DNA of 47,727 bases from a virus. The stretch lies in IMG/VR virus record IMGVR_UViG_3300022540_000428, positions 1-47,727 of that record, one strand, 5' to 3'. A program made the translations under genes and the position numbers. Under the pieces are notes generated by a model. It saw only the letters and a list, made by a program, of their open reading frames with translations. It searched no databases and was not told the DNA's origin. Of this stretch, positions 1 through 47,727 are shown piece by piece. Every line of letters starts with the position of its first letter. The first letter of the stretch is position 1.

Positions 1-122
1 TAGCAGTGAGGGTGTAGCAGTGAGGGTGTAGCAGTGAGGGTGTAGCAGTGAGGGTGTAACAGTGAGGGTGTAACAGTGAGGGTGTAACAGTGAGGGTGTA
101 GCAGTGAGGGTGTAGCAGTGAG
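1..122. repeat. 14-bp tandem repeat array (left end)
   Basis: Eight complete copies of TAGCAGTGAGGGTG run head to tail, followed by a 10-base partial copy at 113-122. Copies 1-4 and 8 are TAGCAG type; copies 5-7 carry the variant TAACAG. The array contains no gene and lies between the end of the leftward operon and, if the molecule is circular, the upstream region of the terminase operon. Candidate roles (inference) are terminase or replication-protein binding sites. The real copy number may be higher, because short-read assembly collapses such arrays. Confidence 0.97.
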
Positions 123-138
123 TTAACTCACTGCTACA
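111..138. repeat. 28-bp perfect palindrome at the array edge
   Basis: The last partial array unit is met by its own inverted copy, giving a perfect 28-bp palindrome centred on GTTAAC (arms TGTAGCAGTGAGTT and its complement). It begins seven bases beyond the stop of the last leftward gene. There is no T-run on either side, so it is a poor rho-independent terminator. It could form a cruciform or be a dyad binding site. Confidence 0.95.
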
Positions 139-144
139 TGTTTG

Positions 145-210
145 TTAAAAATAGCGATAAACTACATATATGGTTAATATCATCAATACATTAAAATAAT
201 TAAAGTCCAT
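145..210 (-). CDS. 21-aa membrane micro-protein
   Basis: This is the last, leftmost gene of the left operon. It encodes 21 residues and is mostly hydrophobic from about residue 7 to 18, enough for one short membrane segment. The start is set by GGAG six bases upstream of the ATG, lying within the last codons of the upstream gene. It starts one base after that gene's stop. No family is recognised. The short length makes it uncertain, but the ribosome site and spacing match its neighbours. Confidence 0.5.
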   Translation of the reverse strand: MDFNYFNVLMILTIYVVYRYF

Positions 211-211
211 C

Positions 212-487
212 TTATTCTCCTTTTAATTCTGTTACTAAGGTATCACGTATTCTTTCTATGATTACACCCTTTGTATTAATATGACATATTAACCTACGCT
301 CAAAAGAAACTAACTCTAAAGTAGGGCGTGTGTTAAAAATCTGATTAGAATTAAATATTATTCTAATTCCCTTCTCTACTTCTTTATTAGATAAAATTAT
401 TTTAATGGTATCTTTATTTATTTCCCCTAAGTTACGAACATCTTTAATGTTGTTAAATAACTCTATTATAAAATCTGTATTAGTCAT
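212..487 (-). CDS. hypothetical protein, left operon
   Basis: A 91-residue protein of unknown function. The start at 487 (MTNTDF) is chosen over the in-frame ATG at 499 because GAGG lies six bases upstream. That start also gives an 8-base overlap with the preceding gene's stop, a spacing seen repeatedly in this phage. The protein is rich in Ile, Asn and Glu and has no evident signal peptide, membrane segment or catalytic motif. Its place in a tight operon of small unknown genes suggests an early, host-directed or accessory role (inference). Confidence 0.8.
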   Translation of the reverse strand: MTNTDFIIELFNNIKDVRNLGEINKDTIKIILSNKEVEKGIRIIFNSNQIFNTRPTLELVSFERRLICHINTKGVIIERIRDTLVTELKGE

Positions 488-797
488 TTGATACCTCATC
501 CCAATTAATAAAAAATTCTAACGCGTCCAATTCCGAACCCGTGCATAACCCACCGTTTATAGGTAATGACTCATCTTCATTATAATGACTCATTGATTTA
601 TAAATATCTATCATATAACCCTCATTAGAGTCACTCCAAAAAATATTATATGTAAGTTCATCATGATTAAAAACTATGTCATAACCTTTGTTTATTAACT
701 CATCTAATAACCTATCTCTTTTAATGAGGTTAATTAATTGTTGATGAGTAATAGATCCATGCTCTTCAATGTATTCTGTTAATATTTTATAATTCAT
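480..797 (-). CDS. hypothetical protein, left operon
   Basis: A 105-residue acidic protein. The first 40 residues (YIEEHGSITHQQLINLI, then helix-forming KRDRLLDELINKGYDI) look helical and vaguely like a winged-helix start. The remainder is acidic and aromatic. It overlaps both neighbours by a few bases, so translation is probably coupled. I do not recognise the family. Confidence 0.82.
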   Translation of the reverse strand: MNYKILTEYIEEHGSITHQQLINLIKRDRLLDELINKGYDIVFNHDELTYNIFWSDSNEGYMIDIYKSMSHYNEDESLPINGGLCTGSELDALEFFINWDEVSND

Positions 798-1048
798 TGT
801 AAGTAATCCTCAATAGTCTTTATTATTTCCTCTTTAGTTTTTTCATTATCCAAATTACTTTCTAAAGTCAAAGTTATATTTTTATTAATATAACCCATAT
901 CATAATCAACACCACTTACACCACTTATTTTATTTAACCTTAAGTATAGTGTAACATCTGCTTCTAAGTCTTTATTTGATATTGCTATTAATTCTTTAGT
1001 TGTTATGATAACATCATAAGTTACATGTGTTTTAATAAATTTTCGCAT
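794..1048 (-). CDS. hypothetical protein, left operon
   Basis: An 84-residue protein with alternating hydrophobic residues (THVTYDVIITTKELIAIS, VTLYLRLNKISGV) that suggest a small beta-rich fold. There is no signal peptide or cysteine. Its stop overlaps the next start (ATGA type) and it begins one base after the stop of the 339-residue gene upstream. Function unknown. Confidence 0.82.
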   Translation of the reverse strand: MRKFIKTHVTYDVIITTKELIAISNKDLEADVTLYLRLNKISGVSGVDYDMGYINKNITLTLESNLDNEKTKEEIIKTIEDYLQ

Positions 1049-1049
1049 C

Positions 1050-2069
1050 TTATCCCCTTTTTTCTAATTCGTTACCTATATAATCCAATTCTTTAAAATC
1101 TATGATGTGACATCCAATGACAATGAATTTTAAATCTTGGTTAAAATCTCTTATACTGTAGCCGTCCACTTTGTCACCCGTCATTAATTGACGCTTATTA
1201 AAAAATTTATAAAATCTCAATGCCTCTTTAACGTCTATCTTCACCCCTTGACTTGTAATAATACTATTATCATTACTTACTTTTAAATAATCCCTTTTAT
1301 TGTAATACACGTCAAAAAATATGTCATATTTATTAAAATTGCGTATGGTTAAAACGACCTCATTATGCAATTTTTTAAAAAGTTTATTTTTTCCGTGATG
1401 AAAAAGTGTAGGTAGTAAAGTGTTAATTTTACTTAACCTCTTTTTTGTTTCATCTTTAATAAGGGTTAACTTTTCTTTTTCCTCATTGAAAAGTTTTTGC
1501 TCTTTTTCTCTTTGTTTTAAAAGAGCTTTCCTTTTTATCTCTTTTTCTTTTTCAGTTTTAACTATTTCTTTTTCATAAAACATAATTACATCATCATAAT
1601 TATTAATCTTCAGATACTTGCCATACTTTCGCAAATCTGCTTTTTCAAATTTGATATATTTTTGCATATTGTCTAGTAAGTCTAAAATTTCAACTTGATA
1701 GTTAGTTTTGTTTTGACGTGCTCTTTTTTCTTTGCCTATAAGGTACTTAATTTCATAATTAAAGCTTTTTATATTTGATAAAAGAGAATTATTACAATTA
1801 GGTACAAATATAACGCTATCTGTCCATATCGCACTTCTTAAATCCCACTGTTGCATAGATGTTGTGTGACTGTATATTTCAGTCGATACAATGAAAGTAA
1901 ACTCTTTTCTATGTAAAATAGCTATTACTGTGTTATATGAAGATAAATAACTCCTATCTTCACTTACTCTTACATTCATATTATTACAATAAATATCCCT
2001 ATCTATATTATTAGCGAATAAGTGATTAATCTCACTCCCTGTTGTATATCTGTGTTTTAACCTTGACAT
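1050..2069 (-). CDS. hypothetical protein with central coiled coil
   Basis: A 339-residue protein, the largest of the left operon. Residues about 170-215 are almost entirely Lys/Glu/Arg/Leu (KTEKEKEIKRKALLKQ and on), a strong charged helix or coiled coil. The flanking domains are mixed alpha/beta. The C-terminus contains KFIVIGCHIIDFKELD, with a conserved-looking IGCH motif that I associate with uncharacterised phage proteins. No catalytic motif is evident. The preceding RBS is AAAAGGATAAAAG. It could be a structural scaffold for a host-interacting complex, but that is only inference. Confidence 0.88.
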   Translation of the reverse strand: MSRLKHRYTTGSEINHLFANNIDRDIYCNNMNVRVSEDRSYLSSYNTVIAILHRKEFTFIVSTEIYSHTTSMQQWDLRSAIWTDSVIFVPNCNNSLLSNIKSFNYEIKYLIGKEKRARQNKTNYQVEILDLLDNMQKYIKFEKADLRKYGKYLKINNYDDVIMFYEKEIVKTEKEKEIKRKALLKQREKEQKLFNEEKEKLTLIKDETKKRLSKINTLLPTLFHHGKNKLFKKLHNEVVLTIRNFNKYDIFFDVYYNKRDYLKVSNDNSIITSQGVKIDVKEALRFYKFFNKRQLMTGDKVDGYSIRDFNQDLKFIVIGCHIIDFKELDYIGNELEKRG

Positions 2070-2113
2070 CTTTTATCCTTTTATATTTTGTCTTAAAAAA
2101 GCAAAAAGCCCAT

Positions 2114-2260
2114 TTAATGTTTTAAACCTCTTGATATTAAACCGTTAACGGTTGCAAAATCTTCAACCATAAATAAGTCAAGTATATCTGTGTTTGAGTC
2201 ATTACCCTCATTCCATTCTTGTATAATATCATCATCACTATAATTATTAAAATTTCTCAT
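2114..2260 (-). CDS. 48-aa acidic micro-protein
   Basis: A 48-residue acidic protein (MRNFNNYSDDDIIQEW at the N-terminus). The start is supported by AGAGGA seven bases upstream, inside the end of the preceding gene, with a gap of only two bases. A perfect 14-bp palindrome, AACCGTTAACGGTT at 2140-2153, lies within its coding sequence. Function unknown. Its composition (many Asp, Glu and Asn) would fit a DNA-mimic or inhibitor type protein, which is speculative. Confidence 0.65.
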   Translation of the reverse strand: MRNFNNYSDDDIIQEWNEGNDSNTDILDLFMVEDFATVNGLISRGLKH

Positions 2261-2262
2261 TT

Positions 2263-2721
2263 TTACATCCTCTCTATTTCAATATATTTTAAAATCTTAT
2301 CTTTATTAGAGAGGATTAATTCGGGTTCGCCATCTGAATATAATTCCATCATATCAGATAAAAACTCATTACTTATTTCATCTTTATTTATAAGATTATC
2401 AGATATTTGTTTAATCTCGTTAACTATTTCTAACACTTTTTTAATTTCAGTATAACCGAACTCATCTGCAAAATCCTCTATGTCTAGATAGTCTTGAAAT
2501 TCGTTAAACTCTCTATAATAATTTAGATTATCATAAACACATAACGCTATATTTAATTCTATATACTCTTCACTATAGTTTTCATCATTAATGCTTATTG
2601 AGCAACTATAGTCAAAACTCCAATGCCCTATATGAACTAAATATTCACCTCTCGTAATTTTGTTTAATGAATCTCCAACGTGTTTCACACCTTTAAACTC
2701 TATTGTTAAATCTACTTTCAT
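2263..2721 (-). CDS. hypothetical acidic protein, left operon
   Basis: A 152-residue acidic protein. The N-terminal 60 residues are beta-rich (MKVDLTIEFKGVKHVGDSL; HIGHWSFDYSCSISIND). The C-terminal half is helical and Glu/Asp/Ile-rich. No known domain is recognised. It follows the 37-residue membrane peptide by four bases. As the first sizeable gene after the left promoter it may be expressed early (inference). Confidence 0.85.
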   Translation of the reverse strand: MKVDLTIEFKGVKHVGDSLNKITRGEYLVHIGHWSFDYSCSISINDENYSEEYIELNIALCVYDNLNYYREFNEFQDYLDIEDFADEFGYTEIKKVLEIVNEIKQISDNLINKDEISNEFLSDMMELYSDGEPELILSNKDKILKYIEIERM

Positions 2722-2724
2722 TTT

Positions 2725-2838
2725 TTACCCCTTACTAATTACGATTAAAGCTATTACAAAACTAATAGCTAAACTTATTTTAATGACTTTTGAAAAGTCA
2801 AAACTCTTTTGTCCGTGCTTATGTTGGTAAATTTTCAT
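2725..2838 (-). CDS. 37-aa single-pass membrane protein
   Basis: First gene of the left operon. It has a polar, basic N-terminal part (MKIYQHKHGQKSFDFSK) followed by a hydrophobic stretch of about 15 residues (ISLAISFVIALIVIS), a clear single membrane segment. The ribosome site AAAGGAG lies six bases before the ATG, one of the best in the window. An extended -10 promoter sits about 30 bases upstream. Function unknown; small early membrane proteins in phages often act in superinfection exclusion or host inhibition (general knowledge, not shown here). Confidence 0.72.
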   Translation of the reverse strand: MKIYQHKHGQKSFDFSKVIKISLAISFVIALIVISKG

Positions 2839-2866
2839 CTCTGACTCCTTTGTTTTGAGATGAGTA

Positions 2867-2875
2867 ATTATATCA
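2867..2875 (-). promoter_or_regulatory. extended -10 promoter of the left operon
   Basis: On the minus strand the sequence TGATATAAT is a consensus extended -10 element (TGnTATAAT), 29 bases before the start codon at 2838. No good -35 is present. The -35 area instead holds two near-direct copies of TTTTAGTT (within 2877-2900), related to motifs near the late promoter. Confidence 0.55.
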
Positions 2876-3295
2876 TAAATTTAACTAAAATAAACTAAAA
2901 TTTATCTATTTTTACCATATTTTTTTATTGATATTGAGTATCAACTTGACAAGCTTATTGATAACAGCTCTCAATAATTACGATTTGGGTTTTTTTGAGT
3001 TGTCGCCTTAATAGAAGGTTAGTAGAAAACCCCCCGATTTTTTTATTTTTTTCAAGTCATAGTGACTGACCGGCGACCGGCGACCGGCGACCGGCGACCG
3101 CACCCTAAAATTTTTTTTTTTGTAGAGGTGTCACGGTTTTTTTATAGTTACTTTTTAATTTTATTTATAGTTTATTTATCGTTTTATTATTTATTTTTAT
3201 TGGTTAATATCTTACAACCACTCCGCAACCACCTTGATACCACCTTGATACCACAGGAGCTATTTATGTATCATCACCTGATACATAAATAACAA
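2876..3295. other. noncoding control region with dyads and homopolymer runs
   Basis: This 420-base stretch holds no convincing gene. It contains two dyads, TTGATA/TATCAA near 2936-2953 and TTATTGA/TCAATAA near 2959-2981. It also has a C6 run, T7 runs, GTCA-TAG-TGAC just before the GACCGGC array, and a T11 run after it. This density of dyads and low-complexity tracts suggests a regulatory or replication/packaging region rather than coding DNA. Confidence 0.6.
3068..3100. repeat. GC-rich heptamer array GACCGGC
   Basis: Four complete head-to-tail copies of GACCGGC and a partial fifth (GACCG). In a genome that is otherwise strongly AT-rich this is by far the most GC-rich patch. It is flanked by T-runs on both sides and lies outside genes. 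Possible roles are a protein-binding array, a helicase or polymerase pause, or a slipped-strand expansion. Confidence 0.95.
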
Positions 3296-3634
3296 TTAGT
3301 ATTTGTTATCTACCAACTCACCACTATCCTGCAACTCTTTCTTATACTTACGATGCTTTCTCATAGCTTCAGTATGCTTATCTTTATTGTAGTATTGTTT
3401 TGATCCACCTTTATCAATACGTTTCTGATAATTTTCTTCCTGTCTTTCGGGATAAATAGCAAATACTATGAGTCGTCTTGACACATCATATTCACGTGCC
3501 AACTCACGTTGTGATACATCACCTATTTTAAGATACCTGTAACGTATCTCTTCTTTATCCCCTGCTGTAAGCTTAACCCTCTTATCTTTCTTTATTGGAA
3601 TATATTGTTTATTTGATTCAAATTTATATGGCAT
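3296..3634 (-). CDS. helix-turn-helix DNA-binding protein
   Basis: A 112-residue basic protein. Residues about 23-57 (LTAGDKEEIRYRYLKIGDVS then QRELAREYDVSRRLIVFAIY) form a helix-turn-helix of the resolvase/IS-like kind. The remainder is Lys/Arg-rich and polar. It stands alone between two noncoding regions, with its own RBS (AAGGAGCATAAAG). It is likely a small regulator or site-specific DNA-binding protein. The target is unknown; the nearby GACCGGC array is a candidate (inference). Confidence 0.75.
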   Translation of the reverse strand: MPYKFESNKQYIPIKKDKRVKLTAGDKEEIRYRYLKIGDVSQRELAREYDVSRRLIVFAIYPERQEENYQKRIDKGGSKQYYNKDKHTEAMRKHRKYKKELQDSGELVDNKY

Positions 3635-3772
3635 CTTTATGCTCCTTAATATGTGGAAGTATATAATATAAAAGCTTATACTAAGCTTTACTTTAATTTA
3701 CTATACATATTTTTTCGCCAATTTTTTACCCATTTTTATCGGTATTTTTTTACCCTATTTTTTAAGGGTTTT

Positions 3773-4330
3773 TTAAGGGCTTTTTTTAAGGAGTCTTTTT
3801 AACTGAGCTTTATACTCAACAGTAAACCCACGCTTACCACCTTTACCTCTGAAGAATGTAGTAACAAACTCCTTTTCTGCCTTAGCTTGTGTGAACATAT
3901 ATGAAGGTGTGATTGAGAAATGAGGGAGTAGTGGGAATCGTTCTTTACCTACTCTTGTAAGAACAAATGTATTACGTTTACTTTTACCTTTAATAAAAGC
4001 ATTTCTCATCTTCTTACTTTTCTTTTGTATCTTATAAGATACACCACCTGATTTTAACTCTTTAGCATAAAATTCATTTAAGTTAATAGGGGTTGAGTGC
4101 ATCTTAAAAACATACACTGATTTCCCCACATTTGCACGTTTAATTTTAACCTTTTTTTTAAGGTCACTTGTTCTAAGATTCCACGCACTTTTAGCTTTAA
4201 GTAAAGAAGCTGTTGTTGCAACACCACCGGCTTTATTCATACTAAACGCAACAGCTTTAGGGTTATCTCTATGAAAGTTCTTAAACTTACGAATCAAAGG
4301 TTCAATGCCTTTGACTTTTAAGATAAACAC
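3773..4330 (-). CDS. gpZ-like minor tail (tail completion) protein
   Basis: A 185-residue, very basic protein. The N-terminal section, with KAVAFSMNKAGGVATTASLL followed by an RTSDLKKKVKIKRAN-like segment, resembles the prophage minor tail protein Z family. Members of that family finish the head-proximal end of siphophage tails. In lambda-like phages this gene sits between head connectors and the tail tube; here it is some 36 kb away in linear coordinates (about 11 kb across the circular join), in a regulatory-type block. The similarity is by recognition only, so confidence is moderate. Confidence 0.6.
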   Translation of the reverse strand: MFILKVKGIEPLIRKFKNFHRDNPKAVAFSMNKAGGVATTASLLKAKSAWNLRTSDLKKKVKIKRANVGKSVYVFKMHSTPINLNEFYAKELKSGGVSYKIQKKSKKMRNAFIKGKSKRNTFVLTRVGKERFPLLPHFSITPSYMFTQAKAEKEFVTTFFRGKGGKRGFTVEYKAQLKRLLKKSP

Positions 4331-4509
4331 AATGTTTCCCTACATGATGCAACGCTAACCTCTCCATAGCCATCTAACTGCCATTCGTTGAGTTGGGTAA
4401 TGTATGACTCATATTCAACGCCCTCTGTCCTTAAAATCCATTTTAACACACCAATCATTTCATCAACAGTAAACTCACCCTCAACTTCACCAAATAATAA
4501 ACTTGCCAT
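4318..4509 (-). CDS. small acidic hypothetical protein
   Basis: A 63-residue acidic protein (EGEFTVDEMIGVLKWILRTEGVEYES). It overlaps the start of the gpZ-like gene by 13 bases, so the two are probably translated together. It may be a small partner or chaperone of that protein; nothing in the sequence proves this. Confidence 0.65.
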   Translation of the reverse strand: MASLLFGEVEGEFTVDEMIGVLKWILRTEGVEYESYITQLNEWQLDGYGEVSVASCRETLCLS

Positions 4510-4525
4510 GTCCTCACCTTTTTGA

Positions 4526-4912
4526 TTAAATTATATCATCTTTTAAAACTTTCATTTCTTTTTTCAACTTCTTCATTAATTTTTTGATGTGTTTTTTATG
4601 TAATTTATTTAACTGCTTGACTGCTTTTGGAGATGTGTTTATGATTGACCGTATGATATATTCAGTCATACTCATATCCCACGATTGAGAATTTGTTTTA
4701 AGAATCTCCTTCATTTCATCTGATAGTTTCATAGATATTTGAGTATCTCTACGCCCTGCAATTTCACTCATATTTATACTACCTTCATAAGGCTTATTAT
4801 CAAGTGTTAAACTCTCTACACACTGACTCATACTAATGCCACCTCTCTTTAATGACTCACGTTTAAGTAATTCTTTGATTGGTTGCTCAACAACAAATGT
4901 AACTAATTTCAT
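4526..4912 (-). CDS. double ribbon-helix-helix DNA-binding protein
   Basis: A 128-residue basic protein with two segments that each look like a ribbon-helix-helix unit. One is residues 1-38 (strand MKLVTFVVEQ, then helices). The other is about 53-90, with strand DTQISMKLSD, helix EMKEILKTN and helix MSMTEYIIRSIINT. The C-terminal 35 residues are a Lys-rich helix. Tandem RHH units in one chain are typical of small repressors and origin-binding proteins. The upstream DNA is packed with TACTCCA boxes that overlap its promoter, so this protein is the first candidate to bind them (inference). Confidence 0.75.
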   Translation of the reverse strand: MKLVTFVVEQPIKELLKRESLKRGGISMSQCVESLTLDNKPYEGSINMSEIAGRRDTQISMKLSDEMKEILKTNSQSWDMSMTEYIIRSIINTSPKAVKQLNKLHKKHIKKLMKKLKKEMKVLKDDII

Positions 4913-4942
4913 ATTTCATCCTTAATAGGTATATTTTATAAA

Positions 4943-4949
4943 ACTATAC
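4943..4949 (-). promoter_or_regulatory. extended -10 promoter of the RHH gene
   Basis: On the minus strand TATAGT is preceded by TGG, an extended -10 element 31 bases before the start codon at 4912. The region where a -35 would lie coincides with the first TACTCCA boxes, so a protein bound there would block or recruit RNA polymerase. Confidence 0.45.
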
Positions 4950-4963
4950 CACATATATACTTA

Positions 4964-5222
4964 TACTCCACGTACTCCATTGTACTCCAACGTGTACTCC
5001 AACGACAAAGCCCGTCCACACCGTCTGTACTCCATATACTCCACCTTTTTTATATAATATAAAATAAAAAGTAAGTAGGTATAGTATAGTATAGTAAGGT
5101 ATAATATAATAACATACAAGTGGTGGGTATATAGAAAGTGGAAGAGTATTGGAGTTTTTGGAGTATCGACGCTGAGAGCGTGGTTTGCAGATGGAGTACA
5201 ATAATCCGTACTCCGGAGTACG
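4964..5222. repeat. iteron/operator region: TACTCCA boxes flanking an AT-rich core
   Basis: Six copies of TACTCCA face one way (4964, 4973, 4983, 4995, 5028, 5037). After an AT-rich core (5044-5110) come inverted copies TGGAGTA at 5159 and 5192, a near copy at 5150, and a perfect 16-bp palindrome CGTACTCCGGAGTACG at 5207-5222. The palindrome abuts the stop codon of the primase-helicase gene. Clusters of short iterons around an easily melted AT core are the classic form of a replication origin. The same arrangement could be a multi-site operator for the RHH gene. No convincing protein is encoded here. Confidence 0.8.
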
Positions 5223-7502
5223 CTAAGACTTTAATATAAATGCGTTTAATTTAACGCCATCTATTTTTAAAGAGGTCTTAGCACCAAAAGACTCTCTTAG
5301 ATAATGAGCCTTATATGAAACACTTTTATAATCATCACCATAAACCTCTTTAGCTATAGTGACAAATATATTATTTAAAGAACCTAATCTTTTAGCGTAC
5401 AATATACCACCCTTTAAAATAAAATCGTCATATATAAGTTTATCAATACCATCATGTTTGAACTTAGCTGAACTCATAACATCCTTGACCCTTGTAATTA
5501 TCTTCTCAATCAATTCACCAACGTTATCTTCCATGCTCTCTTCCAACCCATATTTCTTATGAAATTTTGATACCTTTTTTTGAGCAAGGTCATAGGAGTT
5601 TGCTTTACCCATCTCAACATACTCAGCAATCTTCTCTTTAAGTATGCAGTACACTTCCCATTTCAAACCGGTGAAGTATCTCGCTTTGGACTCACGAAAG
5701 AGCTTCCTTGTATCAAGACTGTTATTACCCATATCCCAAAATGAGAACCGGTTAGCGAACTGTCGCTCAGTATTATTAACAAGGCTATCCAAACCCTCTG
5801 CATTAGCTAACCATTTTGTATATACCGGTACAGTGACTCTCTTCTGACCTTTAGGTGATAATTTCATCTTACTCGTAATACCTTTGAAATCTGAGTTGAT
5901 ATATTTCACTTCATCAAAGAACAGGATCCAAGCAGTTCTGAACATATTGGCACTTAAGCCCACAGGATCACCTGTACCTGCCTTTTTTAACTCTTTCTCA
6001 TTAATCTCAGCTACTAACCCAAGTTCAGCAAAAACATCGCCTATGAACGATTTACCAAAGTCTGAGATCATCTTAGTATAGAGATAACATTTCTTTCTTT
6101 CCGGTGCAAACCTTGAAGCAGTAATAAAGTCAAGTAGCTCATCGAAATGTTCAAAGTGATCTCTATAATCATCGATGAATTTTTTAGTATCATACTCTGG
6201 TTGCTGTATATCAACATTAGGAAACATATCATGTAGTGAAAGGTGAAGCGTATCACCATAAACCCAAACCTCATCCTCAGTTTTGAACGGATCGATCTCA
6301 ATATACTTTTCATCATATTGATTGTACGTGGTGATGTGAGATTTGGTTGACTTCCGAATAGCTTTAAACTTCTCTTCTAACTTAGTTTTCTCAGAATTAA
6401 GAGCATCAATTCTGACACCCATGTTACCGTCCTTATCAGTACGTGTAACACCCCCGTCTTTATTAAGAACAACCTCACTGATCTTAGCAACCTCAGCATC
6501 AATATCACTTACCATGCTTTGATTAAATGGATTACCATATACGTTATAAATAGTAGTCCACAGTTCACTTTCGAGGAGGAAGATCCACTTACCATTGTCA
6601 TTCAGTAATTCATAACCCCCTCTGACTCTCATAACCTTCTCTTTAATCTTATCAATAATATCCCAATCTACTTCTTCTTGATCCTGCCGGGGTACTCCCT
6701 TTGGGGGTTTATAATCCTTACTTTGAACAGATACATGACCTTTCTTTTTGGAGAAATCAGGTGCATGGGGAATCACATATCCACCCTGTTCTGCTAAGTG
6801 GTATAATGTACCTAATCCTAATTGACCATCATCGGCAAATGATTTCCATTTGTATTCAGTACCACCATCATAGTTCTCAGACTGTTTAGACCACTTATCC
6901 CATAGCTTCAGACCTTCTACCTCATCCCATGCTTTAAGTGCCATACCCACTTGATACCATTCATCATAATCATCATAGCTGTGTATGTATGAGAGAAGTT
7001 CTTTGACTTTCTTTTTATCGGTGTTGTTGTATTTGGATTTAGTTTTTTTACGCTTGGTAGGTTTTGATCCTTCCAATTTTTTGAGTATATATTTTGAGAG
7101 TTTTTTAGGCATTTTTTTAACACCCTCTTTTGTTTTGAAGTAAGATATGTTTTTATTATCACCCCAATAACTATTGAAGATCAAACCACCTTCACTTCTA
7201 AGATCCACAAGTTCCTCATCATCTATCTTACTGCGTGTAGTGAAAAGTGTACTATCATCAACGGTGAAGTAATAATGATACCCCCTCTTTGTATTTATTG
7301 TAGCTTCATTTGGTAATAGTTCCCTAAGTACAGGGTCAAGTTTATTAAAGTCGGTGGTGTCAACATCAACAACAACTAAACCATTTCCACTAAGTATGAA
7401 TGTTGCATTAGCATCTTTTTTTTTCATAGATCCCCAAGTTGATCCGAAATCTACTTTCTTTTTATTCTTTTTTTTATCCCATGTGATATTACAATATTTC
7501 AT
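5223..7502 (-). CDS. PrimPol primase fused to D5/SF3-like helicase
   Basis: A 759-residue replication protein. The N-terminal PrimPol-type domain has the DxD pair (VVVDVD, Asp46 and Asp48) and the family His (KRGYHYYF, His76). A PriCT-like segment follows at about 165-235 (WYQVGMALKAWDE). The C-terminal half has a degenerate Walker A (SDFGKSF, near 482), Walker B (WILFFDEV, near 527) and an arginine-finger candidate (ANRFSF, near 584), as in D5/SF3 helicases. It would lay primers and unwind DNA at the phage origin; the iteron region directly abuts its 3' end. The start is the ATG at 7502 with RBS AAAAGGAGAGTTAC. Confidence 0.88.
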   Translation of the reverse strand: MKYCNITWDKKKNKKKVDFGSTWGSMKKKDANATFILSGNGLVVVDVDTTDFNKLDPVLRELLPNEATINTKRGYHYYFTVDDSTLFTTRSKIDDEELVDLRSEGGLIFNSYWGDNKNISYFKTKEGVKKMPKKLSKYILKKLEGSKPTKRKKTKSKYNNTDKKKVKELLSYIHSYDDYDEWYQVGMALKAWDEVEGLKLWDKWSKQSENYDGGTEYKWKSFADDGQLGLGTLYHLAEQGGYVIPHAPDFSKKKGHVSVQSKDYKPPKGVPRQDQEEVDWDIIDKIKEKVMRVRGGYELLNDNGKWIFLLESELWTTIYNVYGNPFNQSMVSDIDAEVAKISEVVLNKDGGVTRTDKDGNMGVRIDALNSEKTKLEEKFKAIRKSTKSHITTYNQYDEKYIEIDPFKTEDEVWVYGDTLHLSLHDMFPNVDIQQPEYDTKKFIDDYRDHFEHFDELLDFITASRFAPERKKCYLYTKMISDFGKSFIGDVFAELGLVAEINEKELKKAGTGDPVGLSANMFRTAWILFFDEVKYINSDFKGITSKMKLSPKGQKRVTVPVYTKWLANAEGLDSLVNNTERQFANRFSFWDMGNNSLDTRKLFRESKARYFTGLKWEVYCILKEKIAEYVEMGKANSYDLAQKKVSKFHKKYGLEESMEDNVGELIEKIITRVKDVMSSAKFKHDGIDKLIYDDFILKGGILYAKRLGSLNNIFVTIAKEVYGDDYKSVSYKAHYLRESFGAKTSLKIDGVKLNAFILKS

Positions 7503-7555
7503 GTAACTCTCCTTTTAATAATTTACTCATAGTTATCTTCCTTTAGTTTCATTTG

Positions 7556-7711
7556 TTATCCTTTATAATTAATTGGAGGGTTGTTTTTATCTCGTAATAT
7601 TTTTTTATTACAATAAATACATCTATATTGATTTTGCCAAATCTTCCACCTTGGTTCATTGATTAATATCCAACGATGAGTACAAAATAATTGTTTTAGC
7701 CATTTAAGCAC
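7556..7711 (-). CDS. 51-aa putative zinc-binding protein
   Basis: A 51-residue, Trp- and Lys-rich protein starting at GTG (7711), with RBS AAAGGAT five bases upstream. Cys10 and His12 (FCTH), then Cys31 and Cys34 (RCIYC), could form a small zinc finger. It follows the broken YopX-like gene and precedes the primase-helicase gene by about 50 bases. Two tiny overlapping reading frames in that gap (9 and 13 codons) are not called. Function unknown. Confidence 0.65.
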   Translation of the reverse strand: MLKWLKQLFCTHRWILINEPRWKIWQNQYRCIYCNKKILRDKNNPPINYKG

Positions 7712-7714
7712 TTG

Positions 7715-8061
7715 TTATCCTTTATGTATTCCTATTACTTCAACATAGCTAGAGCAATATACAAAATTAGTTCCTATAAGTCGTGCAACAGAAATGCACT
7801 TTTTGCTATTATCTAAATATGTAACATTATCTCCACCTTCTCCATCTTCATTAAGACTAGCAAATATCTTTTTGCCGTTTTTGTCTAATCATGCTTGGAA
7901 AGTGTATTGCTAGGGTTGATGGGTCTATTTCGATTTGATTTGGGATATTATTTGTAGTTCCCCAAAGAATATAATATTTATTCCAAATTATAAATAAATA
8001 CCCCTCTACCCATTCATCACTGTCTATCTTTTTTAGCTTTGTATATTGGTATTTGTGTCAT
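7715..8061 (-). pseudogene. YopX-like protein gene with two frameshifts
   Basis: Joined across three frames, the peptide carries the hallmarks of the YopX family. These are an N-terminal short strand (TQIPIYKAKK), a middle GYLFIIWNKYYILWG, the signature IEIDPSTLA...SM and then (I)DKNGKKIFASLNEDGEGGDNV. Two single extra bases break it: one in the A6 run near 8041 and one near 7889. The span of 347 bases equals 115 codons plus two bases, as expected for two insertions. Either the gene is decaying or the assembly has two errors. Start 8061 overlaps the upstream stop (ATGA). Confidence 0.75.
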
Positions 8062-8123
8062 AACCTCTTCCATTGTTTTCTCCATTCACTTACTGTATTT
8101 TCTATTGCGTATTCCAATAACAT
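8058..8123 (-). CDS. 21-aa micro-ORF, partial duplicate of the C-terminus of the gene at 8545-8883
   Basis: A 21-codon frame ending in ENTVSEWRKQWKRL. The gene at 8545-8883 ends in KNTVKVWREQWKK, and in both cases the next gene starts with an overlap of the stop. This looks like the remnant of a duplicated gene end that now acts as a coupling leader for the YopX-like gene. There is no good ribosome site of its own, so it may not be a functional protein. Confidence 0.4.
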   Translation of the reverse strand: MLLEYAIENTVSEWRKQWKRL

Positions 8124-8204
8124 TTAATTTATATATATCAATCTTACAAGAAAAATTATAATTACCCATAGTATTATGGTGCTTATTATATTTTCAAGAC
8201 TCAT
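8124..8204 (-). CDS. 26-aa membrane micro-protein
   Basis: A 26-residue peptide consisting almost wholly of a hydrophobic segment (IISTIILWVIIIFLVRLIYI). RBS AAAGGAAATAAAG precedes the ATG at 8204, and it lies two bases from the stop of the next gene upstream. It fits a single-pass membrane micro-protein. Function unknown. Confidence 0.55.
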   Translation of the reverse strand: MSLENIISTIILWVIIIFLVRLIYIN

Positions 8205-8206
8205 CT

Positions 8207-8557
8207 TTATTTCCTTTTCTTTCTAGTTTTTTGTAACAGATGATGATAAGAAGGACTCATACCGGCAGGTGCATCATCCTTATCATGTTTTATATCATCA
8301 TGTTCCAAATCATGTAAATTCTTTATTTGATAAGGTTGAGGTGGTTGAAAATCAACACCATGTAAATAAGATAATATTGAATCCTTTTTCATATAAGGAG
8401 TTGATATTATAGTTATCTTTGGTGAAACACACATTGTCATTGTTCTTTTACGAACATACGCCAACATGACTTCCACTTCAAGTTCACGTATAACTTCTTT
8501 TATTGTCAGACCATGTAAATCAATGTAGTCAACTATTTCATTAACTATTTTTTCCAT
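8207..8557 (-). CDS. hypothetical protein with N-terminal HTH-like helices
   Basis: A 116-residue protein. The start at 8557 (MEKIVNEIVDYIDLHGLTIK) is preferred over 8569 because GGAG lies correctly upstream. The N-terminal 40 residues (DLHGLTIKEVIRELEVEVML) look like a Fis-type helix-turn-helix. The C-terminal half is polar, with many His and Asp, and ends in KKRK. It overlaps the preceding gene by 13 bases. Function unknown; perhaps a regulator. Confidence 0.72.
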   Translation of the reverse strand: MEKIVNEIVDYIDLHGLTIKEVIRELEVEVMLAYVRKRTMTMCVSPKITIISTPYMKKDSILSYLHGVDFQPPQPYQIKNLHDLEHDDIKHDKDDAPAGMSPSYHHLLQKTRKKRK

Positions 8558-8883
8558 TGTTCTCTCCATACTTTCACTGTATTTTTTGAAGCAAAAATAT
8601 TTGCCATTTGAGTTTTATGTTCATTATCACCTGCATATCCCATAAAAGCTGTATCAAAGAGTTGTTTATAAACCTCTTGCTGAGTTTTTTTAGGCGGTAT
8701 GGCTTTATACCTCATCTCAATGATTTTATCTGTAACTATACATCGATCAACTATGCCACAAGTTTGATGTACAAGCACATCACCGTCACGTAAATCAAAT
8801 TGAGTAACCTCAATCACACCGTCTTTGATCTGTTTTACAAAACTCTCTAATATGTCAATCGTTGTTGCATTTTTTAACTTCAT
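8545..8883 (-). CDS. hypothetical protein
   Basis: A 112-residue protein. A longer frame opens at 8970, but the start at 8883 (MKLKNATTI) is chosen because AAAGGAA sits just upstream and it then follows the preceding gene by one base. The middle part (FDLRDGDVLVHQTCGIVDRC) is beta-rich. The C-terminal 50 residues include a helical EVYKQLFDTAF segment and end in the NTVKVWREQWKK motif echoed by the micro-ORF at 8058-8123. No family is recognised. Confidence 0.75.
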   Translation of the reverse strand: MKLKNATTIDILESFVKQIKDGVIEVTQFDLRDGDVLVHQTCGIVDRCIVTDKIIEMRYKAIPPKKTQQEVYKQLFDTAFMGYAGDNEHKTQMANIFASKNTVKVWREQWKK

Positions 8884-8884
8884 C

Positions 8885-9358
8885 TTACTTTCCTTTCCAA
8901 CACTCTTCAGGTTTGACAGGTATTGCTTCATCCCATGACATACCTTGTATATCAAAATAGCAATTAACACCTTTTGATTTTATTTTAATAGCCATTGTAT
9001 GAATGTTTGTATTATATTCATCTTTAACCCAACATAAAATAGGAGTATCTTCACTTACTTTATTATACCACTCTTTAAGTTTTGAACGGTATTGCTGACC
9101 TTTTAACCAACTTGCTTTACTTACTTCTTCCCACTGATCATACTCATTGTATCTGTGTTCAATAGGTTCACCAAGAGCATCGGCTTTACGTGCTTCAAAA
9201 TATTCATCTTCTATAACATAAATATCTCGTTCAAATTCTAATTTCTTGTCATTATATTTAAACCAATTTCCATCATAGGGTGAATAACCCCATAAAGTAC
9301 CACCGTTAGCCCAAAATGCTATCTCTTTTTCCCATTTTTTTATTTTTTCTTTAGTCAT
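8885..9358 (-). CDS. hypothetical phage protein
   Basis: A 157-residue protein rich in Trp, Tyr, Lys and Glu. The first 35 residues (KEIAFWANGGTLWGYSPYDG) and a central segment (QYRSKLKEWYNK) recall small conserved phage proteins of unknown role. It shares eight bases (ATGACTAA) with the ribbon-helix-helix gene upstream, so it belongs to that leftward transcript. Confidence 0.8.
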   Translation of the reverse strand: MTKEKIKKWEKEIAFWANGGTLWGYSPYDGNWFKYNDKKLEFERDIYVIEDEYFEARKADALGEPIEHRYNEYDQWEEVSKASWLKGQQYRSKLKEWYNKVSEDTPILCWVKDEYNTNIHTMAIKIKSKGVNCYFDIQGMSWDEAIPVKPEECWKGK

Positions 9359-9518
9359 ATTTAATCCTTTTAAGACTTTCTCTAATTGCTACACGTATAA
9401 AAGCACTCATTCGCCACCTCTTCTTTTCCATAAGATCCTCAATCTCTTTTTTCATGGTTGGTGTAACCTTGAACGTTATTGATTCTGTTTTATCTTCTGT
9501 GTTTAAATGTTCTGACAT
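9351..9518 (-). CDS. ribbon-helix-helix regulator
   Basis: A 55-residue protein with a compact ribbon-helix-helix pattern: strand SITFKVTP (13-20), helix TMKKEIEDLMEKK, turn, then helix SAFIRVAIRESLKRI. This is the CopG/Arc type that binds DNA as a dimer through the strand. The RBS AAAAAGGA precedes the ATG at 9518. It is the first gene on the left side of the divergent control region at 9519-9623, so it is a good candidate for an auto-regulator of both directions (inference). Confidence 0.82.
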   Translation of the reverse strand: MSEHLNTEDKTESITFKVTPTMKKEIEDLMEKKRWRMSAFIRVAIRESLKRIKYD

Positions 9519-9623
9519 ATATGTTCCTTTTTATTTGATAAAGCATTGTAACGTGTCTTACCTTTATCTTACATAAAGCTTACCTCAGATATAATTAACT
9601 TATGAAACTTAAAAGGTAATAAA
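9519..9623. promoter_or_regulatory. divergent control region with three CTTAC boxes
   Basis: On the plus strand CTTACA (9568-9573), 16 bases and TATAAT (9590-9595) make a sigma-70-like promoter for the replication operon. On the minus strand TACAAT (9546-9551) is a -10 candidate for the RHH gene with no good -35. CTTAC occurs at 9557, 9568 and 9579, exactly 11 bp apart on one helix face and spanning both promoters. This is the arrangement expected of an operator for an RHH dimer array. Confidence 0.65.
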
Positions 9624-11189
9624 TTGAAACTACGTAAACATCAGAAAAAACAAAATAAACTTACATTAAAAGCATTGAAGGTACACGACCATGTTCTCTA
9701 TGGTGCACCAACCGGATTTGGTAAGTCAATATGTATTCTCGATCTTATCAAACGGTTCATAAGTAATGGTGAAAGAGTATTGATTATAGCTCCATACCGC
9801 AAACTCGTATTTCAATTACTTGACACCTTTGAAGAGTATTCACCGGCTTTACTCATGGGAACAGATAGTTATGGTGATCCGGCAACTTCCCCTATAGTAG
9901 TGGCATCTCTTTCGACACTATCAAGACGATTACAAAAAGATCCTTTGGTGATAGGTGGGTTGGATAAGATCATGATTGATGAAGCTCACATATCATTCAA
10001 CATTGTGGATGGTGTACCTACAACCATAATCAGTGACCTACATAAACGATATTGGGGTACTAGCAAATGGATTGGATTTACAGCAACACCTATAACAGCA
10101 AGTGGATATAGACTTGAAGGATGGGATCACAGTATATATAAGTATAGTACCGGTTGGTTAATTAAGAAAGGTTGGTTAGCTAAATTTGATTATTTCAGTG
10201 CACCTGATATTAATGTTAAGGGTTTGAATGTAAATAAAGCAACAGGTGATTACAACACCTCTGATATGGAAAAGAGAACCAATACTGCAAGTGCTATTAA
10301 TGCAGTTTACAAAAACTATAAAAAGTTTGCAAAAGGTAAAAAAACACTCATCTTTGGAGCATCTATTGAACACGCTAAACTCATACATGCAAAGTTTATT
10401 AAAAAAGGAATAAGCTGTAGGGTTATACACAGCATGATACCTGAGAAGGAACAAAAGAAGATCCTCGCTGAGTATAAAGCCAATGTATTTGATGTGCTCA
10501 TAAATGTAGCCATGCTTACCACAGGTTTTGATGATCCGGAAGTTGAGGTTTTATTTCTTGCACGACCTGTAGGATCTATTAGACTCGCAATACAAATTTG
10601 GGGTAGGTCATTAAGAACACATGGTGATATTCCTAAAGTTAAAATAGTTGATCTATGTAGTGTTTATTTGAAGTGTGGATTACCTGACGATGAACGTAAT
10701 TGGAATAAATCCAAAGATGAAGATGATGAAAAATTTGCAGACGATGGATCTAAAGTTGAAGATGAAGAAGATGATATTACTGATATAGCTATTGAATGTA
10801 GAGAATGTAAATATGTATTTAGAATGATAGATGCTAAAAGGAATACAGTAACAACTAGCGAGTATCTTGAAACAGAATATTTCTGCCCGTCATGTAACAG
10901 TATTGCTAAAGTTATAACCAAAGAATTACAAAGTGTAGAAGTGGCTAAACTATTAACTGCAAGTGACATTGATCAATCAATGAAATATTCTTTGGTAGAA
11001 ATAAAGCAACTTTTAGGTGAAATGATTAAAATGAACACAAGAGCTAAAACATCTTGGGGTCATTTCATCCATAGAGAATGTGTAGTTAAAAACCGGAAAG
11101 CGTATGAAAATGCCTATAAGGGGTATGATCAGAAAGTTTATTCAAGCAATCAAGCATGGAAAAGAATAATGGACATATACAATGGTTAG
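9624..11189 (+). CDS. SF2 DEAH-type DNA helicase with C-terminal zinc ribbon
   Basis: A 521-residue superfamily 2 helicase. It has Walker A GAPTGFGKS (near residue 30), DEAH box KIMIDEAHIS, motif III GFTATPI, and C-terminal motifs LTTGFDDPEV and QIWGRSLRTH. A four-cysteine zinc ribbon (ECREC ... YFCPSC) follows the helicase core. The start is TTG at 9624 with AAAAGG upstream. As the first gene of the rightward operon it probably acts early in replication or recombination. A five-codon ATG frame just upstream (9602-9619) contains the ribosome site and may be a leader. Confidence 0.93.
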   Translation: MKLRKHQKKQNKLTLKALKVHDHVLYGAPTGFGKSICILDLIKRFISNGERVLIIAPYRKLVFQLLDTFEEYSPALLMGTDSYGDPATSPIVVASLSTLSRRLQKDPLVIGGLDKIMIDEAHISFNIVDGVPTTIISDLHKRYWGTSKWIGFTATPITASGYRLEGWDHSIYKYSTGWLIKKGWLAKFDYFSAPDINVKGLNVNKATGDYNTSDMEKRTNTASAINAVYKNYKKFAKGKKTLIFGASIEHAKLIHAKFIKKGISCRVIHSMIPEKEQKKILAEYKANVFDVLINVAMLTTGFDDPEVEVLFLARPVGSIRLAIQIWGRSLRTHGDIPKVKIVDLCSVYLKCGLPDDERNWNKSKDEDDEKFADDGSKVEDEEDDITDIAIECRECKYVFRMIDAKRNTVTTSEYLETEYFCPSCNSIAKVITKELQSVEVAKLLTASDIDQSMKYSLVEIKQLLGEMIKMNTRAKTSWGHFIHRECVVKNRKAYENAYKGYDQKVYSSNQAWKRIMDIYNG

Positions 11190-11568
11190 AAGAAAAAGAA
11201 GAATCCGAAAAACAATTAAACCTGAAGATCTTTTGGTACTTAAATTGAGTAGGTTTATGCTTGATGATTATCCTAAGCAACCCTTTCGTTTTGATCAAGT
11301 TGATCAGATAGGTTTGGAGAATGGTAAGAAACATAAGCAGATACACGGTAAATGGAGTAAACGTTATCCGGATCTCTTTATACCTAAAGTAAAAAAGAAA
11401 TATGGTGGCTTATATTTGGAACTAAAAGCCACTAAAAAGCTCATGAACAATCAACATAATAGGGATCAAGCTGACTTCCATGTGATACTTAGATCATTGG
11501 GATATAAATGTGATTTTTGTATTGGATTAGCTGATTGCATAAGAAAAATAAAGAAATATCTTAAATAA
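11182..11568 (+). CDS. VRR-NUC-type nuclease
   Basis: A 128-residue basic protein. The core RYPDLFIPKVKKKYGGLYLE followed by LKATKK matches the VRR-NUC fold (PD-(D/E)xK class), with Asp in PDLF, Glu in YLELK and Lys. The C-terminal CDFCIGLADCIRKIKKYL resembles the family's last helices. Such nucleases commonly sit next to SF2 helicases in phages and may act as structure-specific junction nucleases. It overlaps the helicase gene by eight bases. Confidence 0.87.
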   Translation: MVRRKRRIRKTIKPEDLLVLKLSRFMLDDYPKQPFRFDQVDQIGLENGKKHKQIHGKWSKRYPDLFIPKVKKKYGGLYLELKATKKLMNNQHNRDQADFHVILRSLGYKCDFCIGLADCIRKIKKYLK

Positions 11569-11671
11569 ACTTTGTTTTATTTTAGTTTAAGCTTACTTAT
11601 GCAATAATACATCATCAAGATAGACAAACTTGATATGAACTTTAACTTATAAACCTAAGATTCAGATAGGG
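11569..11671. other. noncoding leader before the structured region
   Basis: About 100 AT-rich bases without a gene. They contain TTTTAGTTTAAGCTTAC, which resembles elements upstream of other phage promoters here, and -10-like hexamers such as AATAAT. No promoter with both boxes at good spacing is clear. Confidence 0.4.
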
Positions 11672-11886
11672 TTAAGAGCTATTACAGTCTGTCAATAAAC
11701 TGTAACAAAAGAGCTTTTTATGAAGTGATGGAGGAATTAACTATTCTCCGACAGTTAGTGACTGCGTTTACATCACTTCACCAAGAGCTTTTATATGAGC
11801 TACATAGTATTTTAAAGTATTCTAAAACTTCCTCCTTTGAACAATATTTTAATTCCCTTCCCAATACCCACTATGTAGCTCTTATA
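11672..11886 (+). ncRNA. candidate structured RNA or riboregulator
   Basis: Several perfect inverted repeats are nested or side by side. TTACAGT/ACTGTAA lies at 11682-11705. TGAAGTGATG (11721-11730) pairs with CATCACTTCA (11771-11780) and encloses two small hairpins (GAG-AAT/ATT-CTC and CAGT/ACTG), giving a three-way-junction shape. GAGCTACATAGT (11797-11808) pairs with ACTATGTAGCTC (11870-11881). AGAGCT occurs three times and can compete for the later AGCTCT. An open frame crosses the region but lacks a ribosome site. This is either a long structured 5' leader of the gene at 11921 or a separate RNA. Confidence 0.6.
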
Positions 11887-11920
11887 AGAGTTCACACTCT
11901 AATTAATAAAAAGGAAAGTA

Positions 11921-12184
11921 ATGAATATGAAAAAATATTTCATGGGTATGATGGTTTCATTATTTGGTTTTGGAAAACCAAGAGAGAAAAGAGCAAGGGG
12001 TGATTATGCACGTATTAAGACAAGTAAACCAAAGATAGGTAGTTGGAACAACTTGATGAAACTCTTTAGAGAGCACGAGCATGGAACAATGAGTCGTATA
12101 ATTGCACGAAACAATGTGAAAATGTATAAACGTGATGATGTAAAAGACAGAGGGCGACAACGAATCAAACTAGCACACGGTTAA
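11921..12184 (+). CDS. small basic protein, possibly nucleic-acid binding
   Basis: An 87-residue protein, very rich in Arg and Lys, with a hydrophobic start (MNMKKYFMGMMVSLFGFGK). RBS AAAGGAAAGTA precedes the ATG. The central WNNLMKLFREHEHGTMSRII segment looks helical. The first 17 residues could be a membrane-associated helix. No family is recognised. It follows the structured RNA region directly, so its expression may depend on that RNA's folding. Confidence 0.7.
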   Translation: MNMKKYFMGMMVSLFGFGKPREKRARGDYARIKTSKPKIGSWNNLMKLFREHEHGTMSRIIARNNVKMYKRDDVKDRGRQRIKLAHG

Positions 12185-12194
12185 AACCTGTGCT
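12172..12194 (+). terminator. hairpin at the end of the 11921-12184 gene
   Basis: AGCACA and TGTGCT pair around an inner GGTT/AACC segment with one bulged base, overlapping the stop codon. No run of T follows, so it is a weak terminator at best. It may protect the RNA 3' end or separate the RNA-led gene from the downstream operon. Confidence 0.35.
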
Positions 12195-12210
12195 TCATTA
12201 AAGGACAAGA

Positions 12211-12555
12211 GTGAGTACAAGAAAAAAATTAAAAAAGCTGTTGGGTAAAGAACTTGAATATACCGGTGTTATAGGTAATATTTCAAAAAGTGGTGATACC
12301 GTTTGTATTGAGTCGATACAACATAATGGTAAAGAGGTTACGGATCATGTTTGGGTTAGTTTAATACATAACCTTAAAGCACATTCAAAAGGAACTAGGG
12401 TTAAATTTAAGGGCACTGCTTATACTTATACAGATAGTCAGGATAATCGCAAACATGGGCTTAGTAAATGTAAGATGTATGTTGTTGCTAACAAAGTGTA
12501 TGAAGAGGTGCTTGATACAGAGCATCAAAATTTAAAAAATAGGAGAAGAAAATGA
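12211..12555 (+). CDS. hypothetical protein, possible OB-fold
   Basis: A 114-residue protein from a GTG start with RBS AAAGGACAAGA. The segment ELEYTGVIGNISKSGDTVCI, followed later by GTRVKFKGTAYTYTD, shows alternating strands of the small beta-barrel kind seen in OB-fold proteins. The C-terminus is basic (KNRRRK). It lies in the replication operon and overlaps the next start by four bases. The role is only inferred. Confidence 0.75.
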   Translation: MSTRKKLKKLLGKELEYTGVIGNISKSGDTVCIESIQHNGKEVTDHVWVSLIHNLKAHSKGTRVKFKGTAYTYTDSQDNRKHGLSKCKMYVVANKVYEEVLDTEHQNLKNRRRK

Positions 12556-12785
12556 TTCAAAATTTAAAAGAAAATGTGCTAGAGGGTTATTATGCAGATC
12601 ACCCACAAGGTGAAGAGTTACTTACAATCGATTTGGAAGCAGTTTTACATGAACATGAAGTTGCTATTGCGCTTGAAAATCAAGGTTTGGTTGCAGATAA
12701 CAAAGAGTTTGTTAAAGAGGTTGAAGAGTTGAAAGCTTATGTCATTAGACTTAGAGAAGAGATAAACACTCATCAAGAGGTATAA
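12552..12785 (+). CDS. small acidic coiled-coil protein
   Basis: A 77-residue acidic protein. Residues 30-70 (HEHEVAIALENQGL, then EVEELKAYVIRLREE) form a predicted heptad-like helix, suggesting a dimeric coiled coil. It overlaps the preceding gene by ATGA. No family is recognised. Confidence 0.75.
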   Translation: MIQNLKENVLEGYYADHPQGEELLTIDLEAVLHEHEVAIALENQGLVADNKEFVKEVEELKAYVIRLREEINTHQEV

Positions 12786-12853
12786 GTACCTTAACACAAC
12801 TTAATGCTTTGTCAGAATTAGGCAATAAGCAAATAACATATTAGGAGAAAATT

Positions 12854-13288
12854 ATGAGTAAAAAAACAGTAAGTTTAGTAACAGCAACATTGGTATCAGC
12901 ATTTAAAAGAAAAGATCTAAAAGAGATCGGTGCATTGATTCTTGAATCAGAAGGTAAAACAAAAGAAGCACAAGAGATTAGAGATGCAGGTAGATTTACA
13001 GTTGCATTGATTGATCGCACACTTGTAGCAACTGAAACTGAAGAAGATTCAAAAGCGTCTGAAGAAGCTATTGGTGATGGTAGTGAAGGTGTTGATCTTG
13101 AACAAGATACTAAAGACTATCAAAAAGACAAGCTTACCAAAGGTGACATTAAAGACCTCGTTAAAAAGGGTGATAAAAAGTCTTTGAAAAAAGCTAAAAA
13201 AGCACTTGAACTTCAATTTGATGAAGATCATCCTGACTATGCCGGTTTAGCAAAGTTGATCAAAAAAGCTAAAAAGTTGCTGAAGTAA
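12854..13288 (+). CDS. charged hypothetical protein
   Basis: A 144-residue protein. Residues 1-60 are helical and well ordered in appearance (LVSAFKRKDLKEIGALILES). Residues 65-95 are a flexible acidic stretch. The C-terminus is a Lys-rich helical tail (KKAKKALELQFDED ... LIKKAKKLLK). RBS AGGAGAAAATT. It abuts the MazG-like gene by one base (TAATGG). Possibly a nucleic-acid or replication accessory protein, unproven. Confidence 0.78.
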   Translation: MSKKTVSLVTATLVSAFKRKDLKEIGALILESEGKTKEAQEIRDAGRFTVALIDRTLVATETEEDSKASEEAIGDGSEGVDLEQDTKDYQKDKLTKGDIKDLVKKGDKKSLKKAKKALELQFDEDHPDYAGLAKLIKKAKKLLK

Positions 13289-13650
13289 TGGAAGAAACTA
13301 CTGTCCATGCGGTTATGGTGAGAGCCTTAGCTAAAGATGGTGCGTTGATCGCAGATGAAATGACACCTCATTCAGCACATATCCTACACATGGCTGTAGG
13401 TGTGAGTGGTGAATCCGGTGAGTTATTAGATGCTGTTAAAAAAGCTGTGATATATAACAAGGAAATTGATCGTAAAAATATTGTAGAAGAACTTGGTGAC
13501 TTAGAGTTTTATATGGAAGGTCTTAGACAAGGGCTTTGTATTACAAGAGAAGAAACGATTGATCACAATATCAAAAAACTAGGTGTGCGTTATGGTAAAG
13601 AGTATTCAGATGTATCTGCACAAGTAAGAAAAGACAAATTAGGAGAGTAA
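13288..13650 (+). CDS. MazG-like nucleotide pyrophosphohydrolase
   Basis: A 120-residue all-alpha NTP pyrophosphohydrolase. The metal-binding pattern is visible as GESGELLDAVKK (ExxxE type) and, 30 residues on, EELGDLEFYM (ExxD). These enzymes hydrolyse (d)NTPs to monophosphates and pyrophosphate. Phage versions are thought to adjust nucleotide pools or alarmone levels in infected cells. It stands between a charged protein and the ssDNA-binding protein in the replication operon. Confidence 0.88.
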   Translation: MEETTVHAVMVRALAKDGALIADEMTPHSAHILHMAVGVSGESGELLDAVKKAVIYNKEIDRKNIVEELGDLEFYMEGLRQGLCITREETIDHNIKKLGVRYGKEYSDVSAQVRKDKLGE

Positions 13651-13651
13651 T

Positions 13652-14275
13652 ATGGCTAAAAAAAATAAATTGTTAAAAGATGTATTTGTAACAGATACAG
13701 GTAAACCTTACCTTAGATATGAAACTAAAGATGTTGGTGATATTGAGTTTGCATCAATTACCGGTAAAGGTATTAAACTTGATACAAAGAATAAGTATAT
13801 GTCATACAAGGTTTCGATGATCATCCCAAAAGCTGAAGCAAAACGCATCAATGATATTCGTGAAGCACTTTGGGATGAATATAAACCAAAAGGTGCTAAG
13901 AAGAAACCTGCAAATGAGCTTGTTTATAAGCATGAAAACGGAAACATTTATATCAACCCTCATTGTGCTACTGAGTTTGATGATAAACAAACTGTGATCG
14001 GTATTGTTGACTGTGATGGTGAGGTACTTGATCCGGAAGTATATGGTCGTATTGGCAAAGGTTCAACAGGCTATCTAAGCGTTAACTTTACGGTGTATGC
14101 TGAAGGTGTTTCAATGTACCTCAACTCGGTTCAGATCATGGACTTTGTACCTTATGCCGGTGGATCAGGTGATGGTTCAGGTAACTTCTCTAAGAAGGAA
14201 GGTAAAGGTCTTTCCGGTGAAAAGAAATTTTCTAAAAAGAGTAAAAAAGGTAAAAAGAAGAAGTCAAAAAAGTAG
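13652..14275 (+). CDS. phage ssDNA-binding protein (DUF2815/gp2.5-like)
   Basis: A 207-residue protein. The pattern YMSYKVSMIIPKAEAKRIND, a later DGEVLDPEVYGRIG, and GYLSVNFTVYAEGVSMYL with NSVQIMDF matches phage OB-fold ssDNA-binding proteins. The C-terminal 45 residues are Gly/Ser-rich and then strongly basic (KKSKKGKKKKSKK). Most ssDNA-binding proteins, including T7 gp2.5, end in an acidic tail, so the basic end is unusual. It abuts the MazG-like gene and lies upstream of the DNA polymerase. Confidence 0.75.
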   Translation: MAKKNKLLKDVFVTDTGKPYLRYETKDVGDIEFASITGKGIKLDTKNKYMSYKVSMIIPKAEAKRINDIREALWDEYKPKGAKKKPANELVYKHENGNIYINPHCATEFDDKQTVIGIVDCDGEVLDPEVYGRIGKGSTGYLSVNFTVYAEGVSMYLNSVQIMDFVPYAGGSGDGSGNFSKKEGKGLSGEKKFSKKSKKGKKKKSKK

Positions 14276-14286
14276 GTAGGTATCCA

Positions 14287-14348
14287 TATCATTAGGATAT
14301 GAACACGATACCATGTTAAAATTTTGTGAGTCACATTGAGGTGTGACT
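14287..14348 (+). terminator. two hairpins after the ssDNA-binding protein gene
   Basis: CATATC/GATATG makes a small hairpin near 14285-14301. AGTCACA (14329-14335) pairs with TGTGACT (14342-14348) around a 6-base loop. No T-run follows either. They lie in the 96-base gap before the micro-protein cluster, so they may be partial terminators or RNA-processing sites limiting expression downstream. Confidence 0.4.
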
Positions 14349-14371
14349 TGCTAAATCTTAAAGGAGATTAC

Positions 14372-14497
14372 ATGATAGAAATAATATTTTCAATACTTAC
14401 AATATTTATGCTGACACCTTTTGTTTATAAGTTTGTTGGCTATATGATGTATAAATGGAAAGAAATGTTTGATGCAATTGAAGAGAGCTTAAAATGA
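14372..14497 (+). CDS. 41-aa membrane protein
   Basis: A 41-residue peptide. Residues 1-27 are hydrophobic (MIEIIFSILTIFMLTPFVYK) and the rest is amphipathic and charged, so it is a single-pass membrane protein. RBS AAAGGAGATTAC precedes the ATG. Its stop overlaps the next start (ATGA). Confidence 0.65.
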   Translation: MIEIIFSILTIFMLTPFVYKFVGYMMYKWKEMFDAIEESLK

Positions 14498-14715
14498 AAA
14501 GATTTACACCTTATGATATTGAAAATGTGAATACTTTATTAATGAGTGGTAAACCATTTGCAATATCATTAGCATATTTATTTAAACGAAACTCAGATAA
14601 TAAAATAGATTACTATAGAGAAATGACAAGAGTTTTAATTGAATTAGAAACAAGTAAAGAAAGTGTTGAAAAACAACTAATTGAATATAAAATGAGATAT
14701 GGAGAAATAAAATGA
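14494..14715 (+). CDS. small helical hypothetical protein
   Basis: A 73-residue, mostly helical protein (DYYREMTRVLIELETSKESV). It overlaps both neighbours by four bases. The first 30 residues (FTPYDIENVNTLLMSGKPFA) could be a small DNA- or protein-binding unit. No family is recognised. Confidence 0.72.
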   Translation: MKRFTPYDIENVNTLLMSGKPFAISLAYLFKRNSDNKIDYYREMTRVLIELETSKESVEKQLIEYKMRYGEIK

Positions 14716-14810
14716 TGATTAAAATAGTAGGGGTAGCATTAGCATTGATGTTTGCAATCGCAATATATGTATTTGCATTAATTGGTATAGCACATACATT
14801 CATAATTTAA
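14712..14810 (+). CDS. 32-aa membrane micro-protein
   Basis: A 32-residue peptide that is almost entirely hydrophobic (IVGVALALMFAIAIYVFALI), one membrane segment. GGAG stands seven bases before the ATG at 14712, within the upstream gene, and ATGA overlaps that gene's stop. Confidence 0.6.
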   Translation: MMIKIVGVALALMFAIAIYVFALIGIAHTFII

Positions 14811-14820
14811 GGAGATTAAT

Positions 14821-14925
14821 ATGATTTATACAATAACAAAACTACTTAACAGGAACAAGGCAATTCACCATTTAACTAACTTATTTGGTGCTGATTTTTA
14901 TCAGAATAGAAAGGATAAGAGATGA
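14821..14925 (+). CDS. 34-aa basic micro-protein
   Basis: A 34-residue basic peptide (MIYTITKLLNRNKAIHHLTN then LFGADFYQNRKDKR). RBS AAGGAGATTAAT precedes the ATG and the stop overlaps the next start (ATGA). Function unknown. Confidence 0.6.
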   Translation: MIYTITKLLNRNKAIHHLTNLFGADFYQNRKDKR

Positions 14926-15146
14926 AGTTTTCAACACAATATTTATTTAACGTACCAAGAGAGTATTTTGAACCTGAAATGACAATACTTGCTGAGAAGA
15001 AAATTGCTAAGGCAAAAGAGTTTATGCAAAAAATAGCACAGGAGAAATATACAGCAACAATACAAGAGTTACCTGCACTTGCTGAAAGATATATGAGAGC
15101 TGAAGAAGCTTACAAACATTGGGTTAAATTATTAGAGGAAGAGTAA
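14922..15146 (+). CDS. small helical hypothetical protein
   Basis: A 74-residue helical, Glu/Lys-rich protein (EMTILAEKKIAKAKEFMQKI; LAERYMRAEEAYKHWVKLLE). A single long amphipathic helix or helical hairpin is likely. It shares one base with the next gene (TAATGG). Confidence 0.75.
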   Translation: MKFSTQYLFNVPREYFEPEMTILAEKKIAKAKEFMQKIAQEKYTATIQELPALAERYMRAEEAYKHWVKLLEEE

Positions 15147-15451
15147 TGGAAACAGATTGTAAAAAATGTGGTAATTATATTGATGATGCTTTTGAAAATC
15201 CAAATTGTGATGGTTATAGTAAAAATCCATTTTATATTAATTGTTTTATTACAAAGAAAGAGGTAAATGATTACGAGAAGATACTTAGTTATGCCGGTAA
15301 ATATTGTTGTTGGGTGCATGAATATGGTGGTTATTTTGCGTATTGCCATAAAGATGGCAGGTTGATCACTAGAACAGGGTTTGGTGCTGAAAGTAATAGA
15401 ACATGGTCAAGTGTTGGTAATGAGATGTTACAAAAATTTAGGAGTAGGTAA
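15146..15451 (+). CDS. cysteine-rich hypothetical protein
   Basis: A 101-residue protein with an N-terminal CKKCGNYI pair, further cysteines at about 21 and 33, and CC plus one more Cys in the middle (GKYCCWVHEYGG ... FAYCHKDG). This spacing suggests one or two zinc sites. No enzymatic motif. It shares one base with both neighbours. Confidence 0.75.
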   Translation: METDCKKCGNYIDDAFENPNCDGYSKNPFYINCFITKKEVNDYEKILSYAGKYCCWVHEYGGYFAYCHKDGRLITRTGFGAESNRTWSSVGNEMLQKFRSR

Positions 15452-15651
15452 TGGATCTATATCAGAGAATTGATGAAGTGTTACAACATTTTGATTATGC
15501 GTTAGTGGGTGTAAAGGGTAATGCAGTAGATAATAAACTATATGCAAACTTTCCTACAACAAATAACATTATGTATCGTGATTTTACGATTGCGTACGGT
15601 GCTAAAAGAGTCAGTAAACACAAGGGTATGATAAAGATAAAGGATAAGTGA
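15451..15651 (+). CDS. hypothetical protein
   Basis: A 66-residue protein (MDLYQRIDEVLQHFDYALVG at the N-terminus) of mixed composition. RBS AGGAGTAGGTA stands before the ATG. It overlaps neighbours by single bases. No family is recognised. Confidence 0.7.
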   Translation: MDLYQRIDEVLQHFDYALVGVKGNAVDNKLYANFPTTNNIMYRDFTIAYGAKRVSKHKGMIKIKDK

Positions 15652-15833
15652 TGGGATGGTTTAGCAATCCAAAATGCCCTAGATGTGGCAGGGAATCAAG
15701 TCTTGCTACAGCATGGGATGGTGATTATTATACTTGCCACCCTTGCAACAGAAAAGCAAGAGAGGAAGCAGAGGAGAAGCAAGATATGAAAGACAGGTTA
15801 TCAAAGCTTGAAAAATTATTAGAGGAGAAGTAA
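15651..15833 (+). CDS. zinc-ribbon protein with C-terminal coiled coil
   Basis: A 60-residue protein. Cys pairs PKCPRCGRE and YTCHPCNRK make a four-cysteine zinc ribbon, followed by a charged helix (EEKQDMKDRLSKLEKLLEEK). The ATG at 15651 follows RBS AAAGGATAAGTG; an in-frame GTG three bases earlier is less likely. Small zinc ribbons of this type occur in phage transcription and replication accessory proteins. Confidence 0.75.
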   Translation: MGWFSNPKCPRCGRESSLATAWDGDYYTCHPCNRKAREEAEEKQDMKDRLSKLEKLLEEK

Positions 15834-15834
15834 T

Positions 15835-15933
15835 ATGTCATGGAAAGTAATGTGTATGAGATGTAATGGAACATGGGATAAAGATTTGGGATATATTTAT
15901 TGTCCTTACTGTGGAAAGAAATATGGAGAATAA
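15835..15933 (+). CDS. 32-aa zinc-ribbon micro-protein
   Basis: A 32-residue protein with two CxxC pairs (MCMRCNG and YCPYCGKK), a complete minimal zinc ribbon. RBS AGAGGAGAAGTAAT lies directly upstream. It follows another zinc-ribbon gene by one base, so the two may have arisen by duplication. Confidence 0.72.
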   Translation: MSWKVMCMRCNGTWDKDLGYIYCPYCGKKYGE

Positions 15934-15936
15934 GTA

Positions 15937-16047
15937 ATGAGTTTGAATTTGAATAATTGGAGCCCTTCAGCAACCAACGATATGTTAGGAAAAATAATAC
16001 TTACTTGCATTATAATAGCTATTGTTTATGCAGAATTTATACAATAA
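15937..16047 (+). CDS. 36-aa membrane micro-protein
   Basis: A 36-residue peptide with a polar N-terminus and a hydrophobic segment (MLGKIILTCIIIAIVYAEFI). GGAG stands eight bases upstream. It ends 13 bases before the DNA polymerase start. Confidence 0.55.
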   Translation: MSLNLNNWSPSATNDMLGKIILTCIIIAIVYAEFIQ

Positions 16048-16060
16048 AAAAGGAAAAGTC

Positions 16061-18112
16061 ATGAAACGTTCAATGTATGACTTAGAGGTTTACCCCAACT
16101 ACATGTGCTGTGGTATTCAGTTACCGGATGATAAGGTTAAACTGTTTGAAGCATTTGGTGAGAATACATCTTTTAAAAAGAAAGATATTAAAAAGATACA
16201 TAAGCTCATTGATAAATACAAGTTTGTTGGATTTAATAGCATGAATTATGATGATCCGGTACTTGCTTATATGTTGGATGGTGAACCATGTGATGAAGTA
16301 CATCATCTCTCAAAAGCTCTTGTAGAAGAGGGTCTTAGAAGATGGGAAGTCTATAATGAAATAGGTTTAGATAACATTGTAGATAGTATCGATATTATGG
16401 ACGTAGCTAGGGGTAATGCTTCACTTAAATTGTATGGTGCAAGGTTAGGGGTTAAGAAGCTTCAAGACTTGCCATTTCTACCTCATACGAAATTATCACG
16501 TAAAGAAGCAGATGAGGTTGCAGATTATAATGGAAATGACTTAATACTTACAAAAGGTCTTTATGATCATTTACATACTGACCTGAAGCTTAGGGAAACT
16601 ATTGGTAAAAAATACAATATAAATGTAATGAGTTTTAATGGTGCTAAAGTTGCTGAAGCTATCTTATTAAGTGAGATAGGATATACAGGTAAAAGACAAC
16701 CTCAACCTAACTTCATTCAATATATTCCACCTGAGTATATAAAATTTAAGACACCGGAATTGAAAACCTTGTTTAAAAAGATCATATCACATAAATTTTT
16801 AATAATGAATAAGCATATTTTAAATCAAATCGAAGATGATGAATATACTTTTTTGTTAGATGATCTAGGTATTGAGAAGTCACCTAAAGAAAGATATGGT
16901 AAGAAGAGTAAAAAAACAATAAGTGATAGCGGTAACATCATATTACCGGACTTCTTAGACAAACCTATTACTATCGATGGTGTAGATCATAAGCTTGGTT
17001 TAGGTGGGGTTCATGGATCAGTAATATCTACAACTTTTGTTGCAGGTGAAGATGAAGTAATTGTAGATATTGACTATAAATCATTGTACCCCTCTTTGAA
17101 GATCATAAATAAATTCTATCCAAAACATTTAGGTGAAAAGTATTTAGAAGTTTATGCAGGTATGTATCACACTAGAAATAATGTGTTAAAACCTAAGTTG
17201 AAAACACTTGAAAAAGGTAGTAAAGAGTATCAAGATGTTTATGATGAACAGGATATTATGAAGCTTGTTTTGAACTCATCTTTTGGTAAAGAAGGTGAAA
17301 AGTTTTCAAAACTGTTTGACCCCTCTTCACTATTACATACTACATTGACCGGTCAATTAACCTTGATGATGGTTATTGAAAAATTGCATTTAAAGGGTTT
17401 AAAAACATTCTATGCAAATACAGATGGAATTACATTAAAAATCAAAAAAGATCAATTAAAGATAATTGAGAAGATAACTAAAAACTTTGATAAAAAGACC
17501 GGTTTGGAAATGGAATACAATTTTTTCAAATCCTCACATGTACGAGATGTAAATAATTTTGTAAACGTGTTGTTAGATGAAGATGAAGTTAAATCAAAAG
17601 GTGCATTTGGTGAACCTAGTATTGAAAAAAATTCTGAATACCCCATTGTATTTAAAGCCATTAGAGATTATTTATTAAGTGGTAAACCATTTGATATAAC
17701 TTTACAAGAGTGTAAGGATATTAATCAATTCTGTTCTTCAAGGTCAGTTACCGGCGGTGCATTATATGGTACTGAGAAGTTCCCTAATACTGAAGAGTAT
17801 GACAAATATATTATTGAACGTAGAACATTCGGTCTTAATCGTAAACAAAACAAAGCACTTGAAAAACGTAATGTTGATTACCAAAAAGACCTTGTACTTG
17901 CTTCATCAAAAACAAAGTATTTAGGTAAAGTTGTACGTTGGTATTACTCAGAAAAGGGTAAAGGTATATACTATAAAAAGAGTGGTAACAAAGTTCCTAA
18001 AACAGATGGATGTAAACCTATGATGGAGCTTAGTAATAAGCTACCTAAAGATCTTGACTATGCAAAGTATAATGAACTTTGTCAAAAACATTTACATGAA
18101 CTAGGAGTATGA
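16061..18112 (+). CDS. family B DNA polymerase
   Basis: A 683-residue replicative polymerase. Exonuclease motifs are YDLEVYPNY (Asp7 and Glu9), FVGFNSMNYDDPV and DYNGNDLIL. Polymerase motif A is DIDYKSLYPS (near 336), motif B KLVLNSSFGKEG (near 401), and motif C YANTDGIT (near 451), in which the usual DTDS is NTDG. A longer frame opens at 16022, but the RBS AAAAAGGAAAAGTC sets the start at 16061. It is short for the family. No terminal-protein gene was recognised, so protein priming is not assumed; the PrimPol could prime it. Confidence 0.92.
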   Translation: MKRSMYDLEVYPNYMCCGIQLPDDKVKLFEAFGENTSFKKKDIKKIHKLIDKYKFVGFNSMNYDDPVLAYMLDGEPCDEVHHLSKALVEEGLRRWEVYNEIGLDNIVDSIDIMDVARGNASLKLYGARLGVKKLQDLPFLPHTKLSRKEADEVADYNGNDLILTKGLYDHLHTDLKLRETIGKKYNINVMSFNGAKVAEAILLSEIGYTGKRQPQPNFIQYIPPEYIKFKTPELKTLFKKIISHKFLIMNKHILNQIEDDEYTFLLDDLGIEKSPKERYGKKSKKTISDSGNIILPDFLDKPITIDGVDHKLGLGGVHGSVISTTFVAGEDEVIVDIDYKSLYPSLKIINKFYPKHLGEKYLEVYAGMYHTRNNVLKPKLKTLEKGSKEYQDVYDEQDIMKLVLNSSFGKEGEKFSKLFDPSSLLHTTLTGQLTLMMVIEKLHLKGLKTFYANTDGITLKIKKDQLKIIEKITKNFDKKTGLEMEYNFFKSSHVRDVNNFVNVLLDEDEVKSKGAFGEPSIEKNSEYPIVFKAIRDYLLSGKPFDITLQECKDINQFCSSRSVTGGALYGTEKFPNTEEYDKYIIERRTFGLNRKQNKALEKRNVDYQKDLVLASSKTKYLGKVVRWYYSEKGKGIYYKKSGNKVPKTDGCKPMMELSNKLPKDLDYAKYNELCQKHLHELGV

Positions 18113-18113
18113 G

Positions 18114-18641
18114 ATGAAATGTTATGCCGGAATTGGAAGTAGAGAAACACCTCAACATATATTAAATATGATGGATAATTTAGCACAAAAATTAGAAAAA
18201 GATGGTTATGCGTTAAGGTCAGGTGGAGCAGATGGAGCAGATAACGCTTTTGCTAAAAATGTAACTAATAAAGAAATATTCATACCTTGGAATAATTTTA
18301 ATGGAATAAAAGACAATTCTGCTTTTGTTGGATATAGTAAAAAAGCATATAAAATTGCAAAAAATATTCACCCTGCATGGTATAGATGTTCAGAAGGTGC
18401 AAAAAAATTACATTCTCGAAATGTTCATCAAGTTTTTGGTTGGGAGATGAAACCAAAAACATATTCAAAATTTATTATTTGTTGGACTCCAAAAGGAAAA
18501 GAAGTTGGTGGAACTGCTACAGCAATAAAGTTAGCAAAACAAGCAAACATAACGGTATATAATCTTGCAATAGATGAAGATTATAATACTCTTAACAAGT
18601 ATTTAACAAAAAAAACTAAAAGTAAAAAGGTTAAATTATGA
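18114..18641 (+). CDS. SLOG/YspA-like nucleotide-binding protein
   Basis: A 175-residue protein. The N-terminal Rossmann-type pattern GIGSRETPQHILNMMDNLAQ, then ALRSGGADGADNAFA, is characteristic of the SLOG superfamily (DprA/LOG/YspA relatives) that binds nucleotides or nucleotide-derived ligands. Later KPKTYSKFIICWTP and GTATAIKLAKQANI fit the same fold. The C-terminus is Lys-rich. It follows the polymerase by one base. In phages the ligand is usually unknown; DNA metabolism or sequestration of a defence signal are both possible. Confidence 0.83.
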   Translation: MKCYAGIGSRETPQHILNMMDNLAQKLEKDGYALRSGGADGADNAFAKNVTNKEIFIPWNNFNGIKDNSAFVGYSKKAYKIAKNIHPAWYRCSEGAKKLHSRNVHQVFGWEMKPKTYSKFIICWTPKGKEVGGTATAIKLAKQANITVYNLAIDEDYNTLNKYLTKKTKSKKVKL

Positions 18642-18869
18642 TTCAAATAGTGATAAATGGTGAAGTGGCTACTACGTTTAAACGAATTAAAAAAAATAAA
18701 ATCTTTATCAATAATAGCAAGTGGTGTACCTTTACTTGTACCTAAACCTGAAGCACAAGGGATGATTAATTATCTCTATGATGCTGTTCATAGATGTAAA
18801 GGTATAATAGTTTTTAACGGTGCTATCATTGAAAAAGAGAGTGTTAAATATATAGATTTCGGAGTATAA
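18638..18869 (+). CDS. hypothetical protein, frameshifted at an A8 run
   Basis: The frame starting at 18638 (ATGA overlap, AAAGG seven bases upstream) gives MIQIVINGEVATTFKRIKK and then shifts at an A8 run near 18690. In the +1 frame the protein continues KSLSIIASGVPLLVPKPEAQ and on to a stop at 18869. With seven A instead of eight, one 76-residue protein results. The alternative start at 18657 in the second frame has no ribosome site. This is an assembly error, a true mutation, or programmed slippage. Function unknown. Confidence 0.6.
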
Positions 18870-18872
18870 GTA

Positions 18873-19286
18873 ATGGCAGGATATGATTATTATAGTATGA
18901 TTAATCAAAGTCAAAGGTTAGGTTATGGTCGTAATTATATATGTAGTATGAGACAGCACAGTAATGATCAATATTGTTATATTATGGCTTTGTCACCAAC
19001 TAAGCATTTTGAAGATGGTCAAATACTCTATTTAAAAAAGCATGAAAAGGTTGTTACTAAGTTCCTTAAATTGTATTCAGAACTTGAAGAAAGGAGACAC
19101 GTAACAGCATTTGACAGGTCGTATGGATTAACTCCATACTCTACTGCAAAGTGGGGTACAAGAGCATTGGTAAAGAAAATCAGTTTTAAAGGTTTCCGGT
19201 ATTTGGAATTATTAATCCCAAAAATGGAAGAATATATTGAAAAAAATACAAGGAAAATAGGATGCAAAAAAAATTTTTATATTTAG
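18873..19286 (+). CDS. hypothetical protein
   Basis: A 137-residue basic protein, rich in Tyr and Lys (AGYDYYSMINQSQRLGYGRN). The C-terminal 50 residues are basic and helical. GGAG precedes the ATG. It overlaps the exonuclease gene by 25 bases. No family is recognised. Confidence 0.75.
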   Translation: MAGYDYYSMINQSQRLGYGRNYICSMRQHSNDQYCYIMALSPTKHFEDGQILYLKKHEKVVTKFLKLYSELEERRHVTAFDRSYGLTPYSTAKWGTRALVKKISFKGFRYLELLIPKMEEYIEKNTRKIGCKKNFYI

Positions 19287-19831
19287 ATTGTGAGACAACA
19301 GGGCTTGATCCAAACACACACGGTGTAATTCAAGTAGCCTGTATTGTTGCTGAAGGTGAAACAATAAAGAAAGCAAAAGAGATTGATAGGTGTAACTTGT
19401 TCTTCAATCCAAAATCTATTGGTTGTAAGATTGATAAAGAAGCATTAGAGATTAATAAGCGTACAAAAAAGGAAATTAAAAAGTTCCCAAAACATACTTT
19501 TAAAACACTTATCAGTTTCTTTGAAAAACACATTAACAAGTTTGACAAAGAAGATAAGTTTATCGTAGTAGGTCAGAATGTAAAGTTTGATGTTGAATTT
19601 TTACATGGTTGGGCTAAACGTGAGGAATTTGATTTTATGGGTTCTTATGTTGATTGGAGAGTGATCGATACGTTGGTACTTGCAAGATTACAACACGCTC
19701 TTGGACGTATTGACCCACCGGACTTTAAACTTGCTACTCTATGTATGGAGTATGATATTGAAGAACCTGATCATGATGCTATGGGTGATATTGTAGCAAC
19801 TAAAAAACTTTTAAAAAGGATGTTGAAATGA
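19262..19831 (+). CDS. DnaQ-like 3'-5' exonuclease
   Basis: A 189-residue DEDDh exonuclease. Exo I is LYLDCETTGLDPNTHGVIQV, Exo II VVGQNVKFDVEFL, and Exo III EPDHDAMGDIVATKKLLK with the His-5-Asp pair. It may serve as an extra proofreading or DNA-degrading nuclease, as the polymerase has its own exonuclease motifs. It lies between small unknown genes and the 5' nuclease gene. Confidence 0.92.
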   Translation: MQKKFLYLDCETTGLDPNTHGVIQVACIVAEGETIKKAKEIDRCNLFFNPKSIGCKIDKEALEINKRTKKEIKKFPKHTFKTLISFFEKHINKFDKEDKFIVVGQNVKFDVEFLHGWAKREEFDFMGSYVDWRVIDTLVLARLQHALGRIDPPDFKLATLCMEYDIEEPDHDAMGDIVATKKLLKRMLK

Positions 19832-20037
19832 TAATGTTTAAATTAAAATTATCAACAGAATGTTTTATTCAGATAAATGGAAATATAAAAGTTGAGTATA
19901 ACGGTGATGAATTAAACCTACCTATAGAAGAATTATGTGAGATGTATAGGCTAGATGATCATGGGGATTGGGTAGCATGGATTGATGGATTAACATATAT
20001 TGAAAGTATTGAAAAGGTAGGATTTAATGAAACGTAA
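19828..20037 (+). CDS. small hypothetical protein
   Basis: A 69-residue acidic protein, partly beta-like at the N-terminus (MFKLKLSTECFIQINGNIKV) and acidic at the C-terminus (DHGDWVAWIDGLTYIESI). It overlaps both neighbours. No family is recognised. Confidence 0.72.
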   Translation: MIMFKLKLSTECFIQINGNIKVEYNGDELNLPIEELCEMYRLDDHGDWVAWIDGLTYIESIEKVGFNET

Positions 20038-20866
20038 AAAAATAAAAAAACGAATGATTGCTCATGATGCTGATTATCTTATCTTCATGTGTACTGAAGG
20101 TAAAGATGTAAAGACAGGTGGTTTTAAAGCTAAACGAGGTGGTTTCAAAAGTAGAAAGAAGTACAAAGAACCACTGAAGAAATACAAGGATAAGCTCAAA
20201 GTATTAATTCAGGATGTTGAAGATCAGTTTTCTGTAAATTTTGTTGGTCAGGTTAAAGGTATCAAACCAATATTTTCAGATCCAAACGGTAACTTCAGAT
20301 ATGACATTTATCCAGAGTATAAAGGTGAGCGTCCTGAGCGTACCAAATTGTTTTACCGATTGCGTAAGTGGGCTTTAAAAAAGTATGGTTACACCAAAGG
20401 TATTGAAGCTGATGATGAAGTTGCTTACCTTGTAGATACTAAAGGTTGGTTTGGTGCTTCAATGGATAAGGATCTGTGGAGAGGTATAGCCGGTGATTGG
20501 TTAAATGTTCATTATATGAGTATGAGCTTTGTCAATACCTCAGAAGGTGAAGCACGTAACTTCAATTTAATCCAAACTCTTATGGGTGATCCTACTGATA
20601 ATATCAAAGCATTACCTAAAAAAGCCGGTGGTCAAATGATACCAATACCAAACCTACCAAAAGGACAAAGACAACCGTTTAAGGTTACTGAGAAGTTAGC
20701 TATTGAGTTGCTTGATAATTTTGGTTGGCATTGGGAAGGTGTAGTTAAATCTTATGAAAGTAAAGGTTTTACAGAAAAAGATGCTATATTTACAAGACAG
20801 TTAATCTGTATGCGTCAATGGCATCCAAAAAAAGGGATAAGACTATGGCAACCAAAAAACGAATAG
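20027..20866 (+). CDS. FEN-like 5'-3' exonuclease
   Basis: A 279-residue 5' nuclease of the FEN/T5 type. Metal-binding and core motifs are AHDADYLIFM (N-terminal Asp), GIEADDEVAYL, GASMDKDLWRG and LMGDPTDNIKALP. The last is the signature of the helix-3-turn region of this family. It would remove RNA primers and flaps during replication. RBS AGGATTTA sets the start. It overlaps the 53-residue gene downstream. Confidence 0.9.
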   Translation: MKRKKIKKRMIAHDADYLIFMCTEGKDVKTGGFKAKRGGFKSRKKYKEPLKKYKDKLKVLIQDVEDQFSVNFVGQVKGIKPIFSDPNGNFRYDIYPEYKGERPERTKLFYRLRKWALKKYGYTKGIEADDEVAYLVDTKGWFGASMDKDLWRGIAGDWLNVHYMSMSFVNTSEGEARNFNLIQTLMGDPTDNIKALPKKAGGQMIPIPNLPKGQRQPFKVTEKLAIELLDNFGWHWEGVVKSYESKGFTEKDAIFTRQLICMRQWHPKKGIRLWQPKNE

Positions 20867-21006
20867 TGTTATGTGTACCTGTATTGTTAAATGAGATTGA
20901 AGATATACATTCAAAATTTAGACTGAAAATAGAGAGAGCTTTAAAGATCAGAAATGATGATGAAGCAGTTAGAAGAGTATTAAGAGAAATGAAGGATATG
21001 TTATGA
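20845..21006 (+). CDS. small hypothetical protein, RHH-like
   Basis: A 53-residue protein. The start at 20845 (MATKKRIVLCVPVLLNEIED) is chosen for its RBS AAAGGGATAAGACT and lies inside the 3' end of the 5' nuclease gene. A strand (RIVLCVPV) followed by two helices suggests a ribbon-helix-helix or related small fold. It overlaps the dNMP kinase start by four bases. Confidence 0.65.
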   Translation: MATKKRIVLCVPVLLNEIEDIHSKFRLKIERALKIRNDDEAVRRVLREMKDML

Positions 21007-21911
21007 ACGGTAAAAAATTTATATTGATAGGTCACAAGAAAAAGCAAGGTAAAGATACATTTGGAAAGATGCTTAAAACATGTTTAGGGGATGCTGAGAT
21101 ACTTTCTTTTGCTGATCCAATGCGTGAGATTTTAGCACAGCACATGGGTATTACTGTAGCTGAGTTTAAAGAATTATACAATGGTGATGAAGCTGAGAGA
21201 GATAGAGTAAAAACATTTGGTAACGGTAAGATGATCGATTATTTTGGTGAACAAATATGGAGAGATGTTCTGCTAAAAGAAGCGGATAAACTCGATTGTA
21301 AGTACATCATTGTTCCTGACTTTAGATTTCTAAGAGAGCAGATAGATGGTGCGTTAACAATCAAAGTAAATAGACCCGATGTTGTAAATAATGATATGCA
21401 TCAATCTGAAACAGAATTAGATAATTTTCAATTTGACATTATCATTCACAATAATGATAGTTTATATAGACTTAATAACAAGGCACAAGCTATAGCAAAC
21501 CTTATCCATTTTGGAAATAAAAAGATTGAGGGGTTTAGTAGAAAACAGGATCTTCAAAAGATTATTTATCGTGCTGAAAAAGAGATTAAAGAGCTTGAAT
21601 TAAAAAACTTTACTAAAGATACACTTGATACATTACCTTATTCGTTGGGTGCTAGTAGGAAAGAAGAGATGAAAGAACTCTTTAAATTTAAGTTTAATAC
21701 AAAATTTAATTTAAATGACGTACATATGGAAGAGTTGTTAAAAGTTGAAGTTGAAGATCAAGATTACAAAAATCTACTCAAAGATGATGAGCATGAAAAG
21801 AATATAGAAAAAGTTTATCAAAACGGTATTAAAGAGGTTTCATTAGGTATGGGTAAAGTCGTATTCAATGATGAATCAATATATGGTGAGATATTCTGTC
21901 GTTTCAGATAA
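21003..21911 (+). CDS. deoxynucleoside monophosphate kinase with C-terminal extension
   Basis: A 302-residue protein. The first 170 residues match phage dNMP kinases: P-loop GHKKKQGKDTFGK, LSFADPMREILAQH, DYFGEQIWRDVL and IIVPDFRFLREQID. It would phosphorylate dNMPs from host DNA breakdown. The C-terminal 130 residues (acidic, Lys-rich, helical) are not part of the kinase fold I know and may be a fused unknown domain. It shares four bases with the gene before. Confidence 0.85.
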   Translation: MNGKKFILIGHKKKQGKDTFGKMLKTCLGDAEILSFADPMREILAQHMGITVAEFKELYNGDEAERDRVKTFGNGKMIDYFGEQIWRDVLLKEADKLDCKYIIVPDFRFLREQIDGALTIKVNRPDVVNNDMHQSETELDNFQFDIIIHNNDSLYRLNNKAQAIANLIHFGNKKIEGFSRKQDLQKIIYRAEKEIKELELKNFTKDTLDTLPYSLGASRKEEMKELFKFKFNTKFNLNDVHMEELLKVEVEDQDYKNLLKDDEHEKNIEKVYQNGIKEVSLGMGKVVFNDESIYGEIFCRFR

Positions 21912-21940
21912 ATCTAAGTAAAGTTTGGTTAAACTTAGAT
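21912..21940. promoter_or_regulatory. dyad ATCTAAGT/ACTTAGAT
   Basis: A perfect 8-base inverted repeat with a 13-base AT-rich spacer lies between the dNMP kinase stop and the next gene, which encodes a ribbon-helix-helix protein. No T-run follows, so an operator is more likely than a terminator. The RHH protein is a candidate ligand. Confidence 0.45.
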
Positions 21941-21960
21941 AAAAAGTAAAGGAATTAAAA

Positions 21961-22113
21961 ATGGCTGAAAATAAGAAAAAGGCAGTTATACCTAAAATGA
22001 TCAGTATTCGCAAAGATCAATATGATCGTATTGTTGCAATAGCTAATAAAGAAGATCGTAGCATACGTGGTGTTATCCAACGTATGCTTGATGTATATGA
22101 AAAGAGTAATTGA
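21961..22113 (+). CDS. ribbon-helix-helix protein
   Basis: A 50-residue protein. Strand KMISIRKDQ is followed by helices DRIVAIANKEDRSIRGVI and QRMLDVYEKS, the CopG/Arc-type RHH pattern. RBS AAAGGAATTAAAA precedes the ATG. It stands near the end of the rightward operon, just after a dyad that could be its operator. Confidence 0.78.
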   Translation: MAENKKKAVIPKMISIRKDQYDRIVAIANKEDRSIRGVIQRMLDVYEKSN

Positions 22114-22162
22114 CACTAAAGTTGAAACTCTTGATAAAAATAGTTTTACTTAGGAGATTAGT

Positions 22163-22453
22163 ATGAATCAGAACTCTTTAAATGCGTTTGCACAAATTAA
22201 TATAGATGGCACAGTTTCAAGACAAGAGTTAAAAGTGTTATCTGTAATAAAGAAAGCACATACATCTAGGGAAATATCATCTTTATCAGGTATTGAAAGA
22301 TCCTCAGTATGTGCAAGATTAAACGCATTAGTTGAACGTGGACTTGTGATTGAAAAAGGTAACATTGTATGTGATATTACAAATAAAGAAGTTACGCGAT
22401 ATAAAAGAGCTAAAATAAAATGGTTGAAAAAGCTAATAAAAGAATCTACTTAG
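22163..22453 (+). CDS. winged-helix DNA-binding protein
   Basis: A 96-residue protein. Residues 20-70 form a winged helix of the MarR/ArsR-like kind (VIKKAHTSREISSLSGIERS, then SVCARLNALVERGLVIEKGN). RBS AGGAGATTAGT precedes the ATG. It is the last gene of the rightward operon and meets the leftward late operon with only five bases between. It may switch expression toward late genes (inference). Confidence 0.8.
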   Translation: MNQNSLNAFAQINIDGTVSRQELKVLSVIKKAHTSREISSLSGIERSSVCARLNALVERGLVIEKGNIVCDITNKEVTRYKRAKIKWLKKLIKEST

Positions 22454-22458
22454 ACTAA

Positions 22459-22809
22459 TTACCATCTTCCTTTCTTACTTCTCACATCAACATGAGTGAA
22501 GTAAGAATATCTACCTATCCCATATTTTTTAGGGTATTTTTTAAGAAGGTATTTTTGTACCCTGTTTGGAGTTACCCCTGAAACTATAATATCTGAAGCA
22601 ATACCTTTTTTATGTTTACTCCCCTTTGCACCACCTACTGCACTATTATGAGCATTACATCTATATCCACTCATTATTGTTACAGGTCTGTTAAAATGTT
22701 CTCTCACATCCTCTAACACATTAAGTAGCTCTAGCGGTGGAGTAATTAAATCACATTTACCACAATGACACTCAAACTCATATTCATTAAAATTATTACT
22801 TATTCTCAT
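22459..22809 (-). CDS. M15-type D-Ala-D-Ala carboxypeptidase-like endolysin
   Basis: A 116-residue peptidase of the M15A kind. Motifs are TIMSGYRCNAHNSAVGGAKG, then SKHKKGIASDI (His and Asp zinc ligands) and FTHVDVRSKKGRW (last His ligand). Cys14 and Cys19 (CHCGKC) may bind metal at the N-terminus. It cuts peptidoglycan stem peptides. It lies at the end of the late operon with holin and spanin genes. No signal peptide, so it needs a holin to cross the membrane. Confidence 0.9.
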   Translation of the reverse strand: MRISNNFNEYEFECHCGKCDLITPPLELLNVLEDVREHFNRPVTIMSGYRCNAHNSAVGGAKGSKHKKGIASDIIVSGVTPNRVQKYLLKKYPKKYGIGRYSYFTHVDVRSKKGRW

Positions 22810-23294
22810 TTTCCAACCTTAATTACAATTACATCGCCTTTTTCAGAAATAAATGGTTCACCGCCTGTAGGTGTTTGATACAGATTATTTAACTCTGAAT
22901 TATAATAGAAGTGACCATCATACATAGCAAACGATTTACTTGATCCATCCCATGCGTATAACTTAAATTGCGTGTATGGTTTAATAGGAATAGAAAACGT
23001 ACCATTATCATCTGTTTTTCCCACGTACTCCCATGCCCTCGTTTTACCCTCTGAAACAAAAACTAATCTCTCAGCATAGGGATCACCTACTTCAGCGTTT
23101 ATAGCCGGTTCTCCCCATATAATACGTCCTGTAAATAAGAAGCCTGTAGGGGTTTCTTTTATCGGTGTTGTGTAACATGTTTTTGGAGAGATTGGCTTCA
23201 TTACAAAACCCATATCAGTCTTTACAATAACACTTGTGTTTTCACCACATAACAGCATGGTTAAAAATAAGGTGCTAAGGATTAATTTTCTCAT
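22806..23294 (-). CDS. exported beta-sandwich protein, paralogue 1
   Basis: A 162-residue protein with an N-terminal signal peptide (MRKLILSTLFLTMLLCGENT). The mature part carries a transthyretin-like/carboxypeptidase regulatory-like beta-sandwich pattern (VGKTDDNGTFSIPIKPYTQF). LLCG near residue 16 could also be a weak lipobox, making it a lipoprotein. It is a tandem paralogue of the next gene upstream. Its place between endolysin and spanins points to an envelope role such as exclusion or lysis control (inference). Confidence 0.72.
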   Translation of the reverse strand: MRKLILSTLFLTMLLCGENTSVIVKTDMGFVMKPISPKTCYTTPIKETPTGFLFTGRIIWGEPAINAEVGDPYAERLVFVSEGKTRAWEYVGKTDDNGTFSIPIKPYTQFKLYAWDGSSKSFAMYDGHFYYNSELNNLYQTPTGGEPFISEKGDVIVIKVGK

Positions 23295-23665
23295 GAAGGT
23301 AACTCACTAAATGTTGTACCTTCCGGAATACCTTTTATTTCAGTTTCATAATCAAGCCAAGTATTACCATCCGATAACCTAAGAGTAAAAGGACTTAATG
23401 GTTTAACTTTTATTTTAAACTCACCTTCTTTATTTGTCATTGTGGAATAAGTCCAACCGTCACCGACTGCTAATACTGCTATGCCTGTAATGGCTGTATC
23501 AACTACATGATCATTATAACCCTCACCCCAACTCACTTTACTCTCATAGTAGGTGTGAACAGTCTTTACTTTATAACCATTATCAGTCTTTACAACTTTA
23601 CCTTTAGCCCACAAAGCACCACCACCAATTAACGCAATCATTAAGATCCAAAACATTAATTTCAT
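23291..23665 (-). CDS. exported beta-sandwich protein, paralogue 2
   Basis: A 124-residue protein. The N-terminus (MKLMFWILMIALIGGGALWA) is a signal peptide or anchor. The mature region shares with its neighbour the VVKTDNGYKVK start, a WGEGY motif and TNKEGEFKIKVKPLSPFTLR. This is the one-repeat beta-sandwich seen in carboxypeptidase-regulatory domains. RBS AAAAGGAATAAAAA. Likely exported to the periplasm. Confidence 0.72.
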   Translation of the reverse strand: MKLMFWILMIALIGGGALWAKGKVVKTDNGYKVKTVHTYYESKVSWGEGYNDHVVDTAITGIAVLAVGDGWTYSTMTNKEGEFKIKVKPLSPFTLRLSDGNTWLDYETEIKGIPEGTTFSELPS

Positions 23666-23678
23666 TTTTTATTCCTTT

Positions 23679-23792
23679 TTAACTATCAAGTATAGTTATT
23701 GCATGAATTATCCAAAAAGGAATAATAGCCACAAGCCACCAATTTGACATATCAAGTCCAATCATTATCATTATTGATATTAGTAGTGTCAT
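23679..23792 (-). CDS. 37-aa membrane protein coupled to the outer spanin
   Basis: A 37-residue peptide with two hydrophobic stretches (MTLLISIMIMIGLDM and WWLVAIIPFWIIHAITIL). Its ATG overlaps the outer-spanin stop (ATGA) and GGAATAAAAA lies upstream. It could be an additional holin-like or anti-holin peptide. Confidence 0.65.
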   Translation of the reverse strand: MTLLISIMIMIGLDMSNWWLVAIIPFWIIHAITILDS

Positions 23793-24088
23793 TTTTTATT
23801 CCTTCTATTTAATTTTGTATTTATTGAAGCATATCTATAGCAATTCTTTTTATAAATTTCCTTGCTAGTATGTAGCCCAAGCAGTTCGTCAATAACAACT
23901 ATACAAGTACCGTCACCATTATCTATTGGTTTGGTAAAAGATTTGTTATTTGTAGGTGTTGGGTAGATTGGTAATGTTGGGTGATAACACTTTTGTTTCG
24001 TACAGGGTTGAGGAACACAAGGTTTTAATTTTTGACCACACCCATTAAGAAGTAGTAAGGTCGTCAAGCTTAGAAATAGTAGTTTCAT
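23789..24088 (-). CDS. outer-membrane spanin (Rz1-like lipoprotein)
   Basis: A 99-residue lipoprotein. The signal peptide MKLLFLSLTTLLLLNGC ends in a lipobox (LLNG-Cys17). The mature part is rich in Pro and Cys (KPCVPQPCTKQKCYHPTLPI), as in o-spanins. It starts inside the upstream inner-spanin gene in another frame, the typical Rz/Rz1 arrangement. With the inner spanin it would fuse inner and outer membranes at the end of lysis. Confidence 0.85.
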   Translation of the reverse strand: MKLLFLSLTTLLLLNGCGQKLKPCVPQPCTKQKCYHPTLPIYPTPTNNKSFTKPIDNGDGTCIVVIDELLGLHTSKEIYKKNCYRYASINTKLNRRNKK

Positions 24089-24326
24089 TACGTTCTCCTA
24101 TACCATCTATGTACCCATCATTGTAAACTTTTGATGCGTTCTCTTCACAATTATACAATAAAGAATAGGATTTGTTTAATGTAGTTCCAACTTCTTTTAT
24201 AACCATGTCTTTATCGTTATTGAGATCTTCAAGATCACTCACTATTTTAAAGTGATAACCTGTAGCTCCAATCATACCCACAATTACAAGGGCTAAGAAT
24301 CCAAGTAATAATTTATCAAGCATCAT
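24045..24326 (-). CDS. inner-membrane spanin (Rz-like)
   Basis: A 93-residue protein. An N-terminal membrane anchor (MMLDKLLLGFLALVIVGMIG) is followed by a mostly helical periplasmic part. The start at 24326 is chosen over an upstream frame at 24380 because AAGGAAGTT lies directly before it. The outer-spanin gene overlaps its 3' end by 44 bases. It is shorter than lambda Rz, so the periplasmic helix spans less. Confidence 0.8.
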   Translation of the reverse strand: MMLDKLLLGFLALVIVGMIGATGYHFKIVSDLEDLNNDKDMVIKEVGTTLNKSYSLLYNCEENASKVYNDGYIDGIGERNETTISKLDDLTTS

Positions 24327-24600
24327 AACTTCCTTTTTTCCATCGATCCGCTTCATCATGAGGTATAATTCTCCAAACAAGGGCGGATAGGTTTATTAAA
24401 AGAACCCCACAAGCAATATGTACAAAAACATTATTTGCAATTTCAGGCGGTACATCACCAATCTTTAAAAAGATACCGGCAACTATAATACTAACTGTTG
24501 TTGATGTAGTTGTTATACTACCTCGTAACGATTTAGTTCTCCATAAGAGGTAGAGTAAACTCAACCCCCACATTATAAATATATCAGCACAAACTATCAT
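24316..24600 (-). CDS. holin candidate with three membrane segments
   Basis: A 94-residue membrane protein. Hydrophobic stretches lie at about 1-20 (MIVCADIFIMWGLSLLYLLW), 30-48 (STTVSIIVAGIFLKIG) and 58-77 (VFVHIACGVLLINLSALVW). The tail is charged. It overlaps the next lysis gene by four bases. Small three-segment proteins beside endolysin genes are commonly holins or anti-holins; which of the two candidates here is the holin cannot be told. Confidence 0.65.
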   Translation of the reverse strand: MIVCADIFIMWGLSLLYLLWRTKSLRGSITTTSTTVSIIVAGIFLKIGDVPPEIANNVFVHIACGVLLINLSALVWRIIPHDEADRWKKGSYDA

Positions 24601-25058
24601 GAGAAAAATCCTTTTAGTTTTGCTTTTGCCTTATCCCATATTGAAACACTTTCTGTAGCAAGTGCTATTGTCAAAATAAGCCAAAAAGAAGGTAACATTT
24701 CCTTGAACCATGTAAAACCTGTAACCTTCTGCATTATATCACCCCCTGCCTTATGAAATAACATGAATGATAAAACTGTCACTATCAGTCCTGCTAAAAA
24801 AGCTTTAGCTAATTCAAGACGTAATGATTTTTCACACTTTTCACCATCCCCTTCTCTCTGTTTTTTTAGGGTTAGGTAATCATAATAAGCTGAACCCATG
24901 CTTACAAATGCACCAAGTGTTGCAATTATAATATATGCAGGATCAGTAAAAATAATCATCGAGTAGAACACGCTTCCTGAAAAAGCTGATTTCTTTACCA
25001 ACAAAGCACCCGTTGAAACAAGTGTAGTTGATGCTTCTATTTTAGTTGTAATATCCAT
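24597..25058 (-). CDS. holin-like membrane protein
   Basis: A 153-residue protein. After an N-terminal amphipathic part (MDITTKIEASTTLVS) there are membrane stretches at about 24-50 (SMIIFTDPAYIIIATLGAFV), 77-97 (LAGLIVTVLSFMLF) and near the end (FWLILTIALATE). It resembles the LydA/holin superfamily III type. The start at 25058 is favoured by GGGAG six bases upstream; an alternative ATG at 25076 overlaps the upstream stop. Confidence 0.68.
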   Translation of the reverse strand: MDITTKIEASTTLVSTGALLVKKSAFSGSVFYSMIIFTDPAYIIIATLGAFVSMGSAYYDYLTLKKQREGDGEKCEKSLRLELAKAFLAGLIVTVLSFMLFHKAGGDIMQKVTGFTWFKEMLPSFWLILTIALATESVSIWDKAKAKLKGFFS

Positions 25059-25072
25059 ATCAAGCTCCCTTA

Positions 25073-25384
25073 TCATTGAGGTGTTACAGTTGGTAATAAT
25101 TCAATTAAACCACTGTCAAATACAACAGGAACAGAACCGGTAATGATCTGAATATCCCAAACACCTTCACCGGTATATGCTACTGATTCAGAAGTAGGTG
25201 TAAAATGCACAACATGATTAACCTCATCAACCAAATTACCGGTTAAAGTATGAACAGGGTTTGCTCCAATCTTTAATGACATTTTAATTGTCTTACCAAC
25301 TAGGGTAAAATCCTCTTCATCTGTTGACAATGTGGCTATGAAAACATCCATGTTACCACTATATCTTTCTAAGTCCTGAATCAT
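25073..25384 (-). CDS. small tail-associated protein, BppU-like
   Basis: A 103-residue, beta-rich protein (DFTLVGKTIKMSLKIGANPV; GEGVWDIQIITGSVPVVF). The pattern of alternating strands is like the N-terminal Ig-like domain of baseplate upper proteins. It sits between the repeat-rich fibre and the lysis genes. A structural role at the tail tip is inferred. Confidence 0.6.
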   Translation of the reverse strand: MIQDLERYSGNMDVFIATLSTDEEDFTLVGKTIKMSLKIGANPVHTLTGNLVDEVNHVVHFTPTSESVAYTGEGVWDIQIITGSVPVVFDSGLIELLPTVTPQ

Positions 25385-25395
25385 GTATCACTCCT

Positions 25396-27390
25396 TTAGC
25401 AAAATGTAACTTTTCTATTGTATTTTTTAAACATAACATCTCTTTCGTATTGTCTAAAATCAACTTCTCTTGTATATTGTATTATAACAGCTTTTGAGTT
25501 GCAGTATGGTATAGCTATGTTACCCTCATTAGCGGTTAATGTTGATACACCTAAAAGTGTAGCTGAACCATCAACAAACACACTCTCAGATGCAGTAGCA
25601 CTTGTATCAGATACACCTAAAATTGTAGCTGACCAATCAGTTATTATCCTAGCACTTGCTGTTACATCTGATTGAGCATCAAGAATAGCACCTGAATCAT
25701 GAACTACATAGGCATTAGCATTTAAATCAGATTGACCATAAAGTGTTAATAAACCATCTTGTATGATCTGACCGTCAACTGTAACATCACTTACACCATC
25801 AAGTTGTGTTGAACCGCCATAAACAATCTCAGCATCAACACTTAGGTCAGAACTACCACTTAAAGTAGCTGAAGCATCAACATAGTTACCCTCTGAAGCT
25901 GTTGCACTTAAATCTGATACTCCAAGTAAGGTTGCTGACCAATCATGTATAATTTGTCCGTTAAATACAAGGGTTGATAAGCCGGATAAAGGTGTAACAA
26001 CATCTTGAACAATCTGAGCATCAACTATAACATCACTTACACCATCAAGTTGTGCTGAAGCATCACTTATGATTTGACCATCAACTATAACATCACTTAC
26101 ACCATCAAGTTGTGCTGAAGCATCATAGTAAACAGTTTCAGAAGCATTAGCTGTAAGATCTGATACACCAAGTAAGGTTGCTGAAGCATCTTGAACAATC
26201 TCAGCACCAATAGACATACTTGATGATCCGGATAATGAAGCTGAAGCATCCTGAACAATATCTCCATCTGCTACAAGTAAACTTGTACCTAAGACTACTG
26301 CTGTAGCAAGATGTAATATTGTACCGGATGCAGTAAGATCACTTGATCCATCTAATTGAGTAGAACCGTCTTGAACAATCTCTGAATTTGCTGTTAAATC
26401 AGAAACCCCATTTAATTCTGAAGCCCAATCAAATACAATTTCACCATTGACAATTACATCACTTATTCCATCTAATTGAGCAGAAGCATCATAGATACCT
26501 GCTTCCTGAAAAGCATCCATAGCAAATATAATCGACTGATAAAAATGTGAATCTGAAACACCATCTAATTGTGCAGAAGAATCATGAATAATTACACCAT
26601 TTACCGCTAAAGATGAAACACCACTTAATGTGGTTGAAGAATCATGAACAATATCTGCATTAGCTGTTAAATCTGAAACACCATCAAGTTGAGCAGAACC
26701 ATCATAATATACTGTACCTGCACTTTCATCACCGGCTATTATAAACATAGTAGCAACGATACCATCACTTGTACCATCACCGGTTATGATAGATGTTTCT
26801 GTACCTGTTGAAGCTGTACTTATGCCTTTACTTGACCAAGCACCTGAAGAGGCATTACCCCCACCATTTCCTGTAGGTGAATCAGTCCAATCACCAAGAG
26901 TCCAACCCGTACCACTTTCTGTAAATGGAACTGCATCAGCACCATCAAATGCCATTAAAGAAACTGCAAGTGAAAATGTGTTTGTATCTGTAGTCAAAGC
27001 ATCAATCGTTACCGTTGAGGAAACAACTTCCTGTGATACTCCAACTATTCTTAATGGGTTTGTAGCATTAACACCCTTGACATTTAAGTACCATCCATGA
27101 CCATCATCACCCGCTAAAAACGGAACTACAGGAGCATCTTCAAGAGCATCCCCTGTAGCAATCCGAGAGTATAAGCCAATGTAAGTATCAACTCCACCTG
27201 AACCATAATTAAATTCAAGATTCCAACCGGTAAGAATATCAAAACCCTCACCATTTGCCGAGTTCTCATTACCTACGAGAAGTAATAACAAATCCCCTAC
27301 TGCTACACCACTAGGTTTAGTAAGGGTTAAGCTTGTAGCTGTACCTTCTGTACTGTTTTTAGTGTAACTTGCTATTACAGGGATTGCCAT
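25396..27390 (-). CDS. repeat-rich tail fibre
   Basis: A 664-residue protein. The N-terminal 230 residues are a beta-rich domain (IASYTKNSTEGTATSLTLTK). Then follow about 19 repeats of 20-21 residues with consensus SAQLDGVSDLTANGEIVQDA. The C-terminal 35 residues are basic/aromatic with two Cys (FRQYERDVMFKKYNRKVTFC). Two neighbouring repeats are identical over 47 bases (26018-26064 and 26078-26124). Such a solenoid fibre probably extends from the tail tip to bind host surface glycans; repeats can vary in number by recombination. Confidence 0.8.
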   Translation of the reverse strand: MAIPVIASYTKNSTEGTATSLTLTKPSGVAVGDLLLLLVGNENSANGEGFDILTGWNLEFNYGSGGVDTYIGLYSRIATGDALEDAPVVPFLAGDDGHGWYLNVKGVNATNPLRIVGVSQEVVSSTVTIDALTTDTNTFSLAVSLMAFDGADAVPFTESGTGWTLGDWTDSPTGNGGGNASSGAWSSKGISTASTGTETSIITGDGTSDGIVATMFIIAGDESAGTVYYDGSAQLDGVSDLTANADIVHDSSTTLSGVSSLAVNGVIIHDSSAQLDGVSDSHFYQSIIFAMDAFQEAGIYDASAQLDGISDVIVNGEIVFDWASELNGVSDLTANSEIVQDGSTQLDGSSDLTASGTILHLATAVVLGTSLLVADGDIVQDASASLSGSSSMSIGAEIVQDASATLLGVSDLTANASETVYYDASAQLDGVSDVIVDGQIISDASAQLDGVSDVIVDAQIVQDVVTPLSGLSTLVFNGQIIHDWSATLLGVSDLSATASEGNYVDASATLSGSSDLSVDAEIVYGGSTQLDGVSDVTVDGQIIQDGLLTLYGQSDLNANAYVVHDSGAILDAQSDVTASARIITDWSATILGVSDTSATASESVFVDGSATLLGVSTLTANEGNIAIPYCNSKAVIIQYTREVDFRQYERDVMFKKYNRKVTFC

Positions 27391-27406
27391 ACTATTCTCC
27401 TAAGTC

Positions 27407-27802
27407 TTATGAGTAAAGAGTATCTAACTCACCGGCTTTAAGTCTAAACACACCTTCATTCAAAATTGTTCTAGGTGTAGTCAATGCACCATGATCAAGC
27501 ATAGCTCCTGTAGCCTTGTTTCTAACAACAACGTGTGTTGCTTGTAGCCAATCTGCTGTAGCCGGACTCCATTCAAGATCTATAGGGTTAGTCATTTCAA
27601 AATTAGGTGAAGCACCGATTGAAGGTGTAAACTCCTTTCTTGCATAACCACTTCCTACTAATTCATTTACTGCTGAATCATCATCAAGTGGATCTGCTGT
27701 ATGTAGTGAAATTTCCCAAGTTGTAGGAGCAGTTAGAACAACTGAATCACCATCATAAGCCCACTTAATGTATTTTTCTTTAATTATATTTCCCATTGAC
27801 AT
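27407..27802 (-). CDS. tail protein, paralogue of 33411-33818
   Basis: A 131-residue beta-rich protein. The start at 27802 (MSMGNIIKEKYIKW) is preferred for its RBS AAAGGATATATT. The segment LHTADPLDDDSAVNELVGSG followed by YARKEF recurs in the protein at 33411-33818 (FTADPTDTGSVANELTGNG). This motif is common in uncharacterised phage tail proteins. Both copies probably form repeating units of the tail tip. Confidence 0.75.
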   Translation of the reverse strand: MSMGNIIKEKYIKWAYDGDSVVLTAPTTWEISLHTADPLDDDSAVNELVGSGYARKEFTPSIGASPNFEMTNPIDLEWSPATADWLQATHVVVRNKATGAMLDHGALTTPRTILNEGVFRLKAGELDTLYS

Positions 27803-27872
27803 AATATATCCTTTAAAATCAATCGTTTTAGCTGTAAACAGCACCTCTTTGGACTTACACTATTGCCAATTA

Positions 27873-28757
27873 TTATATTTCTTTTTTTACAGAAAAATTA
27901 TCTATGTAAATATCATCAAAAGTCGTTGAGTAAAATTCAATTATAGGATTATCGTAAGCCGAAGTAAACTGTAATTGAATCCCTGTTGCTGTAGAGGTGA
28001 TTGTACCGTTTGTAATTGCAGTTGTGCCACCTACTCCATCAGCTTGTCTAATAATAACATCGTAATTACCAATTTCAAGGTCAAAGTTCATATAAACTTC
28101 ATCACCTTGTGCAATCACCCCATTAATAACACCGTCAAAAGCATCTGTATATAAATCTTCTCCATTATTCGTAAACATTTTATATCGAATACCACCATCT
28201 ATTGCAGAACTTGTCGCAGAAATATTTAATCCTAAACAAGGTACACCTGAACCAGCACTGTCACAATCAGGGTCAGCAAATAGCTCAGAACTTAATATTA
28301 AAACAGGAGCTAAAACAGTATCAGAAAGTTCCCAATTACCTATAGGAAAAGTAAAATCAACTCCGCTACTATCAAGAACAATATCAACCTTAGCTTGACC
28401 GTCAAGATGTTCACCACGATACACATCAACCTTATTTGCTACAGTATGATCATAATGAGAAGCCACCATCTTGTAATTAGTTATTAATACATCTGCTTCA
28501 ATAGCATCCTGAATCTCAATCAATCGTGCTAAAATATCAGTCAACTTATCAAACCATTCTGTATAAGCTATTGTACTTCCATCTCCTTCAATAAAATGTA
28601 GCTCAACAACAGCCCAACTTGAACCTGTAGGTAAAGGGAACTTAGTATCTGCTTTTCCACCTATACCAAACAGTAGTGAGTGCTGTGATGCTTGTGTAGT
28701 GTATGGTTCTGTGAGTTCAGCATTACTACCACTACCTGCATTTATTATTGAAGCCAT
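27873..28757 (-). CDS. tail protein with C-terminal carbohydrate-binding-like domain
   Basis: A 294-residue protein. The N-terminal 120 residues are mixed (QASQHSLLFGIGGKADTKF). The C-terminal 160 residues form a beta-sandwich of the carbohydrate-binding-module kind (EVYMNFDLEIGNYDVIIRQA; NPIIEFYSTTFDDIYIDNFS). Its location among fibre genes suggests a receptor-binding or decoration role. Confidence 0.7.
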   Translation of the reverse strand: MASIINAGSGSNAELTEPYTTQASQHSLLFGIGGKADTKFPLPTGSSWAVVELHFIEGDGSTIAYTEWFDKLTDILARLIEIQDAIEADVLITNYKMVASHYDHTVANKVDVYRGEHLDGQAKVDIVLDSSGVDFTFPIGNWELSDTVLAPVLILSSELFADPDCDSAGSGVPCLGLNISATSSAIDGGIRYKMFTNNGEDLYTDAFDGVINGVIAQGDEVYMNFDLEIGNYDVIIRQADGVGGTTAITNGTITSTATGIQLQFTSAYDNPIIEFYSTTFDDIYIDNFSVKKEI

Positions 28758-28799
28758 TTCTAACCCTATATATTTTTTAATATTATAACATATTAATTT

Positions 28800-30197
28800 T
28801 TACTCTTCATCATCAAGTATAGTCTGTGTGATTTCACTTGTATCATCTGCACTTATAAGTATTCCATTAACTAATGTTTTATTAATGCCCGTCACGTTCC
28901 CTGATTTAGTACCTTCTTTATTTATATAATAAAATTCACCATCACTTGACCATCCGGCATAATCACCATCAAATTGTAGTTTTTCTCCTGATGGATTTGT
29001 AATAGTATGTGGGTTTGGTGTATCTATCCTGTTATAAACATATCTGGCACTTTGGCTTTCACTAATATCTAAAGACCATTCATTAGGAATCCAATTACTA
29101 TAGCGGAATGAACCACCACTAGATCCTGCTCCCACTGTAATTTTAGATGATGGATTAATATCATCAAAGAAAATTATTTCATTATTGTCACATATAAATA
29201 GATTTTCCCTTCTATGTGAAATATTAGCTTGACCATTAGTTGAAATATTCAAATTATTAATTAGGGTACACCAAGTAGGATAACCCAATGTTTTACCCGT
29301 CTGATTAGGGTGAAAAAATTGAGGTACACAGGTTGGACAGTCAGTACAAGGTTGTTGAATTATATCCCATACATATTTCCTATTTATATCCGAATTATTA
29401 GGGTTATAACCATTGATGTTTGAAGTTCTTGTATTGTATTCTGTAGTTCCAATCGACCTATCAACTGTCATAAAAACTTCACCTATCACGTAACCGGCAT
29501 TATCTGGTAGTAGTGTTGTATAATAAACTGCTTCACGAGTGTAATTTAAAATATTATATTCATCCCATGTACCAACATAATATTCATCATTTGATATGAA
29601 AGTATTAGATGAAGGGTTAAATACTTCACCCCTTGAATCCCACTTCTCACCAAACAGTAGAGGTTCTATATAAACAACACCACCTTCTGTTCCTGATACA
29701 ACAATCGCTAAATTACTTAATCCTGAAAGTATATTCCAACTGTCTAACCTAACAACATCCCCATATTCTATATCATAGTCAGATAGGTTTGTGAAATATG
29801 TTACACCTTCTATTGATCCAAGTCCACCTATTACACTAGGGGTATATTGTACTTTAGCTAATACACCACGTACTTCACTTTCAGCATCAGGTTTATACAT
29901 ACCAATAACAGTTAAGTTAAATAATCCATGTGCTTGAACACATTTAATACTTGAAAAACCTTCTATCTCTATTTTTGGTGGGGGTATTTCTTCTTTATCA
30001 TCTTCTTCTTCATCTTCTTTTATAAAAAAGCACTGTTCTTGCTTTGATGATACTGAAAAACAATGTTCTTGCTTTGATGATACTGAAAAACATGCTCCCT
30101 CGTGATCAACAGCTTCTTCATCAGAAGGTACTTGCATTGTGAAAGTATTTGATCCAAGATTTGATACAGGTGTGAGTATATTACGTGCCTTTATCAT
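28800..30197 (-). CDS. tail tip protein of unknown function
   Basis: A 465-residue protein. Near the N-terminus a 10-residue unit is duplicated (HCFSVSSKQE then QCFFIKE), coded by two copies of 29 bases at 30034 and 30064, followed by an acidic run (EDEEEDDKEE). The central and C-terminal parts are beta-rich, with cysteine clusters (QQPCTDCPTCVPQFFHP). The cysteines could bind metal or cross-link. The start overlaps the upstream gene (ATGA). Confidence 0.72.
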   Translation of the reverse strand: MIKARNILTPVSNLGSNTFTMQVPSDEEAVDHEGACFSVSSKQEHCFSVSSKQEQCFFIKEDEEEDDKEEIPPPKIEIEGFSSIKCVQAHGLFNLTVIGMYKPDAESEVRGVLAKVQYTPSVIGGLGSIEGVTYFTNLSDYDIEYGDVVRLDSWNILSGLSNLAIVVSGTEGGVVYIEPLLFGEKWDSRGEVFNPSSNTFISNDEYYVGTWDEYNILNYTREAVYYTTLLPDNAGYVIGEVFMTVDRSIGTTEYNTRTSNINGYNPNNSDINRKYVWDIIQQPCTDCPTCVPQFFHPNQTGKTLGYPTWCTLINNLNISTNGQANISHRRENLFICDNNEIIFFDDINPSSKITVGAGSSGGSFRYSNWIPNEWSLDISESQSARYVYNRIDTPNPHTITNPSGEKLQFDGDYAGWSSDGEFYYINKEGTKSGNVTGINKTLVNGILISADDTSEITQTILDDEE

Positions 30198-30334
30198 TTT
30201 GAAAATGGCTTTATTGTTATGATTGGTATAACTCTTGCATTGGTAGCAATTTTAGTACCACTTGATTTAGAAGATTTAGATGCGTTTATCTCCGATAATA
30301 CTGCCCTTGTAATTGTTTTTTTAACATTATTCAT
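30194..30334 (-). CDS. 46-aa basic micro-protein in the tail cluster
   Basis: A 46-residue basic peptide (MNNVKKTITRAVLSEINASK). It overlaps its neighbours by 8 bases upstream and 4 bases (ATGA) downstream, which supports it as a real gene. No family is recognised. Confidence 0.6.
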   Translation of the reverse strand: MNNVKKTITRAVLSEINASKSSKSSGTKIATNARVIPIITIKPFSK

Positions 30335-30665
30335 ATCGTATCGCCCTCACTTCTGTTTTAATACTCTTACTTGTTATAAGTGTAGTTAATGATTTAACTA
30401 AATATGGAATACCATATACATTAATCACCATATTTTTAGTCATAAAGGTTTCATGTGTAGAAAACCTTATTTCATTTATCTTATATGAATTTTTAAGAAA
30501 CTCAGATAAAGCACGTTCCTGTGCTAAAGATTCTGTATCTAATAATGGATCAGATTTTGTTAGTTCTCCTGTATTCCCATTCTCTATTTGAAATTTCCAC
30601 TCAACCAAAGGTGTTGCTTCAGCCTTGTAATCCTCTGTTATGGTTTGACTATTTACTTCATACAT
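30327..30665 (-). CDS. hypothetical tail protein
   Basis: A 112-residue protein (QTITEDYKAEATPLVEWKFQ at the N-terminus, VINVYGIPYLVKSLTTLITS near the C-terminus). Mixed alpha/beta. It sits directly after the hub-like protein. No family is recognised; probably structural. Confidence 0.7.
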   Translation of the reverse strand: MYEVNSQTITEDYKAEATPLVEWKFQIENGNTGELTKSDPLLDTESLAQERALSEFLKNSYKINEIRFSTHETFMTKNMVINVYGIPYLVKSLTTLITSKSIKTEVRAIRYE

Positions 30666-30674
30666 ATTTTACTC

Positions 30675-32444
30675 CTATCCATTCACATTTGCAGTTAATG
30701 TAATTGATGTTCTATTTTTTATACCTGAAGTATCTATCACATAATCACCATCCACAAACACCCATATCTTTACAATCCCAAAATCATCAACAACTACAGT
30801 ATCACTTGCTAAGTCAGGTTTAACATAACTTAATGTCAACCCTTTGACTTCAGTTACTTCAACACCAAGTTTCTCTGCAATATTAACAGGTATATATTGA
30901 TCTAATTCACATGGGATGCTACTAAGATCATCGTAATCAATACCATCTAATTCATACTCACATATCTGACCTGTATTATTATTCCGGATAACCATTGTTA
31001 TTTCACCATGTTCAATATTTGGAAACTGAATAGTATGTTTTATACCTGTAACTTCATAAGATACTACAAGTCTAGGGTAGTATTGTGTGAATTGAAAGAA
31101 GTGACCATCAGCATCCTGTTCTTGTGTATGAGGTACTACAATACCGGCTGATTTAGCGTCTAAAGTATTACTTATATTATATCGTGGTCTGTACCTATAA
31201 TTACCTGATTCCATCTGTTCAAGTTTAGCATCTTCAACAGATGTGTAAGGAATACTAGAATCAGATACAACATCACGTATGATCTGTAGATTCTTATCAT
31301 AAAATATAAACTCAGGATCACCACCTATTGTATATACAAAGAACCCTTTTGGGTACATCATTTCTTTAGGTGTTATACAAGTCATATCTCCATCCGTTGA
31401 TGCACCTAAACAATCACCTGATAGGAAACCTTGAAACATTAATATCTGATCCAAATAAAACAAATCAAAACTTACGAATCTCCCTATAGGAGTATTTGAT
31501 ATGTTTGTATAACCCTTGTAGCAATATGCTGTGTAACTTACTACTAATGTACCTCTTTTTAAAGTATTAAAGTAAATTACATTATGTCCTGATTCAAAGT
31601 TGTAATCTGAAACATTTGCACCATTCAAAGTAATTGATTCAATACTTTTTATTGCACCATCTAATCTGATTAAGTCTTGATCCAATAAACTGTTTGTTTC
31701 ATCTCTACTAATATTTATTGGTGTTAATGGTGATATTCCAACACTGTGTTCTATCAATCCATTAGGGTTTGGATATACAAATATCTCACCTGTACATTCA
31801 TCTATTTCAGCATATATTTTGTTCTTTGATATAATATCACTTGTTTCACTACCTCCATTTCGTATAGTGATAAACCCAACACCTTTATTATAAACACTAT
31901 GTTTTGATTCAACAAAATTAAATATATCAATAGGAGGTATTTCTATTCCATTTTCTGTGATCGCTTTATTTGGTTGAATTTGAATACCTGATCCATCATC
32001 CCAAAACTCAGCACCGGTTATATTTGCTATATTAGATAAGGCTGATAACATAGTTCCTGTTCTTTTATAACTACCACCAAAATCAAGATTACCTGCTGTA
32101 ATGTTAATAGGTACTCCCGAATTACTTGCGTATAAAGCACACAGCTCATGGGATGTTGTTGCTTCATCAAACCCCTCTGTAAACGTTGAATAAGGTTCTG
32201 TTAATTTTGCTCCTTCAGTTCTACACTCAACTTTATATAATAGTTTACTTATTTTACTTATACTATATACAAAACCTGTGAAAGTTCTATCTCCAAAATT
32301 AATTACAACTATTGATTCGGCTTGTGGTTGTTCATCCATATCAAAAAAAGCCACATCATAAAATCTATTCATCTCTTCAGATATTCTACATTTCTCAACC
32401 GCCTTAACAACTCCATTTATCGATACATTAAATACTTGTGTCAT
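30675..32444 (-). CDS. baseplate hub-like tail tip protein
   Basis: A 589-residue protein. The N-terminal 90 residues (VSINGVVKAVEKCRISEEMN; IVVINFGDRTFTGFVYSISK) show the split-barrel pattern of tail-tip hub proteins of the T4 gp27 type. The next 100 residues (EATTSHELCALYASNSGVPI; NITGAEFWDDGSGIQIQPNK) match the second hub domain. The remainder is beta-rich. It overlaps the gene upstream by four bases. Confidence 0.72.
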   Translation of the reverse strand: MTQVFNVSINGVVKAVEKCRISEEMNRFYDVAFFDMDEQPQAESIVVINFGDRTFTGFVYSISKISKLLYKVECRTEGAKLTEPYSTFTEGFDEATTSHELCALYASNSGVPINITAGNLDFGGSYKRTGTMLSALSNIANITGAEFWDDGSGIQIQPNKAITENGIEIPPIDIFNFVESKHSVYNKGVGFITIRNGGSETSDIISKNKIYAEIDECTGEIFVYPNPNGLIEHSVGISPLTPINISRDETNSLLDQDLIRLDGAIKSIESITLNGANVSDYNFESGHNVIYFNTLKRGTLVVSYTAYCYKGYTNISNTPIGRFVSFDLFYLDQILMFQGFLSGDCLGASTDGDMTCITPKEMMYPKGFFVYTIGGDPEFIFYDKNLQIIRDVVSDSSIPYTSVEDAKLEQMESGNYRYRPRYNISNTLDAKSAGIVVPHTQEQDADGHFFQFTQYYPRLVVSYEVTGIKHTIQFPNIEHGEITMVIRNNNTGQICEYELDGIDYDDLSSIPCELDQYIPVNIAEKLGVEVTEVKGLTLSYVKPDLASDTVVVDDFGIVKIWVFVDGDYVIDTSGIKNRTSITLTANVNG

Positions 32445-33400
32445 ACATTAACCCTTGTTATAATTCGTGGTACTTTTGGTTGCTCTATAGTGTAAACAAA
32501 GTTAAATTTACTTTCTGCTTGTGCTTGTTGGATGCTATATGCAAAAGTGAAAAGACTTGATTCTGCTATAATTGCCTGTGCTGAAGCACTACCAGTTACT
32601 TCTATAGAACCTGTTGATTCAGGTGAATATTGGGTAACTTCTGCACTACCATTTACTTCTATAGAGCCTGTTGATTCAGGTACATATTGGGTAACTTCTG
32701 CACTACCTGTAATTGTTATTACACCTTCTGATTGAGGTAAAGTATATGCTTCTGCACTACCTGTAATTGTTATTGTTCCTGTTGATTCTGGTTTTAAATA
32801 ACGACCTTCATCATTTAGATCATCCACAAATGCTTGGTTTTTTGCATCTGAATATAATCTTACATTTGAAACATAACCATTATAATATCTATTTGTATCA
32901 TTATAACCTTTACCTATCCATAAAGTATTACTATGTAAACTTGTTAATGTATCATCATTGGAACTATTAAGCACACCATCAAGGTATACCTTTACCCCAC
33001 TACTATCCCTTACAGCAACAATATGAGTATATTCTGAATTTGACAATGAAAAAGCATCTGCTACTAAATCTGTTCCCCCTGTGGTTTCAGCTTGGAATAC
33101 CCAACCACTAGCTGAATATCCTTGTATCCTAAATCCACCTGCTCCGTCTGTTTCAAACTTTCCCAAGATTCCTTCATAATTATTTGGTGTACTGTTTACA
33201 GGTTTCACCCATAATGATATAGTATATTCTTCTGTACTAATTGGGTTTGTTGCATAAATATAATCATCTAAGCCATCAAAGTAGGTATCTTCTCCACTAA
33301 ATACTACTCCACCACCAACTATACCATCGTATGTATTTGTTTCATCATCTGCATTGTCATAAAGAAGATAATGTGCTACTAAGTTGGTATCTAATGCCAT
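32441..33400 (-). CDS. tail protein with LamG domain and tandem repeats
   Basis: A 319-residue protein. Residues 1-205 are a concanavalin/LamG-type domain (FDGLDDYIYATNPISTEEYT; HIVAVRDSSGVKVYLDGVLN; LWIGKGYND). Then four 18-19-residue repeats follow (ESTGSIEVNGSAEVTQYVP type), and a short basic end (PKVPRIITRVNV). LamG domains bind glycans, so it is a candidate receptor-binding or decoration protein at the tail. Confidence 0.82.
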   Translation of the reverse strand: MALDTNLVAHYLLYDNADDETNTYDGIVGGGVVFSGEDTYFDGLDDYIYATNPISTEEYTISLWVKPVNSTPNNYEGILGKFETDGAGGFRIQGYSASGWVFQAETTGGTDLVADAFSLSNSEYTHIVAVRDSSGVKVYLDGVLNSSNDDTLTSLHSNTLWIGKGYNDTNRYYNGYVSNVRLYSDAKNQAFVDDLNDEGRYLKPESTGTITITGSAEAYTLPQSEGVITITGSAEVTQYVPESTGSIEVNGSAEVTQYSPESTGSIEVTGSASAQAIIAESSLFTFAYSIQQAQAESKFNFVYTIEQPKVPRIITRVNV

Positions 33401-33410
33401 TTCTTAACCC

Positions 33411-33818
33411 CTACGTAGCGTTTAGTGTAAGTTTACCTATTGCATACTCAAACGCTTGACCGTTTAAAATGGTGATAGCTGAAGATAATGGTAAATGAAT
33501 TATCATATCACCTGTTCCACCTGTACCGCTTTTCATTACTCCTACATGAGTCGCTTCTAACCAATTCCCTGTTGCAGTTACAAAAGTAATAAGAGAGGTG
33601 TTAGATACTGAACCATCTGTACCTGTAGCCAATGAAAACAACCCTGCAAGTGATTTTCTTGCATAACCATTACCCGTAAGCTCATTTGCAACTGAACCTG
33701 TATCTGTTGGATCTGCTGTAAAAATTGCTAAATAAGTTATTGCCGGTGTAGTATATTGTGTTACACCTGTAATTCCGTCTAAGTATTCGTTTTCGTGAGC
33801 GTCAGTCATATTTGCCAT
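33411..33818 (-). CDS. tail protein, paralogue of 27407-27802
   Basis: A 135-residue beta-rich protein with FTADPTDTGSVANELTGNGY followed by ARKSL, the same motif as the protein at 27407-27802. Also GNWLEATHVGVMKSGTGGTG. RBS AAAGGATAACGT. Duplication within the tail operon is likely. Confidence 0.75.
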   Translation of the reverse strand: MANMTDAHENEYLDGITGVTQYTTPAITYLAIFTADPTDTGSVANELTGNGYARKSLAGLFSLATGTDGSVSNTSLITFVTATGNWLEATHVGVMKSGTGGTGDMIIHLPLSSAITILNGQAFEYAIGKLTLNAT

Positions 33819-33821
33819 ACG

Positions 33822-34229
33822 TTATCCTTTTGTTTGTTTGGTATCTACTGAACCAAACCATTCTGTTTTTGTTGAACCTATTGGAATGTCTAATTGAAGC
33901 CAAAATGATTTATGACCACTTGCAGGTATTGTTACAGTTATAGGACTCTCATCCACCTCTGAACCTGTTAAATCACCAACTACCTGTGCATCACCCGTAC
34001 TCTCAAAAAGTATTGCTGTAAATACAGAGGTACTATCTTTTGAAAGGTCAGAGATCAACACATCTTCAGCACCATCATTTGCAATATAAAACTTCCGTGA
34101 AATAGTTGCTCCTGCACTTTGTTCTGATAAAAGTATCTCAGGAAATAAAGTACCCACGTCACCTGAAAATATTTCACTACCTATTACACCACCTGTATCA
34201 GCTATTGCTTTATGATATTTTAATGCCAT
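33822..34229 (-). CDS. minor tail protein candidate
   Basis: A 135-residue beta-rich protein with an Ig-like pattern (SAGATISRKFYIANDGAEDV; DESPITVTIPASGHKSFWLQ). Such domains decorate phage tails and bind cell surfaces weakly. It lies between the tape measure gene and the LamG protein. Confidence 0.68.
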   Translation of the reverse strand: MALKYHKAIADTGGVIGSEIFSGDVGTLFPEILLSEQSAGATISRKFYIANDGAEDVLISDLSKDSTSVFTAILFESTGDAQVVGDLTGSEVDESPITVTIPASGHKSFWLQLDIPIGSTKTEWFGSVDTKQTKG

Positions 34230-34230
34230 A

Positions 34231-34599
34231 TTAAACCTTTGCTAGTGGGATTATTACATTGTAATAACAAGCACCAACTGAAATAGGTGAGAAAACTATT
34301 TGTTTTTCATTAGCAAATCGTACTGTATCTGTTGTATCGTCAATATATATTATATCGTATTCCAAAGAAGTATACCATAATGCTTTTAGATCAGCTATAT
34401 TATCCTCACTTAACCACCCACTATCCCCCTTAGTTTCCAATGTAATATAAGGTGTTTCTATTGGTGCAGTAAATACAATATGCGTTCCCAACGTACTCAT
34501 TAACATTTCACCTTGCATGTTATTTGGTTCATTGAACTCTTTAACAAACAAAGGTTTATGAAGAACTATACTACCTATTTGCTTAACCATATTTTTCAT
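34231..34599 (-). CDS. minor tail (distal) protein candidate
   Basis: A 122-residue protein (VKQIGSIVLHKPLFVKEFNE; VFTAPIETPYITLETKGDSG). It begins just after the tape measure gene, overlapping its stop by four bases. This is the position of lambda gpM-type tail tip proteins. The assignment rests on position. Confidence 0.65.
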   Translation of the reverse strand: MKNMVKQIGSIVLHKPLFVKEFNEPNNMQGEMLMSTLGTHIVFTAPIETPYITLETKGDSGWLSEDNIADLKALWYTSLEYDIIYIDDTTDTVRFANEKQIVFSPISVGACYYNVIIPLAKV

Positions 34600-37500
34600 A
34601 GTCCACCTTCACTTTCAATAAATCTTACTAAAGATTCAGTATTTTCTCTATCACCCATCATCCTAAATGATTGATTACCTATATTTAGGTTAATAGGTGA
34701 CATATCACTAGGAGAGGTTAAATTACCTGCACCACCAACTACACCGCCCATAGCATAACCACGTGGTTTAGGATAGCTCATAGTGTTTATTGCATGAAGA
34801 ATACTAAGACCATAGGAATCAACTGCTTCACGCTTAACAACAAACTCACCGCCTGTTAACCTCGCTGATACTTTATCACTATCTGTAGGATCATAACCTG
34901 CAACCCTACCTGAACCTGTAAACATACCACCATTTGCAAATCTAGGTATTAACCCACCACCTGCTCTTGCTGAATGATAACGCTCATATACATCAACATA
35001 AGCCACCTGATTATTGATCCAAGCAATTAATTTGTTAACACCTTGTGTTGCCGGTGTAATATTGACATAAACCTTCATTGATGCTTCTTGTGTACCAACC
35101 CAACCAACAAACTGATCTATTGCTAATTTAGCCGGTAGAACATCACTTACTAATTCTTGTGTTACAGGTTTTTTTGACTTAGCATGAGATTCAATTTTAT
35201 CAATCTCTTTTTTAGCATCTTTTATATTAGTAACTACAACCATCTCATAATTACCATTGACAAGTTTAGTTTCTAATTTACTAACCTTTTTAGTAGTATC
35301 ATCAAGCTCTACATCTTCAGTAACTACAACCATCTCATAATTACCATTGACAAGTTTAGTTTCTAATCTACTAACCTTCTTATGTGATTCATCAAGATCT
35401 TCGTCATTAGCAACAACTACCATCTCATAGTTACCATTAACTAATCTACTCTCTAAATGATGTGTTTTCTTAGTTGCTTCATCAATATCTTTAACTTTAA
35501 CTTTAAGGTCAATACCCTTGTTATTAATCTTATCAATTTTCTCTTCAAGTTGTTGTGATGCTTGATCAAATTTCTCTTTATCTAACTTAGCAACTGCTTC
35601 AAGATGTTTACTTTTGAACTTAGCTACAGTTTCATCAAAATCTTTATTTATCTTTTCAAAATAATCCTGTTCATCAAAATCTTTTTTAGTTTCCTCTGCT
35701 GTTTTACCTAAATTCTTTAATGCTTCAAGTTGCTCTTTTTGCATTTTAAGTAAAGCTTGTTGACCTTCAAGTTCAAGTACAATTAGTTCCATCTTATTTG
35801 CATTTGCTTCAAGTTCTGCAATCTTTTTCTGATTGAGGATTTTAAGTTCACCTTCTTTTGTTTTCTTATAAATACTTAATGCTATTCTATATGTTTCATC
35901 AGAACTTGCAAGGATCTTACCATTCTCTTCAATAACAGAGGCAGAAAAACTTGAAGCCAATGATTTAGCCTCAGAATAGTATCTACTTGCTTCAGCTAAC
36001 CTACCCTCAGTTAATGCCTCTTCAGCCTTATTTGCTAAGTCCAATGCTCTGTTTCTATCTGATAAATATTTCTCATAAGAACTTAAATTCTTAGTTTTAC
36101 CTTCATACTCTAATGAATCATATTCCTCAATAATTTGAGATCTCATATCAGCATATTTTTTGATAATAGCTAATCGCTCTACTTCTATTTGTTTTTGTTT
36201 AAGTAAAAGACCTCTTTCAATTTTCTCAATCTTTTTAATAGCCTTATCAGTAGCGTTAACCCTTTTCTGTAATGTTTTATCATACTTATCAAAGTTATCT
36301 AATGCTTTTTGACTTATCTCTAAATTTTCAATTTGTGCATCAGTGGCTTTTTTAATTGCACCGGTTTCTTTTTCCCATGAGGATCCAAGTTGAACTAACT
36401 TCTGTTGTAGAGATGAAATAACTTCTTTTAATGTTTCTTTCTTTTGTATATATTCTTCAGTAGTTAAACTACCTTTTTTAAGAGTTTTTTCTTCCTGAAG
36501 TAATTTTGAAATTTCTTCTGATATTGCTTTAGCTAATTTAGCTCTTTCAACATTATTCTTACCAATCACACCTGTTTGATAATTAGTTGCTTCAACAATT
36601 CTATCAACGATTGAGGCATAATCCCTACTACCCTTATTCTCTAAATCCAAGAGTTTCTTTCTTTTTTTCCATGTATCTTGTAATCTGTCAATATAAATAG
36701 CTAAACCGGCTACAACTGCAACAATACCACCCGTTGCTAAAATAGTCCAACTCATCATAGCAGTACCTAATGCCATTACTTTTAATCTTGCTACAATTAA
36801 AAGTCCTGTAAACCGTGTAACGCTCATTCCGGCTGAACCCATACCAACTACAAAGGTTGCCAACATTTCACTCTTTAGAATCTTAAATGCAACACCTAAT
36901 GAAGCAACAACTTTTAATAAGTTCCTATTTTCAGATATGAATCCAATAGTCGTACCTGAAAACTTAGTTATAGTATCAGTTGTTAAGACTACGGCATTGA
37001 CTAAATTAATTAATGATTCAGCAAACATGTTTACTTCATCTTCATCCATACCCCTAATTGTTTCAGTCCACCCATCTAACATTTCACGTAATGCCGGTGT
37101 CATATCTGCAATAATCTTTATTGCAAGACCTTCTAATGCAGATAGTAAGTTCTTAAATGTTCCTGTTAAAGTGTCAACCATAGCTATTGCAGATTGTGTA
37201 GCAAAATCATTTGCCATAGCATCTCTTATTTTAGCTAAGTTTTCATGCACTTTTTCAAGATTGTTCATTAGTATTTCGGCTGAAGCAACTGCTTCTGTAC
37301 CAAATATCCTAGCCATAGCTTCATTTCTAGCTTCAGCATCAAGTTCTCTTAAACGATCCCTCACTATTCGCAACTGTTCTGTAAATGGTAATAGAACTTT
37401 CTTTCTTGTACCATCAGCTTGTTCAATCATTTTATACATACTAATATTTAACTGATCTAAGTATTTTTTAGCTTCAGGGTTTGATGCTAATCTTAACATA

Positions 37501-38231
37501 GCAATTTTTAATTGAGTACCGGCTTCAGCACCCCTTCTACCACCATCCGCAAGAAGTCCTAACATAGCTGTAGTTTCTTCTAAGGAAATATTATAACTAT
37601 TAGCTACTGCACCGGCTTTAGTTAAAGCATGACCAAGTTGTGTAACAGTTGTTGCAGATATTGTTGCACCTTTAGCAAATATATCTGTGATATTATTCAT
37701 ATCTGTTGCTTCAAGTCCATAGGTTTTCATAGAAGTTACAGTATAGTCAGTAGCTTCTTTCAAAGTGATCATACCAACAGATGCAAGATTTAACGTATCT
37801 CCAATACCTGCTAACATTTGTTCTGAGCTAAGACCGGCTAAAGCCATCTCATTCATACCCTCAGCAACCTGTGAAGCAGAAAATACAGTGGATTCACCTA
37901 ATGCCTTAGCCTTATCCTCTAACTCCTGTAATTGTATTGCTGTAGCACCTGAATAGATACCAAGTTTCTTAACGGATTGTTCAAATTTTGCAGTGATTAC
38001 CGTACTTGTAAGAAGTGTTTTGAAAGTTCCGTAAATTATCATTAATTTTGATACGTGTGCTGTAAGTGATTTAAAACTTCTAGTCATTTGACCTACTGCA
38101 TACTGATTAACCTTACCGCCCTTAGCTATGGTTTTATTCATAGCATCTATTTGTTTGGTAAGCCTTTTGATTTCACGTGAAGCGTCTGTTGCAACAGCGT
38201 TAATCTTTATCTGAATGTCAGTATCAGTCAT
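34596..38231 (-). CDS. tape measure protein
   Basis: A 1211-residue protein. The TP901-type domain is clear at about 90-270 (KALGESTVFSASQVAEGMNE; LGHALTKAGAVANSYNIS; GGRRGAEAGTQLKIAMLRLA). Hydrophobic helices lie at about 425-510 and a long coiled-coil region at about 515-940. Three 30-residue repeats with LETKLVNGNYEMVVV occur near 930-1010 and are nearly identical in DNA (35229 and 35319). At about 0.15 nm per residue the tail would be near 180 nm long. Confidence 0.95.
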   Translation of the reverse strand: MTDTDIQIKINAVATDASREIKRLTKQIDAMNKTIAKGGKVNQYAVGQMTRSFKSLTAHVSKLMIIYGTFKTLLTSTVITAKFEQSVKKLGIYSGATAIQLQELEDKAKALGESTVFSASQVAEGMNEMALAGLSSEQMLAGIGDTLNLASVGMITLKEATDYTVTSMKTYGLEATDMNNITDIFAKGATISATTVTQLGHALTKAGAVANSYNISLEETTAMLGLLADGGRRGAEAGTQLKIAMLRLASNPEAKKYLDQLNISMYKMIEQADGTRKKVLLPFTEQLRIVRDRLRELDAEARNEAMARIFGTEAVASAEILMNNLEKVHENLAKIRDAMANDFATQSAIAMVDTLTGTFKNLLSALEGLAIKIIADMTPALREMLDGWTETIRGMDEDEVNMFAESLINLVNAVVLTTDTITKFSGTTIGFISENRNLLKVVASLGVAFKILKSEMLATFVVGMGSAGMSVTRFTGLLIVARLKVMALGTAMMSWTILATGGIVAVVAGLAIYIDRLQDTWKKRKKLLDLENKGSRDYASIVDRIVEATNYQTGVIGKNNVERAKLAKAISEEISKLLQEEKTLKKGSLTTEEYIQKKETLKEVISSLQQKLVQLGSSWEKETGAIKKATDAQIENLEISQKALDNFDKYDKTLQKRVNATDKAIKKIEKIERGLLLKQKQIEVERLAIIKKYADMRSQIIEEYDSLEYEGKTKNLSSYEKYLSDRNRALDLANKAEEALTEGRLAEASRYYSEAKSLASSFSASVIEENGKILASSDETYRIALSIYKKTKEGELKILNQKKIAELEANANKMELIVLELEGQQALLKMQKEQLEALKNLGKTAEETKKDFDEQDYFEKINKDFDETVAKFKSKHLEAVAKLDKEKFDQASQQLEEKIDKINNKGIDLKVKVKDIDEATKKTHHLESRLVNGNYEMVVVANDEDLDESHKKVSRLETKLVNGNYEMVVVTEDVELDDTTKKVSKLETKLVNGNYEMVVVTNIKDAKKEIDKIESHAKSKKPVTQELVSDVLPAKLAIDQFVGWVGTQEASMKVYVNITPATQGVNKLIAWINNQVAYVDVYERYHSARAGGGLIPRFANGGMFTGSGRVAGYDPTDSDKVSARLTGGEFVVKREAVDSYGLSILHAINTMSYPKPRGYAMGGVVGGAGNLTSPSDMSPINLNIGNQSFRMMGDRENTESLVRFIESEGGL

Positions 38232-38262
38232 AATCTACCTTTCAATATTAATCAATATTATA

Positions 38263-38834
38263 TCATAGTTTTTTATTGAGCATATCAAGATTTCCTCTAT
38301 GATCAATCTCCTTATTCTCTTTTTTCTTCTTATCAAATATCTTTAAGAACTCATTAATATCTTCATATTTAGATCCCCTGTGTGCAATAGCTTGATGTTG
38401 GATCTGTTCACGTTTATCATCTTCTATTTGTTCAAGAGATATATTAAAAAAAGACACGCCATAAAAATAGGCTTCTGAATGACCATGTGCTATTAGTGTT
38501 GCAATATCAGTTAGGAGTTTTTTTTTGACTCTTCAATCTCATCTTCAGTAGGTTCTTTATATTCACCTGAATCTATCATAGCTTGTAATTCATTTCTTTG
38601 ATTTGGGTAAGTTAGGTCAATGACTTCTTCATAGAGAGCTACAACTACATTTTGACCAAGCTTCTCAACCTGTTCCTGAGTAAGACCTGCATTGAGTAAT
38701 CCGTTTACCGGTGTATCGTATTCACGATCCTCGTTACACTTAACTCTATACTCCTGAGTGAACTCAGTTAAAATTGTTGCACCGCCTAATGCTTCTACAT
38801 CAACAGTTATTGAATTAATGGGAAATTTTTTCAA
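38263..38834 (-). CDS. tail assembly chaperone, -1 frameshift fusion (gpGT-like)
   Basis: A -1 slip at the A AAA AAC heptamer (38517-38523) leads into an open frame that runs without a stop from 38517 to 38263. It adds 84 residues, beginning LLTDIATLIAHGHSEAYFYG, to give a protein of about 190 residues. The downstream frame has a GTG at 38457 but no ribosome site, so the fusion is the likely product. Gene order, slip site and frame all fit the conserved G/GT frameshift of long-tailed phages. Confidence 0.85.
38511..38834 (-). CDS. tail assembly chaperone (gpG-like)
   Basis: A 107-residue acidic protein placed between tail tube and tape measure genes, as lambda gpG. It ends in EIEESKKNS. The last codons contain the slippery heptamer A AAA AAC in the proper frame (38517-38523, inside an A9 run), just before the stop. 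This protein would coat the tape measure together with the frameshifted GT-like form. Confidence 0.85.
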   Translation of the reverse strand: MKKFPINSITVDVEALGGATILTEFTQEYRVKCNEDREYDTPVNGLLNAGLTQEQVEKLGQNVVVALYEEVIDLTYPNQRNELQAMIDSGEYKEPTEDEIEESKKNS

Positions 38835-38889
38835 TGTAATACCTTTATATTATATTCAAGAAACTCCCCCTCAAAAGAGAGGGTTTTGT

Positions 38890-39675
38890 TTAACACGCTG
38901 AACTATCAAGTTCCGCAATATCTAGGTAGTCAGAAAGTACACCGTTATCAACAGTATCAACCATCGCTGATCCTGAGAATGAAAGTTTACCAATCTCTTC
39001 ACCTTTAAGTAAGAACTCACCATCCTGAGTAACAGATGCGTTTTTAAACGTATATTTATAGTTGTTACCTGTCTGTGAACTCGTAATAACAATAAATCTA
39101 CCTATCAACGCTGAGTTTTTCATTGTTGCTGAAGTATTCATTGTAATAGCCGGAGCTGTTACAGTTAAGTGAAGAACATCGCCTGTTGTAATTGAACCAC
39201 CATCTCCTGAAGGAATGATCGTGATATACCCTGATTTAGCATCAAAGTTATAGTCAGTACCTTCAACATAAGTTATAAGATCAGTTACATCTTGAACCAC
39301 AAGTATTGTTGTATTGTAATAACCAATGTCAACGATTGAACCTTCTTTAACCAATGTACCTGCAACTGTAACCGGTTCTGCTGTAGCGATTGCTTGATTC
39401 GTTTCTACAATATCACCTAAGAACGCCTTGTTTTGCATTTCAAGAGTGATCTCAGATGTATCAAACTTGATCTCTGCTGATTTTTTAGATGGATATTTAG
39501 CATCCAAGAGCTGTGTACACCCTTCAGAATCATAATGTTCTTTCCACTCTACTGAAGTAGAAAAAGAAATACCATCTGTTTTACCAAAGTACATCAACGG
39601 TTCATAAGAACCATCTGCGTTTAGTTTTTGGTAGTAGAGTCGTCCACCACCTGTAAAAATACTACTTTTCGCCAT
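38890..39675 (-). CDS. major tail tube protein
   Basis: A 261-residue protein. The N-terminal part (FTGGGRLYYQKLNADGSYEP; FSTSVEWKEHYDSEGCTQLL) and C-terminal part (YKYTFKNASVTQDGEFLLKG; EIGKLSFSGSAM) match the beta-barrel of siphophage tail tubes. A central beta insert (about 90-170) may project from the tail surface. It stands upstream of the chaperone pair, the canonical position. RBS AAAGGCAAAATT. Confidence 0.8.
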   Translation of the reverse strand: MAKSSIFTGGGRLYYQKLNADGSYEPLMYFGKTDGISFSTSVEWKEHYDSEGCTQLLDAKYPSKKSAEIKFDTSEITLEMQNKAFLGDIVETNQAIATAEPVTVAGTLVKEGSIVDIGYYNTTILVVQDVTDLITYVEGTDYNFDAKSGYITIIPSGDGGSITTGDVLHLTVTAPAITMNTSATMKNSALIGRFIVITSSQTGNNYKYTFKNASVTQDGEFLLKGEEIGKLSFSGSAMVDTVDNGVLSDYLDIAELDSSAC

Positions 39676-39685
39676 AATTTTGCCT

Positions 39686-39997
39686 TTATGTTAAGTTTGG
39701 AGTAATAACTGCTTCAACAAAAACATAGTCAACAGTCAAATTTCCACTCTCAATATTCATATCAGATTTAATAAACCTGAGTGCTTGATCGTTTTTACTT
39801 GATGCTTTAACAATTCTGTTTATCAAAGTTTCATTACCCTCTTTTGTTTGAATTACAAATGTAACCGTTCTGCTAAATGAGTTCCTATTTGCTTCACGAT
39901 AAGCAACAAAAACATGTGGAGCTTCATCTTCATATTGAATAATATCAAGTAATGCTTCTTTTGCTTCTGATTCTAAGCAAAAAATTAAGTCACTCAT
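39686..39997 (-). CDS. tail terminator-like or minor connector protein
   Basis: A 103-residue protein (EAPHVFVAYREANRNSFSRT; FVIQTKEGNETLINRIVKAS). Its position directly before the tail tube and its size suit a tail terminator (lambda gpU place). It overlaps the upstream gene by four bases. Assigned by position. Confidence 0.6.
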   Translation of the reverse strand: MSDLIFCLESEAKEALLDIIQYEDEAPHVFVAYREANRNSFSRTVTFVIQTKEGNETLINRIVKASSKNDQALRFIKSDMNIESGNLTVDYVFVEAVITPNLT

Positions 39998-40296
39998 CTC
40001 ATACCTTTCCGTAAAATAACGTTGAAGATGAGTTTTTCCTCATCGGGAATAAAATCAACCACACCATACTTAACCTCATTAATCATGAAGTAACCATCCT
40101 TTGACAAGGTTGGTAAATCATCATGTTTCACAATGAGTTTTCGTAATACTGAATCACCTAAACCACTCTCTTCATCAAAGAATTGAACAGTTACCGGTGT
40201 TGAGGTTTTACCAAGATGATAAATCACCTCAACAGCAAATTCATCTATGTTAAAAAACACATCTAAATCTAGTTTTAATTGATCTTTAAAACTCAT
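39994..40296 (-). CDS. head-tail connector (gpFII-like)
   Basis: A 100-residue protein. The pattern DVFFNIDEFAVEVIYHLG, then a KHDDLPTLSKDGYFMINEVK segment and VVDFIPDEEKLIFNVILR, matches lambda gpFII-type joining proteins. These complete the head neck and receive the tail. Confidence 0.75.
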   Translation of the reverse strand: MSFKDQLKLDLDVFFNIDEFAVEVIYHLGKTSTPVTVQFFDEESGLGDSVLRKLIVKHDDLPTLSKDGYFMINEVKYGVVDFIPDEEKLIFNVILRKGMR

Positions 40297-40306
40297 CTCA
40301 ACCTAC

Positions 40307-40525
40307 TTACTTTTTCTCAGCTTTAGCTTCTCTGGCTTTCTTAGCCTTTTCAGCTTTAGCTTTCTTTTCAGCATCTTTATCTATGGTGGGAGTTTCAGGA
40401 CTCTCAACGGTACTAAGCCTTTGTAAGTCCTTAGCTTCATCTTCAGTAAACTTATTACAAGTTTCACCTTTAATAAAGCGACCTTTACTCGTTAATGTAG
40501 TTCCTGTAAATGTTACTTTAGTCAT
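40307..40525 (-). CDS. small head-associated protein
   Basis: A 72-residue protein with a short ordered start (VTFTGTTLTSKGRFIKGETC) and a Lys/Ala/Glu-rich helical tail (KKAKAEKAKKAREAKAEKK). It occupies the gpFI-like place between capsid cement and connectors. In lambda, gpFI helps packaging; the tail here is similarly charged. Confidence 0.65.
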   Translation of the reverse strand: MTKVTFTGTTLTSKGRFIKGETCNKFTEDEAKDLQRLSTVESPETPTIDKDAEKKAKAEKAKKAREAKAEKK

Positions 40526-40526
40526 C

Positions 40527-40865
40527 TTAGACTCCTAGTTTTACGTTTACTGTTCCGGCTACTGCACCTGCTTTTTCAGTAACAGCATAACCGATTGTCT
40601 TGTTTGATGTTGCAGTTGTTGTAGCTTCTACACCACCAACATTATCAAGATAAATCTTGTCACCAAGTGCAATCGTATTTGCTGTTACTGCTGTGAATTG
40701 AAATACACCTTCTAATTGGAGAGCTACTTCTTCACCTGTAACTACATCAGTTGATGCAATACCAACTCTTGCACCGAAATTAATCGGATCACCACCACTG
40801 TAATTTGCGTCTGCAATTACATTTACTACTAGCCCATCTTGAACTTTTCTAGCTGTTTTAGCCAT
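40527..40865 (-). CDS. capsid cement protein (DUF2190)
   Basis: A 112-residue protein. The pattern VVNVIADANYSGGDPINFGA followed by GVFQFTAVTANTIALGDKIY and TSNKTIGYAV matches the DUF2190 capsid decoration/cement family. It binds the outside of HK97-fold capsids after expansion. RBS AAAAGGATAACAG. Confidence 0.85.
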   Translation of the reverse strand: MAKTARKVQDGLVVNVIADANYSGGDPINFGARVGIASTDVVTGEEVALQLEGVFQFTAVTANTIALGDKIYLDNVGGVEATTTATSNKTIGYAVTEKAGAVAGTVNVKLGV

Positions 40866-40919
40866 CTGTTATCCTTTTAAGAATTAATGATTAAAGCGAA
40901 CCCGAAGGTTCACTCACTC

Positions 40920-42311
40920 TTATTTACCTTTGAATAGACCTCTATAGTCTTGTGCCATAACACCAAAGTCAAAGATTCCTTCAAATGAAGTGTTAGAAAG
41001 TGCATTTCTATCAACTTGAAGTAGCGGTCTGCGACCTGTACCTGCAAGATAACCTGCTTTGATTGTACGTTTCTTAGCAGATAAGTACCACTCTGTACCT
41101 GATAATTCACCTGAAACGATAGGGATCAATGTTCCTACGAATGGGTTAATAACTCCTGCATTTTTGTTGTCAAGCGTACTTGCAATCGATCTAAGCAAGA
41201 TGTTGGCTTTTTGCTCCAACTCAGCCGGAATGTGTAAGTATGTTGGTGCAATATTCAATCTAGTTGTACCATTAGATGCAACTTGACTTCTCATAGCCAA
41301 TCTACCTGCTTCAAGAGCAACACCATTAGCATCAAATACTGTATCAGTTAAGTTACCATGATCAGCATGGAAGATTGCTTTTCCATCAGCCATTACATAA
41401 CCTGCACCTGAACTTGCTTTTCTAAGTAGGTCATAAACCATACCATTAGCCAAGTTTCCTGATCTCTCAGTAACACCTTCAAGCATATTTGTAAATGCAT
41501 TTAGGTCGTCATTCACGATCATTTTACGAGTGATTGTAAATTTATTACCGAATGTATCGATAGCCCATGTTTCAGCACCTTCACCGAGTTCAACTTCTTT
41601 CAACTCACCGTTTTCAAGAACTTTATCTAAGCGACCACCTGCTGATTGCGTACTAATATCAGTGTTTGTTCTGAAATCCTGAACGTCCTCTTCTTGAACC
41701 CACTGTTTATAAGTATGTTCTTCAGCATCAAAATCTTCAATGATCTTTCTGTTACCTGCTGTTAACAAAAGAAGTGGAAAGTCAGTTGTTGCCATAGCTC
41801 TGTTTGCTACTTCAATATTTGACAATTCAAAGTTTGCTGTATCACCTGTAACTGCTCTTGCAATATCTGAGAATCTTGCTGATCTAAACGAGTTAGCTGA
41901 AAGATCAACTGAAACGCCCATTCTACTTGCAACTACATCAGTAAGTTGTACTACCATAGCCTCTCTGTTCGGAGTTGTACCAACACGTACTGTGTTTGTT
42001 TCTCCTGCCTTTGCGTCAAGGATCGCTCTTGCAAATTTATGCTCATCCATAGTTTTATCAGCAATAGCACTCTTACGTACTTCAGCGTCAACTTTGTAAA
42101 GATCAGCCATCTCATTGAGACCTGCAACTCTTTTAAGCTCTATGTTTTCTGCTCTTGTTTTTTCAAGTTCAGTTTTATCATCAGCTTCTTTTTTAGCTCT
42201 CGCCTCTTTTTCTTCTTTCAAGTCTGCACGAACTTGTGTAAGTTCAGCTTCTTGTTCTTCTGTTCTTTTAACAATAGCTTCAAGCTTTGCTAATCTCTCT
42301 TTTAGTGTCAT
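40920..42311 (-). CDS. HK97-fold major capsid protein
   Basis: A 463-residue protein. Residues 1-65 are a strong coiled coil (LKERLAKLEAIVKRTEEQEA), a delta/scaffold domain probably removed by the protease. The core has KFTITRKMIVNDDLNAF, AIFHADHGNLTDTVF, LNIAPTYLHIPAELEQKANI and VINPFVGTLIPIVS. This pattern is like gpT-type and protease-fused HK97 capsids of Proteobacteria. It directly follows the protease gene. Confidence 0.92.
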   Translation of the reverse strand: MTLKERLAKLEAIVKRTEEQEAELTQVRADLKEEKEARAKKEADDKTELEKTRAENIELKRVAGLNEMADLYKVDAEVRKSAIADKTMDEHKFARAILDAKAGETNTVRVGTTPNREAMVVQLTDVVASRMGVSVDLSANSFRSARFSDIARAVTGDTANFELSNIEVANRAMATTDFPLLLLTAGNRKIIEDFDAEEHTYKQWVQEEDVQDFRTNTDISTQSAGGRLDKVLENGELKEVELGEGAETWAIDTFGNKFTITRKMIVNDDLNAFTNMLEGVTERSGNLANGMVYDLLRKASSGAGYVMADGKAIFHADHGNLTDTVFDANGVALEAGRLAMRSQVASNGTTRLNIAPTYLHIPAELEQKANILLRSIASTLDNKNAGVINPFVGTLIPIVSGELSGTEWYLSAKKRTIKAGYLAGTGRRPLLQVDRNALSNTSFEGIFDFGVMAQDYRGLFKGK

Positions 42312-42902
42312 TTAGGACTCCTTATGTGTAATTCCAAATATAGCTTCAAGTTCTTCAACTCTTGCTAACACTTCTGATTCATCTTCTAAGATCACCTCAC
42401 GCTTCTTTGCACCTTTGTCAAAACCAATACCAACTGCTGATAATTCAAAAATCTCATAGTCAGTAACAGTAACAACATCGGGTTCACCGTCACGTTCTTC
42501 TACCTCGTACTTATTGATTTGATAACCGATTGATACATCTGTGAGAATATCCTCTGTGTACTTACGATAAATGTTCTGTTCATCTTCACCTGTTCCAAAT
42601 ACAACATCACTAACGATAGTGCCACCATCCACACGTGTTTCTTCAATCCGACCAACAGCACTATCTACATCACGATTATGATTTTTGAAGAACGTTCTAA
42701 GGCTTCCGAATGAAGCACCATCAATGCTAAGTTCCTCAACATACGATTCACCTGAATACCAATCATAACGCATACCACCATTATCGTCAGATACAATAGT
42801 AAATGTATGGGTATTGGGTTTATTGTCTGTAGATGGATTCTTTAACCTAACAGTTGCCTGTCTGTAATGAACCTCACCTAAGAGGGCGTTTCGCTTTTCC
42901 AT
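42312..42902 (-). CDS. HK97-family prohead protease
   Basis: A 196-residue serine protease of the U35/S78 family. The motif LRTFFKNHNRDVDSAVGRIE carries the His and, later, DVSIGYQINKYEVEE the Ser. FELSAVGIGFDKGAKKREVI is the typical end of the core. It would cut the capsid N-terminal scaffold during maturation. It abuts the capsid gene without a gap. Confidence 0.88.
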   Translation of the reverse strand: MEKRNALLGEVHYRQATVRLKNPSTDNKPNTHTFTIVSDDNGGMRYDWYSGESYVEELSIDGASFGSLRTFFKNHNRDVDSAVGRIEETRVDGGTIVSDVVFGTGEDEQNIYRKYTEDILTDVSIGYQINKYEVEERDGEPDVVTVTDYEIFELSAVGIGFDKGAKKREVILEDESEVLARVEELEAIFGITHKES

Positions 42903-42956
42903 ATCTTGTCCTTTACACCTAATTATATCATATTAATTAATATAAGCAACACTAAA

Positions 42957-44408
42957 TTAGTTTGTTGCTTCAAGCTGTTCAATTCTCTCAGAAAGTTCAT
43001 CTATAAGAACTCGTGCTTCAGCCATATCCTGAGTAGGTGAGTTTTTATCCCCATCTTCAGGTTCAATCCATAAACCATGTTTTTTAAGTAACTCTACCTC
43101 ATGTGCTTTCTGTTCAAGGATCTCTTCAAAGTCTTTACCTTGTGCCATAGCTTCATCAGTTTGTGTAGTAAGATTTAAAGCAATCTCTTTTTCAGTTGCT
43201 AATAGGTCTTTAAGAGGGTCAACCCATGATCGCTTAGGTGTGATCCATTTCTGTTTTAAGAACTCTGTTTTATCCGTCATAAATTTAACAAGTGGTATTT
43301 TTATGTTACCTCTCATGATCTCAATCTCTAACCATGTACCATATATATCATTAAGAACATAGGAGATAAAGTGTATCTGTTCAGCATCAAATCTATAGTT
43401 ATCTTGAATCAATGATGCTCTTGATGATGCGAAATTTACCTTAGAATAGTCTTTAAATGCCAACTCATAAGATACTCTCCTAGCTGTAGCTATCAATCTG
43501 ATCGTAGTTTCAGTAAATGACTTGTAATCATCAGATGATCCTTGTGGTGCTGTCTTATCAATAGACTCACCTCCTTTTAGATAATAAACCATGAGACCAT
43601 TAATCTCTTGTAATCTATCATCATCACTTGTGCCGGTAACACCCATCTTACTAGGATCAATATCTGCCTTAATAGTATATGCTATAGAAGCCCTTGCTCT
43701 TGCACCCTTAATAGTAGCTGATTGGAAGCCTGAGAAGTTCTTTATGTCTAAAATAGCCTGTTTATACTCAGAAATACCACGATCCTGTGTAAATCTTTCA
43801 GCTTTAAAGTAATTTATGATGTATTCTGCTTTGATTGTTATGGTTTCATTGGAGTATGTGCCATCAGAATTAGCCACTTTAAAGCGATAACCTGTGATTC
43901 TACCCGATGTATCCTTCTCTACACCATTGTCTAATCCCATATCTAAAGCATCAGCTTCAATAAGTTGGAGTTGTAAGCCCTCATCTGTGTATCTTTTGTA
44001 GATAAGCACCTCACCATCCACCATTCTAGTAGCCAAAAGGACACGTTGAATATCACCAAATATCATTTTACCGGAACTATCACATAGGAGTTTATTTTCA
44101 GCCCATATTTTCCAACGTCTTTCTATCTCATCATCAAGTTTCTTTTTACCTATTCGGCTTTGAAGTTTAATACCTTGACCAATTACATTGTCAACAATAG
44201 CACCATCAATGTTTCCCATGATAGGGTTGTTTGCATAAAGCCATCTTGCCCTTGCTCTTAATGTATCACGATCTGCTGTAGCTGTTAATTCAAAGTTTGA
44301 GTTAGCATCCCAAAAATCCCTATTAGCCTGAGTTTTCTTCCCCCCCTCGTAAAAAGCTCTAAGATCAAATGTATTTACAATCCATTTTTTTATATATGTT
44401 CTAACCAA
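42957..44408 (-). CDS. portal protein (lambda gpB family)
   Basis: A 483-residue protein. The pattern RDTLRARARWLYANNPIMGN, then GQGIKLQSRIG, and later NFASSRASLIQDNYRF is the signature of lambda-type portals. The C-terminal 60 residues are helical and acidic. Twelve copies form the DNA channel at the head vertex. It shares eight bases with the gpW-like gene upstream. Confidence 0.93.
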   Translation of the reverse strand: MVRTYIKKWIVNTFDLRAFYEGGKKTQANRDFWDANSNFELTATADRDTLRARARWLYANNPIMGNIDGAIVDNVIGQGIKLQSRIGKKKLDDEIERRWKIWAENKLLCDSSGKMIFGDIQRVLLATRMVDGEVLIYKRYTDEGLQLQLIEADALDMGLDNGVEKDTSGRITGYRFKVANSDGTYSNETITIKAEYIINYFKAERFTQDRGISEYKQAILDIKNFSGFQSATIKGARARASIAYTIKADIDPSKMGVTGTSDDDRLQEINGLMVYYLKGGESIDKTAPQGSSDDYKSFTETTIRLIATARRVSYELAFKDYSKVNFASSRASLIQDNYRFDAEQIHFISYVLNDIYGTWLEIEIMRGNIKIPLVKFMTDKTEFLKQKWITPKRSWVDPLKDLLATEKEIALNLTTQTDEAMAQGKDFEEILEQKAHEVELLKKHGLWIEPEDGDKNSPTQDMAEARVLIDELSERIEQLEATN

Positions 44409-44634
44409 AACTTACCCCTACTGCCATCCCTGTACGTGCTGTTCTGTTAGGAATAACATCACCATATCTGTCTAGTTTTTCCTGTAGATCTTTCTCACGT
44501 CCATTAAGCATTTCAAGGTCAGGTCGCCACATCACCCTGCCACCAAGCTCATAACGTTGACCTGTCATAACTGCTGAAATAGCATTTTGTACTTCTTCTA
44601 ACTGTTCACCGTACGTTTTTAATACTATAGGCAT
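44401..44634 (-). CDS. gpW-like head-tail joining protein
   Basis: A 77-residue protein. QLEEVQNAISAVMTGQRYEL, then GREKDLQEKLDRYGDVI, is the helix pattern of lambda gpW. As in lambda it stands between large terminase and portal. It attaches to the portal to form the tail-binding surface. Confidence 0.82.
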   Translation of the reverse strand: MPIVLKTYGEQLEEVQNAISAVMTGQRYELGGRVMWRPDLEMLNGREKDLQEKLDRYGDVIPNRTARTGMAVGVSFG

Positions 44635-44668
44635 GAGAAGTTCCTTTTTGATTATTATATCATATTAA

Positions 44669-46486
44669 TTAATATTCATCTAACCATGATTTAGGTTTCT
44701 TTTTTTCCTCAACTTTCTTTACCGGATTACCAATATAAAGAATAGGTCTGATAAGCTCATCTACCTTAATATCCAAGATCGTCAATGTTGCAATAGCATA
44801 CACCATTGTATCGATTGCTTCATTACGTGTACGCACCTTAACATACTGACCTTTCCCATCCCTCTTTTCTGCTGTCAACATCTTGAAGAATTTATCATCA
44901 ATTACATCAAGCTTTGGAAAGTACACATAATTATAACCCTCTGTGACAATTCCCAATCGTGCATAGAAATCATCCTTAATTGTTGTAGTTCCAACTATGA
45001 AGAGGTTTGAATCGTGCATTGATAAGTTTTTCAACTGCTTGTTTACAACCGGTGCGTTTAATGTTGATGCACCCTTAATGCCAAATATCTTATTTGGTAA
45101 ACGGTGCTTAACATATTCGTAAACTGCTTTGGTTCTGTGACCACCGGTATCTATTGATGATCCAACTACTTTCATTTTGAAACCGTCAACACGTGTGTAA
45201 ACCCTGTTGACAAGGAAGTTGTCAAGTGCTTTCTTAGTGGCATCGTACTGTGGATCACCTGCAATCACCTTATAGTCAATAACATAGAGGTTTCCTTTAT
45301 GTCCGTGACCAAGTACAAGTACCTCAAATCTATCATCCTGAGTGTCAATACCTGCTGTCAATACCATAGTCTCATTAGGCACTTCAGCACCATAGTGTGT
45401 TGTTCTCTCATCAGGATTTACAATATCAACACCATCGAGTTGTGGTTTAAATGGTCTTGCTTGTCTAGTGTTAACCCATGTTTGCATCATACGTGGATCA
45501 CCGCGTTTTAATATCTTAGTAGCTTTCAAAAATTCTCTTGCTATCTCATCCCATGATAACCACCCAACAGGTGATAAGAATGATGGAACTAAATATCCTC
45601 TATGTATGTGACCCTCATTCTGAGGAATCCATTTAGCTCCGTTCTCTTCTTTCATCATCCATGTTTTTTTATGGTCAGGAATGAGTGTACCACAATGCTT
45701 ACATCCATATTTGACTTCTGAAGTTAGTATGTAGTCCTCATGCGTAAAGTCAAATCGATCCCATTCAAAGTTAATAAGTTCCTTACATTCAGGACATGGC
45801 ATAAAGTATTCGCGTTGATCACTATCTTCATATTCTTTTTCAATATTGGAATTACCTTCAATAGTTGGAGTAGAGTTTATATAGATCATCTTGTTTGAAA
45901 AAGCATCTGCTCTTGCTTTACCAAGAGTCATTACATTACCTTCACCAAACTCACCAAAACCATCAACATCATCCAAAATAACAAGTCTAGCTGAGAAGGA
46001 ACGAAAAGATGAAGTAGAGTTTGACCAACCTAATGTTACACCACCACCTGAAACATTCTTTGTAAACATATTACCAATTTCATCTTTACTTTTACCACCT
46101 ATAACTTTCTTCCTAAGATGAGGTATAGCTCTTATTGCCGGTGTGAATCTACGTGTAGATGTACCCTTAGCAAGTGTTTCAGTTGGTACGATATAGAGGA
46201 TAGGACATGGGTATAGATCAAGGTATGTCAACATAACGTTGTCACCTGCTGTTGACAGTGCTAATTGTGTACCCTTCATAACCTTAACTTGTGAGCATGG
46301 TGACATTGGTGAACATGAATCTTGTATTTCCTTAACAAACGGTACTCTTGCTGTACGATACTTACCTGCTTCTGCTGAAGCTTCTGTTGTCAAGATCCTA
46401 AATTCATCCGCCCATTCACTTACTGTGAGTCGTGGATCAGGTTTAAGAGCGTTCATACACCCTATTATAAGAGGGTTAAGACTCAT
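44669..46486 (-). CDS. terL: terminase large subunit (lambda gpA family)
   Basis: A 605-residue packaging motor. The N-terminal ATPase has a gpA-type P-loop MKGTQLALSTAGDN (70-83) and Walker B RLVILDDVDGF (near 172). A CPEC...CKHC zinc site at about 230-262 is typical of gpA. The nuclease domain starts at TAGIDTQDDRFEV. Lambda-type terminases cut at cos sites, while other members use pac or make direct repeats. The repeat array upstream of the small-subunit gene is a candidate recognition site. Confidence 0.95.
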   Translation of the reverse strand: MSLNPLIIGCMNALKPDPRLTVSEWADEFRILTTEASAEAGKYRTARVPFVKEIQDSCSPMSPCSQVKVMKGTQLALSTAGDNVMLTYLDLYPCPILYIVPTETLAKGTSTRRFTPAIRAIPHLRKKVIGGKSKDEIGNMFTKNVSGGGVTLGWSNSTSSFRSFSARLVILDDVDGFGEFGEGNVMTLGKARADAFSNKMIYINSTPTIEGNSNIEKEYEDSDQREYFMPCPECKELINFEWDRFDFTHEDYILTSEVKYGCKHCGTLIPDHKKTWMMKEENGAKWIPQNEGHIHRGYLVPSFLSPVGWLSWDEIAREFLKATKILKRGDPRMMQTWVNTRQARPFKPQLDGVDIVNPDERTTHYGAEVPNETMVLTAGIDTQDDRFEVLVLGHGHKGNLYVIDYKVIAGDPQYDATKKALDNFLVNRVYTRVDGFKMKVVGSSIDTGGHRTKAVYEYVKHRLPNKIFGIKGASTLNAPVVNKQLKNLSMHDSNLFIVGTTTIKDDFYARLGIVTEGYNYVYFPKLDVIDDKFFKMLTAEKRDGKGQYVKVRTRNEAIDTMVYAIATLTILDIKVDELIRPILYIGNPVKKVEEKKKPKSWLDEY

Positions 46487-46787
46487 TTATAACTCTATGT
46501 GCTTCAGGTATCTCTTGTAATTTCTTAACAGTTATGACACCACTCTTAACCCCATATTGGGTTAGCTTTATAAGTGCATCTGTTGATAAGGTTCTTATAC
46601 CTAATTCACGCATAGCTTCTTCTAATCCATCATCAACTTTTTGTTGAATCTCTTTTGCTTCATTCTTAGTCATATCACTATGTGACTTAAACTCTTCTCT
46701 TGTTTTAGCTATTGCATAATCTAACGCATCAGCTATTTCAATATTACCATCAGCATTAAATTTTTCGTGTATCTCTATCCTATTCAT
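46476..46787 (-). CDS. hypothetical protein between the terminase subunits
   Basis: A 103-residue acidic helical protein. The start at 46787 (MNRIEIHEKFNADGNIEIAD) is preferred since AAAGG lies six bases upstream. Helical stretches KNEAKEIQQKVDDGLEEAMR and DALIKLTQYGVKSG. It overlaps both terminase genes by about ten bases, which suggests a role in the packaging complex. No family is recognised. Confidence 0.7.
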   Translation of the reverse strand: MNRIEIHEKFNADGNIEIADALDYAIAKTREEFKSHSDMTKNEAKEIQQKVDDGLEEAMRELGIRTLSTDALIKLTQYGVKSGVITVKKLQEIPEAHRVINES

Positions 46788-47286
46788 ATAAAACCTTTTC
46801 GTCACTTAAATACAGGAGAACTTGATTAAGCTCTTTGAACATAATCTCTTTAACTTCCTTTACATCTGTAGTGGATGCAAGATCACCTGCCAATCTTTCC
46901 GGTACTGCAAGAATCTGATCACGTACAACACGCATAACCGTAAATGCTTTTTGCTCAACCTCGTCACGTGGTACAAGTTCACCTTTTGCAACATCAACTT
47001 TTATCTTTGCTAACTCACCTTGATACTCTTGTAAGAAGATTTTTGTACTATTTATTGTCTTTGTAGATCCATCTTCATTCTGAGCATTAAACTTCTCACC
47101 ATTAGGTAATCGTTGTTTCATATTCTGCAACGCTTGTTTAACAGCTTCATATTCAAAAGACTTCTTTTTACCTTTAACTTCAGTATATGGTATCTTACCC
47201 TCTTTGACAAGTTTCCCTAAGTATTGTTTTGAGAAAGTGATACCGTCTTTTTCTTTTAGTTGACTGAGCACTTCTACCTGTGTCAT
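46780..47286 (-). CDS. terS: terminase small subunit
   Basis: A 168-residue protein. The N-terminal 55 residues (FSKQYLGKLVKEGKIPYTEV then KGKKKSFEYEAVKQALQ) form a winged helix of the Nu1/TerS type that binds the packaging site. The middle is helical (TKIFLQEYQGELAKIKVDVA) for oligomer formation, and the C-terminus contacts the large subunit. It is the first gene of the late operon, and noncoding DNA of about 390 bases plus the repeat array lie upstream. RBS AGGAGAAGCCC. Confidence 0.85.
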   Translation of the reverse strand: MTQVEVLSQLKEKDGITFSKQYLGKLVKEGKIPYTEVKGKKKSFEYEAVKQALQNMKQRLPNGEKFNAQNEDGSTKTINSTKIFLQEYQGELAKIKVDVAKGELVPRDEVEQKAFTVMRVVRDQILAVPERLAGDLASTTDVKEVKEIMFKELNQVLLYLSDEKVLYE

Positions 47287-47302
47287 GGGCTTCTCCTATG
47301 TT

Positions 47303-47342
47303 TTAGTAAACCTATTATATCTCATTTGTTTACTAATTACAA
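47303..47342 (-). promoter_or_regulatory. late promoter with overlapping perfect dyad
   Basis: On the minus strand TTGTAA (47337-47342), 17 bases and TATAAT (47314-47319) form a strong sigma-70-type promoter about 30 bases before the small terminase gene. A perfect 9-base dyad, TTAGTAAAC at 47303-47311 and GTTTACTAA at 47328-47336, frames the -10 box and spacer. It is a good operator for a phage regulator. A related palindrome TTTACTAAAGTAAA lies at 47500-47513. Confidence 0.75.
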
Positions 47343-47672
47343 GTAGTTGATAATGATACCCAACAAATTATAAAGGTGTCTTATATAAAGGCTCTTATAT
47401 TAAAAACCTATTAGGATGCAATCTAAGGGCTCTTATATATAAAATATAGTTTAGATATTAAAAGCGTTTATTTAACCATCCTTAGATTAGACAGAAAGCT
47501 TTACTAAAGTAAACTAACCTTAAATTTCCAAAACAATGTGAAATTCGGGCTGTTGCCCGTAATATAAGCATAGGTTATCTAGGAGTACCTTTTGATTATT
47601 GTTATCATAATATAAGGGCTGTTATATTAAAGAATATAAAGAGTGTTATGTAACCTTACTTATTTTGAATCT
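47343..47672. promoter_or_regulatory. noncoding late control region with degenerate repeats
   Basis: About 330 bases without a gene. A degenerate unit AAGG(G)CTSTTATATTAA occurs at 47387, 47424 and 47613, with weaker copies at 47372 and 47634. A GC-rich hairpin CGGGC-TGTT-GCCCG lies at 47546-47559. A GGAGTAC box, as in the 5-kb region, occurs at 47582. The array starts right after. Such repeats are likely binding sites for a regulator, replication protein or terminase. Confidence 0.6.
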
Positions 47673-47727
47673 TAGCAGTGAGGGTGTAGCAGTGAGGGTG
47701 TAGCAGTGAGGGTGTAGCAGTGAGGGT
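47673..47727. repeat. 14-bp tandem repeat array (right end), identical to bases 1-55
   Basis: Three full copies and one 13-base copy of TAGCAGTGAGGGTG, in the same orientation as the left array. The 55 bases are identical to bases 1-55, so the window has an exact 55-base direct terminal repeat. De Bruijn assemblers leave exactly one k-mer of overlap on circular contigs and 55 is a common k, so this is most simply a circular or circularly permuted genome cut open inside the array. A true short direct terminal repeat is the alternative. Confidence 0.95.

Follow-up and report, generated by a model that had tools for sequence, protein, structure and literature searches.

Termination of DNA packaging in phage lambda needs cosQ in addition to cosN, and the binding sites of TerS lie in cosB (PMC4669245). 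Transcripts ended by Rho are shortened as far as a stable structure, and downstream of the 3′ ends that were observed there is an enrichment of rut-like features with more C than G (PMC12350095). Closest in layout to the locus described here is that of Thiohalocapsa phage LS06-2018-MD03 (OP947165; hereafter MD03), and the searched passages of its paper (PMC10370329) contain no mention of the tandem array that its record carries. Nothing relevant came from a literature search that combined tandem repeats, cos and terS.

The DNA analyzed here, referred to as the window, is a virus record of 47,727 bases with terminase genes of the lambda type (terL phrog_15, terS phrog_57). An earlier note on this DNA had reported a 14-bp repeat array and a perfect 28-bp palindrome, and TRF and a palindrome comparison found both in the sequence. 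The place that it gave for the array was also borne out: on one side the left operon ends, on the minus strand (last listed ORF 212–499), and on the other lies the minus-strand terS (46780–47286). The features of this junction are as follows.

1–126, minus strand: tandem array of a 14-bp unit, sense strand CACCCTCACTGCTA / CACCCTCACTGTTA, C-rich and G-poor on the transcribed strand of the left operon
111–138, no strand assigned: perfect 28-bp palindrome made with an inverted repeat copy; hairpin of −19.7 kcal/mol on the sense strand
145–210, minus strand: micro-ORF of 21 aa, MDFNYFNVLMILTIYVVYRYF, preceded by AGGAG; the left operon ends with this gene
44669–46486, minus strand: terminase large subunit (terL), phrog_15
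46780–47286, minus strand: terminase small subunit (terS), phrog_57
47314–47342, minus strand: promoter-like site TTGTAA-17-TATAAT before terS, a candidate late promoter
47547–47558, minus strand: hairpin of sequence GGGCAACAGCCC, a candidate for cosN, where the cut would be made; its distance to AAGGTACT is 33 bp
47584–47591, minus strand: AAGGTACT, a cosQ-like conserved element
47673–47727, minus strand: second copy of bases 1–55, probably an overlap left by assembly of a circular genome at k=55

Within the array, four TAGC units are followed by three TAAC units, one further TAGC unit and then TAGCAGTGAG, which merges into the inverted copy; TRF gave 8.7 copies with a 98% match. The sequence GCAGTGAG occurs 11 times in the window, every time at one of its two ends, against a chance expectation of 0.66, and the 28-bp palindrome is the longest in the window (the runner-up has 18 bp). 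An exact search of viral_contigs with the window array gave no match, nor did an Rfam search made in following up the array.

That the same 55 bases stand at both ends of the window is what would be seen if the virion DNA had real direct terminal repeats, and the earlier note speaks of a direct terminal repeat array. The identity holds; the physical terminal repeat very probably does not, according to a branching-vertex analysis. A common SPAdes k-mer length is 55, and 127 is also a k-mer length. If the assembled circle is drawn as a graph with k=55, no 55-mer branches, and the start point of the contig would therefore be arbitrary. With at least one extra TAGC unit (a block of five or more), window bases 1–55 become exactly the branching vertex. 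Since the contig starts exactly at this would-be vertex, the true TAGC block is probably longer than the assembled one, and 8.7 units is best taken as a lower bound. In MD03, 127 identical end bases lie inside its array, also at a branching vertex, and in relatives it is the cos-like element at which contigs end. A physical direct terminal repeat would be one that assembly leaves unexplained, and the 55-bp ends are not of that kind: they are most likely an assembler overlap (k=55) of a circular genome cut at an unresolved repeat, and true terminal repeats are highly improbable. Such arrays break short-read assemblies at a functional junction, so that phage contigs start or end there, and a “direct terminal repeat” completeness flag can be a k-mer overlap within a repeat.

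Upstream of terS, AAGGTACT (AGGTACT in G016) is followed after 29–33 bp by a GGG hairpin. This pair was found in the window, in the array-bearing relatives G006, G007, G016, L073 and MD03, and in L138 and L167, and it is at the same place in L123, L145 and L124. The contig of the nearest relative ends at GGCAACAGCCC, which is homologous to GGGCAACAGCCC of the window. The contigs L114, L123, L145 and L124 begin only a few bases away from the GGG, and L136 and L129 probably do so too; a staggered cut producing linear ends would be expected to place contig ends here. From their position, their spacing and these contig ends, we infer that the two elements are likely counterparts of cosQ and cosN, and that the packaging cut of the window is probably at 47547–47558, 114 bp from the array on its terS side. 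The earlier note had proposed the array for packaging. It does lie beside a probable packaging site; as the site of the physical ends it was rejected, and with that as the cos site itself, because the contig ends and the terminase-linked conservation are both 114 bp away, at the cos-like element. Between that element and terS, at 47369–47440, the window has three near-copies of AAAGGCTCTTATAT, possible TerS-binding (cosB) sites. The conserved element gives this phage group a packaging site that can be tested.

A search of related phages for arrays at the same place, which the earlier note had called for, found six with an array between the left operon and terS. These are listed below; the relatives other than MD03 are metagenome contigs or MAG scaffolds, MD03 is itself metagenome-assembled, and array lengths are lower bounds wherever a contig breaks.

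G001: 19-bp unit, with six copies where the contig begins
MD03: 26-bp unit, a stretch of 577 bp with about 22 units, and additional copies where the record begins
G006: 9-bp units (21 copies) with 16- and 33-bp repeats, internal to the contig and so assembled through
G007: 16-bp unit, 10.8 and 11.5 copies at its two contig ends
G016: 36-bp unit, 2.4 copies
L073: 14/7-bp repeats on a MAG scaffold labelled Epsilonproteobacteria, which starts within the array

The unit lengths over the seven phages are thus 9, 14, 14, 16, 19, 26 and 36 bp, and the unit sequences are unrelated. Even the window and G001, with TerL 86% and TerS 56% identical, have no array unit in common. On its operon side the G006 array, like that of the window, has a palindrome formed by an inverted unit, here of a different sequence. 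No conservation of the unit was found across the arrays beyond a six-base core, ACWGCW, which is present in six of the seven at about one per unit and is missing from the main 9-mer of G006, AACACTCTC. This degree of sharing was reached by 6 of 300 shuffles, or by 1 of 300 when L073 was left out, an exclusion chosen after the data had been seen. The shared core hints at sequence-specific recognition.

All of the array phages that could be scored have a DNA polymerase module and no integrase (L073 is too short to tell), and they appear to be a strictly lytic-looking group. Among 18 further TerL relatives searched for the polymerase module, only the array-bearing G016 has it. The temperate relatives L138/G017 and L167/G018 (terL 47% and 39%) have the cos-like element and no array; G017 and G018 carry an integrase and are without the polymerase module. 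Since the arrays occur with the polymerase and without an integrase, and the cos-like element is also found in array-less temperate relatives, the array follows the virulent lineage and not the packaging site. G008 has the polymerase module and terL, and its contig showed no array; it counts neither for nor against this, as the contig breaks off close to terS at one end and near the left-operon end at the other and so is missing the stretch between them. In more distant polymerase relatives with phrog_15 terminases, seven of which are 51–67 kb long, no array was found near terL, with about 1.5 kb upstream searched. G011 (IMGVR_UViG_3300037440_000207), whose polymerase is distant, was set aside because it has no phrog_15 terminase and its arrays are at several places; these are large 9-bp GCACGAGTT arrays at 1–156, 2848–3264 and 39706–40138.

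Along the direction of transcription, the shared order is left operon, micro-ORF, hairpin without a U-tract, array, cos-like element, late promoter and terS. The last gene before the hairpin is a hydrophobic micro-ORF of 19–23 aa in the window, G001 (MYDFNYFTFVIMGIIYLIFTYV), G006, G007 and G016, and is absent in MD03; its stop codon falls just before or inside the hairpin in the window, G001, G006 and G007. Farther along the window, the left operon encodes, at 3773–4330 on the minus strand, a protein with a Minor_tail_Z (PF06763) match, which is kept in G001, G006, G007, G008 and G016. The intergenic region after the primase gene (4913–5222) has repeated TACTCCA and, on the sense strand, a C>G bubble that only one other in the window surpasses in strength.

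Strand composition is kept where the unit is not. In six of the seven phages C is abundant and G scarce on the coding-sense strand of the array, the C/G ratios being 6.3 in the window, 8.0 in G001, 3.4 in MD03, 6.8 in G006, 5.8 in G007, 3.1 in G016 and 1.1 in L073; this same-strand bias rests on six to seven arrays, which is few, and the window and G001 are close kin. Coding strands have G in excess of C by about +0.2. In the window, G001, MD03, G006 and G007, no 78-nt stretch elsewhere on either strand of the genome exceeds the array in its surplus of C over G, although MD03 and G007 each have another stretch that equals it. Under a rut rule like that of RhoTermPredict (PMC6407284), 75–100% of array windows pass, against 2–9% of genome windows. 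As Rho-dependent terminators do, the arrays offer at least 70–80 nt of unstructured RNA with C in excess of G and spaced C residues, weakly so in L073. YC dinucleotides, a preferred contact of Rho, are enriched in the window, G001 and G006; they are not in MD03, G007 and G016, whose arrays are AC-rich rather than pyrimidine-rich.

A hairpin without a U-tract directly abuts the operon side of the array in all five genomes examined for it (the window, G001, MD03, G006 and G007). Compared with composition shuffles it is clearly stronger in the window (−19.7 vs. a mean of −7.8), G001 (−14.3 vs. −5.4) and G007 (−12.4 vs. −6.3), only modestly stronger in G006 and no stronger in MD03. An intrinsic terminator was rejected, since the U-tract is missing after the hairpin on the minus strand, where the array comes next, and a T-rich tail is found on the plus strand only.

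Untranslated sequence with a hairpin and then unstructured RNA rich in C over G is the pattern of Rho-dependent 3′ ends (PMC6407284, PMC12350095). We therefore tentatively read the array as a Rho-type terminator and 3′-end zone of the left operon that insulates the cos-like element and the late genes, at a probability of roughly 0.4. RNA polymerase that had passed the last small gene would transcribe the strong hairpin and then a long, C-rich, G-poor RNA free of structure and of ribosomes. On this RNA the host terminator Rho could load, transcription would halt ahead of cos and the late genes, and exonucleases would then shorten the transcript as far as the hairpin. Such a sequence could easily be made and lengthened by tandem duplication, and in the terminator model the unit could be replaced in each lineage because composition matters more than exact sequence. 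What keeps the estimate at this level is that three of the arrays show no YC enrichment and that all but one of the seven contain ACWGCW. If the model is true, tandem duplication is how these phages make their Rho sites, with free exchange of the unit, and their arrays are a natural test of composition versus sequence in Rho recognition.

The same core is what would be expected if the arrays were sequence-specific iterons, in which a phage or host protein binds one ACWGCW per unit at a regulatory or replication site of the virulent lineage, and the association of the arrays with the polymerase module in this terminase group (only G016 among the 18 further TerL relatives) fits such a role. We regard iterons as rather unlikely, since even the window and G001 have units of different length and sequence, unlike ordinary iterons, the main 9-mer of G006 is without the core, no ParA match was found, and a tblastn comparison revealed no small DNA-binding protein of the window that recurs across the array phages. 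A GC-skew switch at the array is also missing: the skew follows gene direction only, and the proposal of the earlier note that the array is an origin thus gained no support, though an absent skew signal does not exclude one. A better candidate for the replication origin is the 570-bp intergenic region at ~2722–3295 in the left operon. That region (2722–3295) has a GACCGGC heptad array (4.7 copies) and AT-rich repeats, and its DNA is about 75% similar to G001. Two other DNA-level roles were rejected: a hairpin telomere, as no match to the protelomerase family (PF16684) was found, in keeping with the view of the earlier note that the array is not an inverted telomere, and a phage-plasmid partition site of the ParA-dependent kind, as there was no match to PF13614 (ParA-type).

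Position alone would suit an accessory packaging element, as the array is on the cosQ side, 114 bp from candidate cosN; the packaged genome would carry it at its right end, just upstream of cosQ/cosN, where it might help terminase to stop at the second cos. This appears unlikely given that G017/L138 and G018/L167 have the cosQ/cosN-like element without an array, and that arrays without a common unit go with TerS proteins 56% identical in the window and G001. Fast unit turnover, variant units in blocks and the mixed unit types of G006 and MD03 are instead what a neutral or selfish minisatellite would show, generated by slippage and recombination near cohesive ends in a merely tolerant gap; the same strand composition in six of seven arrays, the hairpin cap and the same place every time make this explanation decidedly doubtful. 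Finally, the arrays may be an undescribed genome-end element of one virulent lineage, in which the place, the strand composition, the hairpin cap and the six-base core are kept and the unit is replaced, and which would act on DNA (in packaging termination, replication or late-gene timing) and not as an ordinary terminator. This we consider possible, if somewhat unlikely.

Overall, the locus resembles Rho-dependent terminators with rut sites in its C-rich, G-poor, unstructured and untranslated RNA after the last gene and in the stable hairpin just upstream without a U-tract. It differs in that the arrays are tandem repeats whose unit changes with each phage, YC contacts are not enriched in three of six arrays, and Rho action here is predicted. 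It also resembles the lambda-type cos (cosQ-cosN-cosB) before terS, in its phrog_57 and phrog_15 genes, in the conserved element with a GC hairpin at 29–33 bp and in the contig ends, although the element so likened neighbors the array and is not the array. MD03 differs in a terL only 22% identical, an unrelated unit and a weak hairpin, but it shares the three-operon layout, a 26-bp array of more than 20 units in the same place, the AAGGTACT element between array and terS, and an end overlap, of 127 bp.

Follow-up and report, generated by a model that had tools for sequence, protein, structure and literature searches.

We found that the + strand of a viral genome, on which the flanking genes also lie, folds at positions 11674–11893 into three consecutive hairpins whose structure lies far beyond chance. 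The genome is the IMG/VR virus record IMGVR_UViG_3300022540_000428, and the window analyzed here is the whole of that record, 47,727 bases. Folded as a unit, the element reached −59.8 kcal/mol with a z-score of −6.36, and none of 200 shuffled sequences folded as well. The element is real and uncatalogued. For its function, we favor an intercistronic mRNA processing and stability element built around a hairpin of the RNase III type, to which we assign a probability of roughly 0.36.

Genes in this genome lie on the − strand until position 9518 and on the + strand from position 9624, and the element is flanked on both sides by + strand genes (Table 1). The nearer of the two upstream genes was assigned through PHROGs, and its product gave no Pfam match at E 0.1. 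Downstream, 27 nt separate the end of the element from the start of a gene for a basic 87-aa protein, which belongs to no Pfam or PHROGs family and is not an antirepressor by Pfam. Beyond this gene, the + strand carries several small genes together with genes for a MazG-like protein, a Gp2.5-like ssDNA-binding protein, and a DNA polymerase. A search for intrinsic terminators (a G+C-rich stem followed by a U run) returned no site in the gap at 11569–11920 and only two sites within 9000–13000, at 10260 and 10433, both on the − strand. Scans of some of the neighboring genes revealed no reverse transcriptase, the partner expected for a retron. The end of the VRR-NUC gene lies between the arms of a 13-nt inverted repeat at 11534–11605 (ATTGCATAAGAAA/TTACTTATGCAAT, with 12 of 13 positions paired). 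At the scale of the whole record, a tandem 14-base repeat, TAGCAGTGAGGGTG, occupies both ends (1–139 and 47673–47727), with 55 bases of exact identity between prefix and suffix, which may mean that the record is a complete genome whose ends meet in this array.

Table 1. Coordinates of the structured element, its parts, and the surrounding genes in the window.
Feature	Position	Strand	Remarks
ResIII/DEAD-type helicase gene, upstream	9624–11189	+	Assigned by family scan
VRR-NUC/Holliday junction resolvase-like gene, upstream	11182–11568	+	PHROGs phrog_5702 and phrog_824
Gap without a convincing gene, containing the element	11569–11920	+	352 nt
Hairpin A	11674–11718	+	AAGAGCU/AGCUUUU plus UUACAGU/ACUGUAA; 10-nt loop
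Hairpin 2, Y-shaped	11721–11780	+	10-bp perfect stem around two small hairpins
Hairpin 3	11785–11893	+	109 nt; arms 11785–11808 and 11870–11893; 61-nt loop
Competing closing pair UAAGAGCUAU/GUAGCUCUUA	11673–11682/11875–11884	+	Exclusive with hairpin 3
Candidate loop–loop contact GGAGGAA/UUCCUCC	11730–11736/11829–11835	+	Marginal
92-codon open frame across the element	11725–12003	+	Probably not translated
Gene for 87-aa basic orphan protein, downstream	11921–12184	+	AAAAAGGA ahead of start

A preliminary description of the stretch 11672–11886 had reported at least four perfect inverted repeats packed into 215 bases, one of them enclosing two smaller hairpins and one 12 bp long, and we located four such repeats. 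UUACAGU/ACUGUAA lies in hairpin A (11682–11688/11699–11705), whereas the repeat that encloses two hairpins is the stem of hairpin 2 (UGAAGUGAUG/CAUCACUUCA, 11721–11730/11771–11780), within which GAGGA pairs with UUCUC and CAGUU with GACUG. The 12-bp repeat, GAGCUACAUAGU/ACUAUGUAGCUC (11797–11808/11870–11881), forms part of hairpin 3, and the fourth, TAAGAGCTA/TAGCTCTTA (11673–11681/11876–11884), falls within the competing closing pair. The two 24-nt arms of hairpin 3 form 11 bp, a U-U mismatch, and a further 12 bp, giving 23 bp, and the hairpin extends 7 nt beyond position 11886, where the stretch had been thought to end.

Folding against dinucleotide-shuffled controls, the check proposed in that description, was in its favor. 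On the + strand, the 215-nt stretch folded at −55.9 kcal/mol with a z-score of −6.25, and 0 of 200 shuffles were as good; the same 215 nt on the − strand gave −5.26. Hairpin 3 accounted for the bulk of the element's signal, with z-scores of −8.1 on the + strand and −5.4 on the − strand when folded alone. Hairpin 2 alone gave −3.35 on the + strand, which none of 200 shuffles matched, and −3.03 on the − strand. For hairpin A alone, the + strand was weak (−1.3, matched by 18 of 200 shuffles) and the − strand scored better, at −3.2. In a scan of both strands of the genome (1586 positions of 180 nt, step 60, scored against a composition regression), 11701–11880 on the + strand ranked first, with a regression score of −4.06 versus −2.45 for the opposite strand. 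When 13 gaps were compared, the gap containing the element had a z-score of −6.2 on the + strand and the next + strand value was −3.0; one − strand value reached −4.3, in a gap holding a 70-aa frame.

The proposal that this is a structured RNA of no known class was likewise supported, by the + strand fold on the one hand and by the comparison with known families on the other. Rfam 15 gave no match at gathering score in the window. With E-values up to 5 allowed, the best match in the gap was a microRNA model at E 4.3, whose 14.6 bits against a cutoff of 100 represent chance. ARAGORN identified no tRNA or tmRNA gene in the window. The element is not described in the literature that we searched on structured phage RNAs, on VRR-NUC in connection with RNA, on phage sRNAs, and on RNase III sites, a search that covered few subscription papers.

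The open frame at 11725 runs across the element, and the preliminary view that it is not a gene was supported, though not proven. In its unshared part, the frame scored 0.006 log-odds per codon, below the 1st percentile of 0.127 for this phage's real genes cut into 64-codon pieces, and purines made up 50% of codon position 1, again below the 1st percentile of real genes (55%). In tblastn searches of 50,697 phage records and 82 fetched loci, no relative of the frame was found. On the other side, its base-by-position chi-square of 8.6 falls inside the range of real genes, and its open length is unusual: only 19 of 2000 shuffles contained an open run as long as the 87 codons in the gap, and only 5 of 2000 equaled the 83 codons open in 11671–11920. 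The frame is thus probably not a gene, and a small protein gene that happens to fold is, in our judgment, a very unlikely explanation of the element.

Searches at the nucleotide level yielded no homolog of the element. Among 50,697 phage records, the gap matched just pieces of 26–45 nt at E of 1 or worse, a 10-kb megablast returned no homolog, and protein-led searches with the 87-aa protein, the VRR-NUC protein, and the helicase gave no close relative. An alignment of the polymerase yielded 80 loci, among which the VRR-NUC gene was common only to L003, L004/L084, and L011. The nearest named relative is L003, Thiohalocapsa phage LS06-2018-MD03 (OP947165.1), whose helicase, polymerase, and VRR-NUC proteins are 39%, 52%, and 51% identical to those of the window; its host was predicted from CRISPR spacers to be Thiohalocapsa sp. 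PB-PSB1 (PMC10370329). In L003, the gap at 8954–9130, 3′ of the VRR-NUC gene past two small genes, had a z-score of −5.0 on the transcribed strand (0 of 200 shuffles) and folded into a small hairpin and a stem of 28 uninterrupted base pairs, G-U among them, whose loop measures 60 nt. Nothing comparable was present on the opposite strand (regression scores of −4.5 transcribed versus −1.7 opposite). L004 (IMGVR_UViG_3300026521_000230) contained two structured elements, at about 11903–12024 and 14510–14637, both ahead of AntA-type coding sequence, and Pfam confirmed AntA for the gene after the first. In L011, the gap that follows the VRR-NUC gene was weakly structured (z −2.3, matched by 3 of 200 shuffles). 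Around the VRR gene of L084, the gap-filtered stretch was unremarkable (best z −1.9), in a scan that also left out the window's own element, its 92-codon frame being counted as coding. L003 and L004 thus share the helicase and VRR-NUC genes with the window and carry long, strand-specific hairpins of a similar kind in their replication regions. The elements of these relatives have no sequence in common with that of the window, and they need not be the same thing as it. Rfam gave no match at gathering score in five relatives; matches of L003 to microRNA models, at E 0.004 and weaker, were far below their cutoffs and arise from a long hairpin only.

Two further observations were made in these relatives. 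Ahead of the polymerase exonuclease gene of L003, the region 15170–15500 has a tRNA-like look: it contains CCACC and two arms of the TTCGA type, and behind these come a 16-bp hairpin and a closing pair. ARAGORN calls no tRNA there. In L004 and L084, near-identical AntA-type coding starts occur at L004 11880–12160, L004 14478–14881, and L084 1–130, all of one contig. Two of the three sit behind strongly structured elements, and together they possibly represent a repeated module.

We then placed the long hairpin against phage gaps at large. The survey considered noncoding segments of at least 120 nt outside 100-aa frames and counted stems that had 21 bp or more, no more than one mismatch, and a span of up to 160; 9 of 418 segments, drawn from 85 sources, passed. 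Three of these nine were from the window, L003, and L004, and in all three cases only the transcribed strand qualified; the others were from L018 (both strands), L002, a tandem-repeat stretch of L003, L034, L063, and L012. By folding score, strong structures were also found in phages without the helicase/VRR-NUC pair: 13 of 135 noncoding stretches from 21 loci were at −4.0 or below, many of them alike on both strands. These counts indicate that phage gaps seldom contain long hairpins, yet that such hairpins are not unique to the helicase/VRR-NUC group. An association between the long hairpin and VRR-NUC gave a Fisher p of 0.002 (3/4 versus 5/82), where 82 is inexact, some of the 85 sources examined are pieces of one contig, and the window is whole while many others are partial. 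We regard this association as weak because it was formed after seeing the data and the counts are inexact.

The + strand fold was the stronger for the whole element and for hairpins 2 and 3, with hairpin A favoring the − strand. Departures from Watson–Crick pairing in repeats I1 and I2 comprised 4 G-U, 1 A-C, and 2 others; those in the mismatch-neutral repeats of the relatives comprised 4 G-U and 0 A-C. The strand bias and the G-U/A-C counts, small as the latter are, lean towards an RNA on the transcribed strand. For the same reasons, we consider it quite unlikely that the element works at the DNA level, as protein-binding repeats, a cruciform, or an origin, even though AAGAGCT occurs four times within 210 bp (14 copies in the genome versus 6.1 expected) and the − strand folds well too. 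A better candidate for the origin is the array of heptamers beside the primase gene at 4964–5221.

In that array, GTACTCC and GGAGTAC lie in both orientations next to the 3′ end of the primase gene, with 5 and 2 copies, respectively, and 8 and 3 genome-wide. L003 has a comparable GTTCCCA/TGGGAAC array below its primase gene at 5641–5997, and L004 has a 35-bp inverted repeat at 1544–1621, below the gene at 1737–4286. The two arrays and the inverted repeat are candidate replication origins.

The preliminary description had further suggested that three copies of AGAGCT could switch pairing with one AGCTCT. The counts agree with ours, and two competing pairings do exist, but no positive evidence for switching emerged. 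The earlier interpretation as a whole is partly supported. In the best fold all AGAGCT copies are occupied, the first with the AGCUUUU of the second copy and the third with UAUAAGAGUUC. Stacking of the competing closing pair amounts to −17.0 kcal/mol versus −22.4 kcal/mol for the upper part of hairpin 3. A strong pseudoknot between loops 2 and 3 was rejected as a candidate: its initial score, 0 of 100 shuffles, was discounted because hairpin 3 mainly carried it, and with the loops alone 102 of 1000 shuffles matched, a figure that covers only the 6-bp part within the loops, the full 7-bp version borrowing one stem-edge base. We keep the contact itself as a marginal candidate; a comparable loop contact in L003 was matched by 16 of 1000 shuffles.

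The competing pairings would suit a leader acting in cis to control how the 87-aa protein is translated, through autoregulation or an alternative-pairing switch, in the manner of the ant antisense leaders. The short distance from the element to the start of that gene is compatible with such a role, as are the loop sequence UCCUUU, complementary to the AAAGGA of the ribosome site, and the two structured elements that precede AntA-type coding sequence in L004. However, pairing between the loop and the start region was reached by 334 of 1000 shuffles, which lowers the likelihood of this reading; the ribosome site lies outside the hairpins, and Pfam does not make the downstream gene an antirepressor. 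Taken together, we judge a leader function unlikely. The same start-region test gave 392 of 1000 shuffles in L003 and 108 of 1000 and 42 of 1000 in L004. Shine–Dalgarno sequestration, or a translation switch based on it, was tried as a candidate and dropped because neither the window nor L003 exceeded chance.

As a tentative alternative, the element may be a discrete noncoding RNA, about 220 nt long, that is either expressed from a promoter of its own or freed from the operon transcript and that acts in trans, on a protein or on an RNA of host or phage. We rate this almost as likely as a processing element, given the unusual length of the gap that the element has to itself. The operon is otherwise tightly packed, no other + strand gap tested comes close, and three hairpins with a 61-nt loop exposing pyrimidine-rich stretches resemble an RNA gene. 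Against this, a sigma-70-like promoter was searched for in the gap and none was found, the sequence is not conserved in any relative, and the anti-Shine–Dalgarno match of the loop is no better than that of shuffled sequences (78 of 300). This match concerns CCUCCUUU in the loop, which is identical to the usual 16S end; as an anti-Shine–Dalgarno decoy, the loop was rejected, since those 78 shuffles equal it and the relatives lack the match. Phage sRNAs as such are known (PMC12197685).

A broader version of this idea would make the element a member of a discrete RNA class set by architecture, located in the replication regions of phages with a ResIII-type helicase and VRR-NUC, with a sequence that turns over completely. 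The proposed architecture would be a small hairpin followed by a strand-specific hairpin of 21–28 bp whose loop is able to pair outside its own stem. We hold the existence of such a class to be doubtful. If the element is a discrete RNA, it would be invisible to sequence-based catalogues, because among relatives the shape persists while the sequence does not, and architecture-based searches of phage gaps would be worthwhile.

The processing and stability element that we favor would belong, as a structured segment, to the early (replication) operon transcript, placed between the helicase/VRR-NUC genes and the genes that follow. A double-strand RNase of the host, assumed to be of the RNase III type, would cut or bind its long stem, and the remaining hairpins would shield the 3′ and 5′ ends so created, so that each of the two messages, upstream and downstream, could be handled on its own. 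Points in favor of this reading are the strength and strand preference of hairpin 3, the run of + strand genes in which the element sits, the finding of no intrinsic terminator in the gap, and the comparable stems of L003 and L004. We infer transcription, cutting, and uncoupled expression from the sequence and its context. In PMC5371410, the minimum double-stranded size for RNase III is given as 22 nt, which hairpin 3 reaches with 23 bp and one U-U mismatch, and the targets of the enzyme are said to include lambda, T7, and T3 transcripts. A general function in the transcript fits better than control of one gene because the neighboring genes differ among the window, L003, and L004. Some observations point the other way: a processing hairpin in its simple version needs neither three hairpins nor 220 nt, structure near the VRR gene is weak in L011 and unremarkable in L084, and strong structures also occur outside the phages with the gene pair. 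If the processing reading is correct, the element would be an ordinary, unrecorded case of a packed replication operon setting separate levels for its genes.

Several known systems offer points of comparison. C4 of P1 and P7 and CI of P4 are structured antisense leader RNAs of phage ant operons. The sar RNA of P22 is an antisense leader RNA of an ant operon as well (PMC12197685). Like C4, sar, and CI, the element is a structured RNA within a phage transcript and precedes a small gene; unlike them, it has no Rfam C4 match, no significant start-region pairing, and no adjacent ant gene. It also shares with GOLLD, ROOL, and OLE the appearance of an uncatalogued, ornate RNA in a phage-type genome. 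Those RNAs have covariation and Rfam models, whereas the element is much smaller and matches none of them. Compared with the intercistronic RNase III hairpins of T7, T3, and lambda, the element differs in extending over 220 nt, with three hairpins and a loop of 61 nt, and it resembles them in placing a long stem, of about 22 bp or more, between co-directional genes.
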